Positions 1 to 64,000 of a stretch of 64,000 nt of DNA are shown here, one piece after another (positions within the stretch are counted from its first letter, which is position 1; every line of letters starts with the position of its first letter). The notes below the pieces were generated by a model, which saw nothing but the letters and a program-made list of their open reading frames with translations, ran no database searches and was not told where the DNA came from. This DNA is from Xanthomonas sp. (GTDB taxonomy: Bacteria; Pseudomonadota; Gammaproteobacteria; Xanthomonadales; Xanthomonadaceae), in NCBI RefSeq assembly GCF_017163755.1, contig NZ_JAFIWC010000001.1:310001-374000 (forward strand), in the 5' to 3' direction. A program made the translations under genes and the position numbers.

Positions 1-2358
1 GCGCTCTTCCATGCTGGCCTTGAGCACCAGGATGCGGACCCGGTCGCCGAGCCGGAACTGCATGCCGCGGCGCTCGCCGGACAGGGTCTTGCGCACCGCG
101 TCGAACTGGTAATAGTCCTGCGGCAGCTGGGTCACGTGGATCAGGCCGTTGACCTTGGACTGGTCCAGTTCCACGAACAGGCCGAAGCTGGTGACGCCGC
201 TGACCACGCCGTCGAACTGGCCGCCGACGTGCTTCTCCATCCATGCCGCGCGGTAGCGCTCGTCGACCTCGCGCTCGGCCTCGTCGGCGCGGCGCTCGCG
301 CTCGGAGCACTGCAGCGCCAGCGCCGCCATCTCGCGCGGCGAGTACAGGTACTTGTCCGGCGCACCACGGGTCAGCGCGTACTTGATCGCGCGGTGCACC
401 AGCAGGTCCGGATAGCGGCGGATCGGCGAGGTGAAGTGCGCGTACGCCTCCAGCGCCAGGCCGAAATGGCCGGCGTTGTCCGGCGAGTACACCGCCATGC
501 TCTGGCTGCGCAGCAGCACCGACTCCAGCAACGCCGCGTCCGGGCGCTCGCGCACCTTCTTCAGCAGCTTGGTGTAGTCGCCCGGCACCACCTTGCTCCA
601 CGGCGGCAGGCTCAGCTTGAATTCCTTCAGGAACTCGAGCAGGTCCGCGTACTTGGACTCCGGCGGCCGCTCGTGCACGCGGTACGGCGCCGGGATGCGC
701 GCCTCCAGCAGGTGCCGCGCCGCGGCCACGTTGGCGGCGATCATGCATTCCTCGATCAGCTTGTGCGCGTCGTTGCGCACCAGCATGCCGGCCTGGGTCA
801 CTTCGCCGGTGTTGTCGAGCACGAAGCGCACTTCCGAGGTCTCGAACTCGATCGCGCCGCGGCGCGAACGCGCCTTGGCCAGCACGTGGAACAGCTGGTA
901 CAGGCGCTCGATCTGCGGCAGCACCGCGGCCACGTCCTTGCGCACCTGTTCGTCTTTCTCGCCCACCGCCTGCCACACCTGGTCGTAGGTGAGCCGCGCA
1001 TGCGAATTCATCACCGCCTCGTAGAAGCGCGCGCCGGCCACCTCGCCCTGGCGATCGATCTGCATGTCGCAGACGAAGCACATGCGGTCGACCTTGGGAT
1101 TGAGCGAACAGATGCCGTTGGACAGCGTCTCCGGCAGCATCGGCACCACGAAGCCGGGGAAGTACACCGAGGTCGCGCGGCGGATCGCTTCCGCGTCCAG
1201 CGGCGTGCCCGGGCGCACGTAATGCGACACGTCGGCGATGGCCACCACCAGGCGGAAGCCCTCGGCGTTTGGCTCGCAGTACACCGCGTCGTCGAAATCC
1301 TTGGCGTCGGCGCCGTCGATGGTCACCAGCGGCGTCTGCCGCAGGTCCACGCGGCCCTTGATCGCCGCCGGCTCCACCGTCATCGGCACCGCCGCGGCTT
1401 CGTCGAGCACCGCCTGCGGGAATTCGTACGGCAGCTCGCGGCCGTGGATCGCAGTCTCCACCACCAGCGACGGGGTCAGCTTGTCGCCGAGCACGGCGAT
1501 GATCTTGCCGATCGGCGGGCGCCGCCCGTCCGGGGTGGAGGTCAGTTCGCACACCACCAGCTGGCCGTCGCGGGCCTCGCCCATCGCATCGGTCGGGATC
1601 TGGATGTTGCGCTGGATGCGCTTGTCGTCCGGCACCACGTAGGCGATGCCGCCCTCCATGCTGAAGCGGCCGATCAGCCGGCTCAGGCCGCGCTCGATCA
1701 CCCGCGCGATGCTGCCTTCGCGGCGGCCGCGGCGGTCGATGCCGGTGACGTTGGCCAGCGCGCGGTCGCCATGCAGCACCTTGCGCATTTCGTACGGCGG
1801 CAGGAACAGGTCGTCGCCGCCCTCGTCCGGGCGCAGGAAGCCGAAGCCGTCGGGATTGGCGATCACCACGCCGGGGATCAGGTTGGTCTGCTGCACCGGC
1901 GCGTAGCCGCCGCGGCGGTTCTGCACCAGCTGCGCCTCGCGCAGCATCGCGCCCAGGCGCTTGCTCAACGCCTCCATGCGCGTGGGCTCGGTCAGGCCGA
2001 GCTGCGTGGCCAGTTCTTCCAGGGTCTGCGGGCCATCGCAGCGGTCGAGCAGTTGCAGGATCGCCTCGCGGCTGGCGATCGGCTCGGCATAGCGCTCGGC
2101 CTCGCGCGCGGCGAACGGATCGGCGACCGCGGCAGGTTTCTTGCGCGAGGACGGTGCGGACACAGGCTCGGGCGGATGCAGCGGCTGCAACGGCGGCTTG
2201 GGGCTACGCCGCAGGAAGCTGGGGAGACTGGGCATCCACGACGGCATCCGGGATTTCTTCGCCGCAGGCGGAGCGGCCGGGGCGCCGCCCTTGCTGGCGG
2301 GCGTGTCGTGGGATGCAGACTTGCCGGGCTTGCCGGACTTGGTTTTTCGATTGGTCAT
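1..2358 (-). CDS. rnr: Ribonuclease R, 3' end of gene outside window
   Basis: RNase R is a processive 3'-5' exoribonuclease of the RNB family that degrades structured RNA and takes part in rRNA and tRNA quality control. Reading leftwards the protein shows a Lys/Ala/Pro-rich N-terminal extension of about 90 residues, a winged-helix region, cold-shock (OB) domains, the RNB core with the acidic cluster DGADAKDFDDA, the segment HFTSPIRRYPDL, and the start of an S1 domain (GGQFDGVVSGVTSFGLFVEL) before the window ends. The start ATG at 2358 follows a run of six G, a good ribosome-binding site. The N-terminal extension is longer than in E. coli RNase R. The C-terminal tail lies beyond base 1. Confidence 0.95.
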   Translation of the reverse strand, partial: MTNRKTKSGKPGKSASHDTPASKGGAPAAPPAAKKSRMPSWMPSLPSFLRRSPKPPLQPLHPPEPVSAPSSRKKPAAVADPFAAREAERYAEPIASREAILQLLDRCDGPQTLEELATQLGLTEPTRMEALSKRLGAMLREAQLVQNRRGGYAPVQQTNLIPGVVIANPDGFGFLRPDEGGDDLFLPPYEMRKVLHGDRALANVTGIDRRGRREGSIARVIERGLSRLIGRFSMEGGIAYVVPDDKRIQRNIQIPTDAMGEARDGQLVVCELTSTPDGRRPPIGKIIAVLGDKLTPSLVVETAIHGRELPYEFPQAVLDEAAAVPMTVEPAAIKGRVDLRQTPLVTIDGADAKDFDDAVYCEPNAEGFRLVVAIADVSHYVRPGTPLDAEAIRRATSVYFPGFVVPMLPETLSNGICSLNPKVDRMCFVCDMQIDRQGEVAGARFYEAVMNSHARLTYDQVWQAVGEKDEQVRKDVAAVLPQIERLYQLFHVLAKARSRRGAIEFETSEVRFVLDNTGEVTQAGMLVRNDAHKLIEECMIAANVAAARHLLEARIPAPYRVHERPPESKYADLLEFLKEFKLSLPPWSKVVPGDYTKLLKKVRERPDAALLESVLLRSQSMAVYSPDNAGHFGLALEAYAHFTSPIRRYPDLLVHRAIKYALTRGAPDKYLYSPREMAALALQCSERERRADEAEREVDERYRAAWMEKHVGGQFDGVVSGVTSFGLFVELDQSKVNGLIHVTQLPQDYYQFDAVRKTLSGERRGMQFRLGDRVRILVLKASMEER

Positions 2359-2433
2359 CCCCCCATGGTACTCGCTGGGCCGTCAACGCAGGCAAACCCG
2401 CCCCCGGATCGGGGCCGCCCCAGAAACGACGAA

Positions 2434-2449
2434 GCCCGCGTCAGCGGGC
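2434..2449 (-). terminator. Terminator after minus-strand tRNA-Leu
   Basis: A 6-bp GCCCGC/GCGGGC stem with a 4-base loop, followed on the minus strand by a partly T-rich stretch (TTCGTCGTTTCT). It lies between the tRNA and rnr and probably ends the tRNA transcript. The T tract is imperfect, so some readthrough into rnr is possible. Confidence 0.6.
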
Positions 2450-2488
2450 CGGTCGTTGCGGGAGTTCAGCGCTCCCGCGGGTTGCATG

Positions 2489-2575
2489 TGGTGCCCAGGA
2501 GAGGACTCGAACCTCCACGGAGTTGCCCCCGCTAGCACCTGAAGCTAGTGCGTCTACCAATTCCGCCACCTGGGC
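2489..2575 (-). tRNA. tRNA-Leu (anticodon CAG)
   Basis: This is an 87-base class II tRNA with encoded CCA. The acceptor stem GCCCAGG pairs with CCTGGGC. The anticodon stem CTAGC/GCTAG holds the loop TTCAGGT, giving anticodon CAG, which reads CUG, the dominant leucine codon of this GC-rich genome. A long variable arm and the TTCGAGT T-loop are present. The sequence is identical to the copy at 3173-3259 but lies on the opposite strand, so the two copies face away from each other. Confidence 0.97.
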
Positions 2576-2589
2576 GCTGAAGGCCGCGA

Positions 2590-2618
2590 ATTCTGCGGGC
2601 AGCGTGCCGACTTGTCAA
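2590..2618 (-). promoter_or_regulatory. Promoter of minus-strand tRNA-Leu
   Basis: On the minus strand a perfect TTGACA (-35) is followed by a 17-base spacer and CAGAAT (-10), 14 bases before the tRNA 5' end. The other two tRNA-Leu copies have the same arrangement, which supports the call. Confidence 0.8.
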
Positions 2619-3131
2619 CGCGCAGGCGTGCGCGACGAAACCGGCCGTCCCGGTCGGCGCGCGGCACCGCGTACCCGCTTTGTTGCGACAGCGGCAGCGC
2701 CGCGGTCGGGCGCCACCGATAGGCGCGAGCCGCGGATGCGCGCTCGACGCGCCGGCGCACGCGCATCCAGGGTGGCGCTATCGCGGCACCGCCGGCACAT
2801 CGTGGCGCTCGCCAGGATCAGCCGGGCGCCGTTCGGTCGTCGGCAGCTTGCCGGCGCGCTGCCGGTGGTCACTGTGCAGCGCGGCCAGGCCCTCGATCAG
2901 ATACGCGCGATGTATTCAATTCAAGCCGGGTTCCCGTGCAACGATCTTCCATGGCTGCCATTTCCCTAGCGCAGCCGGCTTGGCGGCGGGCGGCCCCCAT
3001 CGAAGAGCTCATGCCTGCCGCACAGGGCGCCTCCGGTGCGGTCGACACGCGCTGCTCCGCTCTTCCCTGCCCTGTGCGACCGGGCACGGCGTGGCGCGCT
3101 TCAATCGGTGGCGCCACACGCCTGCCCATGC
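2619..3131. other. Non-coding spacer between divergent tRNA-Leu copies
   Basis: About 510 bases with no supported gene. The open frames here lack ribosome-binding sites and recognisable domains, and they run into the tRNAs. It separates the divergently transcribed tRNA-Leu genes. One AT-richer patch (around 2905-2940) stands out, but I see no known element in it. Confidence 0.6.
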
Positions 3132-3160
3132 TTGACAGCGCCGCAGGCAGGCCGCAAACT
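3132..3160 (+). promoter_or_regulatory. Promoter of tRNA-Leu copy 2
   Basis: TTGACA at 3132-3137, a 17-base spacer, then CAAACT at 3155-3160, 12 bases before the tRNA. The -35 is perfect and the -10 weak, as in the two sister copies. Confidence 0.75.
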
Positions 3161-3172
3161 TCGCCGCCTGTT

Positions 3173-3259
3173 GCCCAGGTGGCGGAATTGGTAGACGCAC
3201 TAGCTTCAGGTGCTAGCGGGGGCAACTCCGTGGAGGTTCGAGTCCTCTCCTGGGCACCA
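3173..3259 (+). tRNA. tRNA-Leu (anticodon CAG)
   Basis: An 87-base class II tRNA with encoded CCA, identical in sequence to the minus-strand copy at 2489-2575. The anticodon CAG sits in the loop TTCAGGT closed by CTAGC/GCTAG. It has its own promoter and an intrinsic terminator 25 bases downstream, so it is a single-gene transcription unit. Confidence 0.97.
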
Positions 3260-3284
3260 TCCTGAAAGACGCTCCAAGAAAAAA

Positions 3285-3307
3285 CCCGCTGCGGCGGGAT
3301 TTTTTTT
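3285..3307 (+). terminator. Intrinsic terminator of tRNA-Leu copy 2
   Basis: A CCCGC/GCGGG stem with a 4-base loop, preceded by six A and followed by a run of T from 3300. The A and T runs can extend the stem. Confidence 0.9.
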
Positions 3308-3723
3308 GCCTGCGGTTCCCGCGGCACGCGCGCTCGCAGCCGCGCCGCGGATCGCCGCACGCCTCGCTTGCCACCGTACCGGTGTTCACGCCCGCGCCAT
3401 GCCGGAGCGGTCGGTTCGGACGAGCCCTGCCCGGCTGCAGCGAAGGCGTGGCGCAACCGAATGATCCCTACGGACGTTCATCGCTCGCTAGCTCGGCGGC
3501 CGCGGCCGCCGATCCGCAGCGCGCTGCGGCGAGCGGATCGGGCATGATCGGTCGGCCGCCGCGAGCGGGATGCGGACGCGTCGAGCACAGGAAGAGGACG
3601 AAGCCTTCCGTTACACGTCACGACGGCTTCGCCGCGCGCGTGGCGAGATCCCGCATCCATGCGCCACGCGACCCGCGTGCCCTGCGCAGGCACCGCCGCG
3701 ACGCGGTCGCTGTTCGCCGCTGC
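3308..3723. other. Non-coding spacer between tandem tRNA-Leu copies
   Basis: About 415 bases without a supported gene between two tandem tRNA-Leu units. No element is recognised. Apart from the promoter and tRNA segments I see no obvious similarity to the previous spacer, so the duplication, if recent, kept only the transcription unit. Confidence 0.55.
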
Positions 3724-3752
3724 TTGACAGCCATGCGCGCAGCCAGCACACT
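3724..3752 (+). promoter_or_regulatory. Promoter of tRNA-Leu copy 3
   Basis: TTGACA at 3724-3729, 17 bases, then CACACT at 3747-3752, 14 bases before the tRNA. The flanking CTTGACAG is shared with the promoter of copy 2. Confidence 0.75.
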
Positions 3753-3766
3753 TCTCCGCCTGAGTC

Positions 3767-3853
3767 GCCCAGGTGGCGGAATTGGTAGACGCACTAGCTT
3801 CAGGTGCTAGCGGGGGCAACTTCGTGGAGGTTCGAGTCCTCTCCTGGGCACCA
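3767..3853 (+). tRNA. tRNA-Leu (anticodon CAG), variable-arm variant
   Basis: An 87-base class II tRNA with encoded CCA and anticodon CAG. It differs from the other two copies by one base: the variable arm reads CTTCG instead of CTCCG. The change turns a G-C pair into G-U, so the arm can still fold. Confidence 0.96.
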
Positions 3854-3883
3854 CGACTCAAGTAAACGGCAGTGAACGCAGAG

Positions 3884-3904
3884 ACCCGCTTCGGCGGGTT
3901 TTTT
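3884..3904 (+). terminator. Intrinsic terminator of tRNA-Leu copy 3
   Basis: An ACCCGC/GCGGGT stem closed by a UUCG tetraloop and followed by a T run. Confidence 0.9.
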
Positions 3905-3968
3905 GTTGCCCTGCCCGCTCTTTTTCCGTTCCCAGGTCCCGCGACGTCGTTGCCGCATGCTCAGTGCC

Positions 3969-4169
3969 TCAATGCGGCTCCATCGCCCAGGCGCCGGCGT
4001 CCACCCAGTTGCCGTTCACCCATGCCGCCACCCTGCGCACGCGGTAGCCGGGATTGTGCCGCTCGGCGGCGCGCGCGGCCTGTTGCGCCGTGACCGCGTG
4101 GACGATGACCCGCACCTCGCGCTCGAAGCGCCGCGCGCGCCGCAACGTCACTTCGTAGGTCGTCGCCAT
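3969..4169 (-). CDS. Small hypothetical protein, 66 residues
   Basis: I do not recognise this protein. The chosen start gives a basic 66-residue product beginning MATTYEVTLRRARRFEREV and ending WVDAGAWAMEPH. It has alternating hydrophobic and charged residues and an alanine/arginine-rich helix (VTAQQAARAAERHN). There is no signal peptide or membrane segment. An upstream ATG at 4250 would add an Arg/Pro-rich stretch that looks non-coding. No clear ribosome-binding site precedes either start. The gene lies between the tRNA-Leu cluster and a divergent XRE regulator, and may form a pair with it. Confidence 0.5.
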   Translation of the reverse strand: MATTYEVTLRRARRFEREVRVIVHAVTAQQAARAAERHNPGYRVRRVAAWVNGNWVDAGAWAMEPH

Positions 4170-4468
4170 GGCCGGCGCTACCGTGCGGCGCCGCCCTGTG
4201 CGCCGCGTGCGCGGGTGCGTCGGCGCGCGCGCGTGGCGGCAGATGCGCAATGGCTACGGGAAGGCTCGCCGCCGGGCCGCGGCAGTAGCGAAAGGCGAAG
4301 CATCGGTGCGCTCCTGATCGTCCTTGTCGGGGGTGCGCGCCCGCGTTCGGCAAGGCCCGCACCGCAAAAGTATGGTTTTTCCGAATATACAGAGTCAAGC
4401 CTGCCTGTACGACAAGCCTACGGATGCTCCATATCTTGATAAGCCTCGATCAGGCAGGGGCCATCGCG

Positions 4469-4873
4469 ATGAAAAGCTTCGGCGACCGCTTGCGCGAGGC
4501 CAGGAAAGCCGCCGGCCTGACCCAGGAACAGCTCGGCTTCGCGCTGGGCGTCACCAAGTCGTCGGTCTCGGCCTGGGAGAACAACCGCGAGACGCCCAGC
4601 TTCCGCCTGCTGCCGGCGTTGCGCGGCACGCTCAAGCGCTCGCTCGACGAACTGATCTGCGAGCACGGCAACGCCGCCTCGCGCGTGCAGGACACGCACG
4701 CCGACTACGCGTTGCAGGCCCACGACGTGCACGAGCAGGCGCTGCTGACCCGCTACCGCAACCTGCCCCCGCGCCGCCGCGAGGCGGTGCTGGAACTGCT
4801 CAAGCCGGACAAGGAAGACCTGCCGAAGACCCGCGCCAGGTCCAGGCGGGCATCGTCGTCGCCGCAGGAGTGA
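4469..4873 (+). CDS. XRE-family transcriptional regulator
   Basis: A 134-residue protein with a Cro/CI-type helix-turn-helix in residues 5-60 (FGDRLREARKAAGLTQEQLG, then TKSSVSAWENNRETPS). The C-terminal half is helical and charged and may mediate dimerisation. The start at 4469 is chosen because AGGGG lies 8 bases upstream; an in-frame ATG at 4424 would add residues not typical of the fold. The upstream region is AT-rich for this genome and holds an imperfect GTATGG.../...AATATAC palindrome near 4370-4390 that could be an autoregulatory operator. The target genes are unknown. Confidence 0.8.
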   Translation: MKSFGDRLREARKAAGLTQEQLGFALGVTKSSVSAWENNRETPSFRLLPALRGTLKRSLDELICEHGNAASRVQDTHADYALQAHDVHEQALLTRYRNLPPRRREAVLELLKPDKEDLPKTRARSRRASSSPQE

Positions 4874-5070
4874 TCCGGCGCCGGCGACCGGCATCGTTCG
4901 CGCTCGCCTCGCGCGTCTTTAGTCTGCGGGCCACCGACCCTGCGCGATGGATTCTTCCATCCGGCGAGCGAATCGACCGGGCGTATCGGTAAGGCCCCTC
5001 GCGACCGATCGCCGACGCTGCCCGAAATCGTTCCTGCAGCGCCGCCGATCGCGGACGCCGCGGAGCGGCG

Positions 5071-6630
5071 CTAGCGCAGCAGCCCGGTCTCGCCCAGCGC
5101 CTGGCCCCAGATCCGGTAGCCCTCTTCGCTGGGATGGGTGGTATCGGGCATCAGCGCCGGCGGCAGGCTGCCGTCCGGCTGCAGGAAACGTTCGCCGATC
5201 TCCAGCCAGCGCACCGCCGGATCGCGTGCGAAGCGCGCGGCCAACAGCCGGTTGGTGGCGCGGATCGGCGCGCGCAGCGGCGCGTCGGCGGCCAAGCCGC
5301 GCGGCAGGATGCCCATCAGCACCAGCTTGCTTCGCGGCAGCCGCCGCCGCACCTCGGCGACGATCGTGGCCACGCCGTCGGCGGTTTCCTGCGGGGTGCT
5401 GGCGCGCGCATTGCCGGTGCCGGCCAGGTTGTTGGTGCCGATCGCGATCACCACCCAGTCCGGGTCCAGCCCGTCCAGTTCGCCCTGGCGCAGCCGCCAC
5501 AGCACGTTCTGGGTGCGGTCCCAGCCGAAGCCGAGGTTGAGCACCGGGGTGTCGCCGAAGGTGCGCCGCCACGCCTGCGCGCCGCTGACCCGCGCCGCCT
5601 GCGGCGGGCCGGCCCAGAAATGGGTGATCGAATCGCCGATCAGCACGCCGCGCGGCCGCATCCGCCGGCCCTGCTCGAGCGCCGCGTGATGGCGCGCGTA
5701 CCAGTCGTAGGAATCGGGCTCCAGCCACGGCACCGGGATGGTCGCGGTGTTGACGTCGGTCATGTCCGCCAGCGGCACGCGCGGCGGCTCGCCGAGCAGC
5801 CTGGCCAGGGTCGGCTCGATCGCCTCGGCCATGCGCCGCTGGCCGCGCGTGTCCGGATGCAGCGCGCGGCCCGCCGGACGCAGCCGCGGATCGTAGAACA
5901 GGCCGCCGTCGAGCTTGCCGTCCTTGAGGAAGACCGAGCCGATGTCCAGGTAGGTCACGCGCGGATGCTCGCCGTAGCGCACCGCCAGCTGGCGATTGAC
6001 CTCCGCGTCGCGCGCGCTCTTGTCGGCGGAGACGTCGCTGGGCAGCAGGCCGAGCAGCAGGATCCGCGTGTCCGGCAGGCGCCGCTGCAGCGACACCAGC
6101 ACCGCATCGATGCCGAGCAGGGTCTGCGCCGCGCTCTGCCCTTCGTGGCCGGTGTTGTTGGTGCCGATCAGCAGCATCGCCACCTTCGGCCGCAGCCCGT
6201 CCACTTCGCCGTGCTCCAGCCGCCACAGCACGTGCTCGGTGGCATCGCCGCTGAAGCCCAGGTTGAGCGCGCCGCGCGCGCCGTAGAAGGTCTGCCAGGT
6301 CGGCTGGAAGTTCTCGTCCGGCAGCGTCGCCTTGTCGTAGTTGTGGGTGATCGAATCGCCGATCAGCAGCAGCGGCGCGTCGGCGTGCGCGCGCACCTGC
6401 GCGAGCACCTGCTGGTGACGCTGCGCCCACCAGGCTTCGCCGAGCCGGTCGGCCGGCGTGGTCGCGATCGCCGCATCGCCCGCATCGCCCGCATCGCCCG
6501 CGTCGTCGGCGGCGCGGACGCCGCCGGCGGCCAGGCATGCACATAGCGCCAGCGCGGCCAGCCACCCGCGTGCGCCGGCGAGACGCGGAACAGCCGACCA
6601 ACCTACGCGTGATGCCAGGAAACCGTGCAT
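5071..6630 (-). CDS. Secreted tandem-domain SGNH/GDSL hydrolase
   Basis: A 519-residue exported esterase/acylhydrolase with two SGNH domains, resembling the platelet-activating-factor acetylhydrolase type. A signal peptide spans roughly residues 1-40. Domain 1 has IGDSITH (Ser93), IGTNN (156-159) and His258. Domain 2 has IGDSITH (Ser334), IGTNN (397-401) and PDTTHP with Asp496/His499. Domain 2 has the normal D-x-x-H spacing. In domain 1 the nearest Asp (247) lies 11 residues before the His, after an insertion. The start at 6630 is preferred because it leads straight into the signal peptide; an upstream ATG at 6693 adds an Arg-rich stretch. The substrate is unknown; acetyl groups on glycans or lipids are usual for the family. 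Confidence 0.85.
   Translation of the reverse strand: MHGFLASRVGWSAVPRLAGARGWLAALALCACLAAGGVRAADDAGDAGDAGDAAIATTPADRLGEAWWAQRHQQVLAQVRAHADAPLLLIGDSITHNYDKATLPDENFQPTWQTFYGARGALNLGFSGDATEHVLWRLEHGEVDGLRPKVAMLLIGTNNTGHEGQSAAQTLLGIDAVLVSLQRRLPDTRILLLGLLPSDVSADKSARDAEVNRQLAVRYGEHPRVTYLDIGSVFLKDGKLDGGLFYDPRLRPAGRALHPDTRGQRRMAEAIEPTLARLLGEPPRVPLADMTDVNTATIPVPWLEPDSYDWYARHHAALEQGRRMRPRGVLIGDSITHFWAGPPQAARVSGAQAWRRTFGDTPVLNLGFGWDRTQNVLWRLRQGELDGLDPDWVVIAIGTNNLAGTGNARASTPQETADGVATIVAEVRRRLPRSKLVLMGILPRGLAADAPLRAPIRATNRLLAARFARDPAVRWLEIGERFLQPDGSLPPALMPDTTHPSEEGYRIWGQALGETGLLR
6472..6507. repeat. 9-bp tandem repeat inside the SGNH hydrolase gene
   Basis: Three exact copies of CGCATCGCC and one degenerate copy (CGCGTCGTC). 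It encodes a (Asp-Ala-Gly)n linker just after the signal peptide. Because the unit is a multiple of three, copy-number change would alter linker length without a frameshift. Confidence 0.8.
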
Positions 6631-6979
6631 GCCGAGCCTACCGATCCGCTGCGAGGGAGCGGCATTCTGGTCCGCGCGACGGCGCCGCCGCAAGCGCGGC
6701 GCTATGCGCGTGCGATCACGCGCGCATGCCGCCTGCGGTCAGCGCGAGCAAGGACGTCGCCTTGGCCCGGAGCCACGATGGTTGCGGAGACAGGCCGCGG
6801 CCAGAGACTCTGCCGGCAACGCGCGTCGGGACTGTAGTCCCTCCCACAGCTTCGCGGCGCTTCCGCAACGTCGCGGTCCCTCCCGCGACGCGGCGACTCA
6901 TGCCGGCGACCGCCGCCATGGCGCAGCACCCCACCTGTGCAGGGTTGCCGCGCCGCGCGAGCCGCTCGCCGGCGCCGGC
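6631..6979. other. Spacer with a REP-like half element
   Basis: Intergenic stretch without a supported gene. At 6825-6849 it holds a sequence of the 'CTGTGGGAGGGACT...AGTCCC' type with an internal GGGACT/AGTCCC palindrome (6828-6841). This looks like a single arm of the REP-like elements seen complete elsewhere in the window. Confidence 0.5.
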
Positions 6980-8557
6980 TCAGTGGCCGCCTGCCGCCGC
7001 CGCGCTGCCGCCGCCTGCGAACGGCGGCTTGGCCAGCCACAGGAAGAAGATGATGGCCAGGAACACCCAGCCGAGCAGGTAGAAGATGTCGTTGAAGCCC
7101 ATCTGCGAGGCCTGGTGGTTGATGGTGTTGTTGAGGAACGCCGCGCCGGTCTGCAGGTCGCCCTGCCCCATCGCCTGCACCTGCTCCTGCATGCCCGGCG
7201 TATAGGTCGAAACGTGCTCGGTCAGGTGCGCATGGTGCATCTGCGTGCGCTTGGCCCACAGGTAGGTGGTCAACGACGCGGCGAAGCTGCCGCCCAGAGT
7301 GCGCAGGAACGTCGCCAGGCCGGAGCCGGCGGCGATCTCGCGCCCGTCCAGATCCGACAGCAGGATCTGCAGCACCGGCATGAAGAACAGCGCCACGCCC
7401 ACGCCCATCAGCAGCTGCACGCCGGCCACGTGCTGGAAGTCGACCTGCAGGTTGAAATCCGAGCGCATGAAACTGGTCACGGCCATGAAGATGAAGGCGA
7501 CGCTGGCGAGCATGCGCAGGTCGAAGCGCGGGGCGTACTTGCCGACGAACGGGGTCATGATCACCGGCAGGATGCCGATCGGCGCGGTGGCCAGGCCAGC
7601 CCAGATCGCGGTATAGCCCATGTCGCGCTGCAGCCACTGCGGGATCAGCAGCGACACGCTGAAGAATGCGGCATAGGCCACGATCAGCGCCAGCGTGCCG
7701 GCGCGGAAGTTGCGGTGGCGGAACAGGCGCAGGTTGACGATCGGGTCCTTGTCGGTCAGCTCCCAGATCAGGAACACCGCCAGCGCCACCGCCGAGACCG
7801 CGGCCAGCACGATGATCTTGTCCGAACTGAACCAGTCCTCGTCGTTGCCCAGGTCCAGCACCAGCTGCAGGCAGCCCACGCCGATGACCAGGGTGATCAG
7901 GCCGACGTAGTCCATGCGCGGGCGCTCGATCGGCTCGGGGCGGTCGCGCAGCTGCGAGCCGACCACGATCGCGGCGATGATGCCCAGCGGCACGTTGATC
8001 AGGAAGATCCATTCCCAGCTGTAGTTGTCGGTGATCCAGCCGCCGAGGATCGGCCCGGCGATCGGCGCGACCACGGTGATCATCGCCAGCAGCGCGAGCG
8101 CCTGGCCGCGTTTCTCGCGCGGGTAGATCGACACCAGCAGGCTCTGCGTGATCGGGTACATCGGCCCGCACACGAAGCCCTGGATCGCGCGCGACACCAC
8201 CAGCATGCCCATGCTCTGGGCCAGGCCGCACAGCAGCGAGGCGGCGGTGAAGGCCAGCGTGGCCCACACGAACAGCTTGGTCTCGCCGAAGCGCCGGCTC
8301 AGGAAGCCGGTCAGCGGCAGCGCGATGGCGTTGCTGACCGCGAACGAGGTGATGACCCAGGTCGCCTGCTGCGAGCTGGCGCCGAGGTTGCCGGCGATGG
8401 TCGGCAGCGAGACGTTGGCGATGGTGGTGTCGAGCACCTGCATGAACGAGGCCATCGCCAGGCCCACCGTGCACAACGCCACGCTGGCGGGACGGAAACC
8501 GGCCGCCGGTGCGCCCGGTGCCCCGGGCGCGGCGGGGGTAGCTGCGGAAGTGGCCAT
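6980..8557 (-). CDS. emrB: EmrB-type multidrug efflux transporter (MFS, DHA2)
   Basis: This 525-residue inner-membrane proton antiporter of the DHA2 family is expected to have 14 transmembrane segments. Typical features are FMQVLDTTIANVSLPTIAGN in the first helix, ATWVITSFAVSNAIALPLTG in the second, and the motif-A-like LSRRFGETKLF loop. It should work with the adjacent periplasmic adaptor EmrA and outer-membrane channel as a tripartite pump for hydrophobic toxicants. It is the last gene of the emrR-emrC-emrA-emrB operon, 8 bases after emrA. The order matches the EmrRCAB system described in Stenotrophomonas maltophilia. Confidence 0.93.
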   Translation of the reverse strand: MATSAATPAAPGAPGAPAAGFRPASVALCTVGLAMASFMQVLDTTIANVSLPTIAGNLGASSQQATWVITSFAVSNAIALPLTGFLSRRFGETKLFVWATLAFTAASLLCGLAQSMGMLVVSRAIQGFVCGPMYPITQSLLVSIYPREKRGQALALLAMITVVAPIAGPILGGWITDNYSWEWIFLINVPLGIIAAIVVGSQLRDRPEPIERPRMDYVGLITLVIGVGCLQLVLDLGNDEDWFSSDKIIVLAAVSAVALAVFLIWELTDKDPIVNLRLFRHRNFRAGTLALIVAYAAFFSVSLLIPQWLQRDMGYTAIWAGLATAPIGILPVIMTPFVGKYAPRFDLRMLASVAFIFMAVTSFMRSDFNLQVDFQHVAGVQLLMGVGVALFFMPVLQILLSDLDGREIAAGSGLATFLRTLGGSFAASLTTYLWAKRTQMHHAHLTEHVSTYTPGMQEQVQAMGQGDLQTGAAFLNNTINHQASQMGFNDIFYLLGWVFLAIIFFLWLAKPPFAGGGSAAAAGGH

Positions 8558-8565
8558 GACCGGAC

Positions 8566-9747
8566 TCAGTTCGCCTTGGCGGCGGCGGGCAGGTTGTCGT
8601 GGACGATGCGCTCGATGGTCGCGTCGGCCTGGCCGAGCAGCTGCGCGTAGACGTCGGTGTCGAGCACGCTGCCGGTGGCCGGCTTGGTCGGCAGCACGCC
8701 GCCGTCCTGCTCATGCAGGTTCACGTCCACCTTCATCGACAGGCCGATGCGCAGCGGGTTTTGCGCCAGTTGCTTGGGATCGACGGCGATGCGCACCGGC
8801 ACGCGCTGCACGATCTTGATCCAGTTGCCGCTGGCGTTCTGCGCCGGCAGCAGCGAGAACGCGCTGCCGGTGCCCAGGCCCAGGCTCTGGATCGTGCCGC
8901 GGTAGCGCACCGCGCCGCCGTACAGGTCCGACTCCAGTTCCACCGGCTGGCCCAGGCGCATGTGCTTGAGCTGGGTTTCCTTGAAGTTGGCTTCCACCCA
9001 GACCTGCTCCAGCGGCACCACCGCCATCAGCGCGGTGCCGGGCTGCACGCGCTGGCCGACCTGCACCGAGCGCCGGGCCACGTAGCCGGAGACCGGCGCG
9101 ACGATCGCGCTGCGGGCGTTGTTGAGGAAGGCCTGGCGCACCTGCGCGGCGGCGGCCTGCACGTCGGGCTGATGGGCCACGCCGTTGTCGTCGATCAGCG
9201 CGCGGTTGCGTTCCACCGTCTCGCGCGAGCCGCTGACCGCGGCCTGCGCGGCCGCCAGCTGGTCGCGCGCATGCGACAGTTCTTCGGCGGAGATCGCGCC
9301 GGTGGCGACCAGGCTGGCGCGGCGGGCGACGTCGGCGCGCGCGCGTTGCAGCGCCACCTGCTGCGCCGACAACTCGGCCTGCGCGCCTTCGACCGTGCGG
9401 AACAGGCCGCGCACCTGGCGCACGGTACGCGCCAGGTTGGCTTCGGCCTGCTGCAGCGCGACCTCTGTGTCGGAGGGATCGAGCTTGACCAGCAACTGGC
9501 CGCGCTCCACGCGCATGCCGTCGTCGGCGCCGATGCTGACCACGGTGCCGGCCACCATCGGCGTGATCTGCACCAGGTTGCCCTGCACGTAGGCGTCGTC
9601 GGTGTCTTCGTGCCAGCGGCCGGAGACGAAGTACCAGATCGCCAGCGCGATCAGCACCAGCACCACCACCACGGCCAGGCCGCGCAGCAGCTTGCCGCGC
9701 CGGCTCGGGGCGGGAGCGGAGGAATCGGGGGTCGTAGTCTGATTCAT
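8566..9747 (-). CDS. emrA: EmrA-type periplasmic adaptor (membrane fusion) protein
   Basis: A 393-residue adaptor linking EmrB to the outer-membrane channel. It has a short cytoplasmic N-terminus, one membrane anchor at about 25-45 (LLRGLAVVVVLVLIALAIWY), the biotinyl-lipoyl motif DTDDAYVQGNLVQITPMVAG, a coiled-coil hairpin (about 100-210), and the barrel segment ARSAIVAPVSGYVARRSVQV. The start at 9747 is chosen because the sequence before it is Arg/Pro-rich and overlaps the previous gene. It lies 10 bases after emrC in the same operon. Confidence 0.93.
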   Translation of the reverse strand: MNQTTTPDSSAPAPSRRGKLLRGLAVVVVLVLIALAIWYFVSGRWHEDTDDAYVQGNLVQITPMVAGTVVSIGADDGMRVERGQLLVKLDPSDTEVALQQAEANLARTVRQVRGLFRTVEGAQAELSAQQVALQRARADVARRASLVATGAISAEELSHARDQLAAAQAAVSGSRETVERNRALIDDNGVAHQPDVQAAAAQVRQAFLNNARSAIVAPVSGYVARRSVQVGQRVQPGTALMAVVPLEQVWVEANFKETQLKHMRLGQPVELESDLYGGAVRYRGTIQSLGLGTGSAFSLLPAQNASGNWIKIVQRVPVRIAVDPKQLAQNPLRIGLSMKVDVNLHEQDGGVLPTKPATGSVLDTDVYAQLLGQADATIERIVHDNLPAAAKAN

Positions 9748-9757
9748 CGTGGGCGTC

Positions 9758-11254
9758 TCAGGAATGCGGGGATGCGGAAGAGATTCGGGGCGCTTCGGCC
9801 GCCGGCGTGGCCTCGAAGCCGCCGCCAAGGGCCTGGTTCAGCCGCACCGAAACCAGGATCTGGTTGGACTGCAGCGAGGCCAGCCGCTGCTGCGCTTCGA
9901 GCAGCTGCTGCTGCACGCTGAGCACGTCCAGGTAGTTGCCGATGCCGGCGCGGTAGCGCTGCTGGGCCAGGTCGAACGCCGCCTGCGCGGTGCTCACCGC
10001 CTGCGCCTGCTGCTGCGCCTGCTGCTCGAGCGAGCGCGCCGCGTTGACCTGGTCGGCGACCTCGCGCAGCGCCGCGACCAGGGACTGGTTGTAATCGGCC
10101 ACCGCCAGGTCGTACTGCGCGTCGCGCTCGGCCAGCTGGCTGCGCAGGCGGCCGCTGTCGAACAGCGGCAGGCTCAGCCCGGGCGAGACATAGCCGAGCA
10201 CCGCATCGCTCTTGAACAGGTCGGTCAGGTCGGTGGCGGCGACGCCGCCGAGCGCGGTGAGGTTGATGCTGGGATAGAACTGCGCCTTGGCCGCGCCGAT
10301 GCCCTGCCCGGCCGCCTCGACCCGCCAGCGTGCGGCGACCACGTCCGGGCGCCGCCCGAGCAGGTCGCTGGGCAGCACCGACGGCAGGCGCACCGCCAGC
10401 GGATCGAGCGGCCGCGGCCGCTCGATCTGCAGGCCGCGGTCCGGGCCGCGGCCGAGCAGCGCCGCCAGCGCGGTACGCGCCTCGTCGATCTGCTGCTGCG
10501 CCGCCTGCTGCTGCTGGCGCGCCGCCGGTACCCGCGCCTCGGCCTGGCGCAGTTGCAGGTTGCTGTCGATGCCGGCGTCGCGGCGCTGCTGCACCAGCTT
10601 CAGGCTGCTCTGCGACCGCGCCAGTTCCTCGCCGGCCAGGTCGTACAGGCGCCAGGCGTAGCCGAGCTGCGCATAGGCGCGCGCCACCGCCGCGGACAGG
10701 TCCAGGCGCGCGGCGCGCGCATCGACCTCGGCCGCATGCGCCTGGTCCACCGCCGCTTCCCAGGCAGCGCGCTTGCCGCCCCACAGGTCGAAGCCGTAGC
10801 TGAAATCCAGCAGCGCCTGCTCGTTGTGGATGTACTTGCCGCCGATCTCCTCGCCCGCCAGCCCCTTGGGCAGCTGCACGCCGGTGTAGCCGGCCGACAG
10901 CGACAGGCTGGCGCCGCGGTCGGCATTGGCCGCGCCGGCCTGGGCCTGGGCCAGGCGCAGCCGCGCGTCGGCCGCCTCCAGGCTTGGCGTGCCCTGCAAC
11001 GCCTCGGCGATCAGGCCGTCGAGCTGCGCATCGCCCAGCGCCTTCCACCAGTCCTGCTGCGGCCAGGCCGCCGGGGCCAGCGCCTCGGCGCCGAGGGTGC
11101 GCCCGGCCTGCAGGTGGCGGTCGGTGTCGAGCAGCCGGCCCTGCGGCTCCAGTCCGCGGCTGCTGGCGCAGGCGGCCAGTACCAGGGCGAGCGCCGCGGC
11201 CGCGAGCGGGCGCAGGCGATGGGACGAGACGGAGAGGTTCATAAGCGGATTCAT
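9758..11254 (-). CDS. emrC: Outer-membrane efflux lipoprotein (NodT/TolC-like)
   Basis: A 498-residue outer-membrane channel subunit of the RND/MFS factor family. The N-terminus carries a lipoprotein signal with lipobox LAAC. Two OEP repeats follow, with typical segments such as LPSDLLGRRPDVVAARWRVE and LVAALREVADQVNAARSLE. The ATG at 11254 overlaps the emrR stop (ATGA), implying translational coupling; a second ATG 12 bases later is an alternative. The gene name follows operon order in Stenotrophomonas (inference). Confidence 0.88.
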   Translation of the reverse strand: MNPLMNLSVSSHRLRPLAAAALALVLAACASSRGLEPQGRLLDTDRHLQAGRTLGAEALAPAAWPQQDWWKALGDAQLDGLIAEALQGTPSLEAADARLRLAQAQAGAANADRGASLSLSAGYTGVQLPKGLAGEEIGGKYIHNEQALLDFSYGFDLWGGKRAAWEAAVDQAHAAEVDARAARLDLSAAVARAYAQLGYAWRLYDLAGEELARSQSSLKLVQQRRDAGIDSNLQLRQAEARVPAARQQQQAAQQQIDEARTALAALLGRGPDRGLQIERPRPLDPLAVRLPSVLPSDLLGRRPDVVAARWRVEAAGQGIGAAKAQFYPSINLTALGGVAATDLTDLFKSDAVLGYVSPGLSLPLFDSGRLRSQLAERDAQYDLAVADYNQSLVAALREVADQVNAARSLEQQAQQQAQAVSTAQAAFDLAQQRYRAGIGNYLDVLSVQQQLLEAQQRLASLQSNQILVSVRLNQALGGGFEATPAAEAPRISSASPHS

Positions 11255-11697
11255 GGCGAGTTGAGGGAGTCGCGGACGCGGGTCAACAGCGAGGTGAGCT
11301 GTTCGCGCTCGTCGGCGGAGAGATCGCGCAGGGCCACGGCGATGGCGTCTTCGCCGCGCTGCTTGAGCTGTTCCCACAGCGCCTGGCCTTCATCGGTCAG
11401 CACGATCTGCAACGCGCGGCGGTCCTGCAGATGCGCCTCGCGGCGCACCCAGCCCAGGTCTTCCAGCTTGTCCAGCAGCCGGGTGACCGCGCTGGGGTTC
11501 TGGCCGATCGCCTGGGCCAGTTCGTTGGCGGTGCATGGCTGCATGTGCGCCAGCGCCTTCATGCCCAGGTAGTGGCTGAAGCCCAGCCCCAGCTGCAGTT
11601 CGGTCATCGATTGGTCGAGGTGGCGCATCAGGCCGTCGCGCACCTGGCGCAGCAGCAGGCCGAACGACGGCGGGTCGGGAAACGGAGGACAGTTCAT
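11251..11697 (-). CDS. emrR: MarR-family repressor of the emr operon
   Basis: A 148-residue winged-helix regulator. The DNA-binding region spans about residues 55-115 (CTANELAQAIGQNPSAVTRL, then LEDLGWVRREAHLQDRRALQ), flanked by helices for dimerisation. As first gene of the efflux operon it very probably represses its own promoter and is released by pump substrates, as MarR/EmrR proteins do. The start codon at 11697 lies only 8 bases after a good -10 hexamer, so the mRNA may have almost no leader. Confidence 0.9.
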   Translation of the reverse strand: MNCPPFPDPPSFGLLLRQVRDGLMRHLDQSMTELQLGLGFSHYLGMKALAHMQPCTANELAQAIGQNPSAVTRLLDKLEDLGWVRREAHLQDRRALQIVLTDEGQALWEQLKQRGEDAIAVALRDLSADEREQLTSLLTRVRDSLNSP

Positions 11698-11705
11698 GGC
11701 GGCCT

Positions 11706-11733
11706 ATTATTTTCATATGGTAATATTTGTCAA
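11706..11733 (-). promoter_or_regulatory. emrRCAB promoter with overlapping palindromic operator
   Basis: On the minus strand TTGACA (11728-11733), a 16-base spacer and AATAAT (11706-11711) form a strong promoter in an AT-rich patch. An imperfect inverted repeat centred on CATATG (11708-11725, 7 of 9 pairs) fills the spacer and overlaps the -10. That is a classic place for a MarR-type repressor to block RNA polymerase. Confidence 0.75.
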
Positions 11734-11824
11734 GAAAATATCGCGCAAATAACTAAAAGCTGTGTTGCAGCACCGCAACAGCCGCCGGGCGCCACACTAA
11801 CGGGTGCGTCCGCTGGCGCGGTAC

Positions 11825-11830
11825 TACAAT
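11825..11830 (+). promoter_or_regulatory. Candidate -10 element of the AraC-type gene
   Basis: TACAAT ends 7 bases before the ATG at 11838, so transcription would begin at or next to the start codon. No good -35 is visible at 17 bases. Confidence 0.4.
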
Positions 11831-11837
11831 CGGGACA

Positions 11838-12710
11838 ATGGATATCGAAATTCGGCCATCGCTACGATCTTCTCTCGATCCGCTCGACCGGCGCGTGGCC
11901 GAATGGTTCGAGCGCGTCGACGGCCCGCCGGTGCTCGGCTTCCTGGCCCATACCCCGACCGCGCTGGAGCACGAGGTGGACTGGCACCGCCATGCCCGCG
12001 GCCAGATGATGTGCGTGGACGCGGGCCTGCTCAGCACCCGCACCGAGCGCGGGCACTGGTCGCTGCCGCCCGGCTGCGCCGGCTGGATGCCGCCGCAGGA
12101 GCTGCATACGGTGCAGATCTCCGGGCCGCTGCGCGGCTACATGCTGCTGGTCGGCCCGGCGGCCTGCGCCGGGCTGCCGGATCGTCCCTGCGTGATCGGC
12201 ATGAACGGCCTGTTCCGCGAACTGCTCCTGCGGGTGGCCTCGTGGGGCGTGCCCGAGGCCCTGGGCGAGGACCGGCAGCGGATCTGCGCGGTGCTGCTGG
12301 ACGAACTGCGCCAGGCGCCGATCGAACGCCTGCACCTGCCGATGCCGCGCGACCGGCGCCTGCTGCGCATCGCCGCGCAGCTGATCGCCCGCCCCGCCGA
12401 CGACCGCTCGCTTGCGCAGTGGGCGCAGTGGGCCGGGTTGTCGCCGCGCAGCCTGAGCCGGCATTTCCGCGCCGAGACCGGCCTGAGCTTCGCCAACTGG
12501 CGCCAGCAGGCGCGGCTGGCCGAGGCGCTGCGGCGGCTGACCGACGGCGCCAGCGTCGCCGATGCCGCGCACCAACTGGGCTACAGCAGCCCCAGCGCCT
12601 TCGTCACCGCGTTTCGCGGACACTTCGGCAGCCCGCCGGCGCGCTACCTGGCCAGCGCCGCCGCGGGCCTGTCCACGCACGGCTTGGCATCCCCGGCCGC
12701 ATCCGGATAA
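11838..12710 (+). CDS. AraC-family transcriptional regulator
   Basis: A 290-residue regulator. The N-terminal cupin-like sensor domain (about 30-115) includes EVDWHRHARGQMMCVDAG and LPPGCAGWMPPQELHTVQIS. The C-terminal double helix-turn-helix (about 175-275) includes AGLSPRSLSRHFRAETGLSF and QLGYSSPSAFVTAFRGHFG. The domain order matches the NimR type, which often controls an adjacent efflux gene. It is divergent from emrRCAB, so regulation of that pump or a shared control region is possible. No Shine-Dalgarno sequence precedes the start. Confidence 0.88.
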   Translation: MDIEIRPSLRSSLDPLDRRVAEWFERVDGPPVLGFLAHTPTALEHEVDWHRHARGQMMCVDAGLLSTRTERGHWSLPPGCAGWMPPQELHTVQISGPLRGYMLLVGPAACAGLPDRPCVIGMNGLFRELLLRVASWGVPEALGEDRQRICAVLLDELRQAPIERLHLPMPRDRRLLRIAAQLIARPADDRSLAQWAQWAGLSPRSLSRHFRAETGLSFANWRQQARLAEALRRLTDGASVADAAHQLGYSSPSAFVTAFRGHFGSPPARYLASAAAGLSTHGLASPAASG

Positions 12711-12770
12711 TCGACCGGCTGACCAGCGGCGCACCCGTCGCCGCCTTCCCCTATTAGGTAACTCCCGCGC

Positions 12771-15014
12771 ATGACCGATCTCGCCCGCCCCGCCTTCCAC
12801 GGTTTCGAACAGCTGCCGCTGCGCGAATACGCCGAACGCGCCTATCTCGACTACTCCATGTACGTGGTGCTGGACCGCGCCCTGCCATTCCTCGGCGACG
12901 GCCTGAAGCCGGTGCAGCGGCGCATCATCTACGCGATGAGCGAGCTGGGCCTGAACGCCGGCGCCAAGCCGAAGAAGTCCGCGCGCACCGTGGGCGACGT
13001 GATCGGCAAATACCATCCGCACGGCGACAGCGCCTGCTACGAGGCGCTGGTGCTGATGGCGCAGCCGTTCTCGTACCGCTATCCGCTGATCGAGGGCCAG
13101 GGCAACTTCGGCTCCACCGACGACCCCAAGTCGTTCGCGGCGATGCGCTACACCGAATCCAAGCTGACCCCGATCGCCGAGGTGCTGCTGGGCGAACTGG
13201 CCCATGGCACCGTGGACTGGGCGCCGAACTTCGACGGCACCATGGACGAGCCGACCTGGATGCCGGCGCGGCTGCCGCACCTGCTGCTCAACGGCACCAC
13301 CGGCATCGCCGTGGGCATGGCCACCGACGTGCCGCCGCACAACCTCAACGAGATCGTCAGCGCGCTGATCCGCCTGCTCGACGACCCCGACGCCAGCGTC
13401 GCCGACCTGTGCGAGCACGTGCGCGGCCCGGACTACCCGACCACCGCCGAGATCATCACCCCGGTCGCCGACCTGCGCACGATGTACGAGACCGGCCACG
13501 GCAGCGTGCGCGCGCGCGCCACGTTCGTGAAGGAACACGCCAACATCGTGGTCACCGCGCTGCCGTACCAGGTCTCCCCGTCGAAGGTGATCGAGCAGAT
13601 CGCGCAGCAGATGCGCGCCAAGAAGCTGCCGTGGCTGGAGGACATCCGCGACGAGTCCGACCACGCCAACCCGGTGCGGGTGGTGCTGGTGCCGCGCTCC
13701 AACCGCGTCGATGCCGACCAGCTGATGGGCCACCTGTTCGCCACCACCGACCTGGAGCGCAGCTACCGGGTCAACCTCAACGTGATCGGCCTGGACGGCC
13801 GCCCGCAGGTGAAGAACCTCAAGACCCTGCTGGAGGAATGGCTGCGCTTCCGCAGCGACACCGTGGTGCGCCGCCTCAACCACCGCCTGGAGAAGGTCGA
13901 GCGGCGCCTGCACCTGCTGGAGGGCCTGCTGGTCGCGTTCCTCAACCTGGACGAGGTGATCCGCATCATCCGCAGCGAGGACGAGCCCAAGCCGGTGCTG
14001 ATGGCGCGCTTCGGGCTCAGCGAGGAGCAGACCGACTACATCCTGGAGACCCGCCTGCGCCAGCTGGCGCGGCTGGAGGAGATGAAGATCCGCGGCGAGC
14101 AGGACGCGCTGGCCAAGGAACGCGAGCAGCTGACGGCGATCCTGGCCAGCAAGACCAAGCTGAGGAAGCTGATCAAGGACGAACTGACCGCCGACGCCAA
14201 GAAGTTCGGCGACGCGCGCCGTTCGCCGCTGGTGCAGCGTGGCGCGGCGCAGGCGATCGACGAGACCGAGCTGGTGCCGAGCGAGCCGATGACCATCGTG
14301 ATGTCGGAGAAGGGCTGGATCCGCGCCGCCAAGGGCCACGACGTGGACCCGGCCGGGCTGTCCTACCGCGATGGCGACGGCCTGCTGGTCGCGGTGCGCG
14401 GGCGCAGCACGCAGCAGGTGGCGTTCCTGGATTCGGAGGGCCGCGCCTATTCGACGCTGGCGCACACCTTGCCGTCGGCGCGCGGCAACGGCGAGCCGCT
14501 GACCGGGCGCTTCTCCCCGGCTTCCGGCGCGTCGTTCCAGAGCATGGCCAGCGGCGACAACGATGCGCGCCTGGTGCTGGCCTCCTCGCACGGCTACGGC
14601 TTCGTCACCCGCTTCGAGAACCTGACCAGCCGCAACAAGGCCGGCAAGGCGATGCTCAACCTGACCCCGGGGGCGAAGGTGCTGCAGCCGGCGTCGGTGA
14701 GCAATGCGCAGACCGACCGCGTCGTCGCGGTGACCAGCGCCGGGCACCTGCTGGCGTTCCCGCTCGCCGACCTGCCCGAGCTGGACAAGGGCAAGGGCAA
14801 CAAGATCATCGACATCCCCAAGGCCAAGCTCGGCACCGAGCGCGTGGTGGCGATCGCCGCGGTGGCGCCGGGCAACACGCTGCTGGTGAGAAGCGGCCAG
14901 CGCACCATGTCGCTGTCGTTCAAGGACCTGGACGCGTACCTGGGCGCGCGCGCCAGCCGCGGCGGGCTGCTGCCGCGCGGCTGGCAGAAGGTGGACGGGC
15001 TGGCGGTGGAGTAA
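12771..15014 (+). CDS. parC: DNA topoisomerase IV subunit A
   Basis: This 747-residue ParC is the DNA-cleaving subunit that decatenates daughter chromosomes together with ParE. The catalytic Tyr127 lies in [10 protein letters not shown]. The quinolone-resistance region [13 protein letters not shown] keeps Ser87 and Glu91 (E. coli Ser80 and Glu84), so no fluoroquinolone-resistance change is seen there. The C-terminal beta-pinwheel domain (from about residue 500) is shorter and more divergent than in gyrase A. Length matches the ParC family. Confidence 0.97.
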
Positions 15015-15372
15015 GCCGGATCCGGGCTGCGGGCCCGGCCCGGGGCGCCGGACGGCCTGAGCGCGCCGGTCGGACGAAGTCGCCGGGGCGCGCCGCTCCG
15101 GCGTCGCCCCAATCCGAGCTGATCGGGCATGGCCCGATGGCTTGGCTTCCTACGCAATGCCCAGCCGACCGCGCGCCGCATTCCACGCAGGCCGGAACGG
15201 CGCCAGCGTCAGCCCGGCGCCCCGCACAGCCTCGACCGGATGGACGGGCGATCCCTTTGCGATGTTTGCGAGGAGCGACCCGCGCCGCGCGCACCGTGGA
15301 TGGCCCCAAGGGTGGAACGCGGACGTCCGTCGATCTGGGACAATGGCGCCACCATCGGAGCAGGAGCGGGCA
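15015..15372. other. Spacer between parC and the YCII gene
   Basis: About 360 bases without a supported gene. GC-rich hairpin-forming runs follow parC, but no T-tailed terminator is present. A GACAAT near 15338 may be the -10 of the next gene. Confidence 0.5.
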
Positions 15373-15714
15373 ATGGGCAGATTCCTGGCGCTCTACCTCG
15401 GCTCGGCCTCGGAGGCCGAGAAAGCTGCGGCTCCCGTCGACGCCCGGACCCAGGCCGACGGAATGAAGGCCTGGGGCGCGTGGATGGGCCGGCACGCCGC
15501 CAGCATCGTGGATGGCGGCGGCCCGCTGGGGCCCACCAAGCGAGTGTCCAAGGCCGGCATCGCCGACACGCGGAACAACCTCACCGGCTACGTGATCGTC
15601 GAAGCGGAGACGCTCGATGCCGCTGCCCGGCTATTCGAGGATCATCCTCATTTCTCCATCTTTCCCGGCGAGGCGGTGGAGATCGTGGAGTGCTTGGCGT
15701 TGCCCGGCATGTAG
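15373..15714 (+). CDS. YCII-domain protein
   Basis: A 113-residue cytoplasmic protein of the YCII-related (DGPF-like) fold. Features are an N-terminal strand MGRFLALYLG, a helix KAWGAWMGRHAASI, a middle strand TGYVIVEAETLDAAARLFED and a C-terminal strand VEIVECLALPG. Relatives are small dimeric ferredoxin-like proteins, often of unknown function or linked to extracytoplasmic sigma factors. No sigma factor is present here. The start follows GGAGC about 10 bases upstream. Confidence 0.8.
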   Translation: MGRFLALYLGSASEAEKAAAPVDARTQADGMKAWGAWMGRHAASIVDGGGPLGPTKRVSKAGIADTRNNLTGYVIVEAETLDAAARLFEDHPHFSIFPGEAVEIVECLALPGM

Positions 15715-16049
15715 GACAACGCCATGGCGCACGTCCGCGCTGGGGCGTCAGCCGACCCTCCGCTCATGCGTCTTTAACCGGATCGACGGCGATGCCCGCT
15801 TGCCGCGGCGCCGCCAGAGGACGCGCGACCGCTCGCGCATGCTGCCGCGCAGGTGGCGGCGGCTTAACTGAGCACTGCCGGGAAATGCAGCGCGACCATC
15901 GCCCGTAGCTAGCCCGACCCGGTCCGCCTTCGCGATCGGACCGCCGAGCTTGGATCGGCGGGTGCGTCCGTTCTTGCCGCCAGGACCCGGCTCGCCGGGA
16001 ATCGAACGCAGCGGCGCCGTCCGTGGCCGCCGCATCGTGCGCCGGCGAC
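15715..16049. other. Spacer between convergent YCII and glycosidase genes
   Basis: About 335 bases between two convergent genes. I see no gene and no clear intrinsic terminator for either side. Confidence 0.5.
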
Positions 16050-19000
16050 TCAGCGCAGGTCCACCTGCACGTCGGCCGGCAGCGCGCGGATGCGCAGTTC
16101 GCCGTTCTCCCATTGCGCCGGCTCGCCGTTGACCAGGGTCCGGCCCGGCGCCTCGGAGGGGTACGGCCACGGCAGCACCAGGCCGCCGCCGGGCACGCGC
16201 AGGCCGCCGTCCACGTGCAGGGTCAGGCGGTTCTTCTGCCGGCGCAGCTGGTAGCTCAGCTGGCCCTGCGGCGTGCGCAAGGCGCGGATGGCCACGCCCT
16301 TGTCGGCGAACCAGGCCGGCGGTATGCCGGCCGCCAGCACCAGGCTGTCGTCGATGTCGCGCGAGTAGGCGAACATGTCCAGCACCGAGCGCACGAAGTC
16401 CGACCCCACCCAGGCGTGCGGCAGGTCGCCGACGAAGAACGGCTTGCGCGGCGTGCGCGACACCACCTCGGCCCACTGGTTCCACGGCTGCGGCGCGCGA
16501 TCCTTGAAGAAGAACTGAGTCGCGTCCCAGGCGCGCTCGCGCCAGCCCAGGCGTACGAACGCGGCGACGTTGCGCCACTCGTACGGGGTGTAGTCCTTCC
16601 ATTCGCGCTTGCCGTCGCGGCGGCCGACGAACTCGCCCCAGTAGCGTTCGAAGGTGGCGTTGAGCAGTTGCGGCGGCAGCCTGCCCTGCTCGCCGCCCGG
16701 CGCCAGCGCGATGGTGCTGGAAGTGGGGTCGAAGTCGCCGAGCTCGGCCGAGCCGGGCAGGAAACCGATGCCGTGCTGCGCGGCGGCCGCGTCGATCGAT
16801 GCGTACAGGTCCTGGCGGAACTGGTCGCGCGAGGCGGCGAAACGCGCCGCGTCGTCGATCCGGCCCAATTCGGCGGCGATCTCCACCGCGTCCTTGTAGC
16901 CGCGCAGCGCCCAGAAGTTGTCCCAGTACGAATGCATCGGCTTGGCCGAATAGCCTTCGTGGCTGATCGACACCGGCATCATCCCGTAGAACGCCGGGTT
17001 GCGCGCGCGGTTCTCCTCGGTGCGCTCGCTCAGGCGCAGCTGCTCCATGTACTCGTACGCGGCCAGCACGTGCGGCCACATCTTCTCCAGGAACGCGCGG
17101 TCGCCGCTGTAGCGGTAGTAGTCGGCGATGTTGAAGATCAGCTCCCCATGGCTGTCATTCTCCGGCACCGGATCGCTGCCGCGGTCGTCCACGCAGCACG
17201 GCACCATGCCGTTGGCGAACTGGTACGGCGCGTACCAGTCCACGTACTCGCGCACCACGTCCTCGCGGCCCAGGCGCAGCAGGCCTTCGGAGATCATCGC
17301 GCCGTCGCGGATCCAGCTGCGCGAATACGAGCGCGTGCCCGGCTGCAGGCGCGGGCCGATCCGCGAGATCAGCATGTGCGCCAGCGCGGTGCGCAGCGTG
17401 TCCACCACCGCCTTGCCCTGCTCGGGCACGCGCAGCTGCACCCGGTCCAGTTTCTCGCGCCACTGCTCGGCCACCGCCTGCTGCGCGCGCGCGGCGTCGA
17501 AACCGGACGGCAACGCGCGTTCGCCGGTCTGCGGGATCACCAGCGCCACTTCGCGCACCTCGCCCGGGGCCAGCCGGCCGCGGTACAGCATCGCGCCGGA
17601 GGCCAGCCCGCTGGGATCCTGCGCCGTGGGCGACAGCGTCGACGCGTCGGCGCCCAGGCGTTCGATGTCGATGCCGCCGTCGAACGGCGTGGCATAGGCC
17701 GCATCCGGCTTCTGCGCCGCGAACACCCGTGGCTGCCCGTCCACCAGCACCTGGCTGCCGTCGAAGGCCAGCGACCGGATCGGGCTGACGCCGCCGACGG
17801 TGTTGAGGAACTGGCTCGGCGGATTGACCTGGAACGGCCGCACCGCCAGCGCCAGGGTGTAGTCGTGCGGCTTCTTGCTCGGGTTGCTGAGCCGGTAGCG
17901 CGCCACCAGCTGCGCCTGTTCGGGCCGGCCTTCGACGAACGCGGTGACGCGCAGCCCGGCGTTGTCGTGGCTCCAGTCCACGCTGGGAATGGGCAGGTAG
18001 TCGTCCTGCAGGCTCTGCGTGGTCTTGACGTCGGCCCAGGTCAGCGGCTTGCCGTCCAGCAGCACGAACGGCTCGATGCTGAAGCCGCCCTTGCCCACCT
18101 CGATCGCGCCGTCCTCGCCGATCAGGCCCTGCTCGCGGCCGCCGTCCAGGCCGACGATGGTCCAGTACGGCTGCTCGCCGCTGAAGCCGCGCGGGAACCA
18201 GCCGCGGGTGGACTGCGCGGCCACCGACTTGACGAAGTCGTTCGGCGTGGCCGCGAACGCCAGCGGCTGCAGCGCGATGTCGGCGATGCCGTAGCGGAAG
18301 CTGGGGCCGTCCTCCAGGTCCAGGCGCAGGTAGCGCGCCTCGGTCTCCGGCAGCGCCAGCCAGTCGGTGCCGCCGTTGCCGGCGGTGACCTCGCGCAGCT
18401 CGCGCCAGCTGCGGCCGTCGGCCGAGCCCTGCACCTTGTAGCGCGAGGCGTACACGCCCGGCGCCCATTGCACCCTGGCGCCGCCGAATTCGCGCACCTT
18501 GCCCAGGTCCAGCATCACCGTCTGCGCCTTGGCGTTGCCGCTGTACCACACGGTGTCGGCCTTGCCGTCGGCGATGCGCTGCTCCAGCGCCGGCGCGGTA
18601 TCGGCGCTGACCTTGGCGCTCAGCGGCGAGTCGTCCTGCGCCGGCAGCGGGGTCAGCGCGAGCTGGTCGAAGCACACCGTGCCCTTGCCGCCGACCTGGT
18701 TGTAGAGGGTGAACTCGACCTGCGCGCTGCGCTTGAGTTCCTTGTCCGCGCCCGGGCCCCACGCCTTCTCGATCTGGCGCTTCTTGTAGCTGACCGTGCT
18801 CCACTGCTTGGGGAACGCGTAGCGCGGGCGGTTCACCCACCACACGTTGTCGCCGCTGGGGTCGACCAGCTTGAACTGCAGGTCGTTGCTCGGCGAATCG
18901 CCGCGCAGCTGGAACGAGAGCTGGTAGTTGTCGGGGAAGTCGATCAGCAGCGCGCGGCGCAGGCCGGCGTAGCCGGAGACGCCATTGAAGTCGTAGTCCA

Positions 19001-19211
19001 GGCAGATCGCCTTGGCGCGTCCGCCGCTGGCGGCCTGCACCAGCCGGGTCGAGGCGCTGACCTGGTTGGAGGCGACGATCTGCCAGCTGTCCAGGTTGTT
19101 GAAGCCGTCCAGCGACACCGGCGCCGTCGCCGGCGCGGCGAGGGCCTGGGTCGCCGCCAGTCCCAGGAAGACCACCGTCAACCGCCTGCTCGTCATCGCC
19201 GCTCCCGTCAT
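16050..19211 (-). CDS. Large exported CBM/discoidin/(alpha/alpha)6 glycosidase-like protein
   Basis: A 1053-residue exported protein. After a signal peptide (about 1-26) comes a jelly-roll carbohydrate-binding-like domain (about 32-185, FNNLDSWQIVASN), a discoidin F5/8 domain (about 195-305, TVMLDLGKVREFGG), a beta-sandwich linker (about 340-590), and an (alpha/alpha)6 toroid with SYSRSWIRDGAMISEGLLRL (about 628-647). WIRDG is typical of six-hairpin glycosidases of clans such as GH15/GH63; Asp636 is a likely functional acid. It probably acts in the periplasm on oligosaccharides from the locus. Both ATG 19211 and 19196 have good ribosome-binding sites. It follows the ABC permease genes after a REP-like element. 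Confidence 0.8.
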   Translation of the reverse strand: MTGAAMTSRRLTVVFLGLAATQALAAPATAPVSLDGFNNLDSWQIVASNQVSASTRLVQAASGGRAKAICLDYDFNGVSGYAGLRRALLIDFPDNYQLSFQLRGDSPSNDLQFKLVDPSGDNVWWVNRPRYAFPKQWSTVSYKKRQIEKAWGPGADKELKRSAQVEFTLYNQVGGKGTVCFDQLALTPLPAQDDSPLSAKVSADTAPALEQRIADGKADTVWYSGNAKAQTVMLDLGKVREFGGARVQWAPGVYASRYKVQGSADGRSWRELREVTAGNGGTDWLALPETEARYLRLDLEDGPSFRYGIADIALQPLAFAATPNDFVKSVAAQSTRGWFPRGFSGEQPYWTIVGLDGGREQGLIGEDGAIEVGKGGFSIEPFVLLDGKPLTWADVKTTQSLQDDYLPIPSVDWSHDNAGLRVTAFVEGRPEQAQLVARYRLSNPSKKPHDYTLALAVRPFQVNPPSQFLNTVGGVSPIRSLAFDGSQVLVDGQPRVFAAQKPDAAYATPFDGGIDIERLGADASTLSPTAQDPSGLASGAMLYRGRLAPGEVREVALVIPQTGERALPSGFDAARAQQAVAEQWREKLDRVQLRVPEQGKAVVDTLRTALAHMLISRIGPRLQPGTRSYSRSWIRDGAMISEGLLRLGREDVVREYVDWYAPYQFANGMVPCCVDDRGSDPVPENDSHGELIFNIADYYRYSGDRAFLEKMWPHVLAAYEYMEQLRLSERTEENRARNPAFYGMMPVSISHEGYSAKPMHSYWDNFWALRGYKDAVEIAAELGRIDDAARFAASRDQFRQDLYASIDAAAAQHGIGFLPGSAELGDFDPTSSTIALAPGGEQGRLPPQLLNATFERYWGEFVGRRDGKREWKDYTPYEWRNVAAFVRLGWRERAWDATQFFFKDRAPQPWNQWAEVVSRTPRKPFFVGDLPHAWVGSDFVRSVLDMFAYSRDIDDSLVLAAGIPPAWFADKGVAIRALRTPQGQLSYQLRRQKNRLTLHVDGGLRVPGGGLVLPWPYPSEAPGRTLVNGEPAQWENGELRIRALPADVQVDLR

Positions 19212-19242
19212 AGACCTCGTCCTGTTCGTGTCGTTGGTTTTG

Positions 19243-19303
19243 GTAGGAGGATTTCAATCCCGACGCGTTACCGGCAAGGCGTCGGGGCTGAAGCCCCTCC
19301 TAC
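19243..19303. repeat. REP-like inverted pair between permease and glycosidase genes
   Basis: The left arm begins GTAGGAGGATTTCAATCCCG (19243) and the right arm ends GGGGCTGAAGCCCCTCCTAC (19303). The outer 8 bases (GTAGGAGG/CCTCCTAC) and an inner CCCGACGC/GCGTCGGG pair, so the RNA can fold. It belongs with the repeats at 43801-43890 and 54426-54543. In an operon it may stabilise the upstream mRNA or reduce expression of the gene after it. Confidence 0.75.
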
Positions 19304-19348
19304 GCGTATATCCCCATCATCGCCCATGGCTTAGTGCGAAGCGATGCA

Positions 19349-20185
19349 TCAGCCTTTTACGCTACCCAGCAGCAATCCTTGGATGTAGTAGCGCTGCAAT
19401 GCCAGGAACAGCGCCAGCACCGGGATCACCGTCACCACCGCGCCGGCCATCATCATCTCCACGTCCATGATGTGCTCGCGCGACAGCGCCGCCAGCGCCA
19501 CCGGCAAGGTGTAGTGCTCCTGGTCGGTCAGCACGATCAGCGGCCACATGAAGTCGTTCCACGCCGCCATAAAGGTGAAGATGGTCAGCGTCACCAGCAC
19601 CGGCTTGAGCATCGGCAGCACGATCTGGAAGAAGATGCGCATCTCGCCGGCACCGTCGATGCGCGCCGCCTCCAGCAGCTCGTCCGGGATCGAGCGTGCG
19701 TACTGGCGCACCAGGAAGATGCCGAACACCGTCGCCAGCGCCGGCACCACCACGCCGCCGAAGTTGTTGACCAGGTGCAACTGCTTCATCAGCAGGAACA
19801 GCGGCAGCATCGCCACCTGCGCCGGGATCACCAGCGCCGCCAGCAGGATCTGGAAGATCCGCTCCTTGCCGACGAAGCGCAACTTGGCGAACGCGTAGCC
19901 GGCCATGGTGTTGATCAGCAGCGAGCCGAAGGTGATCGCGCACGACACCAGCAGGCTGTTGGCGAAGTTGCGGGCCATGCCGGTGCGCGAGAACAGCTCG
20001 CCGTAGTTGGCCAGGGTCGGGCCGGTCGGCAGCATCGGCGGCGGGAAGCGGCTGGCCTGCCCGGCCGGCATGAACGACACCGACACCATCCACAGCAGCG
20101 GCGCCAGGCTGACCAGCGCCAGCAGCAGCAGCCCGCCGTTGACCAGCACGGTGTTCCAGCGCGAGGCGCCGATTTCGCGGCTCAT
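19349..20185 (-). CDS. Carbohydrate ABC transporter permease (MalG type)
   Basis: A 278-residue inner-membrane permease of the CUT1 sugar family, with about six transmembrane segments. The EAA loop reads EAARIDGAGEMRIFFQIVLP, where an ATPase would dock. It starts with ATGA overlapping the stop of the other permease, so the two should be made in equal amounts. No ATPase gene is present in the locus; a shared UgpC/MsmK-like ATPase elsewhere must be assumed. Confidence 0.92.
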   Translation of the reverse strand: MSREIGASRWNTVLVNGGLLLLALVSLAPLLWMVSVSFMPAGQASRFPPPMLPTGPTLANYGELFSRTGMARNFANSLLVSCAITFGSLLINTMAGYAFAKLRFVGKERIFQILLAALVIPAQVAMLPLFLLMKQLHLVNNFGGVVVPALATVFGIFLVRQYARSIPDELLEAARIDGAGEMRIFFQIVLPMLKPVLVTLTIFTFMAAWNDFMWPLIVLTDQEHYTLPVALAALSREHIMDVEMMMAGAVVTVIPVLALFLALQRYYIQGLLLGSVKG

Positions 20186-21063
20186 ACCAGGTCCTTCTTG
20201 CGGCCGAAGCGCAGCATCACGGTGGTCACTCCCAGGATGATCAGGAACAGCAGGAACGCCACCGCCGACGCGCGGCCCAGGTTCCACCACTTGAAGCCTT
20301 CCTCGAACATGAAGTACAGCACGCTGACCGTGCTCTGCAGCGGGTCGCCGCGGGTCATCACGTAGGGTTCGGCGAACAGCTGGAAGTAGCCGGACACGGT
20401 GATCACGCCGACCACCAGCAGCACCGGCCCCAGCATCGGCAGGGTGATGTGCAGGAACTGCCGCCACTTCGACGCGCCGTCGATGCGCGCGGCCTCGTAC
20501 AGGTCCTGCGGGATGCCCTGCAGGCCGGCCAGGAAGATCACCATGTTGTAGCCGAAGTTCTTCCACACCGCGAACAGCATGATCGTCGGCATCGCCCAGC
20601 GCGGGTCGCCGAGCCAGTCGACCGGGCCGATGCCCAGATGGCTCAGGCCGTAGTTGACCAGCCCGTAGCTGGTGTGGAACAGGTAGCGCCAGATCACCGC
20701 CACCGCCACCAGCGTGGTCACCACCGGCGCGAACAGCGCGGTGCGGAACAGCGCCTTGAACCGCGCCACCGGCGCGTTGAGCAGCAGCGCCGCGCCCAGC
20801 GAGGCGGCGATGGACAGCGGCACGCCGACGATCACGAAGTAGGTGGTGTTCCACAGCGACTTCCAGAACATCTGCGTCTGCAGCAGCTCGATGTAGTTGC
20901 CGAAGCCGACGAAGCGCAGGTGGTTGCTGTCGGCCAGCGCGTACAGGTCGAAGTCGGTGACGCTCAGCGCCAGCGCCGACAGCACCGGCAGGCCGAAGAA
21001 CACGCCGATGACGATCAGCGCCGGCCCGGCGAACAGCCAGCCGACCAGGGAACCGCGCTTCAT
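20182..21063 (-). CDS. Carbohydrate ABC transporter permease (MalF type)
   Basis: A 293-residue CUT1-type permease with an N-terminal transmembrane helix (LVGWLFAGPALIVIGVFFGL) and the EAA loop EAARIDGASKWRQFLHITLP. It pairs with the MalG-type permease that overlaps its 3' end by 4 bases, and it overlaps the stop of the binding-protein gene by 4 bases (ATGA). This is tight translational coupling along the whole importer. Confidence 0.92.
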   Translation of the reverse strand: MKRGSLVGWLFAGPALIVIGVFFGLPVLSALALSVTDFDLYALADSNHLRFVGFGNYIELLQTQMFWKSLWNTTYFVIVGVPLSIAASLGAALLLNAPVARFKALFRTALFAPVVTTLVAVAVIWRYLFHTSYGLVNYGLSHLGIGPVDWLGDPRWAMPTIMLFAVWKNFGYNMVIFLAGLQGIPQDLYEAARIDGASKWRQFLHITLPMLGPVLLVVGVITVSGYFQLFAEPYVMTRGDPLQSTVSVLYFMFEEGFKWWNLGRASAVAFLLFLIILGVTTVMLRFGRKKDLV

Positions 21064-22391
21064 CGCGCCGCTCCCGCGGCCGGCGCCGCCGCTGCCTGCT
21101 CGCGCTTTTGCTGATCGATCCAGCGCCGCTTCTCGAGGATTTCGTCCACGCGCTTGTCCAGGTCCTGCACCGCCTTCTCCTGGCTCTCGCCGCCGCGCAC
21201 CACGCGCTCGGTGACCAGCCGCATCTCCTGCACGATGCGCTCCCACTCCAGCACCTTGGGGGTCGGCTTGACCCGCTCCAGCTGGTCGCGGAACGCGTGC
21301 GCCAGCGGGTCGTTGGCCAGCGACGGGTACTCCCAGGTGCTGCGCCGCGGCGGCATGTCGCCGATCAGCGCGTGGAAGCGCGCCTGGATCTGCGGACGCG
21401 ACAGGAACTCGATCAGCTTCCACGACGCTTCCTTCTGCTGCGACTTGCGGAAGATCACCAGGCTGGTGCCGCTGGCGATGCCGGCGCCCGGACCGTCCGG
21501 GCCCGGCAACGGCATCGTGCCCCACTGCCCTTTCAGCGCCGCCGGCTCGAGCTTGCGGAACTCGCGGATGTTCCACGGGCCGGAGATGTAGAACGCATAG
21601 AAGCCGTTGAAGAACTCGTCCCACACGTTGGAGATCTGCGTCTCGGACATCTTCGGCGCCCAGTCCTGCTCGAACATGTTGGCGTAGAAGCCCAGCGCCT
21701 TGCGGAAGCCGGGGCTGCGGAAGTTGCCGTAGTTGTTGTGGTCGCGCAGCAGCGGGTCGTCCAGCTGCAGGCCCAGCGACAGCTGCTGCTCGAATTCGTT
21801 GATCGGCATCAGGATCGCGTAGCGCTTGGGGCCCACGTGCTTCTTGACCGCCGCCATCGCCTGTTCCCACTCGGCCCAGGTCTGCGGCAGCGTATCCACG
21901 CCGGCGTCCCGGAGCATGTCCTTGCGGTAGAACAGCAGGCGCGTGTCCACGTACCACGGCACGCCATACAGCTGGCCATCGATGACGTTGGTGTCCCAGA
22001 TGCCGGCGAAGTAGTCGTTGGGCTCCACCACCTTGGAGCGGTCCACGTACGGCTGCAGCGGCTGCAGCGTATCGAGCGCGGCGAACTCGGGGATCCAGGT
22101 GTTGCCGAGCTGGCACACGTCGGGCAGGCCGTCGGCGGCGAAGGCGGTCAGCAGTTTCTCGTGCGCGGCGGTCCACGGGATGTTCTGGATGTCCACGCGG
22201 ATGCCAGGGTTCTCCTTCTCGAACTCCGGGATCAGCTCGGCCACTACCTCGGCCTCGCGGCCCATCGCCCAGAAGCGCACCACCTCGCCTTCCGGTTCGC
22301 GCGCGCAACCGCACAGCGCCAGCGCGGCGAGGCCGGCGGCCAGCCAGCGGCCGATGCCGAGTTTCGTGCGGGTCGTGCGGATCATGCTCAT
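21060..22391 (-). CDS. Sugar ABC transporter substrate-binding lipoprotein
   Basis: A 443-residue family-1 solute-binding protein anchored by a lipid (lipobox LCGC around residue 27). The mature part starts EVVRFWAMGREAEVVAELIP and includes MPLPGPDGPGAGIASGTSLV, typical of oligosaccharide-binding proteins. A charged C-terminal tail of about 60 residues (KAVQDLDKRVDEILEKRRW) ends in an Ala/Pro linker. The ATG at 22391 overlaps the stop of the upstream enzyme gene; ATG 22385 is an alternative. The ligand is not known. A beta-glucan oligosaccharide is inferred from the neighbouring enzyme. Confidence 0.9.
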   Translation of the reverse strand: MSMIRTTRTKLGIGRWLAAGLAALALCGCAREPEGEVVRFWAMGREAEVVAELIPEFEKENPGIRVDIQNIPWTAAHEKLLTAFAADGLPDVCQLGNTWIPEFAALDTLQPLQPYVDRSKVVEPNDYFAGIWDTNVIDGQLYGVPWYVDTRLLFYRKDMLRDAGVDTLPQTWAEWEQAMAAVKKHVGPKRYAILMPINEFEQQLSLGLQLDDPLLRDHNNYGNFRSPGFRKALGFYANMFEQDWAPKMSETQISNVWDEFFNGFYAFYISGPWNIREFRKLEPAALKGQWGTMPLPGPDGPGAGIASGTSLVIFRKSQQKEASWKLIEFLSRPQIQARFHALIGDMPPRRSTWEYPSLANDPLAHAFRDQLERVKPTPKVLEWERIVQEMRLVTERVVRGGESQEKAVQDLDKRVDEILEKRRWIDQQKREQAAAAPAAGAAR

Positions 22392-24013
22392 TCGGGCTTC
22401 TGCGGCTGGCGCTGCGCGGGATTCTGCTGCGCCTCGGCGGCGGCCGCGCGCGATTCGGCGATGCCGATCGCACGCGCCGCGGCGGCCTGCTCGTCCTTCT
22501 TCGGCACCGGCTGCGCCTCGCCTTCCGGGGTCAGCCAGCCGCCGCTGAAGCCGGCGCGCTCCAGGCCGGTGCGGATGTACTTGTTCTTCTTCATCACGTT
22601 CCAGACGAATTCGTTGCGGTAGTTGGCGATCATGGTCAGGATCGGGCCCTGGTCGATGCCGATGTAGTCGCTGGACACCCAGCCGCGATCGGGTACCACG
22701 CGGCCGGTCTTGAGCGGGATGTCGTAGTCGAAGCTGGGGTTGAACGAATCCAGGAAGCCGTAGCTGGAATAGATGTAGTTGCCGTAGCGCTTGTGCATCT
22801 CCTGGGTGGCCGGGATCACCACTTCCGGCGCGAACACGATCGAGGCCACTGCCGCGGTCGGCGCCAGCGTGCCGTCGTCGAAGTTCTCGCGCAGGCCGGC
22901 GCCGCGCGAGGAGTAGTGCCGGAACTGGCGCTGCTCGCCGCGGTAGTCCTGCGCGGTGTTCTGCGGGCCGTCGCTGGCGGTCAGGCCCCACACGTTCTCG
23001 CCGTAGTCCTTCCACTTCATCGGGTTGGCGATGGCGTATTCGCGCTGCGCCAGCACCGCGCGGCGGCTGTTGAGGAAATAGTCGATGCCGCGCTCGCGCA
23101 TGTACTGGTCCTGCAGGTCGCGGAAATCGATCCACACATGGCTGTACTGGTGCGCGAACATCGGGCCGAAGGACAGGTACTCCTGGCCGTAGTACACGCC
23201 CCAGTCGTTGTTGTAGGTGCGCGTCCACACGGTCCACGCGTCCGGGCTGACCGGGTGGGTGGGCGAACCGAGCGCGAGCACGTACAGCATCATCGCCTCG
23301 TTGTAGCCCATCCAGTCGTGGCTGATGAAGCCGCTCTCCGGGAACCAGCCCATCGAGATCAGCGGCTCGCGCTGCTGCAGCCAGTTCCAGTCCACGCGCT
23401 TGTACAGCACGTCGGCGATCTCGCGGATCTCCTTTTCGCGCGCGTCGTCGCCGTCGTAGTAGGACTGCGCGAACAGCACGCCCATCATCAACAGCGCGGT
23501 GTCCACGCTCGACAGCTCGACCCAGCTGTCGTAGCGGTGGCCGTTCTGCATGTCCAGGAAATGATAGTAGAAGCCCTTGTAGCCGGCCTTGCCGGTGCGC
23601 TGCGGGCCTACCGGCGCGTCGCGGAAGAACTTCAGGGTGGTCAGGGTGCGGTCGACCGCCTGGTTGCGGCTGATCCAGCCGTTCTCGATGCCGATCGGAT
23701 AGGCGGTCAGCGAAAAGCCGACCGAGGCGATGCTGGCGAACGGACGCGACGGGAAACGGTCGGGCGTCAGCCCGTTGACCTCGTTGGTGGTGTCCCAGAA
23801 GAACTGGAAGGTGCGGCGTTCGATGTCGTCGAACAGCGGCGGCAGCTCCGGCTTGAGCGGCTTGGGCGGCAGCTCGGCCTCGATCAGGATCACCTGCACC
23901 GGCTTCTTTTCGCTCAACGCGGGCTCCTCGGTTTTCTTGCACGACGTCAGCAACGCGCCGACGGCGATCGTCAGGACCAGCGAAAAGCGTACGAAAGCGC
24001 GCTGCTTCATCAT
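22388..24013 (-). CDS. Glycoamylase-domain (GH144-like) lipoprotein
   Basis: A 541-residue lipoprotein with lipobox LLTSC (Cys25) and a long (alpha/alpha)6 domain of Pfam glycoamylase PF10091 type. Recognisable segments are DDIERRTFQFFWDTTNEVNG, SIASVGFSLTAYPIGIENGW, GWFPESGFISHDWMGYNEAM and YIGIDQGPILTMIANYRNEF. Characterised members of this family (GH144) are endo- or exo-acting beta-1,2-glucanases, so the likely substrate is beta-1,2-glucan, which Xanthomonas itself makes as an osmoregulated cyclic glucan. It heads the enzyme/importer operon, with a LacI-type operator just before its ribosome-binding site. The C-terminal 60 residues are Ala/Gln-rich and may be disordered. Confidence 0.85.
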   Translation of the reverse strand: MMKQRAFVRFSLVLTIAVGALLTSCKKTEEPALSEKKPVQVILIEAELPPKPLKPELPPLFDDIERRTFQFFWDTTNEVNGLTPDRFPSRPFASIASVGFSLTAYPIGIENGWISRNQAVDRTLTTLKFFRDAPVGPQRTGKAGYKGFYYHFLDMQNGHRYDSWVELSSVDTALLMMGVLFAQSYYDGDDAREKEIREIADVLYKRVDWNWLQQREPLISMGWFPESGFISHDWMGYNEAMMLYVLALGSPTHPVSPDAWTVWTRTYNNDWGVYYGQEYLSFGPMFAHQYSHVWIDFRDLQDQYMRERGIDYFLNSRRAVLAQREYAIANPMKWKDYGENVWGLTASDGPQNTAQDYRGEQRQFRHYSSRGAGLRENFDDGTLAPTAAVASIVFAPEVVIPATQEMHKRYGNYIYSSYGFLDSFNPSFDYDIPLKTGRVVPDRGWVSSDYIGIDQGPILTMIANYRNEFVWNVMKKNKYIRTGLERAGFSGGWLTPEGEAQPVPKKDEQAAAARAIGIAESRAAAAEAQQNPAQRQPQKPE

Positions 24014-24026
24014 CGTGCGACCCCTG

Positions 24027-24040
24027 TGTAATCGTTTACA
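24027..24040. promoter_or_regulatory. LacI-type operator before the GH144-like gene
   Basis: TGTAATCGTTTACA is a near-perfect palindrome with the central CG typical of LacI/GalR operators. It ends 14 bases before the start codon, between a candidate -10 (TATATT, 24052-24057, minus strand) and the ribosome-binding site (AGGGG). Repressor bound here would block early elongation. A near-identical site precedes the local lacI gene. Confidence 0.8.
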
Positions 24041-24073
24041 TCCACGCTGAAAATATACCCCACTCCGCTACCG

Positions 24074-24103
24074 CCGCGGCCCCCGGCGATCCGGGAGCCG
24101 CGG
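24074..24103. terminator. GC hairpin between TonB-receptor and GH144-like genes
   Basis: CCGCGGC/GCCGCGG (7 bp) plus CCCGG/CCGGG (5 bp) with loop CGAT form a very stable hairpin 10 bases after the receptor gene. No T run follows on either strand. It may protect the receptor mRNA 3' end or cause partial termination. Confidence 0.5.
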
Positions 24104-24112
24104 CAGCAGGAC

Positions 24113-27100
24113 TTACCAGTTCAAGCCGAACGACAGCTTGAACGTGCGCATCGGCGAGGCCAGCACCCCGTTCGGCGTGCCAAACGACGTGTTCAGGTCG
24201 TCGAAGGTGCCGGTGGCGGTGTTGTAGTCCGCATAGTTGGTCCAGTTGAACAGGTTGATGACGTCGGCGCGCACGTTGAACTTGATGCCCGCGCCGGTAT
24301 CCCATTCCTTGTTCGCCGCCAGGCTGAATTCCTTGTAGCCCAACGTGGAATCCGGCTTGTACTGGATGATATAGCACTGCTCGTTGCCTGCCAGGCAATT
24401 GGTGCCATAACGCGGGGTCTGGCTGGCCAGCGACAGCTTGCCGGACAGGGTGATGGCGTACGGCAGGTCGTAGATGCCGGTCACCACCAGGCGGTTCTTC
24501 GGGATGCCGCCGGCCTCGCGCCAGCCGTAGCCGGCCATCGACTCCTGGTCCAGCGCGTAGTGCTCGCCGTACTGGCGGTTCTCCTTGGCGTCGGAGAAGG
24601 TATAGGCCACGGTCAGGCCCCAGCCCGATTGCTCGTCGTACGGCTTGTCCAGCTTCAGCGCCAACTGGTTGTTGCGCGTCTCCAGGCCGTTGGTGCCCAG
24701 CACGATCGCGCTGTAGCCGGAAGGCGACTCGGTCGGCACGCCGGAGGTGGTGCCCGGCAGGAAGAACGAGCCGTCGGCACGGCGGTTGCCGCGCAGGAAC
24801 ACGAAGCCGTCCTTGCTCACGATCCGGCTCAGGGTCACGTCGGTGTACCAGTCGTTGCCCCAGAAGTGCAGCATGTTGCGCATGCCGATGCTGAACTGGT
24901 CCGAGTACGGCACCTTGATGTTGTTGTCGATCAGGTAGACCTCGCGGCCGCCGCCACCGCCGGCGCCGCTCGCGGCCAGCGCGTCCAGGCCGGCCTGGGT
25001 GGTATAGCTTTCGTTCCATTCCACACAGGGGTCGCCCAGACAGGGGGTCGCACCGCCATTGTTGTCTACCCCGTTGAAGTAGTAGCTGTACGACTTGAAG
25101 CTGTTGTTGAGCTGCTCCAGCGCCAGGTAGTCGAAGATGTTGCGGTCGTAGGCGCGGCCGGCGCCGCCGTAGACCACGTGCGCCTGGTCGCCGAACAGGT
25201 CGTAGGAGAAGCCCAGCCGCGGCTGCCAGGCGTCCTTGAACGCCTTGCGGTTGTTGCCGGTGCTGATGTAGTTGGAGATGTCGTAGTTGGCGTTGTCCAG
25301 GTTGCTCCAGTTCTGCAGCGCGCTGGCGACGTCGGTCGGGGTGACGAAGTCGAGGAACGACGGGGTCTTCTCGTAGTCGTAGCGCACGCCCAGGTTCAGC
25401 GTCAGGTGCTCGTTGACCTCCCAGTCGTCCTGCAGGTAGATGCCGTACTGCTTGTTCTTGGACACCACCGAGCCGCCGCTGTTGGCATCGCCCCAGCGCA
25501 CCCGGTACGGGGTGTCGGTGTCGGTCAGGATGTTGTAGTAGTACTGCGGATTGGCCGGGTTGATCTGGGTCGAATCCAGCTCGATGTCCTTGTACTTGAA
25601 GCCCATCTTGACCGTGTGGCTGCCGTGCCAGTCCATGCTGTTCAAGGTCAGGTCGTCCTGCAGCGTCCAGCCTTCCTGGCCCTTGTTCTGGAAGCTGCTG
25701 CCGGCCCCGGCGGTGAGGATGGTGGTCTCGTTGCCGGCCTGCGGCACGTACGACAGCACGTAGCCGTTGCCGTCGGTGAGCGGATCCTGGGTCCAGTACG
25801 CGCTTTCGTAGCTCAGGTTCAGGTCGTTGAGGAACGCCGTGCCGCTGTACTGCCAGCGCAGGTTGGCGCGCTTCTCTTCCTGGCCGTTGGTGCTGCCGTG
25901 CTGGTAGGTGGTGGTGTCGCCGATGTCCGACAGCTCGTCTTCCTCGCGGTACTTGCCGGACAACTCGAACAGGTGGTTGTCGCCCAGCGTCCAGTCGATC
26001 TTGGCGAAGTACAGGTCTTCCTTGAACGGGGTGCTGTAGGTGGCCACCAGCGGCTGCAGGTCGGCCGGCAGCTGGTCGACGCGGTCGGCATAGATGCCGC
26101 CGGGGATCACCGTGTTGGGCGTGGTGTATTCCTTGGCCTCGTAGGCGACGAAGAAGTGCGCGCGGTCCTTCAGGATCGGGCCGCTGAACGTGGCGCCGTA
26201 CTGGGTCTCGGAGAAATCGTCGCGTTCGCCGGCCTTGCGCTCCAGCGGGCTCTCGGCGCGCCAGTCGTCGTTGGTGGTGTCCCAGAAGAAGCTGCCGTGG
26301 AAATCGTTGCCGCCGGACTTGGTCGAGGCGACGATCGCCGCGCTGCTGACCTGGTCGAACTCGGCCTTGTAGTTGGAGGTGATGACCTTGTACTCGCCGA
26401 TCGCCGACTGCGGGAACGGGTTGCCGCGGCTGGAATCCTGGCCGCTGACGCCGCCGGTCAGCACGTAGTTCTTCTGGCTGATGCCGTCGATGTAGACGTT
26501 GGTGCCGTTGGCCGAGGTCGCGCCCGAGCGCACCGTGGTATTGCCGCGGGCGTCGCGCTGGAACTGCACGCTCGGCACGCTGTCGGCCAGCTCGAGGAAA
26601 TTGCGCGTGGCCTGCGGCAGCTTCTCGATCTGCACGTTGGAGATGTAGGTGGCGTTCTCGGAGGTGCGGGTTTCCACCAGCACCGGCGGCGCGGTGACCT
26701 GCACCGCGTCGAGCGTGGTGGCGCCCTCGCCGCTGGCGGTGGCCGGCTGTCCGCCCACGCCCAGGTTCAGCGTCGCGGTCTGGCCGACCTGCACGGTGAC
26801 GTTCTGCGAGGTGGTCTGGCCGTTGGCGGTGACGTCGATGCGGTACGAGCCCGGCGGCAGGCCGCCGACCGAGTAGGTGCCGTTGCTGGCCTGCACGCTG
26901 CGGGTCAGGCCGCTGGCCAGGTTGGTCGCGGTGACCTGGGCGTCGGTCGCCGGCGCCGAGTCGACCATCACCTGGCCGCGGATGGTGGCGGCGGTGCTCT
27001 GCGCGAAGGCCGGTGCGCTGCCGAGCAACAGGCAGCTGGCCAAGGCGCAGGTCAGCAGTTTGCGGCTCGGGCGCGAGGTGGGACGTGGGGTGTACTTCAT
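24113..27100 (-). CDS. TonB-dependent receptor with carboxypeptidase-regulatory-like domain (Oar type)
   Basis: A 995-residue outer-membrane transporter. It has a signal peptide (1-33), an N-terminal beta-sandwich (about 36-115: ATIRGQVMVDSAPATDAQVT, LPPGSYRIDVTANG), a plug domain (about 130-255) and a large beta-barrel ending FKLSFGLNW with the C-terminal aromatic residue needed for outer-membrane insertion. Such receptors in Xanthomonas import plant or self-derived oligosaccharides. It lies after lacI (115-base gap) and before the enzyme/importer operon, so it probably brings the same glycan across the outer membrane. No separate operator is seen before it, suggesting co-transcription with lacI. 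Confidence 0.92.
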   Translation of the reverse strand: MKYTPRPTSRPSRKLLTCALASCLLLGSAPAFAQSTAATIRGQVMVDSAPATDAQVTATNLASGLTRSVQASNGTYSVGGLPPGSYRIDVTANGQTTSQNVTVQVGQTATLNLGVGGQPATASGEGATTLDAVQVTAPPVLVETRTSENATYISNVQIEKLPQATRNFLELADSVPSVQFQRDARGNTTVRSGATSANGTNVYIDGISQKNYVLTGGVSGQDSSRGNPFPQSAIGEYKVITSNYKAEFDQVSSAAIVASTKSGGNDFHGSFFWDTTNDDWRAESPLERKAGERDDFSETQYGATFSGPILKDRAHFFVAYEAKEYTTPNTVIPGGIYADRVDQLPADLQPLVATYSTPFKEDLYFAKIDWTLGDNHLFELSGKYREEDELSDIGDTTTYQHGSTNGQEEKRANLRWQYSGTAFLNDLNLSYESAYWTQDPLTDGNGYVLSYVPQAGNETTILTAGAGSSFQNKGQEGWTLQDDLTLNSMDWHGSHTVKMGFKYKDIELDSTQINPANPQYYYNILTDTDTPYRVRWGDANSGGSVVSKNKQYGIYLQDDWEVNEHLTLNLGVRYDYEKTPSFLDFVTPTDVASALQNWSNLDNANYDISNYISTGNNRKAFKDAWQPRLGFSYDLFGDQAHVVYGGAGRAYDRNIFDYLALEQLNNSFKSYSYYFNGVDNNGGATPCLGDPCVEWNESYTTQAGLDALAASGAGGGGGREVYLIDNNIKVPYSDQFSIGMRNMLHFWGNDWYTDVTLSRIVSKDGFVFLRGNRRADGSFFLPGTTSGVPTESPSGYSAIVLGTNGLETRNNQLALKLDKPYDEQSGWGLTVAYTFSDAKENRQYGEHYALDQESMAGYGWREAGGIPKNRLVVTGIYDLPYAITLSGKLSLASQTPRYGTNCLAGNEQCYIIQYKPDSTLGYKEFSLAANKEWDTGAGIKFNVRADVINLFNWTNYADYNTATGTFDDLNTSFGTPNGVLASPMRTFKLSFGLNW

Positions 27101-27146
27101 GGGTGGTGCTACCTCCAGGTGGTGTCGCTAGTTGTTGTTGTTTTGG

Positions 27147-27167
27147 GTCCGGCGGCATCCGCCGGAC
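27147..27167. promoter_or_regulatory. Perfect hairpin in the leader of the TonB-receptor gene
   Basis: GTCCGGCGG-CAT-CCGCCGGAC is a perfect 9-bp stem with a 3-base loop, between lacI and the receptor gene. No T run follows on the minus strand, so it is not a standard terminator. It could be an mRNA processing or stabilising structure that sets the ratio of regulator to receptor. Confidence 0.55.
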
Positions 27168-27215
27168 GGGTCGAGCGCGCGGGCGGCTCGAAATGTGGCC
27201 GCGCCCGCGGTACTG

Positions 27216-28229
27216 CTAAGCCCGGGTCATGCTCGAATCGCGCACGACCAGAACCGGGGTAAGGGTTTGCCTGCGCCCGTCGTCGGCGCCGGGGTGGTCG
27301 ATCAGTTGCAGCAACCGACCCATCGCCTGCTCGCCGAGGCCGGCGATGCTGACGTGCATCGTGGTGAGGGACGGGTGAACGAAACGCGCCAGCGGGATGT
27401 CGTCGAAACCGGCCAGGGCGATGTCCTGCGGCACGCGCACGCCGGCCTGCGCGAACGCGTACAGGCAGCCGAGCGCGGTCATGTCGTTGGCGGCGAACAC
27501 CGCATCGGGCAGCGCGCCGGCCTGCAGCATCGCCTGGCCGGCGCGATAGCCGGAGGCTTCGTCGAAATCGCCCGGGAACTCCTGCGCCTGCGCCGCCACG
27601 CCGTGGCGCACGAGGGTGTCGCGGAACCCGCGCAGGCGTTCGCGCGCATCGAAGTTCAGTTCCGGGCCGCCGATGAAGGCGATGCGCCGGTGCCCCATCG
27701 CCAGCAGGTGCTCGGTCATCGCCACCGCGCCGGCATGGTCGTCGATGCTCAGCACGGGATAGCCGCCATCGGGCAGGTGCGTGTTGATCAGCACCGTCGG
27801 CAACGCCTGCGGCAGGTTGTCGGTGAGGAAGCCGGGGCGCTCGGCGTACGGCGACAGCACCAGCAGGCCGTCCACGCGCCCGCGCATCGCGCGCAGCGCG
27901 CGCCCCTGCTCTTCCGGGTCGCCGTGGTAGCTGGACACCAGCAGGTGCTGGCGGCGCGCGCGCGCCGCGCCGTCGATGCCGCGGATCAGCTCGGAGAAGA
28001 ACTCGCCATACAGGTCCGGCAGCACCACGCCCAGGGTCTGGGTGCGGCGGCTGCTGAGGCTGCGCGCGGCCGCGTGCGGGCTGTAGCGCAGGCGGTCGGC
28101 GACCTCCAGCACCAGCTTGCGCACCGGCTCGGCCACGTTCTCGTGGCCGTTGAGCGCACGCGACACCGTCGCGACCGACACATTGGCCTCGCGGGCGACA
28201 TCCTTGATGGTTACCGCACTCTTCGCCAT
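27216..28229 (-). CDS. LacI-family transcriptional regulator
   Basis: A 337-residue repressor with a LacI helix-turn-helix (residues 7-55: TIKDVAREANVSVATVSRAL, hinge SPHAAARSLSSRRTQTLGVV) and a periplasmic-binding-protein-like effector domain (about 65-330) with VFAANDMTALGCLYAFAQAG and LAGFDDIPLARFVHPSLTTM. It lies at the head of the carbohydrate locus. Operators of one consensus before its own start and before the GH144-like gene suggest that it autoregulates and represses the enzyme/importer operon until an oligosaccharide binds. Confidence 0.93.
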   Translation of the reverse strand: MAKSAVTIKDVAREANVSVATVSRALNGHENVAEPVRKLVLEVADRLRYSPHAAARSLSSRRTQTLGVVLPDLYGEFFSELIRGIDGAARARRQHLLVSSYHGDPEEQGRALRAMRGRVDGLLVLSPYAERPGFLTDNLPQALPTVLINTHLPDGGYPVLSIDDHAGAVAMTEHLLAMGHRRIAFIGGPELNFDARERLRGFRDTLVRHGVAAQAQEFPGDFDEASGYRAGQAMLQAGALPDAVFAANDMTALGCLYAFAQAGVRVPQDIALAGFDDIPLARFVHPSLTTMHVSIAGLGEQAMGRLLQLIDHPGADDGRRQTLTPVLVVRDSSMTRA

Positions 28230-28273
28230 CGTGCCGCCCTCCGCGGCAGAGACATTGAGAAACTGGCGCGGAC

Positions 28274-28287
28274 TGTAATCGTTTTCA
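28274..28287. promoter_or_regulatory. LacI-type operator before the lacI gene
   Basis: TGTAATCGTTTTCA differs in one position from the operator at 24027-24040. It lies 45 bases before the lacI start, inside an AT-rich promoter region (28290-28340), and fits autoregulation. Confidence 0.7.
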
Positions 28288-28475
28288 CATCAAGGCAGAA
28301 GCCTTTTGTTATTTTTTAAGCAAATTCCTTTATATTCATACACTTGCCGATATAGGAATTCGCCGCGATCATGATGCGGCGCAACAAAAATCGGATTATC
28401 TATGCGCTGATGGCGCGTTCGGAGCCCCGCGGGACAACCGGGGACAGGACACCGGCTTGATCCCGCGCGGGCGGA

Positions 28476-28519
28476 CTAGGGCCTGTTAACGCTCTCGGGA
28501 TAGCCTCAACAGACCCTAG
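28476..28519. repeat. Inverted repeat overlapping the bolA stop codon
   Basis: CTAGGGCCTGTT and AACAGACCCTAG form a 12-base inverted repeat with one G-U pair and a 20-base loop. The right arm contains the bolA stop codon. It looks like a dispersed palindrome or a small mobile remnant, and could act as a 3' mRNA structure for bolA. Confidence 0.6.
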
Positions 28520-28800
28520 GGTGTCCGGCCCGGCGCTTCGGCCTTGATCGACAAGGCATGGATGTCGGTCTGCATCATCTCGCCCAGCGCGGCGTAGACC
28601 GCGCGATGCCGCGCCAGCGGCGCCATGCCGGCGAAGGCGGCGCTGACGATCACCACATTGAAGTGTCCGCGCCCGTCGCGTGCGCCGGCGTGGCCGGCAT
28701 GGCGGTGGCTGTCGTCCTCGACCTCCAGCGCCTGCGGCGCGAACGCCGCCTGCAGCGCGGCGCGGATGCGCTCGACCCGGTCGATGGCAAGCCCGCTCAT
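28516..28800 (-). CDS. bolA: BolA-family protein
   Basis: A 94-residue BolA-like protein. The family works with monothiol glutaredoxins in iron-sulfur cluster handling and influences cell shape and stress responses. Typical features are [39 protein letters not shown] and [20 protein letters not shown]. The start overlaps the stop of the YciI-like gene by ATGA, so the two are co-translated. Confidence 0.93.
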
Positions 28801-29096
28801 GGCAGCGTCTTGCGGAACGGCCGCACCTCGACCCGCGCGTACACGCCGGCGGCCACGTACGGATCGTCGTCGGCCCAGGCTTGCGCCTCGGCCAGCGAGC
28901 TGAACTCGGCCACGATCAGGCTGCCGCTGTAGCCGGCCGCGCCCGGATCCTCGGCGTCGATCGCCGGGCACGGCCCGGCCAGCAGCAGGCGTCCGGCGTC
29001 CTTCAGCGCCAGCAGCCGGGCCATGTGCGGCGGGCGCGCGGCCAGCCGCCGCTGCAGCACATCGGCCCCGTCGTAGCCCTGGATCACGTACCACAT
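28797..29096 (-). CDS. YciI-family protein
   Basis: A 99-residue YciI-like protein with a ferredoxin-like fold: [19 protein letters not shown], then [40 protein letters not shown] and [19 protein letters not shown]. The conserved His after RPP and the DDPY motif match the family, which is proposed to be enzymatic but has no firm function. The start at 29096 has AGG 8-11 bases upstream. A TAGAAT hexamer at 29135-29140 (minus strand) may be its -10. Operon with bolA. Confidence 0.9.
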
Positions 29097-29458
29097 GCCG
29101 TCACCTGCCTTGCTTCGCGTATGAACCTGGGCCAATTCTAGCGCCACGGCGCTGGACACCGACCCGGCCGGCGCATTACCCTTGGCGACATTGCACGCGG
29201 CCGGATGCAGCGGCCCGTCGGTTTAACGGCTTCCCTGCCCTTCCGACGATCGATTCGCTGCCTGACACCGCCCGCGCAGACGACCTCCTCAGCTGTTCCG
29301 TCGCCGCAACGCTCATGCGGCGTACGCCTTGTGTCTTGTTGAAGTGTGGATCGCGTTGCCGGGACGACGCGACAAGAACCGCAGTACCGCAGGCAAGGCG
29401 CCGCGCCGGATCGCACCTGCCCGGGCCTTCGCTACCGCAATACCCTGATGTCGAACTG
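29097..29458. other. Divergent intergenic region yciI-like / scpA
   Basis: About 360 bases between divergent genes. It must hold both promoters. A minus-strand TAGAAT is visible at 29135-29140; no clear promoter is seen for scpA. No gene is supported here. Confidence 0.5.
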
Positions 29459-30364
29459 ATGACCTCCGAACTCGCGCACGACGCGAACCCGCCAATCCAG
29501 CCCGCCTCTCCGCAGCAGCAGGAAATGCCGCTGGCGGTGGTGCATGGGCAAGCGGTCCTGCAGATCCCGCAGGATCTGTACATCCCGCCGGATGCGCTGG
29601 AAGTCATCCTCGATGCGTTCGAAGGCCCGCTGGACCTGCTGCTGTACCTGATCCGCCGGCAGAACCTGGACATCCTCGACATCCCCGTCGCCGAGATCAC
29701 CCGGCAGTACGTGGACTACATCAACGTGATGCAGGAGCTGCGCTTCGAACTGGCGGCCGAATACCTGGTGATGGCCGCGATCCTGGCCGAGATCAAGTCG
29801 CGGATGCTGCTGCCGCGGCCGCCGGTGCAGGAAGGCGAGGAAGCCGACCCGCGCGCCGAGCTGGTGCGCCGCCTGCAGGAGTACGAACGTTTCAAGCAGG
29901 CGGCCGAGGACCTGGACGCGCTGCCGCGGCAGGACCGCGACACCACGCCGGTGCAGGCGCACGTGCCGGACCGCGCCGCGGTGAAACTGCCGCCGCCGGT
30001 GGAACTGAAGGAGATGCTGCTGGCGCTGTACGACGTGCTCAAGCGCGCCGAGCTGTTCAGCGGCCACGCGATCAAGCGCGAGGCGCTGAGCGTGCGGCAG
30101 CGGATGGGCGATGTGCTCAGCCGCCTGGACGACGGCCGCTTCTATCGGTTCGAGTCGCTGTTCACCGCCGAGGAAGGCAAGCTCGGCGTGCTGGTCACCT
30201 TCCTGGCGCTGCTGGAACTGGCCAAGGAACAGCTGCTGGACATCGTCCAGGAAGCGCCGCTGGCGCCGATCTACGTCAAGTCGCTGGCGCTGGGCAACAC
30301 CAACGAGCCGCTGCAGTTCAACAGCGAGTTCGACGACAGCGACGCCGCCAACGACCCCAACTGA
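29459..30364 (+). CDS. scpA: Segregation and condensation protein A
   Basis: A 301-residue kleisin subunit of the SMC-ScpAB condensin. The N-terminal helical domain holds FEGPLDLLLYLIRRQNLDIL and IPVAEITRQYVDYINVMQEL, which bind the SMC neck; the C-terminal winged helix (about 215-285) would bind the other head. No Shine-Dalgarno sequence precedes ATG 29459, and an internal ATG at residue 23 (MPLAVVHG) is an alternative. It is followed 21 bases later by scpB. Confidence 0.93.
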   Translation: MTSELAHDANPPIQPASPQQQEMPLAVVHGQAVLQIPQDLYIPPDALEVILDAFEGPLDLLLYLIRRQNLDILDIPVAEITRQYVDYINVMQELRFELAAEYLVMAAILAEIKSRMLLPRPPVQEGEEADPRAELVRRLQEYERFKQAAEDLDALPRQDRDTTPVQAHVPDRAAVKLPPPVELKEMLLALYDVLKRAELFSGHAIKREALSVRQRMGDVLSRLDDGRFYRFESLFTAEEGKLGVLVTFLALLELAKEQLLDIVQEAPLAPIYVKSLALGNTNEPLQFNSEFDDSDAANDPN

Positions 30365-30385
30365 GTCCACGAAGACCCACTACGC

Positions 30386-31343
<958 letters not shown>

Positions 31344-31351
<8 letters not shown>

Positions 31352-32915
31352 CACCTCCCGCAAGCTGTCGTTGAACAAGCTTTCGCTCAAGCGCGACAGC
31401 GCTGCCGAGCAGCCGAAACTGGAAGAACGCCTGCACAAGGTCCTGGCGCAGGCCGGACTGGGCTCGCGCCGCGCGCTGGAACAGCGCATCGCCGACGGCC
31501 TGGTCAAGGTCAACGGCGAAGTCGCGCAGACCGGCATGTCGGTCAAGAGCGGCGACAAGATCGAGCTCGACGGCCGCAGCTTCGTCGCCAGCGCGCTGAC
31601 CGAGCCGTCGCGGATCCTGATCTACAACAAGCCCGAAGGCGAAGTGACCACGCGCGAGGATCCCGAAGGCCGCCCGACCATCTTCGAGGCGCTGCCGGCG
31701 CTGAAGGGCGCGCGCTGGATCGCGATCGGCCGCCTGGACATCAACACCACCGGCCTGCTGCTGCTCACCACCGATGGCGAGCTGGCCAACGCGATGATGC
31801 ATCCGTCCTACGAGATCGAGCGCGAGTACGTGGTGCGCGTGCGCGCCCCGGAAGGCCAGGAGAACGTGCCGGACAACCTGGTCGACCGCCTCGCCCGCGG
31901 CGTGGCGCTGGAGGACGGCCCGGCCAAGTTCGACGAGATCGAGCGCATCGGCGGCACCGACTCGCACGACTGGTTCCGCGTGGTGGTCAAGGAAGGCCGC
32001 AACCGCGAAGTGCGGCGCCTGTGGGAATCGCAGGGCTGCCAGGTCAGCCGGCTCAAGCGCACCCGCTACGGCAAGGTGTCGCTGCCGCGCGAACTGCTGC
32101 GCGGGCAGTCGATGGAGCTGCCGCTGGACAAGGTCGAGGCGCTGCGCGCCGAACTGAAGCTGGAGGAAGGCGCGCCGTCGGCGCTGACCCTGCAGCCGGT
32201 GATCGGCCAGCGCAAGGCGGCCAAGGCCACGGTGCAGGTCGGCCGCGGCGGCAACGCCTACGTCAACGGCCACAACGTCGCCGACGAAGGCCGCGAGCTG
32301 CGCCGCTTCGACAACTTCCGCGAGGACCGCGGCCGCGGCCGCGGCGGCAAGAAGCCGCACGGCGGACTGACCGTCAGCGGCGAGATGGCGGCCAAGCAGG
32401 CGCAGAAGCCGTTCAAGCAGCGCAACCCGAAGGGGCCCAAGCCGCTGCCGGACGGCAACCCGGCCGCGTTCCGCACCTGGTACGTGCCCGAAGGCGTCAG
32501 CACCGGCCCGACCGGCCACCGCAACGCCGGTCCCGGCCCCGGCCGTGGCGGCCAGGGTCAGGGCCAGGGCCGTCCCTACGGCAAGCCGCGTCCGGCCGGT
32601 GGCGGTGCCGCCGGTCAGGGCGCCGGACAGGGCCGCGCACAAGGCCAGGGCCAGCGCAAGGCGCATCCGTACGGGCATCCGGGCAATGCGCCGAGCTTCC
32701 CGTCCGATCACGCCAACCCGGGCTTCAGCCCCTACGGCGCCGCGCCGCGCAGCGCGCGTCCGGCCGGCGGCCGTCCCGACGGCGGCCAGAAGCGCGGCCC
32801 CGGTCCCGGTGGGCGCGCACCCAGTGGTCGTCCGGGCGGACGCCCCGGCGGCAACCGCCCGGGTGGCGGCGGCAACCGCTCCGGCGGCGGCAATCGCGGC
32901 CCGCAGGGCGGCTGA
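31344..32915 (+). CDS. rluB: 23S rRNA pseudouridine synthase B
   Basis: A 523-residue pseudouridine synthase of the RsuA family, expected to modify U2605 of 23S rRNA. An S4 RNA-binding domain (about 26-85: LEERLHKVLAQAGLGSRRAL) precedes the catalytic domain with GRLDINTTGLLLLTTDG (Asp132). From about residue 300 the protein is a long disordered Gly/Arg/Gln/Pro-rich tail with RGRGRGGKK, GGQGQGQGRP and many RPGG repeats. E. coli RluB is about 290 residues. The tail probably binds RNA. It overlaps scpB by 8 bases and ends in a clear terminator. Confidence 0.93.
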
Positions 32916-32953
32916 TCGCGCCGGGCCACGGCGGCAAAGACAATAAAGACAAA

Positions 32954-32981
32954 GGGCGTCCCCGCAACGGGACGCCCTTTT
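32954..32981 (+). terminator. Intrinsic terminator of scpA-scpB-rluB
   Basis: A perfect GGGCGTCCC/GGGACGCCC 9-bp stem, 6-base loop and TTTT tail. Confidence 0.92.
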
Positions 32982-33129
32982 CATTGGCGGGCCTTTTGCC
33001 GGCGGGGCGTTCTACAACCACCATCGCGCGCGCGAGGCACCGGTCGCTGTACGCCGGCGGGGAGAAGCCATATCCTGCGCGCTCCGCCACCCCCGTCGTG
33101 CGACGGCCGGCCCACTTTCAGGACCCACC

Positions 33130-33822
33130 ATGTCACGGAAGATACTGTTTCCCCTGCTGATCGCCGCCGTGCTGAGCCTGGGCGCCTGCAAGAAGGTGCA
33201 GGAAGAAATGGCCGCGGCGCAGAACCCCTATCCGAAGAGCTCGCCGCTGCACGCGCCGTTCGACCGCATGGTGCGCAAGCTGGTCAACGATCCGCGCTAC
33301 ATGGCGCTGCTCAAGCAGGGCGACAAGGCGCAGGCGCAGACGGCCGGGTTCGAGCTGGCGCAGAAGGGCATCGCGCGGCTGGACGCCGCGGCGCTGGAGC
33401 AGCGCCTGAAGATCATCGCCGCGGTCACCGAGGCCGCGCCGGTGGCGCAGTGCGCGGTGCTGGCGCGCGGCGGCGACGCCAAGAACGCGCAGGCGATGAG
33501 CGATGCGATGCTGCAGGGCCTGGAACGCCTGCCGCCGGCGCAGATCGACGCCTGGTTCGACATCTCCTTCCAGGCCACCGACGCGCAGCTGAGCCAGCGC
33601 CCGCCGCAGCCGGTGGCGCCGGCGCAGGTCGAAGCGGCGATGGGCAAGCTGATCACCGCCCTGCCCGGCGAACAGCAGCAGCGCCTGGCACGGGTGCTGC
33701 CGCAGATCGCCAGCGCCAGCGACGAGGACGCCTGCTGGGCCGCGCGCACGCTGTACCGCGAGGCGCTGGCGATGGACCAGCCGACCCGCGGCCAACTGGC
33801 CTGGCTGTTCGCGCAGCAATAA
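33130..33822 (+). CDS. Lipoprotein of unknown function
   Basis: A 230-residue lipoprotein with signal MSRKILFPLLIAAVLSLGAC (Cys20 lipidated). The mature part is alpha-helical: an Ala/Gln-rich stretch, then HAPFDRMVRKLVNDPRYMAL, and two cysteines (about 107 and 202) that may form a disulfide. I do not recognise a family. It stands alone between the rluB terminator and a convergent secreted-protein gene. Confidence 0.8.
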   Translation: MSRKILFPLLIAAVLSLGACKKVQEEMAAAQNPYPKSSPLHAPFDRMVRKLVNDPRYMALLKQGDKAQAQTAGFELAQKGIARLDAAALEQRLKIIAAVTEAAPVAQCAVLARGGDAKNAQAMSDAMLQGLERLPPAQIDAWFDISFQATDAQLSQRPPQPVAPAQVEAAMGKLITALPGEQQQRLARVLPQIASASDEDACWAARTLYREALAMDQPTRGQLAWLFAQQ

Positions 33823-33953
33823 CCGCGGTGCGGGACGACGGGCTCCCGGGCGCATGCGCGCACGGGAAACCGTCATGCCGGCACGGCCCTGCTTCGTTCC
33901 GATAGACCGCCAACGCCGAGGACGCGCCACCGCAAAACGGCGCGCCCGTTGGC

Positions 33954-34388
33954 TCAGCGCCGCTCGATGGTGAAGCCGCCGACCGCCACGCCCAGGTCCC
34001 AGCCCTTGCCGGTGCCGGCCAGCGCCAGCGAGATATCGCCCTTGGTCATCACCTGCGCATCGGACGACTTCACCGCGCCGGCGTGGGCGCCGGCCACGAC
34101 GTAGGTGCCGAACAGGTCGTTGAGCGTGTAGGCGCCGGTGAAGCGCCCGCGGCCGTCGACGATCTTGGACTTGCCCACGCTCAAGCCGCCGCCCTTGCTG
34201 CTTATCTTGACCGGGATGCTGGCGCCGTTGTCGCAGGTGATGGTGCCGGTGCCCGAGGCGGTCTTGTAGAACGCCGACCAGCCGGACAGGGTGAAGCGCA
34301 ACTGGCAGTCGATGTTGCCGGCGGCATGCGCTTGCGGCACGAGGGCGAGGCCGGCGAGCAGCGCGGCGGTGGTCAACAGCTTGTTCAT
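33954..34388 (-). CDS. Small secreted beta-rich protein
   Basis: A 144-residue secreted protein with a signal peptide (MNKLLTTAALLAGLALVPQA, cleaved at HAAG). The mature part holds two cysteines (DCQL, ITCDNGA), many Gly/Ser/Thr residues and short repeated strands such as GTGTITCDNGASIPVKISSK and GKGWDLGVAVGGFTIERR. This suggests a periplasmic beta-barrel or beta-sandwich. Function unknown. Confidence 0.8.
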   Translation of the reverse strand: MNKLLTTAALLAGLALVPQAHAAGNIDCQLRFTLSGWSAFYKTASGTGTITCDNGASIPVKISSKGGGLSVGKSKIVDGRGRFTGAYTLNDLFGTYVVAGAHAGAVKSSDAQVMTKGDISLALAGTGKGWDLGVAVGGFTIERR

Positions 34389-34480
34389 GGCGCAGTTCCT
34401 GCGGATGTGAAAACCGCGCCGAGCGTAGCAGCGCCGCGCGCACGGCGGCGTGGCGAAAACGCCTGCCGGAACGGCGGCGT

Positions 34481-35317
34481 TCAGCGATCGGCGTTGGCGC
34501 CGCCGAGGGTGAACGCATCGGCGTCGAGCATCGCCGGGAAGCGCTCGCGGTGCGCCGCCAGCGCCGCTGCCGAGATCGTGGTGGTGACCACCTGCTCGCG
34601 CTCGCGGATCTCCACCTGCGGCTGGCCGAGGAAGTCGATCACCGCGCTGTCGCCGGCATAGTGCAGGTCGTTGCCGTCCACGCCGACGCGGTTGACCGCC
34701 GCGACATAGCACAGGTTCTCGATCGCGCGCGCGCGCAGCAGGGTTTTCCACGGGTAGGCGCGCGCCGACGGCCAGTTGGCGACGAAGATCTGCAGGTCGA
34801 AGTCCAGTTGGCCCGGGCGCTCGACGTCGTAGCGGTTGCGGCAGAACACCGGGAAGCGCAGGTCGTAGCAGACCTGCGGATTGATCCGCCAGCCCTTCCA
34901 CTCCACGCTCAGCCGCTCGCGCCCGGCGGCGTAGCGTTGGTGCTCGTTGGCATAGCGGAACAGATGGCGCTTGTCGTAGTACTGCAGCGCGCCGTCCGGC
35001 GTGGCCCACAGCAAGCGGTTGAACACCCTGGCCGCGCCGTCGTCGCCGGGCACGCGCAACTGCACGCTGCCGGTCACCGCCGCGCCCAGCTTGGCCGCCT
35101 GATCGCGGACCCAGGCCACGGTCGGCCCGTCCATGCCCTCGGCCTTGTCGATGGCCTCGTTGGAGAAACCGCTGGTGAAGGTCTCCGGCAGGATCACCAG
35201 ATCGGTCGCGCCGGCCAGCGGCGCCAGCAACGCGCCGTAGTAGTCGCGATTGCCGGCCGGATCGTGCCAGCGGGTGGCGCCTTGGATCAGGGAGACGCGC
35301 AGGTCGATGGGGTGCAT
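34481..35317 (-). CDS. Omega-amidase of the nitrilase superfamily (YafV-like)
   Basis: A 278-residue carbon-nitrogen hydrolase with the Glu-Lys-Cys triad visible as LPETFTSGF, YYDKRHLFR and PQVCYDLRFP. The closest type is YafV, which hydrolyses 2-oxoglutaramate and related omega-amides. Next to it lies a glutamine/methionine-type aminotransferase, so the pair fits the glutamine transaminase/omega-amidase route of methionine salvage: the transaminase makes methionine from its keto acid using glutamine and this enzyme removes the 2-oxoglutaramate formed. The two are transcribed in the same direction, separated by a large palindrome. Confidence 0.88.
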   Translation of the reverse strand: MHPIDLRVSLIQGATRWHDPAGNRDYYGALLAPLAGATDLVILPETFTSGFSNEAIDKAEGMDGPTVAWVRDQAAKLGAAVTGSVQLRVPGDDGAARVFNRLLWATPDGALQYYDKRHLFRYANEHQRYAAGRERLSVEWKGWRINPQVCYDLRFPVFCRNRYDVERPGQLDFDLQIFVANWPSARAYPWKTLLRARAIENLCYVAAVNRVGVDGNDLHYAGDSAVIDFLGQPQVEIREREQVVTTTISAAALAAHRERFPAMLDADAFTLGGANADR

Positions 35318-35343
35318 GGAGAGTGTCCGGAGGTTTGAAGGAG

Positions 35344-35440
35344 CGGGACCGGGGACCAGGGACCAGGGACCCGGAAAATCAAGAGCGAAGACCGGCAGCT
35401 TTTGCTCTTCCGGGTCCCCGGTCCCTGGTCCCCGGTCCCG
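35344..35440. repeat. Long palindrome of GGGACC-type units
   Basis: The left arm (35344-35374) and right arm (35410-35440) are nearly perfect inverted 31-base repeats built from short units such as GGGACCA and GGGGACC. The 35-base loop itself has AAGAGC/GCTCTT. It lies between the aminotransferase and omega-amidase genes and would form a very long RNA hairpin. A related element built on GGGACTC lies at 39666-39766. Confidence 0.85.
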
Positions 35441-35448
35441 GCGACTCG

Positions 35449-36597
35449 TCAGAGCCGCCGCAATCGTTCGATCGCCGCGTCCAGCGTCGCCTCGTTCTTG
35501 GCGAAGCACAGCCGCGCCAGGCGTTGGCCCTGGGGCGGGCTGTCGTAGAACGGCGACAGCGGGATCGCCGCCACGCCCTTCTCCACCGTCAGCCATTTCA
35601 CGAACTCGGTGTCGGGCAGGTCGCTGACCGCCGAGTAGTCGACCAGCTGGAAATAGCCGCCCGGCACCGGCAGCGGCGTGAGCCGGGTGCCCAGCAGCTG
35701 TTCGCGGAAGCGGTCGCGCTTGGCCTGGTAGAACGCGCCGAGCTGCTCGTCGTGTTCGGGCTCGTCGTGGATCATCGCCGCGAAGGCGTGCTGCGCCGGG
35801 CCGAAGCTGGCGAAGGTGTTGTACTGGTGGACCTTGCGGAACTCCGCGCTCAGCGCCGGCGGCGCGATCGCGTAGCCGATCTTCCAGCCGGTGCAGTGGT
35901 AGGTCTTGCCGAAGCTGGAGATGACGAACGCGCGCTCGCGCAGCTCCGGCCAGCGCAGCACCGATTCGTGGCGGCGGCCGTCGAATACGATGTGCTCGTA
36001 GACCTCGTCGGAGATCAGGAAGATGTCGCTGCCGCGCAGCAGCCCGGCGACGGCCTGCATGTCCTCGGCGCCGAACATCGCGCCGGACGGGTTGTGCGGG
36101 CTGTTGATCATCAGCAGCCGCGTGCGCGGGGTGATCGCCGCGCGCACCCGCTCCCAGTCCACCGCGAAGGTCCGCGGGTCCAGCGGCACGTGCACCGCGC
36201 GCGCGCCGGCCAGGTCGATCGCCGGCTCGTAGCTGTCGTAGGCCGGGTCCAGCACGATCACCTCCTCGCCCGGCCGCACCACCGCGTGGATGGCGTTGAA
36301 CAGCGCCTCGGTGGCGCCGCTGGTGACGGTGACCTCGGTGTCGGCATCGACCTGCGCGCCGTAGCAGCGCAGCGCCTTGCCGGCGATCGCCTGGCGCAGC
36401 GCCGGCACCCCGGTCATCGGCGGGTACTGGTTGTGGCCCTCGCGCATCGCCCGCTGCAGCGCCTCGATCAGCCGCGGCGGCACCGCGAAGTCGGGAAAGC
36501 CCTGGCCCAGGTTGACCGCGCCGTGTTCGGCGGCCAGTTGCGACATCACGGTGAAGATGGTGGTGCCCACCTTGGGCAGCTTGGTCTGCGGGTGCAT
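35449..36597 (-). CDS. Methionine/glutamine aminotransferase (YbdL/KAT-II type)
   Basis: A 382-residue PLP-dependent class I aminotransferase. The PLP lysine lies in [20 protein letters not shown]. Other marks are [45 protein letters not shown] and [12 protein letters not shown]. This subgroup transaminates methionine, glutamine and aromatic amino acids. With the downstream omega-amidase it probably completes methionine salvage from 4-methylthio-2-oxobutyrate. The start at 36597 precedes [15 protein letters not shown], the conserved N-terminus. Confidence 0.92.
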
Positions 36598-36818
36598 GCG
36601 TCCGGTACGGGGAACGGAAAACGCCGAGTGTACGCAAAGCCGGCCGCCGGCGATGCCGCGCCCGGCCGCAAAACAGCGTCCTGCCTGGCATCGCCGGCCA
36701 CGGTCCACCGCCACGCTCGCGCAGCCGCGCCGCGGCGCTGGCCGCGCATGCCGATACAATGCGCGCTCCCTGGCCTCGCCCTGCCCCGCCCCGGTCGTGC
36801 GACCGCGGCTCTACGCCG

Positions 36819-37462
<644 letters not shown>

Positions 37463-37466
<4 letters not shown>

Positions 37467-38158
37467 GCCTGGCCGCCCCGCTACCTTCGCTGTGGCAGGC
37501 CACCCGCGCGCTGCTGCTGCGCGACCTGCGGTTGCTGTGGCGGCGCCGCGGCGACGCGCTGCAGCCGGCGCTGTTCGCGCTGCTGATCGTGGCGCTGTTC
37601 GCGCTGGCGCTGGGCAACCGGCCGCGGCTGCTCGGCGAGGTCGCCGGCGCGGCGCTGTGGCTGGCGGTGCTGCTGGCCGGGCTGCTGGCGCTGGACAGCC
37701 TGTTCCGCGGCGACGCCGAGGACGGCTCGCTGGAGCAATGGCTGCTGGCGCCGGTGCCGCTGGCCTGGCTGGTGCTGGTGCGGGTGCTGCTGCACTGGCT
37801 GACCACCGCGCTGCCGCTGATCGTGGCGGTGCCGCTGCTGGGCGAATTGCTGCACCTGCCGCATGACCGCATGCCGGTCCTGCTGGCATCGTTGGCGCTC
37901 GGCACGCCGCTGCTGAGCCTGCTCGGCGCGGTGGTGGCGGCGCTGACGGTGAGCATGAAGCGCGCGGGGATCCTGGTCGCGCTGCTGGCGTTGCCGCTGT
38001 ACGTGCCGGTGCTGGTGTTCGGCGCCGGCAGCGTCGCGGCCAGCGCGCAGGGGCTGGATCCGGGCGGCGGGTTGCTGCTGCTGGCGGCCGGGCTGGTCGC
38101 CGGCCTGGTGCTGGCGCCGCTGGCCGCGGCGGCGGCGATCCGCATTTCGTTGAGCTGA
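37463..38158 (+). CDS. ccmB: Haem exporter permease CcmB
   Basis: This 231-residue membrane protein has six predicted helices. It begins [20 protein letters not shown] and contains [20 protein letters not shown], a CcmB hallmark. It partners CcmA and CcmC. Its start overlaps the ccmA stop by 4 bases. A gap of about 130 bases then separates it from ccmC. Confidence 0.95.
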
Positions 38159-38274
38159 CCGGTCGCGGCGCCGCTGCGCCGGCCGGCTCGCCGGAGCGGA
38201 CCGCTGCCGCCGCGCTTGGTCTATTGTGGAACCGTTGTCGCCGCACCGAAGCAGAACGCAAGCCTCCCGCCCGC

Positions 38275-38280
38275 TAGAAT
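38275..38280 (+). promoter_or_regulatory. Candidate internal -10 before ccmC
   Basis: TAGAAT ends 7 bases before the ccmC ATG inside the ccmB-ccmC gap. No convincing -35 is seen. It could give a leaderless internal transcript starting at ccmC. Confidence 0.35.
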
Positions 38281-38287
38281 CGTCCGC

Positions 38288-39037
38288 ATGCCCTCCGTCG
38301 TCCGCTGGTTCCACCAACTCGGTTCACCGCCCACCTTCGATCGCTTCGCCGCGCGCTGGACGCCGTGGTGCTACCTGGCCGCGCTGCTGCTGGGCGGCAT
38401 CGGGATCTGGCAGGCGCTGTTCGTGGTGCCGGCCGACCGGCTGCAGAGCGACGCCTTCCGCATCCTCTACATCCACGTGCCCAGCGCGTGGATGAGCCTG
38501 TTCGTGTTCGGGCTGATGGCGCTGTACGCGGCGATCGCGCTGGTGTGGCGGATCAAGCTGTGCGAGATCCTGGCGATGGCCTGCGCGCCGATCGGCGCCG
38601 CCTTCACCCTGATCACGCTGCTGACCGGCAGCATCTGGGGCAAGCCGATGTGGGGCGCCTGGTGGGACTGGGACCCGCGCCTGACCACCGAGTTGATCCT
38701 GCTGTTCCTGTACATCGGGGTGATGGGCCTGTACCTGGCGATCGAGGACCGCCGCAACGCCGCGCGCGCGGCCGGCCTGCTGGCGATCGTCGGCGTGGCG
38801 CTGCTGCCGGTGATCCGTTATTCGGTGGTGTGGTGGAACTCGCTGCACCAGGGCCAGACCATCCGCCTGTTCGGCGCCTCCAGCATGGACCCGAGCATGC
38901 TGCCGCCGCTGTGGCTGATGGTGGCGGCGACCAAGTTCTGGTTCCTCGGCTCGCTGCTGGCGCGCGCGCGCGCCGACAACCTGCGCCGCGAGGCCGGCAA
39001 GGACTGGGTGCTGAAGCTGGCGGAGGCGCGCGCATGA
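38288..39037 (+). CDS. ccmC: Haem-handling membrane protein CcmC
   Basis: A 249-residue protein with six transmembrane helices and the tryptophan-rich periplasmic motif [20 protein letters not shown], which holds haem for transfer to CcmE. ATG 38288 gives the conserved N-terminus [16 protein letters not shown]; an upstream ATG at 38216 seems unlikely. ccmD starts within its stop codon (ATGA). Confidence 0.95.
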
Positions 39038-39204
39038 ACTACCTGCCGTACGTGATCGGCGCCTATGCGGCATTCGCCGGCGTGCTGCTGGCCGACTTCG
39101 TGCTGGCGCGCCTGCAACTGCGCCAGGCGCTACGCCAGGCGCGGCTGCGCGCGCAACGCCAGCGCGCCAAGCCCGACCCGGCGACGCTGGAACTGAGCCG
39201 ATGA
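39034..39204 (+). CDS. ccmD: Haem exporter subunit CcmD
   Basis: A 56-residue protein with one transmembrane segment ([20 protein letters not shown]) followed by a basic cytoplasmic tail rich in Arg/Gln. CcmD is needed to release holo-CcmE from CcmABC. It starts and ends by ATGA overlaps with ccmC and ccmE. Confidence 0.92.
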
Positions 39205-39653
39205 ACCCGCAACGCAAGCGTCGCCTGCTGCTGGTGATGGCGCTGGTGCTGGCTGCCGGGCTGGCGACCACGCTGGTGGCGATGGCCCTGCAGCGCAACG
39301 TCGCCTACCTGTACACGCCGGCGGAGGTTCTCGCCGGCCAGACCGGCGAACACGCCCGTTTCCGGCTCGGCGGCATGGTCGAGAAGGGCTCGTTCCGGCG
39401 CGCGCCCGGTTCGCTGCTGGCGCATTTCCGGGTCACCGACGGCGACGCGCAACTGACCGTCAGCTACGACCGGATCCTGCCGGACCTGTTCCGCGAGGGC
39501 CAGGCGGTGGTGGCCACCGGCAGCATGCGCGACGGCGTGTTCGTCGCCGAGGACGTGCTGGCCAAGCACGACGAGACCTACATGCCCAAGGAACTGGAAG
39601 ACAAGATGGGCAGCGCGCATCGCAAGCACGATGTGGCGGAGGCGGCGCAGTGA
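39201..39653 (+). CDS. ccmE: Haem chaperone CcmE
   Basis: A 150-residue membrane-anchored periplasmic OB-fold protein. An N-terminal anchor ([20 protein letters not shown]) precedes the beta-barrel. The haem-binding motif [10 protein letters not shown] contains His123, which binds haem covalently, and Tyr127. The His-Y arrangement is the bacterial class. A tail of about 20 charged residues ends the protein. Confidence 0.95.
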
Positions 39654-39665
39654 CTGGATGGTGGT

Positions 39666-39766
39666 GCGGGACCCGGGACTCGGGACTCGGGACTCGTAAA
39701 AGCCAACATCCAGGCCGCGCGCGGTCCCGCTTTTGCGGGTCCCGAGTCCCGAGTCCCGAGTCCCGG
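39666..39766. repeat. Long palindrome of GGGACTC units inside the ccm operon
   Basis: The left arm (39666-39696) and right arm (39735-39766) are inverted copies made of tandem GGGACTC heptamers (three per arm) capped by GCGGGACCC. An inner GGTCCCGC-TTTT-GCGGGTCC hairpin shares the right arm. It fills the gap between ccmE and ccmF, the only sizeable gap in the ccmC-ccmI part of the operon. Confidence 0.88.
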
Positions 39767-39773
39767 CTTCACC

Positions 39774-41708
39774 ATGCTTCCTGAACTCGGCCAAGTCCTG
39801 CTGATCCTGGCCCTGCTCGCCACGCTGCTGCAGGCGGTGGTGCCGCTGGCCGGGGCGCAGCGCGGCGACGCGCGCTGGATGGCGGTGGCGCGGCCGGCGG
39901 CGTTCGCGCAGCTGGCGCTGGTCGCCGGCGCCTTCGCGGTGCTGACCCATGCGTTCGTGGTGCAGGATTTCTCGGTGCGCTACGTGGCCGAGAATTCCAA
40001 CTCGCTGCTGCCGCTGCTGTACCGCTATTCGGCGGTGTGGGGCGCGCACGAGGGTTCGCTGCTGCTGTGGACGCTGATCCTGGCGCTGTGGACCGGCGCG
40101 GTGGCGGTGTTCTCGCGCAGCCTGCCGGCACCGGTGGTGGCGCGGGTGATCGGCACGCTGGCGCTGGTCAGCCTGGGTTTTCTGGCGTTCCTGTTGTTCA
40201 CCTCCAATCCGTTCGCGCGGCTGCTGCCGGCGCCACTGGAAGGCCGCGACCTCAACCCGCTGCTGCAGGATCCGGGCCTGGTGATCCACCCGCCGCTGCT
40301 GTATGCCGGCTATGTCGGCTTCGCGGTGCCGTTCGCGTTCGCGATCGCCGCGCTGCTCGACGGCCGCGTGGATGCGCGCTGGCTGCGCTGGACCCGGCCA
40401 TGGACCAACGTCGCCTGGGGCTTTCTGACCATCGGCATCGCGCTGGGCAGCTGGTGGGCGTACTACGAACTGGGCTGGGGCGGCTGGTGGTTCTGGGACC
40501 CGGTCGAGAACGCCAGCTTCATGCCGTGGCTGGTCGGCGCGGCGCTGCTGCATTCGCAGGCGGCGACCGAGAAGCGCGGCAGCTTCACCGCGTGGACCCT
40601 GCTGCTGGCGATCGCCGCGTTCTCGCTGTCGCTGCTGGGCACCTTCCTGGTGCGCTCGGGCGTGCTGACCAGCGTGCATTCGTTCGCCGCCGATCCCGGC
40701 CGCGGCCTGTTCATCCTGATCTTCCTGAGCCTGGTCAGCGGCGGCTCGCTGCTGCTGTACGCGCTGCGCGCCGGACGCCTGACCGGCGACGGCGACGACA
40801 GCCGCCAGCGCTTCGCCGCCAGTTCGCGCGAGACCCTGCTGCTGGCCAACAACCTGCTGCTGAGCTGCGCCTGCGCGATGGTGCTGCTCGGCACGCTGTA
40901 CCCGCTGCTGGCCGACGCGCTCGAACTGGGCAAGCTGTCGGTCGGCCCGCCGTACTTCGGCACCCTGTTCGTGGTGCTGATGGCGCCGCTGGTGGCGCTG
41001 CTGCCGTTCGGCCCGCTGACCCGCTGGCAGCGCGAACAGGTCTCGCGGCCGCTGGCGCTGCTGGCGCCGTGGGCCGGGCTGGCGCTGCTGGCCGGCGTGC
41101 TCGGCTTCTTCATGGCGCCGCAGGGGCCGTGGAAGACCGCCGCCGGCGTCGCCGGCGCGGCCTGGGTGCTGTTGGGCACCGCGCGCTTCGTGTGGAGCCG
41201 GGTGCGGCTCAAGGGCGGCCGCTTCACCGCCGAGATGCTGGGCATGACCCTGGCGCACGGCGGCATCGCCGTGTTCCTGGTCGGCGCGCTGCTGGTCGAG
41301 TCGCTGGACATGCAACGCGAAGTGTCGCTGGCGCCCGGGCAGAGCCTGCAGATGGGCCGCTACCGGTTCCAGTTCCAGGGCCTGGACGAGACCCGCGGGC
41401 CCAACTACGTGTCCGAACGCGCGCACGTGCAGGTGCTGCGCGACGACCGCCCGCTGGCGCTGCTGCATCCGGAAAAGCGCGCCTACGCCAGCGGCGGCCA
41501 GAGCATGACCGAGGCCGGCATCCATCCCGGCCTGTTCGGCGATGTCTACATCGCCCTGGGCGAACCGCTGGGCGGCAACGCCTGGGCGATGCGCCTGCAC
41601 GTCAAACCGTTCGTCCGCTGGATCTGGATCGGCGCGGCGCTGATGGCGCTGGGCGGTTTCGTCACCGCCACCGACCGGCGGTTCCGTCGTCCCCTGGAGA
41701 AACCCTGA
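39774..41708 (+). CDS. ccmF: Haem lyase subunit CcmF
   Basis: A 644-residue polytopic protein of the cytochrome c haem lyase. It contains the WWD motif WGGWWFWDPVENASFMPWLV, IHPPLLYAGYVGFAVPFAFA and the periplasmic region near RGPNYVSERA. It accepts haem from CcmE and, with CcmH and CcmI, attaches it to apocytochrome. The stop overlaps the ccmG start by one base (TGATG). Confidence 0.96.
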   Translation: MLPELGQVLLILALLATLLQAVVPLAGAQRGDARWMAVARPAAFAQLALVAGAFAVLTHAFVVQDFSVRYVAENSNSLLPLLYRYSAVWGAHEGSLLLWTLILALWTGAVAVFSRSLPAPVVARVIGTLALVSLGFLAFLLFTSNPFARLLPAPLEGRDLNPLLQDPGLVIHPPLLYAGYVGFAVPFAFAIAALLDGRVDARWLRWTRPWTNVAWGFLTIGIALGSWWAYYELGWGGWWFWDPVENASFMPWLVGAALLHSQAATEKRGSFTAWTLLLAIAAFSLSLLGTFLVRSGVLTSVHSFAADPGRGLFILIFLSLVSGGSLLLYALRAGRLTGDGDDSRQRFAASSRETLLLANNLLLSCACAMVLLGTLYPLLADALELGKLSVGPPYFGTLFVVLMAPLVALLPFGPLTRWQREQVSRPLALLAPWAGLALLAGVLGFFMAPQGPWKTAAGVAGAAWVLLGTARFVWSRVRLKGGRFTAEMLGMTLAHGGIAVFLVGALLVESLDMQREVSLAPGQSLQMGRYRFQFQGLDETRGPNYVSERAHVQVLRDDRPLALLHPEKRAYASGGQSMTEAGIHPGLFGDVYIALGEPLGGNAWAMRLHVKPFVRWIWIGAALMALGGFVTATDRRFRRPLEKP

Positions 41709-42310
41709 TGTCCGCCCCCGCTCCCCGCCGCCTGCCTCCTGTCGCCATCGCGCTGGGCGCGCTGCTGTTCCTCGGCCTGCTGGCGCTGATGTTCTATGCG
41801 GTGCAGCGCTCCGGCCGCGCCGACCGCGACGCGCTGCCGTCGGCGCTGATCGGCAAGCCGGCGCCGGCGTTCGACCTGCCGGTGCTGCACGATGCGTCCA
41901 TCCGCGTGCGCAGCAGCGAGCTGCGCGGCGCGCCGTACGTGCTCAACGTGTGGGGCAGCTGGTGCCCGGCGTGCCGCGAGGAACACCCGGTGCTGACCCG
42001 CTTCGCGCTGACCAAGCGCGTGCGGGTGATCGGCTACGACTGGAAGGACACCCGCGAGGACGCGCTGCACTGGCTGGAACAGCTGGGCAATCCGTTCTTC
42101 GTGGTGCTGTTCGATCCGGAAGGCCGCACCGCGATCGACTGGGGCATCGCCGCCGCGCCGGAGACCTTCCTGGTCGATGCGCAGGGCGTGGTGCGCTGGA
42201 AGCACTCCGGCGCGCTCACCGACCGCGTCGTGCAGGACGAACTGCTGCCGGCCCTGCTCGAGGCCGAACGCGCCGCGCCGGTGGCCAGGCAGGGCCAGGC
42301 CACGCCGTGA
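41708..42310 (+). CDS. ccmG: Thiol:disulfide reductase CcmG (DsbE)
   Basis: A 200-residue membrane-anchored thioredoxin-like protein with active site WCPAC (Cys86, Cys89). One N-terminal helix (about 12-32) anchors it. It keeps the CXXCH cysteines of apocytochrome c reduced together with CcmH. The stop overlaps the GTG start of ccmH. Confidence 0.95.
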   Translation: MSAPAPRRLPPVAIALGALLFLGLLALMFYAVQRSGRADRDALPSALIGKPAPAFDLPVLHDASIRVRSSELRGAPYVLNVWGSWCPACREEHPVLTRFALTKRVRVIGYDWKDTREDALHWLEQLGNPFFVVLFDPEGRTAIDWGIAAAPETFLVDAQGVVRWKHSGALTDRVVQDELLPALLEAERAAPVARQGQATP

Positions 42311-42744
42311 AGCGCCTGGGGCTCGCACTGCTGATGCTGGCCTGCGCCGCCATGGCGGCGGCGCAGCCGGTCGCCGATCCGCGCCCGCTGCAGTACCGCT
42401 CGGCGCAGGAGGAAGCGCGCTTCCACGCGCTCACCGCCGAACTGCGCTGCGTGCAGTGCCAGAACCAGTCGCTCGCCGATTCGCATGCGCAGATCGCGAT
42501 GGACCTGCGCCGCGAGGTGCTGGCGCTGATGCAGCAGGGCCGCTCCGACGCGCAGATCAAGGCGTTCCTGGTCGCGCGCTACGGCGATTTCGTGCTGTAC
42601 CGGCCGCAGGTGGAATCGCGCACCTGGCTGCTGTGGTTCGGCCCGCTGCTGCTGCTCGGCGCCGGCGCGCTGCTGCTGGTGCGGCTGGTGCGCCGCCGTG
42701 CGCCCATCGACGCGGCCAACGCACGGGACGAGCAGGAATGGTGA
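42307..42744 (+). CDS. ccmH: Cytochrome c maturation protein CcmH
   Basis: A 145-residue protein with a GTG start overlapping the ccmG stop. It has a signal peptide (1-19), the redox motif LRCVQCQNQSLADS (Cys48, Cys51) and one C-terminal membrane anchor (about 105-127). This is the short CcmH; the TPR part found fused in E. coli CcmH is encoded separately as ccmI here. Confidence 0.95.
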   Translation: MKRLGLALLMLACAAMAAAQPVADPRPLQYRSAQEEARFHALTAELRCVQCQNQSLADSHAQIAMDLRREVLALMQQGRSDAQIKAFLVARYGDFVLYRPQVESRTWLLWFGPLLLLGAGALLLVRLVRRRAPIDAANARDEQEW

Positions 42745-43775
42745 GCTGGGGCATGCACGCGCTGGCCGCCGCGCTGGCGATCGGGGTGCTCGGCGCGATG
42801 CTGTGGCCGTTGCGCCAAGGCCGCGGCGGCACCGCCGTGCTCGCCTGCGCGGTGCTCGCGCTGGGCCTGGCCGCCGCCGCGCTGTACGCGCTGGTCGGCA
42901 CGCCGCGCGCGCTGCTGGCGGAAAACCGCCAGGCGCCGCGCACGCTGCAGGACGGCGTCGCCCAGCTCAAGGCGGCGCTGGCGCAGGACCCGCAGCGCGC
43001 GGACGGCTGGGCGCTGCTGGCGCGGTCGCAGATGTCGCTCGGCCAGACCGGCGAGGCCGCCGCCTCGTTCGCGCGCGCCGCGCAGCTGGCGCCGGACGAA
43101 CCGCAGATCCTGGTCCAGGCCGCCGAGGCGCGCGCGCTGAGCCTGCCGCAGCGGCAGTTCGACGACCAGGCCATCGCCTGGTTGCGGCATGCGCTGCAGG
43201 TGGCGCCGGACAGCGAACGCGCGGCCTGGTTCCTGGGCATCGCGCAACGCCAGCGCGGCCAGTCGGCCGAGGCGGCCAAGACCTGGGAAGCGTTGCTGCC
43301 GCGCGTGGACCCGCGCACCGCCGCCGCGCTGCGCCCGCAGATCGACGCCGCGCGCGCCGATGCCGGGCTGCCGCCGCTGCCGGCGGCGCCGCTGGCCGCG
43401 CAACCGGCGCCGGCCGCGGTGGCCGGCGCGGACGCGCGGACGGTGACAGTGACCGTGTCGCTGGCTCCGGGCGCCGCCGCGCGCCTGCGCGGCGACGCCA
43501 GCGTGTTCGTGATCGCGCGCGTGCCCGGCGGGCCGCCGATGCCGGTGGCGGTGCAGAAGCACCCGCTGCAATCGCTGCCGCTGACGCTGACCCTGAGCGA
43601 CGCCGACAGCCCGATGCCGACCCAGCGCCTGTCCGCGCTGACCCGGGTGGAGCTGGTCGCGCGGCTGTCCAGCAGCGGCGATGCGATGCGCCAGGAAGGC
43701 GACCTGGAATCGGCGCCGGTGACCGTCGCGCTGCCGGCGAAGACGCCGGTGGAGTTGGTGATCGGAAGGCCATGA
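42738..43775 (+). CDS. ccmI: Cytochrome c maturation TPR protein CcmI
   Basis: A 345-residue protein with two N-terminal membrane helices (HALAAALAIGVLGAMLWPL; TAVLACAVLALGLAAAALYA), TPR repeats (about 70-200: GWALLARSQMSLGQTGEAAA) and a periplasmic beta-rich domain (about 230-345). CcmI presents the apocytochrome C-terminus to the haem lyase. ATG 42738 overlaps ccmH; GTG 42741 and ATG 42753 are alternatives. It is the last gene of the operon, followed by a REP-like pair. Confidence 0.9.
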   Translation: MVSWGMHALAAALAIGVLGAMLWPLRQGRGGTAVLACAVLALGLAAAALYALVGTPRALLAENRQAPRTLQDGVAQLKAALAQDPQRADGWALLARSQMSLGQTGEAAASFARAAQLAPDEPQILVQAAEARALSLPQRQFDDQAIAWLRHALQVAPDSERAAWFLGIAQRQRGQSAEAAKTWEALLPRVDPRTAAALRPQIDAARADAGLPPLPAAPLAAQPAPAAVAGADARTVTVTVSLAPGAAARLRGDASVFVIARVPGGPPMPVAVQKHPLQSLPLTLTLSDADSPMPTQRLSALTRVELVARLSSSGDAMRQEGDLESAPVTVALPAKTPVELVIGRP

Positions 43776-43800
43776 CGCGGCATGCCGTCACCGTGGCTTC

Positions 43801-43890
43801 CCCTGTAGGAGCGGCTTCAGCCGCGACACCGGCGCCAAGAAACTACGGTTGCTGAAAATGCCGATCGCGGCTGAAGCCGCTCCTACAGGG
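43801..43890. repeat. REP-like perfect inverted pair after ccmI
   Basis: The arms 43801-43826 and 43865-43890 are perfect 26-base inverted copies with core TGTAGGAGCGGCTTCAGCCG. The loop is 38 bases, and each arm has its own small CGGCT/AGCCG palindrome. It is the same family as 54426-54543 and may act as an operon-end mRNA stabiliser. Confidence 0.9.
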
Positions 43891-43964
43891 CGCGTCGCTC
43901 ATTGCTCGCTCGTCCATGCGTCTTCCTGCGCCAGGCGCGCGCGCCGCATCCGCCGCGGCGCGGC

Positions 43965-43970
43965 TAGAAT
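43965..43970 (+). promoter_or_regulatory. Candidate -10 of the MetX-family gene
   Basis: TAGAAT ends 6 bases before the ATG at 43977, so a leaderless transcript is possible. No -35 match at 17 bases. Confidence 0.4.
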
Positions 43971-43976
43971 CGGCGC

Positions 43977-45089
43977 ATGACCGAATTCATTCCTCCCGGC
44001 AGCCGTTTCCTCGCCCTGCCCTCGCCGTTCCCGATGAAGCGCGGCGGCCAGCTCAGCGGCGCCCACGTCGCCTACGAAACCTGGGGCACGCTGGCGCCCG
44101 GCGGCGACAACGCGATCCTGATCGTCACCGGCCTGTCGCCCGATGCGCACGCGGCCGCGAGCGCCGACGATCCCTCGCCGGGCTGGTGGGACGCGATGCT
44201 CGGCGCCGGCAAGCCGATCGATACGCAGCGCTGGTTCGTGATCTGCGTGAACTCGCTGGGCAGCTGCAAGGGCTCCACCGGCCCGGCCTCGCGCGATCCG
44301 GCCAGTGGCCAGCCGTACCGGCTGGCGTTCCCGGAGCTGTCGATCGAGGACGTCGCCGATGCCGCCGCGCACGTGGTGCGCGCGCTGGGCATCGCCCGGC
44401 TGGCCTGCCTGATCGGCAACTCGATGGGCGGCATGACCGCGCTGGCGCTGCTGCGCCGGCATCCGGGCCTGGCGCGCAGCCACATCAACATTTCCGGCAG
44501 CGCGCAGGCGCTGCCGTTCTCGATCGCGATCCGCTCGCTGCAGCGCGAGGCGATCCGCCTGGATCCGAACTGGAACGGCGGCGACTACGACGAGACCACC
44601 TACCCCGAGTCGGGCATGCGCATGGCGCGCAAGCTCGGCGTGATCACCTACCGCTCGGCGCTGGAATGGGACGGCCGCTTCGGCCGCGTGCGGCTGGATT
44701 CGGACCAGGCCCACGACGATCCGTTCGGCCTGGAATTCCAGGTCGAAAGCTATCTGGAAGGCCACGCGCGACGCTTCGTGCGCCGCTTCGACCCGAACTG
44801 CTATCTGTACCTGAGCCGCTCGATGGACTGGTTCGACCTGGCCGAATACGCCGGCGGCGACGTGCTCGCCGGACTGGCGACGATCCGGGTCGAGCGCGCG
44901 CTGGCCATCGGCGCCAACACCGACATCCTGTTCCCGGTGCAGCAGCAGCAGCAGATCGCCGACGGCCTGCGCGCCGGCGGCGCCGACGCGCGTTTCCTGG
45001 GCCTGGATTCGCCGCAGGGCCACGACGCGTTCCTGGTCGACTTCGCCCGCTTCGGCCCGGCGGTGCAGGCGTTCCTCGACGCGCTGTAG
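43977..45089 (+). CDS. MetX-family O-acyltransferase, probably serine O-succinyltransferase
   Basis: A 370-residue alpha/beta-hydrolase acyltransferase. The nucleophile Ser149 lies in GNSMGGMTAL; Asp (about 316, GANTDILFP) and His (about 349, QGHDAF) complete the triad. MetX proteins acylate homoserine with acetyl-CoA or succinyl-CoA. A Xanthomonadales branch has been shown to act instead as an L-serine O-succinyltransferase for cysteine synthesis. This copy stands alone, without metB or hom next to it, which fits that branch. The substrate cannot be fixed by reading; homoserine O-acyltransferase is the alternative. Confidence 0.8.
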   Translation: MTEFIPPGSRFLALPSPFPMKRGGQLSGAHVAYETWGTLAPGGDNAILIVTGLSPDAHAAASADDPSPGWWDAMLGAGKPIDTQRWFVICVNSLGSCKGSTGPASRDPASGQPYRLAFPELSIEDVADAAAHVVRALGIARLACLIGNSMGGMTALALLRRHPGLARSHINISGSAQALPFSIAIRSLQREAIRLDPNWNGGDYDETTYPESGMRMARKLGVITYRSALEWDGRFGRVRLDSDQAHDDPFGLEFQVESYLEGHARRFVRRFDPNCYLYLSRSMDWFDLAEYAGGDVLAGLATIRVERALAIGANTDILFPVQQQQQIADGLRAGGADARFLGLDSPQGHDAFLVDFARFGPAVQAFLDAL

Positions 45090-45120
45090 CGGCATGCGAG
45101 ACGGCTGCTGGCATGCCGCT
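45088..45120. repeat. Hairpin at the 3' end of the MetX-family gene
   Basis: A perfect 10-bp stem AGCGGCATGC/GCATGCCGCT with a 13-base loop overlaps the stop codon. No T run follows. It may mark the 3' end of the mRNA. Confidence 0.6.
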
Positions 45121-45529
45121 GGGCTCCTGAGGCATGGGCGGCAGCGTTCGCTCGCCTGTGGGTCGCGGCGACACCGCGGTGCGGCGTCCTGCTCAGGGGC
45201 CGGTGCCGAAGCGGCGTGCGGGGACATCGCGCCGCCCGGCGCTAGCGCCTGTCGGGCGGCTTCGATCACGTCGTCCAAAATCGGCGGCCGAGGCCGCCCT
45301 CGTTGCTGGCGAAGGTCAGGCGCTTGCCGTCGGCGACAGTTCGAACAGCTCCACGTGCAGTCGATGCCGACGCTGATCAGCTGCGGCGCGCCGCAGCCGG
45401 GCACCTGCAGGCGCAGCCGCCGGAATCGCTAGGGGTGCACATGCATGCGCATCGGCGGCCTGTGCATGCGCGCAAGCCGGCCCGGCTCGTGCCTCCGCCC
45501 GGCGCAGCGGCAGAGGCCGCCGCGCGCCC
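45121..45529. other. Spacer with no supported gene
   Basis: About 410 bases between the convergent MetX-family and bfr genes. One minus-strand frame contains DGKRLTFASNEGG, which resembles a PD40/TolB-like propeller repeat but is cut by stops on both sides. It may be the remnant of a decayed gene. Confidence 0.4.
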
Positions 45530-46015
45530 TCACTCCGACGCGGTGCCGCCGTCGATCTTGGAAGTCTGGTACAGGGGCAGGCCCAGGCGCTGGATCAGGC
45601 TCAGCTGCTGCTCCAGCCACCAGGCGTGGTCTTCCTCGGTGTCCTTCAGCTGCGCCAGCAGCACGTCGCGGCTGACGTAGTCCTGGTGCTGTTCGCACAG
45701 TTTCATGCCGGCGGCCAGATTGGCGCGCACCTCGTACTCCACCTTCAGGTCCTTGCGCAGCATCTCCTCGACCGTGCGCCCCGGCTCGAACGCATGCGGG
45801 CGCATGTCCGGGTCGCCTTCCAGGAACAGGATGCGCCGCAGCAGCGCATCGGCATGCTCGGTTTCCTCTTCCATCTCGTGGTTGATCCGCGCGTACAAGG
45901 CCTGCAGGCCCTGGTCCTCGTAGCGGCGCGAGTGGATGAAATACTGGTCGCGCGCGGCCAGCTCGCCGCGCAGCAACGCCTTCAGGCATTCCACTACTTC
46001 GGGATGACCCTTCAT
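45530..46015 (-). CDS. bfr: Bacterioferritin lacking the haem-ligand methionine
   Basis: A 161-residue bacterioferritin that stores iron in a 24-subunit shell. The ferroxidase ligands align: Glu18, Glu51, His54, Glu93 (E. coli 94), Glu127 and His130, plus Tyr25. The residue matching E. coli Met52, the axial haem ligand, is Thr52 ([11 protein letters not shown] instead of HESIDEMKHAD). This resembles the ferroxidase-competent, haem-free subunit type of two-subunit bacterioferritins. A possible Fur-box-like sequence lies upstream. Confidence 0.92.
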
Positions 46016-46379
46016 GCGGGCAGCTCCGTTCGATTCTCGTGGCGCCTATAGTGCCCGAGCCGCCAGCGCCGGGTTTCAATCGGAATCATTAGCATCCCGT
46101 TTCCGCGCCCGCATCGCCGGTCGCGCCGCGCCGCGCCGCGAGCGTTCCGAGCCTGCGGCGCGTGCTGGACCTGGGACTGCAGCGGATCGGCATGGCACGC
46201 GCTCGATACCTGCCTTGCACGGCACGAGGAAACCGCAGGCGGCCACGGCCGGCGGCGCCGGCGCGCGGCGTTCGGACTCCCCACGCCACACTGACGCGTT
46301 CCCCACCGGCGCCGCGGCTGACGCGGGAACGCAATGCCGGCCCGTCTAGAATTGGCGCTCGGCCGACGGAGAACGATGC
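46016..46379. other. Divergent region between bfr and the acylase gene
   Basis: About 360 bases between divergent genes. It holds a Fur-box-like sequence and TATAGG (46045-46050, minus strand) on the bfr side, and TAGAAT (46347-46352) 27 bases before the acylase GTG. No gene is supported. Confidence 0.55.
46075..46093 (-). promoter_or_regulatory. Possible Fur-box-like site before bfr
   Basis: The minus strand reads GCTAATGATTCCGATTGAA, which matches the 19-base Fur consensus at roughly 11 positions. It lies about 60 bases before bfr. Iron control of bfr is plausible, but the match is marginal. Confidence 0.3.
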
Positions 46380-48764
46380 GTGCGCAAATGGTGGGGACGT
46401 TTGGCGCTGCTGCTGGCGGCATCGGGACTGGGGCTGGCGCTGGCGCTGTGGCTGGCGCTGCGCGGCAGCGTGGCCGCGCTCGACGGCCAGGTCGCGCTCG
46501 ACGGGCTGTCCGCGCCGGTCGGCGTGCAGCGCGACGCGCTCGGCACGGTCACCATCGACGCGGCCAACGAGACCGACGCGATGCGTGCGCTGGGCTTCGT
46601 GCATGCGCAGGAACGCTACTTCGAGATGGACCTGATGCGCCGCAGCGCCGCCGGCGAGCTGTCGGAGCTGGTCGGCGCCGCGGCGCTGGACCTGGACCGG
46701 CAGCGCCGCGTGCACCGCTTGCGCGCGCGTGTGGACGCGCACCTGGGCGCATTCGCCGGCCGCCACGCCGCGCAGCTGCAGGCCTACAGCGACGGCGCCA
46801 ACCGCGGCCTGCACGCGCTGCGGGTGCGCCCCTGGCCGTACCTGCTGCTGCGCCAGGCGCCGCGCGACTGGCAACCGACCGACTCGGCGCTGGCCGGCTA
46901 TGCGATGTACTTCGATCTGCAGGACAGCCAGGACACGCGCGAGCTGGCGCTGGCGCGGCTGCAGTCGGCGCTGCCGCCGGCGCTGTTCGCGCTGCTGCGC
47001 AGCGACGGCACGCCGTGGGACGCGCCGATCTCCGGCCAGGCGCGCGCCGATGCCGCGCTGCCCGACGCCACCCAGGTGGACCTGCGCACGCTGCCCGGCG
47101 CCGACCGTCCGGTCGCCCATCCGCCCGAACTCGGCGCGCCCGGCAGCAACAACTGGGCGGTGAGCGGGCGCCGCACCGCCGACGGCCGCGCCATCGTCGC
47201 CAACGACATGCACCTGAAACTGCGCGCGCCCAGCCTGTGGTTCCGGGTGCGGCTGCGCTACGCCGACGCCGCCGCGCCGGGCGGGCGCGTGGACATCGCC
47301 GGGTTCTCGCTGCCCGGGCTGCCGGCGATCGTCGTCGGCAGCAACGGCCATGTCGCCTGGGGCTTCACCAACAGCTATGCCGATACCGCCGACTGGTACC
47401 GGCTGACGCCCTGCGCCGCCGCGCCGGCCGACGGCTGCACCGCGGTGCGCCGGCATCGCGAGCGGCTGCGCGTGGCCGGCGCCGCGCCGGTGGAGTTCGA
47501 GGTCGAGGACACCGACTATGGCCCGATCCTGCACCACGAGGCCGACGGCAGCGCGCTGGCGCTGCGCTGGGTCGCTCAGCAGCCGGGCGCGTTGAACCTG
47601 GGGCTGGCCGACTTCGCCCGCGCCGGTTCGCTGGACGCCGCGTTCGCCAGCGCGCAAGCGGCGGCCACGCCGGCGCAGAACCTGATGCTGGCCGACGCTG
47701 GCGGCCGTATCGGCTGGCGCGTGCTCGGCCCGCTGCCGCTGCGCGGCCCCGGCTGCGCGGTGGACGCGCTGGTGCACGACGTGCGCGCCGGCATCGCCCC
47801 GCCCGGCGGGCGCTGCGCGCCGTGGCCGATCTCCACCCGGCATTCGCCGCAGCGCATCGACCCCGACGACGGCCAGCTGTGGACCGCCAATGCGCGCGTG
47901 GTCGACGGCGACGAACTGGCGGTGCTCGGCGACGGCGGCTACGCGCTGGGCGCCCGCGCGCGGCAGATCCGCGACGACCTGCGCCTGCACCCGCACCTGG
48001 ACGAACGCCAGCTGCTCGCGATCCAGCTCGACGACCGCGCGGTGTTCCTGCAGCGCTGGTGGGCCTTGCTCGAGCGGCAGCGCGACAATGCGCGCACACC
48101 GGCGCTGCAGGCGCTGGCGCAGGCGGCCAAGCACTGGGAGGGCCGCGCCAGCACCGATTCGGTCAGCTACCGCGTGGTGCGCGCCTGGCGCCTGGCGGTG
48201 CTCTCGCGCATCGCCGAGGGGCTGACCGCGCCGGCGCAGGCCGTCTTGGGCGATGCGTTCATCGCGCCGAAACTGCCGCAGCTCGAAGGCGTGGCCTGGC
48301 CGCTGCTTCAGCAACGGCCGCCGCACTTGCTGCCGCGCCGTTACGCCAGCTGGCAGGCGCTGCTCGAGGACGCGGCGGTCGAAGTGCGCGACGAACTGGC
48401 GCAGGCCGGCCCGCTGCCGCAACGCGCCTGGGGCGAACAGAACACCGCCGCGATCTGCCATCCGCTGGCCGGCGCGCTGCCCGCGCCGGCGCGCCGCTGG
48501 CTGTGCATGCCGGCCGAACCGCTGCCGGGCGACAACGACATGCCGCGCGTGCAGCGTCCGGACTTCGGCGCCTCCGAACGCATCGTCGTCGCGCCGGGCC
48601 ACGAAGCCGACGGCATCGTGCACATGCCCGGCGGCCAGAGCGGGCATCCGTTGTCGCCGTTCTGGGGCGCCGGCCACGCCGACTGGGTCCAGGGCCGCGC
48701 CTCGCCGTTCCTGCCCGGGCCGGCGCGCTACACGCTGACGTTACGGCCGCCTGCGCGACAATGA
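46380..48764 (+). CDS. Penicillin-acylase-family (S45) N-terminal nucleophile hydrolase
   Basis: A 794-residue amidohydrolase of the penicillin amidase family, made as a precursor that cuts itself between Gly255 and Ser256 (GAPGSNNWAVSG); Ser256 then acts as nucleophile. Supporting segments are GFVHAQERYFEMDLMRRSAA and IVVGSNGHVAWGFTNSYAD. An N-terminal hydrophobic helix (about 8-27) sends or anchors it to the periplasm. Relatives cleave beta-lactam side chains or acyl-homoserine lactones, so quorum quenching is possible but unproven. The start is GTG 46380 with GGAG about 10 bases upstream. Confidence 0.9.
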   Translation: MRKWWGRLALLLAASGLGLALALWLALRGSVAALDGQVALDGLSAPVGVQRDALGTVTIDAANETDAMRALGFVHAQERYFEMDLMRRSAAGELSELVGAAALDLDRQRRVHRLRARVDAHLGAFAGRHAAQLQAYSDGANRGLHALRVRPWPYLLLRQAPRDWQPTDSALAGYAMYFDLQDSQDTRELALARLQSALPPALFALLRSDGTPWDAPISGQARADAALPDATQVDLRTLPGADRPVAHPPELGAPGSNNWAVSGRRTADGRAIVANDMHLKLRAPSLWFRVRLRYADAAAPGGRVDIAGFSLPGLPAIVVGSNGHVAWGFTNSYADTADWYRLTPCAAAPADGCTAVRRHRERLRVAGAAPVEFEVEDTDYGPILHHEADGSALALRWVAQQPGALNLGLADFARAGSLDAAFASAQAAATPAQNLMLADAGGRIGWRVLGPLPLRGPGCAVDALVHDVRAGIAPPGGRCAPWPISTRHSPQRIDPDDGQLWTANARVVDGDELAVLGDGGYALGARARQIRDDLRLHPHLDERQLLAIQLDDRAVFLQRWWALLERQRDNARTPALQALAQAAKHWEGRASTDSVSYRVVRAWRLAVLSRIAEGLTAPAQAVLGDAFIAPKLPQLEGVAWPLLQQRPPHLLPRRYASWQALLEDAAVEVRDELAQAGPLPQRAWGEQNTAAICHPLAGALPAPARRWLCMPAEPLPGDNDMPRVQRPDFGASERIVVAPGHEADGIVHMPGGQSGHPLSPFWGAGHADWVQGRASPFLPGPARYTLTLRPPARQ

Positions 48765-48875
48765 CCGATTGCCGTGCGGCTCGCGCGCTGCGCCCCATGG
48801 CGTGCACGCAACGCCGCCGCGCGGCGCGGCCAGTCACTGGCCGGCCCTTCGTCCCCCAAGCGGAGCTTCTGCCCG

Positions 48876-49925
48876 ATGACCCATCGCCCCCTGCTCGCCC
48901 TGCTGCTGCCGCTCGCCATGTGCGTGCCGTTGAGCGCTTGCGCCGCCGCGGCCAGGCCGCCGGCGCCCGCCGACCCGTCCGACTGCAGCGTGCGCGCCGA
49001 GCCCGGAGACGACCTGCAGGCCGCGGTCGACCGCGTCCCCAACGACGGCAAGCCGGCCACGGTCTGCCTGGCCGCCGGCGAGTTCCACGTGACCAGGCTG
49101 CTGTCGATCCAGCGCGACGGGCTGCGCCTGCGTGGCCAGGGCGATGCGACAGTGCTGCGCATGCGCGACGGCGTGCAGCAGCCGACCATCGTGGTCGGCG
49201 ACTACCAGAACGAACGCCCGCAACGCACGATCCGCGACGTCAGCATCGAGCGGCTGCAACTGGTCGGCGGCGAGGCCGAAAAGGAATTCATGCCCGAGCG
49301 CCCCTACCTGAGCAACAGCCTGGTCGTGGTGCGCGCCGGGCACAACATCCGCCTGTCCGGGCTGCGCGCGAGCAAGTGCCGCAGCGCCTGCCTGCTCAGC
49401 GAATACGACAGCCGCGACCTGCTGATCGAACGCAACGACGTGTCCGGCGCGATCTGGGACGGGGTGTCGTTCAACCGCACCGCCAAGGTCAGGCTGATCG
49501 ACAACTACATCCACGACAACGTCGCCGCCGGCATCACCACCGAGCACCTGGAAGACAGCGAGATCCGCAACAACCGCCTGGAGCGCAACGGCAGCCAGGG
49601 CGTGTACCTGGCCGACGCGCGGCGCAACGTGTTCGCCGGCAACCAGTTCACCGGCAACAAGGGCGCGGGCGTGTACCTGGCCTGCTCGATCCGCCAGCGC
49701 ACGCCGGAGATCCTGTGCTGGGACAACAGCATGAGCCAGGACAACGTGTTCGAGAACAACAGCTTCAAGGGCAATCCCTACACCTACACGATCGGCGTGG
49801 ACCGCGCCGCCAACTGCGCCGGCGCGGACTTCCGCCCGAACCTGTGGCGCAGGAGCAATCAGGCCGACGCCTCCGGCGTGGACATCCAGCCCGAGCGCTA
49901 CGGGCGCTGCGTGCGCTTCGAATAG
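48876..49925 (+). CDS. Right-handed parallel beta-helix lipoprotein
   Basis: A 349-residue lipoprotein with lipobox LSAC (about residue 22). The mature part is a parallel beta-helix: repeated short strands such as IERNDVSGAIWDGVSFNRTA, LIDNYIHDNVAAGITTEHLE and IRNNRLERNGSQGVYLADAR, with regular Asn ladders (PbH1 repeats). Pectate lyases, NosD and glycan epimerases share this fold; no catalytic site is recognisable. It follows the acylase gene by 111 bases. Confidence 0.85.
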   Translation: MTHRPLLALLLPLAMCVPLSACAAAARPPAPADPSDCSVRAEPGDDLQAAVDRVPNDGKPATVCLAAGEFHVTRLLSIQRDGLRLRGQGDATVLRMRDGVQQPTIVVGDYQNERPQRTIRDVSIERLQLVGGEAEKEFMPERPYLSNSLVVVRAGHNIRLSGLRASKCRSACLLSEYDSRDLLIERNDVSGAIWDGVSFNRTAKVRLIDNYIHDNVAAGITTEHLEDSEIRNNRLERNGSQGVYLADARRNVFAGNQFTGNKGAGVYLACSIRQRTPEILCWDNSMSQDNVFENNSFKGNPYTYTIGVDRAANCAGADFRPNLWRRSNQADASGVDIQPERYGRCVRFE

Positions 49926-49995
49926 GCGCGCGCAAGACGATGGCGATACACGCGGCAACAACCGTCCCGCCGGGGCCTTCGCGCAGGCGGCCGCC

Positions 49996-51189
49996 GTGGC
50001 CTGCGTCGGCGCTTGCCGCGCACGCGCGCCGGCATCCGGGCGACATGCCGCCGTGCCGATAGTCGGCGATCGGCCCAGGCCTATCGCGGCATCGCGGCCG
50101 CAGCCCGATGGCCTGCCGCTGACCGGCGCCGTGGCGAGCCCTCCGGCCGACGAAATCGCCTATCAGAACCACATCCGCCGCATGCTCGGCAGCGCGATCG
50201 TGACCATCCAGTTGCTGACGCTGGTGGCATGGCCGGCGTCGCTGCTGTGCAATCCGCATCTGCAGCAGCCGCTCGACGCGCGCTACGTCCTGGTGTTCGC
50301 CGCCCTGCTGGCCAGCTGCGCGAACATGAGCCTGGCCGAGCGCTTCTGGCAATGGCGGCAGAGCGGCCTGCTGTTCGTGATCGCGCTGGCCACCGCGTTC
50401 CGGATCGAGCTCAACGACATGGGCGAGCACGGGCTGTTCTGGCTGCTGCCGGTGACCATCACCATCGGCCTGGGCATCAGCCTGCTGTTCTCGGTCTCGC
50501 GCGGCTATCTGCTGGCCCTGGCCTGCACCTGGGCGATCATGCTCGGCGGCCAGGAACGACTGGTGCCGGACGCCGGCGATCTTCCGCTGCTGGCGATCCT
50601 GCTGACGGCGGTGACGCTGCTCGGTTTCACCCTCAACCGCATGTTCGTCGGCGCCATGCGCACCACGTATGCGCTGAAGGAAGACTACCGGCGCCTGTCC
50701 GAAACCGATGCGCTGACCGGCATGGCCAACCGACGCGCGCTGATGGCGCAATTGCACGCGGCCACGGCGCGCGGGCGCGGCGCGCTGCATTTCGCGATGC
50801 TGGATATCGACGACTTCAAGCGGGTCAACGATGGCCATGGCCACGACGTCGGCGATGCGGTGCTGCTGGCGCTGGCCGCGGAACTGAACCGGCTCGATGC
50901 CCGATGCCGGGCCGGCAGGCTGGGCGGCGAGGAATTCGGCGTGCTGTTCGAGGACATGGCCGACGCGCAGGTAGGCGAACTGCTGCAACGGCTGCTCGAC
51001 CGGGTCTGCGCGCTGCGCGTGGAAGGCGTGAGCTTCGCCTTCAGCGCCGGCGCCGCGCGGCTGGAGGCCGGCGGCGACGTGTCGGACCTGATCAGGCGCG
51101 CCGACCAGGCGCTGTATGCGGCCAAGCGCGAGGGCAAGGGACGCATCCGCGTCGGCGCCGGCGCCGGCGGCGTCCACGCTGGCGATTGA
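49996..51189 (+). CDS. Membrane-bound diguanylate cyclase (GGDEF)
   Basis: A 397-residue protein that makes cyclic-di-GMP. About five transmembrane helices (65-215) precede a GGDEF domain (about 230-390) with DALTGMANRRAL, MLDIDDFKRVNDGHGHDVGD and the active-site loop GGEEF (310-314). The four residues where a product-inhibition I-site (RxxD) would lie are DARC, so feedback inhibition is probably absent. The start is uncertain: GTG 49996 is the longest, GTG 50131 is an alternative. Confidence 0.88.
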   Translation: MACVGACRARAPASGRHAAVPIVGDRPRPIAASRPQPDGLPLTGAVASPPADEIAYQNHIRRMLGSAIVTIQLLTLVAWPASLLCNPHLQQPLDARYVLVFAALLASCANMSLAERFWQWRQSGLLFVIALATAFRIELNDMGEHGLFWLLPVTITIGLGISLLFSVSRGYLLALACTWAIMLGGQERLVPDAGDLPLLAILLTAVTLLGFTLNRMFVGAMRTTYALKEDYRRLSETDALTGMANRRALMAQLHAATARGRGALHFAMLDIDDFKRVNDGHGHDVGDAVLLALAAELNRLDARCRAGRLGGEEFGVLFEDMADAQVGELLQRLLDRVCALRVEGVSFAFSAGAARLEAGGDVSDLIRRADQALYAAKREGKGRIRVGAGAGGVHAGD

Positions 51190-51298
51190 CCCAAGACGAC
51201 CGCTTCCGGTCATCGCCGATCGTCGCGGCGGCCACGCTGGGTCACGGTTGGCGCCGGCGACTGGCCGCCGCACCCGCCTCACCGTTCTCGCTAGCGGC

Positions 51299-52993
51299 TC
51301 ACGAGGCCAGCGCCTGCTCGTGCACCCCCGCCACCGCGCGGCCGGAAGGGTCGGCCATCGTCGCGAAGCTCGCGTCCCAGGCGATCGCCGCCGGCGACGA
51401 ACAGGCGATCGACTTGCCGCCGGGCACGGTCTCGGCCGCGGCCGGGCTCGGGAAGCTGCGTTCGAACAGCGTGCGGTAGTAGTAGGCCTCCTTGGTCTGC
51501 GGCGGGTTGACCGGGAAGCGCTTGTCGGCGGCGGCCAGTTCGCGGTCGCTGACCTGTACCTCGGCGTGCGCCTTCAATCCGTCGATCCAGCCGTAGCCGA
51601 CGCCGTCGCTGAACTGCTCCTTCTGCCGCCACAGGATCGATTCGGGCAGGTAGCCCTCGAACGCGTCGCGCAGCACGCCCTTCTCCATGCGCGCCGCGCC
51701 GCCGCTGGTCTTGTCGATCATCTTGTACTGCGCGTCCATGCGCATCGCCACGTCCATGAACTCCACGTCCAGGAACGGCACGCGCGGCTCCACGCCCCAG
51801 GCCATCATCGACTTGTTGGCGCGCAGGCAGTCGTAGTTGTACAGCGCGTCGAGCTTGCGGATCAGCTCCTCGTGGAACTCGCGCGCGTTCGGCGCCTTGT
51901 GGAAATACAGGTAGCCGCCGAAGATCTCGTCGCTGCCCTCGCCGGACAGCACCATCTTCACCCCCATCGCCTTGATCCGCCGCGCCAGCAGGAACATCGG
52001 CGTGGAGGCGCGGATGGTGGTGACGTCGTAGGTCTCGATGTGCCGGATCACCTCCGGCAGCGCGTCCAGGCCTTCCTCGAAGGTGTATTCGAAGCCGTGG
52101 TGCACGGTGCCCAGCGATTCGGCCGCGATCGCCGCGGCGGCCAGGTCCGGCGAGCCCTTCAGGCCGATCGCGAACGAATGCAGGCGCGGCCACCAGGCTT
52201 CGGCCTCGTCGTTGTCCTCGATGCGCTTGCGCGCGAAGCGCGCCGCCACCGCCGCGACCAGCGAGGAATCCAGCCCGCCGGATAGCAGCACGCCGTACGG
52301 CACGTCGGTCATCAGCTGGCGGTGCACCGCGCGCTCGAAGGCCTCGCGCAGCTCCTGCTTGCTCACCTGCACGCCCTGCACCGCGGCGTAGTCGCGCCAC
52401 GGCTTGCGGTAGTACCGCACCAGTTCGCCGCTGGCGCTGTCGTAGTAGTGGCCGGGCGGGAACTGGGCGACGTCGGCGCAGCTGTCGGCCAGCGACTTCA
52501 TCTCCGAGGCCACACGCAGCCGGCCCTGCGGGTCGTGGCCCCAGTACAGCGGACACACGCCCATCGGATCGCGCGCGATCAGCGCGCGCCCGGCGGCCCT
52601 GTCCCACAGCGCGAAGGCGAAGATGCCGTTGAGCCGGTTGAGCAGCGCGGCCGGCGCGTCTTCGCGATACAGCGCGTTGATCACCTCGCAGTCCGAGCCG
52701 GTCTGGAACGCGTACGGATGGGTCAGCTGCTTCTTCAGCTCGCGGTGGTTGTAGATCTCGCCGTTGACCGCCAGCGCCAGCTGGCCGTCGGCCGACAGCA
52801 ACGGCTGCGAGCCGCCGGCCGGGTCGACGATGGCCAGGCGCTCATGCACCAGGATCGCGCCGTCGTCGGCATACACGCCGCTCCAGTCCGGGCCGCGGTG
52901 GCGCTGCCGCTGCGAACAGTCCAGCGCCTGCCGGCGCAGCGCCTGCAGGTCGTCGCCGGGTTGCAGGCCGAAGATGCCGAAGATCGAACACAT
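51299..52993 (-). CDS. asnB: Asparagine synthase (glutamine-hydrolysing)
   Basis: A 564-residue AsnB that makes asparagine from aspartate with glutamine as nitrogen donor and ATP. The mature protein starts with the glutaminase nucleophile Cys2 (MCSIFGIFG); GLRHRGPDW-like CSQRQRHRGPDWSG and NGEIYNHREL follow. The synthetase domain has the pyrophosphate loop LLSGGLDSSLVAAV and SGEGSDEIFGGYLYFH. AGGAG lies 7 bases upstream of the ATG. It is downstream of dapE, and a leader peptide plus terminator lie in between, implying attenuation control by asparagine supply. Confidence 0.96.
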   Translation of the reverse strand: MCSIFGIFGLQPGDDLQALRRQALDCSQRQRHRGPDWSGVYADDGAILVHERLAIVDPAGGSQPLLSADGQLALAVNGEIYNHRELKKQLTHPYAFQTGSDCEVINALYREDAPAALLNRLNGIFAFALWDRAAGRALIARDPMGVCPLYWGHDPQGRLRVASEMKSLADSCADVAQFPPGHYYDSASGELVRYYRKPWRDYAAVQGVQVSKQELREAFERAVHRQLMTDVPYGVLLSGGLDSSLVAAVAARFARKRIEDNDEAEAWWPRLHSFAIGLKGSPDLAAAAIAAESLGTVHHGFEYTFEEGLDALPEVIRHIETYDVTTIRASTPMFLLARRIKAMGVKMVLSGEGSDEIFGGYLYFHKAPNAREFHEELIRKLDALYNYDCLRANKSMMAWGVEPRVPFLDVEFMDVAMRMDAQYKMIDKTSGGAARMEKGVLRDAFEGYLPESILWRQKEQFSDGVGYGWIDGLKAHAEVQVSDRELAAADKRFPVNPPQTKEAYYYRTLFERSFPSPAAAETVPGGKSIACSSPAAIAWDASFATMADPSGRAVAGVHEQALAS

Positions 52994-53088
52994 GAAAAGC
53001 TCCTGGGATGTGGGGGTGCGGCGGGGTCGGGTCGGTGAATCGACAGCGTTGGAGGCCGGCAGGGCGGTCGCGCAAAAACACCGCGCAC

Positions 53089-53116
53089 AAAAAAACCCGC
53101 ATCGGCCGATGCGGGT
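53089..53116 (-). terminator. asnB attenuator terminator
   Basis: A perfect 22-base palindrome (53095-53116, half-site ACCCGCATCGG) is followed on the minus strand by seven T. It lies about 95 bases before the asnB start. The plus strand lacks a T run, so it terminates transcription heading into asnB. A 14-base copy of its 3' half lies upstream in the leader frame. Confidence 0.88.
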
Positions 53117-53174
53117 TTCTGGTGACTGGGCGCGGTGTCTTCGCTGGCGCCTAGTCGCAGACCCGCATCGGCCG
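53103..53174 (-). promoter_or_regulatory. Predicted antiterminator pairing region of the asnB leader
   Basis: RNA from 53174-53161 (CGGCCGATGCGGGT) is exactly complementary to RNA from 53116-53103 (ACCCGCATCGGCCG), giving a perfect 14-bp stem with a 44-base loop. This uses the 5' half of the terminator, so the two structures exclude each other. The upstream partner begins at codon 25 of the leader peptide and ends shortly before its stop. A ribosome reaching the stop would cover it; one stalled at the Asn codons would leave most of it free. Confidence 0.75.
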
Positions 53175-53246
53175 CGCACGATTATTCGCCAGCGCATTAT
53201 TGCGGCCGTTGGCGTGGATCGGGCGGAGGGCGGGCAGCGAGGTCAT
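53151..53246 (-). CDS. Asn-rich leader peptide of asnB
   Basis: A 31-residue reading frame between dapE and asnB with five Asn codons at positions 13, 16, 17, 21 and 22 (NGRNNALANN). Four are AAT, the minor Asn codon in this GC-rich genome; the fifth is AAC. The last codons overlap the antiterminator strand and the stop (TAG) lies 34 bases before the terminator. The Shine-Dalgarno is weak. Placement, codon content and the downstream structures match amino-acid biosynthetic attenuators such as trp and his. The peptide itself probably has no function. Confidence 0.75.
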   Translation of the reverse strand: MTSLPALRPIHANGRNNALANNRARPMRVCD

Positions 53247-53284
53247 GCGGCGACCGTAACCCGGCACGCCGGGCGACGCAACTG

Positions 53285-54412
53285 TTACGACAGCAACCGT
53301 TCGATCAGGCGCCGGTACAGCGCCGGCAGCGCCTCCAGGTCGACCACGCGCACATGCTCGTCGACCTGGTGGATGCTGGCATTGACCGGCCCGACCTCGA
53401 TGCACTGCGCGCCAAGCGGGGCGATGAAGCGCGCATCGGAGGTGCCGCCGCCGGTGCTCTCTTCCGGCGGCGCACCGGCGAACTCGCCGAGCACCTGGCG
53501 GGCGACGCTGCGCAGCCGCCCTTGCGGCGTGTAGAACGGCTCGCCGCTGCGGTGCCAGCGCAACGCGTAGTCCAGGCCGTGCCGGTCGAACAGCGCGGCG
53601 ATCTCCGCCTCCAGCCGCGGCGCGTCCCAGTGCGGGTTGTAGCGCAGGTTGAAGGCCAGCTGCAGTTCGCCGGGAATGACGTTGTTGGCGCCGGTGCCGG
53701 CGTGCACGTTGGAGACCTGCAGGCTGGTCGGCGGGAAACTCTCGTAGCCGTCGTCCCAATGCCGCGCCACCAGTTCGGCCAGCGCCGGCGCGGCCAGGTG
53801 GATCGGATTGCGCGCCTTGTGCGGATAGGCCACGTGTCCCTGCACGCCGCGGACGGTCAGCGTGCCGGACAGGCTGCCGCGGCGGCCGACCCGCAGCAGG
53901 TCGCCGAGCCGCTCGGTGGACGAGGGCTCGCCGGTGATGCACCAGTCGATGCGCTGGCCGCGCGCGGCGAACAGTTCGGCGACCTTGCGCACCCCGTCGA
54001 GCGCATCGCCCTCCTCGTCGGACGTCAGCAGCAAGGCCAGCGTGCCCGGATGCTGCGGCTGCGCGGCGACGAACTGTTCGGCGGCGACCACGAACCCGGC
54101 CACCCCGCTCTTCATGTCGGCGGCGCCGCGCCCGTACAGCACGCCGTCGCGCACCTGCGGCGCGAACGGATCGCTACTCCAGGCCTCGCGCGGCCCCGGC
54201 GGCACCACGTCGGTATGCCCGAGCAGCACCAGCACCGGGCCGCCGGCGCCATGCGTGGCCCACAGGTTGTCGACCTCGCCGAAGCGCAGCCGTTCGATGG
54301 CGAAGCCGGCACGCGCCAGCCGCTGCGCGATCAGCGCCTGGCAACCGGCATCGTCCGGGGTCACCGAGGGGCGGGCGATCAGGTCGCAGGTAAGGTCGAC
54401 GACGTCGGACAT
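53285..54412 (-). CDS. dapE: Succinyl-diaminopimelate desuccinylase
   Basis: A 375-residue di-zinc M20 hydrolase of the succinylase branch of lysine/diaminopimelate synthesis. Metal and catalytic motifs are [24 protein letters not shown] and [11 protein letters not shown]; the C-terminal ligand His is in [11 protein letters not shown]. It works after DapD, encoded 3 kb upstream on the same strand. The asnB leader begins 38 bases after its stop, so asnB may depend on a promoter within or before dapE. Confidence 0.96.
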
Positions 54413-54425
54413 GGTCTGGGGTCAC

Positions 54426-54543
54426 TGTAGGAGCGGCTTCAGCCGCGACAAGATCTGCGTGGTGTTACACCGCTTTGCCAGTGCGCTGGGCTGCTTTCCA
54501 ATGAAACCCAAGCATGACGGTCGCGGCTGAAGCCGCTCCTACA
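54426..54543. repeat. REP-like inverted pair between yffB and dapE
   Basis: The 24-base arms 54426-54449 and 54520-54543 (core TGTAGGAGCGGCTTCAGCCG) are perfect inverted copies separated by 70 bases. Same family as 43801-43890; the loop sequences differ. Confidence 0.9.
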
Positions 54544-54573
54544 CGGAGCAGCGCGCGCGGCGGCAGCGCCGGC

Positions 54574-54933
54574 TCAGCTCACGCCGAAGCGCTGCTTGAA
54601 CCCGTTGTCCGAAAACCCCTGGCTCAGCGTGCCATCGGCGGTGACGACCAGCGGCCGCCGGATCAGTTGCGGGTATTCGCGCAGCAGCAGTTTCCATTCG
54701 GCCTCCGAGCCTGGCGTCTTCTTGTTGTCCGGCAGTTGCCGCCAGGTGGTCGAGGACTTGTTGACCAGCGCATCGAAGCCGCCGGCCTTGCCGGCCCACT
54801 CGACCAGGGTCTCGGGGCTGGGCTTGTGCTCGCGGTAGTCGACGAAGGTGTAGGCCACGCCGAAACGGTCCAGCCACTTGGTCGCCTTCTTGCAGGTGTC
54901 GCAGTTCTTCAGTCCGTACAGCGTGGTGCTCAT
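54574..54933 (-). CDS. yffB: ArsC/Spx-like reductase YffB
   Basis: A 119-residue thioredoxin-fold protein of the ArsC/YffB group: MSTTLYGLKNCDTCKKATKW with Cys11 and Cys14, RPLVVTADG near the end. It lies just before dapE as in E. coli (yffB-dapE). Family members are thought to reduce glutathione-linked thiols; arsenate reduction is not established. The CxxC pair is more complete than in many Spx proteins. Confidence 0.9.
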   Translation of the reverse strand: MSTTLYGLKNCDTCKKATKWLDRFGVAYTFVDYREHKPSPETLVEWAGKAGGFDALVNKSSTTWRQLPDNKKTPGSEAEWKLLLREYPQLIRRPLVVTADGTLSQGFSDNGFKQRFGVS

Positions 54934-54973
54934 ATGCGTTCCAGGTAGGCCGCGCGCGGCGCGGCGCCGGCGG

Positions 54974-55960
54974 TCAGCGCAGCGGATGCGCCTGCACGCC
55001 TTCGTGGGTGATCTTCACCGGCAGGATATGGCCCTGCGCGTCGAAGTACATCCGGTCGATCGACGTCACCCGGTGGTTGCGGTCCGTCTCGCCCAGCGGG
55101 CGACGATGGTAGACGATGTACCAGCTGTCGTCGTCGGGCGCACGGATCACCGAATGGTGGCCGGCGCCGGTGGCGATCGCCGGATCCTGCTGCAGCACCT
55201 TGCCGATGCGCTTGAACGGCCCGGTCGGCGCGTCGGCGATCGCATAGGCGACCGAGTAGTCCGGCCCGCCCCAGCCGCCCTCGGACCACATGTAGTAGTA
55301 GCGGCCATCGCGCTTGAACATCAGCGAGCCCTCCACGTATTCCGGTGCCGGGGTGATCTCCTTGAACGTGGTGCCGTCGGCCATCGGCTCCACGCCGGTG
55401 AAGTCGTCCTTCAGCTTGACGATGTTGGCGTGCTTCCACCCGCCGTAGATCATGTACCAGCTGCCGTCGTCGTCTTCGAACACGAACTGGTCGATCGGCT
55501 GCGCGCCATTGTGGAACTTGTCGATCAGCGGCTTGCCCAGCAGGTCGCGGTACGGGCCCTGCGGCCTGTCGGCCACCGCCACGCCGATCCCGCCGACCTC
55601 GGCATCGCTCTGGATGTCGTTGGCCGAGAAGAAGAAGTAGTACTTGCCGCCCTTGCGCACCACCGACGGTGCCCACAGCGCCTGCTTGGCCCAGGGAATC
55701 GACGGCAGCGACAGCACGTCGGCATGCCGGGTCCAGTGCACCAGGTCCGGCGAAGAGAAGGCATCGAAGCTGGTCTGCTGCGCGTAGGGGCGCGAGGTGG
55801 TCGGATAGATCCAGTAGGTCTGGTCGAACACCACCGCTTCCGGGTCCGCGTACCAGCCGGGGAATACCGGGTTGCCGGAGCGCGCGACCGGCGTGACCGC
55901 GGCCGCCAGCGTCATTGCCGACATCAACGCGATGCCTGCCACCACCATGCCGAATCGCAT
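54974..55960 (-). CDS. Secreted glycoside hydrolase family 43 enzyme
   Basis: A 328-residue secreted five-bladed beta-propeller. A signal peptide (about 1-20) precedes NPVFPGWYADPEAVVFDQTY, where Asp is the catalytic base. WAPSVVRKGGKYYFFFSAND contains the middle-blade region and EYVEGSLMFKRDGRYYYMWS holds the likely acid Glu. GH43 enzymes act on arabinan or xylan side chains, so a plant cell-wall role is expected. It sits between yffB and dapD, an unusual place for an accessory gene. Confidence 0.9.
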   Translation of the reverse strand: MRFGMVVAGIALMSAMTLAAAVTPVARSGNPVFPGWYADPEAVVFDQTYWIYPTTSRPYAQQTSFDAFSSPDLVHWTRHADVLSLPSIPWAKQALWAPSVVRKGGKYYFFFSANDIQSDAEVGGIGVAVADRPQGPYRDLLGKPLIDKFHNGAQPIDQFVFEDDDGSWYMIYGGWKHANIVKLKDDFTGVEPMADGTTFKEITPAPEYVEGSLMFKRDGRYYYMWSEGGWGGPDYSVAYAIADAPTGPFKRIGKVLQQDPAIATGAGHHSVIRAPDDDSWYIVYHRRPLGETDRNHRVTSIDRMYFDAQGHILPVKITHEGVQAHPLR

Positions 55961-56255
55961 CGGACACCTCGAGCGGAAAGTCGTGGTCCGAGTGTAAGAC
56001 GGTTTGGACCGCAATGGCCGCTACCGCGCCGGCGCGGCACTCGTGCACGAAGGCGCGGCACGCAGTCCAAAGCGCATTGATAGGCATTCGCCCCGTCGGC
56101 CAAGTGCGCAGCAGGTAGCACGGCGCACCGTGGCGAAGGGTGACGCGCGGGCAAGCGCCACGCGTCGCCGTGCAGGCGCGAAGGCGCGATGGCGGCGCGT
56201 GGCCGACGGCGCATTCAAGCCTGTCGTCGCGCCCATGGCGACCGTATCGCCGGCA

Positions 56256-57029
56256 TCAATCGGCCGGCACTTCCCTGAGCTGCGCCGATCCGATATGCCA
56301 GCGCAACTGCTCGGCCGAGGCACCGTCCACACCGTTGACGCGGCGCAGGGTGTACGTGCCCTGGAATCGCTGGCGCGCGCCGTCGTCCAGCGTCGCCTCC
56401 ACGGTCACCGGCACCGGCTGGTAGAGCGAACCTGTGCCGGCATCGCCCGGTCCAGGCGTGCCGAGCGTCACCTGGGTCGAGCGCGTGCGCGCGAAGCCGG
56501 CCTTGAACGCGGCGAAGGTCTGGCCGGGGCGCCCGTGCTCGCCCCACTGGCGCCACGCCGTCTCGTAGTCGCGCGCGTTGATCGCCGAATAGTAGCGCTG
56601 CACCACGGCGGCGGCGGCCTGCGCACTGCTGGGCGCCGGGTCGCAGCCCGCCATCGGCGGCCCCTTGCCGTCGAACAGCGCGCAGCTGCGCGCGATCTCG
56701 TCTTCGACCAGCGCGCAGCTGTTGGCGGCGTTGCACGGCGGGTGGGTCGCCGGCGAGACCTCCAGGCAGGTGGCCACGCGCCTGGCCGCGGCGGCGGCGC
56801 CGATCTCGGCCGCGCAGGACAGCGGCGCGCCCGGCGGCGCGTCGGCGGCCGCAACGGCGTCCGGACCGGAGGGCGCTGCCGCGGCCTTTGCCGGTGCGGT
56901 GGACGCAACCACCGCGCTCGGCATGGCGCTGCGTTCGGAAGCGGGCGAAGCCTCGCGATCGGGCGCCGCGTCACAGCCCGACAGCGCGAAAACGGCCGCA
57001 GCCAACCAAGGACCCATCGTCATTCGCAT
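56256..57029 (-). CDS. Lipoprotein of unknown function with NTF2-like C-terminal region
   Basis: A 257-residue lipoprotein with signal MRMTMGPWLAAAVFALSGC (Cys19). An Ala/Ser/Pro-rich linker (20-70) leads to a Cys-rich part with six cysteines (about 72-130, including CLEVSPATHPPCNAANSCAL). The C-terminal 120 residues (AVVQRYYSAINARDYETAWR, then YTLRRVNGVDGASAEQLRWH) resemble NTF2/SnoaL-like domains. Function unknown. It lies upstream of the GH43 gene. Confidence 0.8.
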   Translation of the reverse strand: MRMTMGPWLAAAVFALSGCDAAPDREASPASERSAMPSAVVASTAPAKAAAAPSGPDAVAAADAPPGAPLSCAAEIGAAAAARRVATCLEVSPATHPPCNAANSCALVEDEIARSCALFDGKGPPMAGCDPAPSSAQAAAAVVQRYYSAINARDYETAWRQWGEHGRPGQTFAAFKAGFARTRSTQVTLGTPGPGDAGTGSLYQPVPVTVEATLDDGARQRFQGTYTLRRVNGVDGASAEQLRWHIGSAQLREVPAD

Positions 57030-57288
57030 ATCGTTCTCCTGTCAGCGCGGATGCAGCGGCCATGGGCAGCGCGGACCGGATGCGATGCCGATCCCGGAGA
57101 AACCGGCGGCCCGGTGCGCTGCGCGATGTCGCGGCGCAGGTTATCCGGCGGCCGATGTACGTGCGCTTTGCGGCTCCGTGGCCGGGGGAGAACCGGCCAC
57201 GGAGCCGCGGCTTGTCCGCCAGCGCCGCGATCATGCCGCCGGCGGGGAGCGCGGCCGGATCCGCATCGCAGCGGCCCCGCCCGGCGGC

Positions 57289-58256
<968 letters not shown>

Positions 58257-58257
<1 letters not shown>

Positions 58258-60896
58258 CAGCGGGATTCTCCGGTCTTGGTATCGGGGTCCAGGCAGGCCT
58301 GCAACGCGGCGTGCAGGGCCTGGCGGGCGTCTTCGGGCAACGGCAGGTCGTGCTCGTCGGTGATCTGGAACTGGTCTTCGGCGCGTTCGCCGAACGTGGC
58401 GATGCGCGCGTCGTGCACGCGCAGCTGCTGGCCGCGCAGGATCTGCGCCACGTCGGACAGCAGGCCGGGACGGTCCGGCGCGACCAGGCTCAGGCGGGTG
58501 CGGCGGCCGTCCACCGTCTCGCGGAACTCGATGCGCGGGGCGAAACGGAAATGCCGCAGCTGCCGGGGCACCACCCGGCGCGCCGGGCGCAGCCGGCCCA
58601 GGTCGCCGGCCAGCGCGGCGCGCAGCGCGGCCTCGAGCTGGGCGATGTCGCCGGTGGCGAAGCTGTCGGCGGGCATCACCTCGAACGTATCGAAGATCGC
58701 ATCGTGCGGCGCGTCGAGCACGCGCGCGCGGTGGATGCCGTAGCCGAGCCGGTCCAGGGTCATCACGATCGCCGCGAACAGGCCGTCGCGGTCGGGCGAA
58801 TAGACGAACACCTCCAGCGCATCGTCGTCCGGGGTGACCGGACGCACCTTCACCAGGGTGCCGCCCAGCGCCACTTCCATCAGCGCGCTCGCCTGCCAGG
58901 CCAGCTGCTCGGGACGGAAGCGCAGGAAGCTCTCGTTCGGCATGCCGGCGAACTGGCGATCGATGGTGGCGTCGTCGTGGCCCTGGATGTGCATCAGCGC
59001 GCGCGTGGCCTCGCGCGCCTCCTGCACGCGCTCGGCCGCCGGCACCGGGTTTTCCAGGCCCTCGCGCAGCGCGCGGCGCGCGGCGAAGTACAGGTCGGCC
59101 AGCAGGCGGTCCTTCCATGCGTTCCACAGTTTGGGGCTGGTGCCGGCGATGTCGGCGCAGGTCAGCAGATACAGGTAGTCCAGCCGCTCGCGGTCGCCGA
59201 CCAGGGTGGCGAAGCGGTGGATCACCTCCGGATCGGAGATGTCCTGCTTCTGCGCGGTCACCGACATGCGCAGGTGCTGCTCGACCAGCCACACCACCAG
59301 TTCGGTGTCCTGCGCGCTGAGCGCGTGGGCCGCGCAGAACGCGCGCGCGTCCACCGCGCCGAGTTCTGAATGGTCGCCGCCGCGGCCCTTGGCGATGTCG
59401 TGGAACAGCCCGGCCAGCAGCAGCAGTTCCGGCTTGCGCAGCCGCGGCCACACCTCGTGCGCGATCGAGAAGCGGTCGTCGGCGCGCGCGCTGGCGAACA
59501 CCGCGATGTTCTTCAGCACCATCAGCGTGTGCTGGTCGACGGTGTACACATGGAACAGGTCGAACTGCATGCGCCCGGACACCTGCGCGAAGGCCGGGAT
59601 CCACTGCCCGAGCACGCCCAGCCGCGCCATCCGGGTCAGGATCTGCACCGCGCGCGGGCCGCGCAGCAGGGTCATGAAGCGCTCGCGCGCCAGCGCGCTG
59701 GCGTCCTCGTACGACGGCAGTTGCGACAGCGCTTCGGCCAGCGCGCGCGCGGTCAGCGAATGCAGCCCGCGCACCTCGCCGTGCGCGGCCCAGGTGGCGA
59801 ACAGCGCGAACACCTGCACCGGGTCGGCCTGCGGCCAGCTCTCCGCGTCGGCGGCAAGGTAGCCGCGGCGCAACGAGAAGCCGCCGCCAAGCGGCTGCGG
59901 CTGCGCCTCGCCGTCGAACTGCTCCTCGAAGCGCTGCAGCAGCCGGTCGCTGATGCGCCGGACCATCGCCGCGCTGCGGTAGAAGCGCTGCATCATCTTC
60001 TCCACGCCGAGGTTGTCCGGGTCGTCGGCGTAGCCCAGGCGCTGCGCCAGGGTCTTCTGGTAGTCGAACCGCAGCCGCTCCTCCGGGCGCCCGGCGACCA
60101 GGTGCAGGCCGAAGCGCAACCGCGCCAGCGACTTGCGCTCGCGCGCCAGCGCCTCGGCCTCGTCGTGGCCCAGGTGGCCCAGCCCGACCAGCGCCTCCAG
60201 GTCGCGCACGCCGAACGCGCGCAGCGCCATCCAGCCCAGCGTATGCAGGTCGCGCAGCCCGCCCGGGCCGTCCTTGATGTCCGGCTCAAGATTGTCGGCG
60301 GTGTCGCCGAAGCGCTGGTGGCGGTTGAGCAGTTCCTCGCGCTTGGCCTGGAAGAACTCGCGCGGCGGCCACACCCGCTGCGGCGCGATCGCCGCGGCCA
60401 GCGACGCCCTGGCCGCGGCGTCGGCGAGCAGCGGGCGCGCCTCGATCAGCGCGGTGAGCACGGTCTGGTCGGCGCAGGCCACGGTGCATTCGGCCGCCGA
60501 ACGCACCGCGTGGCTGACCGGCACCCCGGCATCCCACAGCAGCGCGAACAGCCGCGCCAGCGCCTGCTCGTGGGCGCGCTGCGCGGCCGGCTCGCCGAGC
60601 ACCAGCAGGTCGATGTCCGAGCGCGGGAACAGCTCGCCGCGGCCGTAGCCGCCGACCGCGTACAGCGCCAGGCCGGCATCGGCCGGCACGCAGCGCGCCC
60701 AGACGTTCTTGATCAGCTGGTCGACCGCGCGCGCGCGCAGCGCCAGCAGCCGGTCGATGTCGTCGTCCTGGTCGAAGCGCCTGCACAGCTTGGCGTCGGC
60801 GTTGGCCAGCAGCTGCCGGATCGAGGCGACCCAGTCGCCGTCGTCGGCGCTACCGGCCGGCGTGCCGGCGTCGCTGCCGGCCGGCAGCGGGCTCAC
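58257..60896 (-). CDS. glnD: Bifunctional uridylyltransferase/uridylyl-removing enzyme
   Basis: An 879-residue GlnD, the nitrogen sensor that adds UMP to PII when glutamine is low and removes it when glutamine is high. The nucleotidyltransferase site reads [20 protein letters not shown], the HD domain [20 protein letters not shown], and two C-terminal ACT domains ([40 protein letters not shown]) sense glutamine. GTG 60896 overlaps the map stop (GTGA), and this reading frame has no better start nearby. Confidence 0.95.
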
Positions 60897-61669
60897 GGCT
60901 CGCCGAGACCGCCGGGCGACAGGGTCAGCACCTCGACCCCGTCCTCGGTGACCGCGACCATGTGTTCCCACTGCGCCGACAGCTTGCGGTCCTTGGTGAC
61001 CACGGTCCAGCCGTCGGGCAGCACCCGGGTGTGGCGGGCGCCTTCGTTGATCATCGGCTCGATGGTGAAGGTCATGCCCGGCTTGAGCACCAGGCCTTCG
61101 CCGGGGCGTCCGTAGTGCAGCACCTGCGGTTCGTCGTGGTAGACCTTGCCGATGCCGTGGCCGCAGTACTCGCGCACCACGCTGAAACGCTCGCCCTCGG
61201 CGTACTGCTGGATCGCGTGGCCGACGTCGCCCAGGGTGGCGCCGGGACGCACCGCGCGGATGCCGCGCCACATCGCCTCGTAGGTGGCCTCGACCAGGCG
61301 CCGCGCCATCACCGACGGGGTGCCGGCGTAGTACATGCGGCTGGTGTCGCCATGCCAGCCGTCCTTGATCACGGTGACGTCGATGTTGACGATGTCGCCG
61401 TCCTTGAGGACCTTGCTGTCGCTGGGGATGCCGTGGCAGATCACGTTGTTGACCGAGCTGCACACGGTCTTCGGGTAGCCGCGGTAGCCGATGTTGGCCG
61501 GGATCGCCTGCTGCACGTTGACGATATGGTCGTGGCAGATGCGGTCCAGTTCGGCGGTGGTCACGCCGGGTTTCACATGCGGCCCGATGATGTCGAGCAC
61601 CTCGGCGGCCAGCCGGCCGGCGATGCGCATCTTCTCGATGTCCTGGGGGGTTTTCAGATTGACGGTCAT
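60893..61669 (-). CDS. map: Type I methionine aminopeptidase
   Basis: A 258-residue di-metal aminopeptidase that removes the initiator Met. Metal-binding residues are seen in [20 protein letters not shown] (two Asp), [20 protein letters not shown] (His), TFTIEPMIN (Glu) and [15 protein letters not shown]. The start at 61669 gives the conserved [23 protein letters not shown] 61678 is an alternative. It is divergent from rpsB, an arrangement common in gammaproteobacteria, and overlaps glnD. Confidence 0.95.
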
Positions 61670-61794
61670 GGGAACCATTATCGCCCATACCGCCGCTTGC
61701 TGAACGGGCCGTCGCGGCCGGCGGTTCGTTTCGGCTCAGTTGCCGCCGCCCCGGCTCCCGGCGCGGCGCCCGCGGCCGCTCGCACCGCCGTGCG

Positions 61795-61823
61795 TTGCGC
61801 GGCGGCCCCGTCCGGGCTACACT
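61795..61823 (+). promoter_or_regulatory. Candidate rpsB-tsf promoter
   Basis: TTGCGC (61795-61800), a 17-base spacer, then TACACT (61818-61823). Transcription would start near 61830 and leave a leader of about 230 bases before rpsB. Confidence 0.6.
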
Positions 61824-61829
61824 TCGCCG

Positions 61830-62061
61830 GCTCCGTTGTGCCTCTCGGCCCGACGGATACCGTCCACGCCGGACGCACCGGCGAATTCACACCTGCTGCC
61901 ATCGCCCGTGCCGGGGTGCTCCGCGAGGAGTTCGGACACGTAAGGCCGCAGGGAGGCCCAACCCCGGAATCGTCGTGCGAGCCCGCCAAGGCCCGCACGC
62001 CATGCGCGGACTCCATCTACCACAGCCGCGCACGGCCGGTTCCCCATCAGGAGTCACTGCA
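61830..62061 (+). promoter_or_regulatory. Long rpsB leader, possible S2 autoregulatory RNA
   Basis: About 230 bases of GC-rich leader with several possible hairpins (for example around CCGTGCCGGGGTGCTCCGCG and GAGGAGTTCGGACACG near 61905-61940). In gammaproteobacteria, ribosomal protein S2 represses rpsB-tsf through a structured leader. Position and length fit, but I cannot show the conserved fold. Confidence 0.4.
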
Positions 62062-62862
62062 ATGCCCCAGGTCACCATGCGTCAGATGCTGGAAGCCGGC
62101 GTCCACTTCGGCCACCAGACCCGCTACTGGAACCCCAAGATGGCGCCGTACATCTTCGGCGCGCGCGGCAAGATCCACATCATCAACCTCGAGAAGACGG
62201 TTCCGCTGTTCAACGACGCGATGAACTTCATCTCCAGCGTCGCGCAGAAGCGCGGCACCATCCTGTTCCTGGGCACCAAGCGCAGCGCGCGCGACTCGGT
62301 GAAGGAAGAGGCCGAGCGTTGCGGCCAGCCGTTCATGACCCAGCGCTGGCTGGGCGGCACGCTGACCAACTTCCGTACCGTCAAGCAGTCGGTGGCGCGC
62401 CTGAAGGAGCTGGAAGCGGCCGAGACCGACGGCACCTTCGACAAGCTGGTCAAGCACGAAGTGCTGACCCTGCGCCGCGAGCGCGACAAGCTGGAAGCCT
62501 CGCTGGGCGGCATCAAGGAAATGAACCGCCTGCCGGACGCGCTGTTCGTCATCGACATCGGCCATGAAGACATCGCCATCAAGGAAGCCAAGAAGCTCGG
62601 CATTCCGGTGATCGCGGTGGTCGACACCAACTACAACCCGGAACTGGTGGACTACGCCATCCCGGGCAACGACGACGCCATCCGTGCCGTGCAGCTGTAC
62701 GCCCGCGCCGCCGCCGACGCCGTGCTGGAAGGCAAGGCCGCCGCGCCGAACGCCGCCAGCGTGCGCGAGGAAGAGTTCACCGCCGAGGCCGGCGACGACA
62801 AGGGCCGCGGCCCGCGCAAGAACGGCAAGAAGGCCGAAGAAGCCGCTCCCGCCGCCGAGTAA
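62062..62862 (+). CDS. rpsB: 30S ribosomal protein S2
   Basis: A 266-residue S2 with conserved [40 protein letters not shown] and [21 protein letters not shown]2 joins late in 30S assembly and binds near S1. The C-terminus is charged and Ala/Lys-rich. The start has GGAG 9 bases upstream. It is followed 148 bases later by tsf, as in most bacteria. Confidence 0.98.
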
Positions 62863-63010
62863 CCGGCGCGCCATGCGGCGGCGCGATCATGCGCAGCCGC
62901 ATCCCGGCGCGCGCCGCGCGCCCGGGTCCGTGGGCGTCGCAAGCGCCCGCTCCCCAGAATTACCGGCCGGCCGCAGGCCGGCCCTTTCCCACCTTTTGTG
63001 AGGTCACCCC

Positions 63011-63889
<879 letters not shown>

Positions 63890-63912
63890 GCCGGCGCGCC
63901 CGGTGAAAAGAA

Positions 63913-63938
63913 GCCGCGACCTGTCGCGGCTTTTTTTT
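63913..63938 (+). terminator. Intrinsic terminator of rpsB-tsf
   Basis: GCCGCGA/TCGCGGC 7-bp stem, 4-base loop and a run of eight T. The remaining 62 bases of the window hold no recognised feature; the next gene (pyrH in related genomes) would lie beyond. Confidence 0.92.
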
Positions 63939-64000
63939 GCCTGGTGTTAACCTGCACCGGCAGGGACGTATGCTGTCCCAGTTCACACTTTCGCGGAACC

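Follow-up and report, generated by a model that had tools for sequence, protein, structure and literature searches.

Organization of the region upstream of asnB

The asnB gene lies on the minus strand of the window (the whole stretch of 64,000 nt of Xanthomonas sp. DNA that was analysed), directly preceded by a region in which the initial annotation had placed a ribosome-mediated attenuator with an Asn-rich leader peptide. The span given for it, 52993-53246, is delimited exactly by the asnB ATG and the leader ATG, and dapE is located directly upstream of the leader on the same strand, with a gap of 38 nt. The features of the region are the following.

53276..53281, minus strand: -35-like TTGCGT of a predicted promoter, 17 nt ahead of the -10-like hexamer
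53253..53258, minus strand: -10-like TACGGT, 6 nt ahead of the leader ATG, with a putative RNA start at the A of this ATG
53151..53246, minus strand: leader ORF, 31 codons plus TAG, with Asn-rich ORFs at the equivalent place in relatives
53161..53174, minus strand: region 2, antiterminator arm, a 14-nt copy of the terminator 3' half (leader codons 25-29)
53162-53166, minus strand: core of region 2, GCGGG, starting 13 nt upstream of the stop codon
53124..53156, minus strand: inner antiterminator helix, 53156-53147 (with the stop codon) paired with 53133-53124, predicted from folds and a covarying pair
53104..53116, minus strand: region 3, terminator 5' arm plus loop, partner of region 2 or (the arm) of region 4
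53095..53103, minus strand: region 4, terminator 3' arm
53089..53095, minus strand: T run of the intrinsic terminator
53000-53004, minus strand: Shine-Dalgarno AGGAG of asnB
51299..52993, minus strand: asnB, asparagine synthase B (NF006949, PRK09431.1, 874 bits against a cut-off of 499)

The leader peptide, MTSLPALRPIHANGRNNALANNRARPMRVCD, is read on the minus strand from the ATG at 53246 to the TAG at 53153-53151. The five Asn codons that had been reported in this 31-codon frame were found again, codon 13 being AAC and codons 16, 17, 21 and 22 being AAT. The perfect 22-base terminator palindrome described downstream, ACCCGCATCGGCCGATGCGGGT, was located at 53116-53095 and remains perfect over 26 nt (53118-53093); the run of seven T reported with it occupies 53095-53089 and shares its first T with the 22-mer, which ends on that base. 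The 14-base copy of the terminator 3' half at the end of the frame was likewise recovered, in codons 25-29: over the whole 64 kb, the minus strand has the 14-mer CGGCCGATGCGGGT just at 53174 (leader end) and 53108 (terminator), and the one copy on the plus strand, at 53103, is the palindrome read in reverse.

When the leader of the window was folded as naked RNA, a z of -4.2 was obtained, and none of 200 dinucleotide shuffles was equally stable. A simple promoter/terminator scanner run over 52500-53700 called neither promoter nor terminator; we think that the terminator was missed because the stem extension pairs the T run away. Elsewhere in the window, a perfect 24-nt inverted repeat with arms 70 nt apart was noted just upstream of dapE (54426-54543), which resembles a dispersed REP-like element, and three tRNA-Leu genes (anticodon CAG) lie within 1.4 kb at 2489-3853, one of them inverted with respect to the other two.

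Conservation and distribution of the element

Regions upstream of asnB were taken from named genomes, from the family of the window (30 loci including that of the window), from 100 further members of the family or order, and from 30 genomes with a more distant AsnB. A purely mechanical criterion was applied to them: an ORF of 10-70 codons, with at least three Asn in 12 codons and a terminator 5-60 nt past the stop codon. Leader and terminator were both found before asnB at 168 of 171 Xanthomonadales loci, that is, 40/42 in a set made of the Xanthomonadales from the named genomes plus the window's own copy, 29/29 in the family and 99/100 in the further members, a redundant total in which the locus sets overlap (170 loci correspond to 156 distinct leaders). 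The initial annotation had made its reading depend on conservation of the Asn codons and of the 14-base copy in relatives, and both turned out to be conserved in these sets. Requiring at least four Asn in 12 codons, the counts were 37/42, 28/29 and 95/100, and the original criterion detected nothing in 171 reverse complements or in 67 windows shifted 700-1300 nt upstream. An intrinsic terminator between the leader and asnB was recognised for 154 of the 156 distinct leaders. The two misses of the 42-locus set (L029 and L034) have an Asn-rich leader with no recognised terminator, and at L183 (genome G003) neither an Asn-rich leader nor a terminator was found.

The named carriers include Xanthomonas, Stenotrophomonas, Pseudoxanthomonas, Luteimonas, Lysobacter, Thermomonas and Arenimonas. 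The Xanthomonadaceae setting that had been considered for the element is thus right as far as it goes, but the element reaches further, since it is also found before asnB in Dyella, Rhodanobacter, Fulvimonas and Frateuria. In other Gammaproteobacteria, outside Xanthomonadales, the search with at least three Asn gave matches at 3/36 and 3/27 loci, and that with at least four Asn at 0/36 and 1/27 (L260); these matches were judged to be probable chance ORFs, and the counts rule out a general feature of gammaproteobacterial asnB genes.

Among the 30 genomes with a more distant AsnB, the element was present in 12, whose AsnB is 69-78% identical to that of the window, and it was not found in the other 18, which are 17 genomes with an AsnB 61-69% identical plus G003 (77%). 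As five of those 17 come from the family of the window itself, the leader appears to track the lineage of asnB and not the genome. No leader was found upstream of the asnB start at L240 and L244.

Some individual loci deserve mention. At L015, L021 and L042 an AsnB 75-83% identical to that of the window has no leader, and the contigs are labelled Holophagales, Rhodococcus and Deltaproteobacteria; we regard these as mislabelled, contaminated or transferred genes. The leader at L097 (genome G170, a small one of 3.5 Mb from the window's genus) has His at two Asn positions (NH for NN) with an intact terminator, and looks partly eroded. In a Rhodanobacter (L020:1811-1959), tandem palindromic CCCGGCCATNCATGGCCG motifs about 60 nt apart lie between the terminator and asnB, and motifs resembling CCCGGCCATNCATGGCCG were spotted by eye at L027 and L088.

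Selection on codons in the leader

Before the leaders were aligned and counted, L015, L021, L042, L183 and all non-Xanthomonadales loci were dropped; L029 and L034 were left out of the later counts (among them pairing, geometry and stop codons). The leaders were sorted by the wording of their C-terminus, with patterns of our own, into class X (approximately RARPMRVCD, n = 89), class L (NNASLPRAGD, n = 25) and class R (GWAGV or WRARA, n = 42).

The Asn columns were conserved in each class, whereas the peptide beyond the Asn cluster and region 2 was variable. Within these columns AAC and AAT interchange at the third base, with 46 AAT and 35 AAC in an example column of class X and 20 of each in one of class R. 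Over whole leaders (5154 codons in 156 distinct leaders), 503 AAC and 487 AAT were counted, with only 11 AAG and 5 AAA. As the third base is held to a pyrimidine, conservation at the RNA level alone is insufficient to account for the pattern, and codon identity is selected. The leaders contain a cluster of codons for the very amino acid that the product of the adjoining asnB makes, and the swapping of AAC and AAT together with the rarity of AAA and AAG reveals selection on codon identity beyond that on the RNA sequence.

This codon-level conservation also bears on the idea that asnB is controlled by a T-box or a ligand-binding riboswitch, of which the ORF would be a by-product. Little was found that speaks for it, as Rfam returned sub-threshold matches only; among those of the leader type, Leu_leader came highest, at 22.9 bits where 50 are required. 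No Rfam family matched the region at its gathering score and no T-box was seen even when matches up to E = 5 were considered, so a T-box or other Rfam element was rejected, and we give a riboswitch of this kind scarcely any chance.

The choice between the two Asn codons differs in the leader from that in the gene that it precedes. At the 68 loci for which an asnB sequence was available, AAT made up 51% of the Asn codons of the leader (210/414) versus 12.5% of those in asnB (78/625), and its share was higher in the leader than in asnB at 64 of them. Similarly, the leader ends in TAG at 135/154 loci, while asnB does so at 4/68. The excess of AAT and TAG in the leader may be due to slow decoding, to base pairing of the stop codon or to the avoidance of structure.

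Pairing between the leader end and the terminator

A core is common to all classes, with GCGGG in region 2, CCCGC in region 3 and GCGGG in region 4, while its flanks are class-specific, and region 2 and the terminator arm agree class by class. This class-matched agreement and the layout kept across Xanthomonadales support the ribosome-mediated attenuator proposed initially. The geometry is also constrained: the region 2 core is placed exactly 13 nt before the stop codon at 53/87 loci of class X, 24/25 of class L and 35/42 of class R, and the region 3 core lies at a median of 31-32 nt past it (range 25-42).

Outside the core, the pairing score of true region 2/3 partners was 0.620, against a mean of 0.453 for swapped partners (maximum of 500 swaps, 0.506). 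In the core, where there is little variation and where the register of region 2, selected for best complementarity to region 3, biases toward pairing, the values were 0.961 for true and 0.951 for swapped partners. The region 2:3 duplex had a mean energy of -22.6 kcal/mol versus -14.8 kcal/mol when region 2 was shuffled; it was better than its shuffles with p<0.05 at 104/154 loci (50 were not) and with p<0.01 at 70.

The antiterminator has a further, inner helix, located between regions 2 and 3, which takes in the stop codon of the leader. In the alignment of class X, for which 40 of 78 distinct stretches were used, the pair at the first position of the stop codon (A3 columns 33-62) is UA in 22 sequences, CG in 16 and UG in one, with no mismatch in 39. 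In the 16 sequences with C at this position, the codon is CAG in 11, CTG in three and CGG in two, and the leader consequently continues to a later stop codon. Class L has an outer antiterminator pair that is GC in 16 sequences and AU in seven, again with no mismatch (0/23). On an asnB tree of the 58 loci of alignments A2 or A3 with an asnB sequence, each of these two covarying pairs changed at least four times, and 3/3 supported independent contrasts were concordant, a number of contrasts that by itself cannot reach p 0.05. One pair at a helix edge (A3 columns 22-75) showed no covariation (0/6 contrasts). In class R, register B of the inner helix gave no covariation beyond shuffles, and register A gave little excess, its score being matched by 23 of 500 shuffles. 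Of the covarying stems that had been suggested as a check, compensatory pairs were found in the antiterminator of classes X and L, and class R adds little to them. An antiterminator that excludes the terminator and has one arm within the leader was accordingly found, with a weak signal in class R.

Promoter-like signals and the upstream gene

When 155 sequences were aligned on the leader ATG, a T-rich, -35-like signal was observed at -36..-34 and a TAnnnT-like signal at about -12..-7, with C at -1 in 142 of them. TANNNT with its last T at -9..-5 was present in 81/155 leaders, compared with a mean of 4.6 in 200 shuffles. A Shine-Dalgarno tetramer preceded the leader ATG in only 22/156 cases, versus 141/156 for the asnB ATG. 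From the placement of the promoter-like element and the scarcity of Shine-Dalgarno tetramers, the leader mRNA is probably leaderless, with its RNA start at or beside the leader ATG.

A promoter-like element right ahead of the leader ATG is not what would be expected if the hairpin were a mere terminator of the upstream dapE and the ORF incidental. That explanation draws on the position of dapE in the window, on the same strand and 38 nt from the leader, and over a broader sample dapE was upstream on the same strand at 39/71 loci, in 33 of them at no more than about 160 nt from the leader. The other 32 loci carry leader and terminator too, and a terminator serving dapE only was therefore rejected. 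Moreover, neither the retention of Asn codons with a free third base nor the covariation of the leader end with the terminator region fits an incidental ORF. We consider this explanation very unlikely.

Folding of the leader with and without a ribosome

Folding was simulated with a ribosome footprint assumed to extend over 14 nt, counted from the start of the A-site codon. At equilibrium, with region 4 included and the ribosome on the first Asn codon, the antiterminator was the best fold at 46/87 loci of class X, 0/25 of class L and 3/42 of class R. As the terminator usually wins at equilibrium, the switch must be kinetic, being decided during transcription, which is also how the known attenuators work. 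In nascent RNA without region 4, a test adopted after the equilibrium result had been seen, regions 2 and 3 paired at 147/154 loci with the ribosome placed at the cluster's first Asn (82/87 in class X, 24/25 in L and 41/42 in R). With the ribosome on the last Asn, they paired at 75/87 loci of class X, 24/25 of class L and only 15/42 of class R, and with the ribosome on the stop codon they paired at no locus, by construction.

Regions 2 and 3 still paired at 124/154 loci in untranslated nascent RNA, without any ribosome, and the best fold of the full naked RNA of the window is the antiterminator. Therefore, termination by default without translation is unsupported. When whole leaders were folded by consensus, a 1:2 hairpin emerged in class L only, with seven pairs, against three pairs in class R and none in class X; in isolated leaders, the region 2 core was paired upstream with P>0.5 in 138/154.

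A model for the control of asnB

The interpretation that we favour, with a probability of roughly 0.9, is that asnB is under the control of a ribosome-mediated transcription attenuator for which charged tRNA-Asn is the signal. The parts, their conservation, the codon-level selection of Asn, the covarying pairs and the geometry are observed; from them we infer a transcription start, translation of the leader, stalling, read-through and a response to asparagine. Transcription would begin at or beside the leader ATG, with a ribosome trailing the polymerase. When charged tRNA-Asn is scarce, the ribosome would stall at the Asn codons and leave region 2 free to pair with region 3, aided by the inner helix with the stop codon, before region 4 exists; the terminator would thereby be blocked and asnB transcribed. 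When charged tRNA-Asn is plentiful, the ribosome would reach the stop codon and cover region 2, whose core is 13 nt upstream, together with the inner helix, so that regions 3 and 4 would pair and transcription would end ahead of asnB.

An asparaginyl-tRNA synthetase (AsnRS) scored above the cut-off in 40/40 genomes tested, including eight without an AsnB match, and charging of tRNA-Asn can therefore depend on free asparagine. The indirect route through Asp-tRNA(Asn) (GatCAB) could bypass free asparagine.

The leader could instead act in trans as a peptide or small RNA, or serve as a general sensor of translation, its Asn content having some other purpose. There is a precedent in Sinorhizobium meliloti, where the trpL attenuator RNA and its leader peptide are described as working in trans (PMC7298713). 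For the asnB leader, on the other hand, the codons fit the product of the adjacent gene, the pairing in cis is conserved and those parts of the peptide that lie beyond the Asn cluster and region 2 vary; a role in trans would, moreover, be an addition and no alternative to attenuation. This proposal was given a slim chance.

Under the attenuator reading, asparagine supply would set the transcription of asnB through the ribosome in the carriers, which are bacteria of soil and plants, and asparagine would join the amino acids known to be read by ribosome-mediated attenuation. The 156 distinct leaders, in three classes that vary in the number of Asn codons, in spacing and in arm sequence, also constitute a natural test series, with which models of how codon number, the choice of AAU or AAC and the position of the stop codon tune an attenuator can be tested.

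Comparison with known attenuators

In Firmicutes, asparagine genes are under the control of T-boxes, which bind tRNA directly. The signal, the charging state of tRNA-Asn, would be shared with the asnB element, and the asnB region has no T-box match. Proteobacterial attenuators were reportedly treated by Vitreschak and colleagues in 2004, who may mention asn genes. According to the initial annotation, such a control is not known for asnB in Xanthomonadaceae, and no asparagine attenuator was found in the open-access full-text literature, among the matches listed. The string 'asparagin' is absent from the main text of PMC1183508 and from the available text of PMC1262725 and of the premature-terminator survey PMC2965389.

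Attenuators of the same kind as the asnB element are listed in PMC1183508 for the trp, his, leu, thr, ilv and phe operons, none of those listed there being for asparagine, and further bacteria with his, thr and phe attenuators appear in PMC1262725. The best reading is that the asnB element adds a new amino-acid specificity, asparagine, to the ribosome-mediated attenuators. The chances are about even that it represents the first asparagine attenuator, inherited by a large part of Xanthomonadales, leaderless, with around half of its stalling codons being the otherwise rare AAU, with UAG within an auxiliary antiterminator helix, and with the antiterminator melted by the very act of the ribosome reaching this codon.

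In the scheme described for trp and his (PMC1183508), the leader has codons for the amino acid that is the product, antiterminator and terminator are mutually exclusive, and the position of the ribosome is the switch. The asnB element resembles the trp and his attenuators of Escherichia coli and Salmonella in these three respects. Unlike them, it has Asn codons and would attenuate asnB, it appears to be leaderless, and its antiterminator has an additional inner helix that takes up the stop codon, while a protective 1:2 hairpin is uncertain. With regard to its start, the closest parallel is the trpL attenuator RNA (rnTrpL) of Sinorhizobium meliloti, which is described as leaderless, beginning at the ATG of the leader ORF (PMC7298713), as the asnB leader appears to do from its sequence; trpL differs in having Trp codons, in preceding trpE(G) and in belonging to an alphaproteobacterium.
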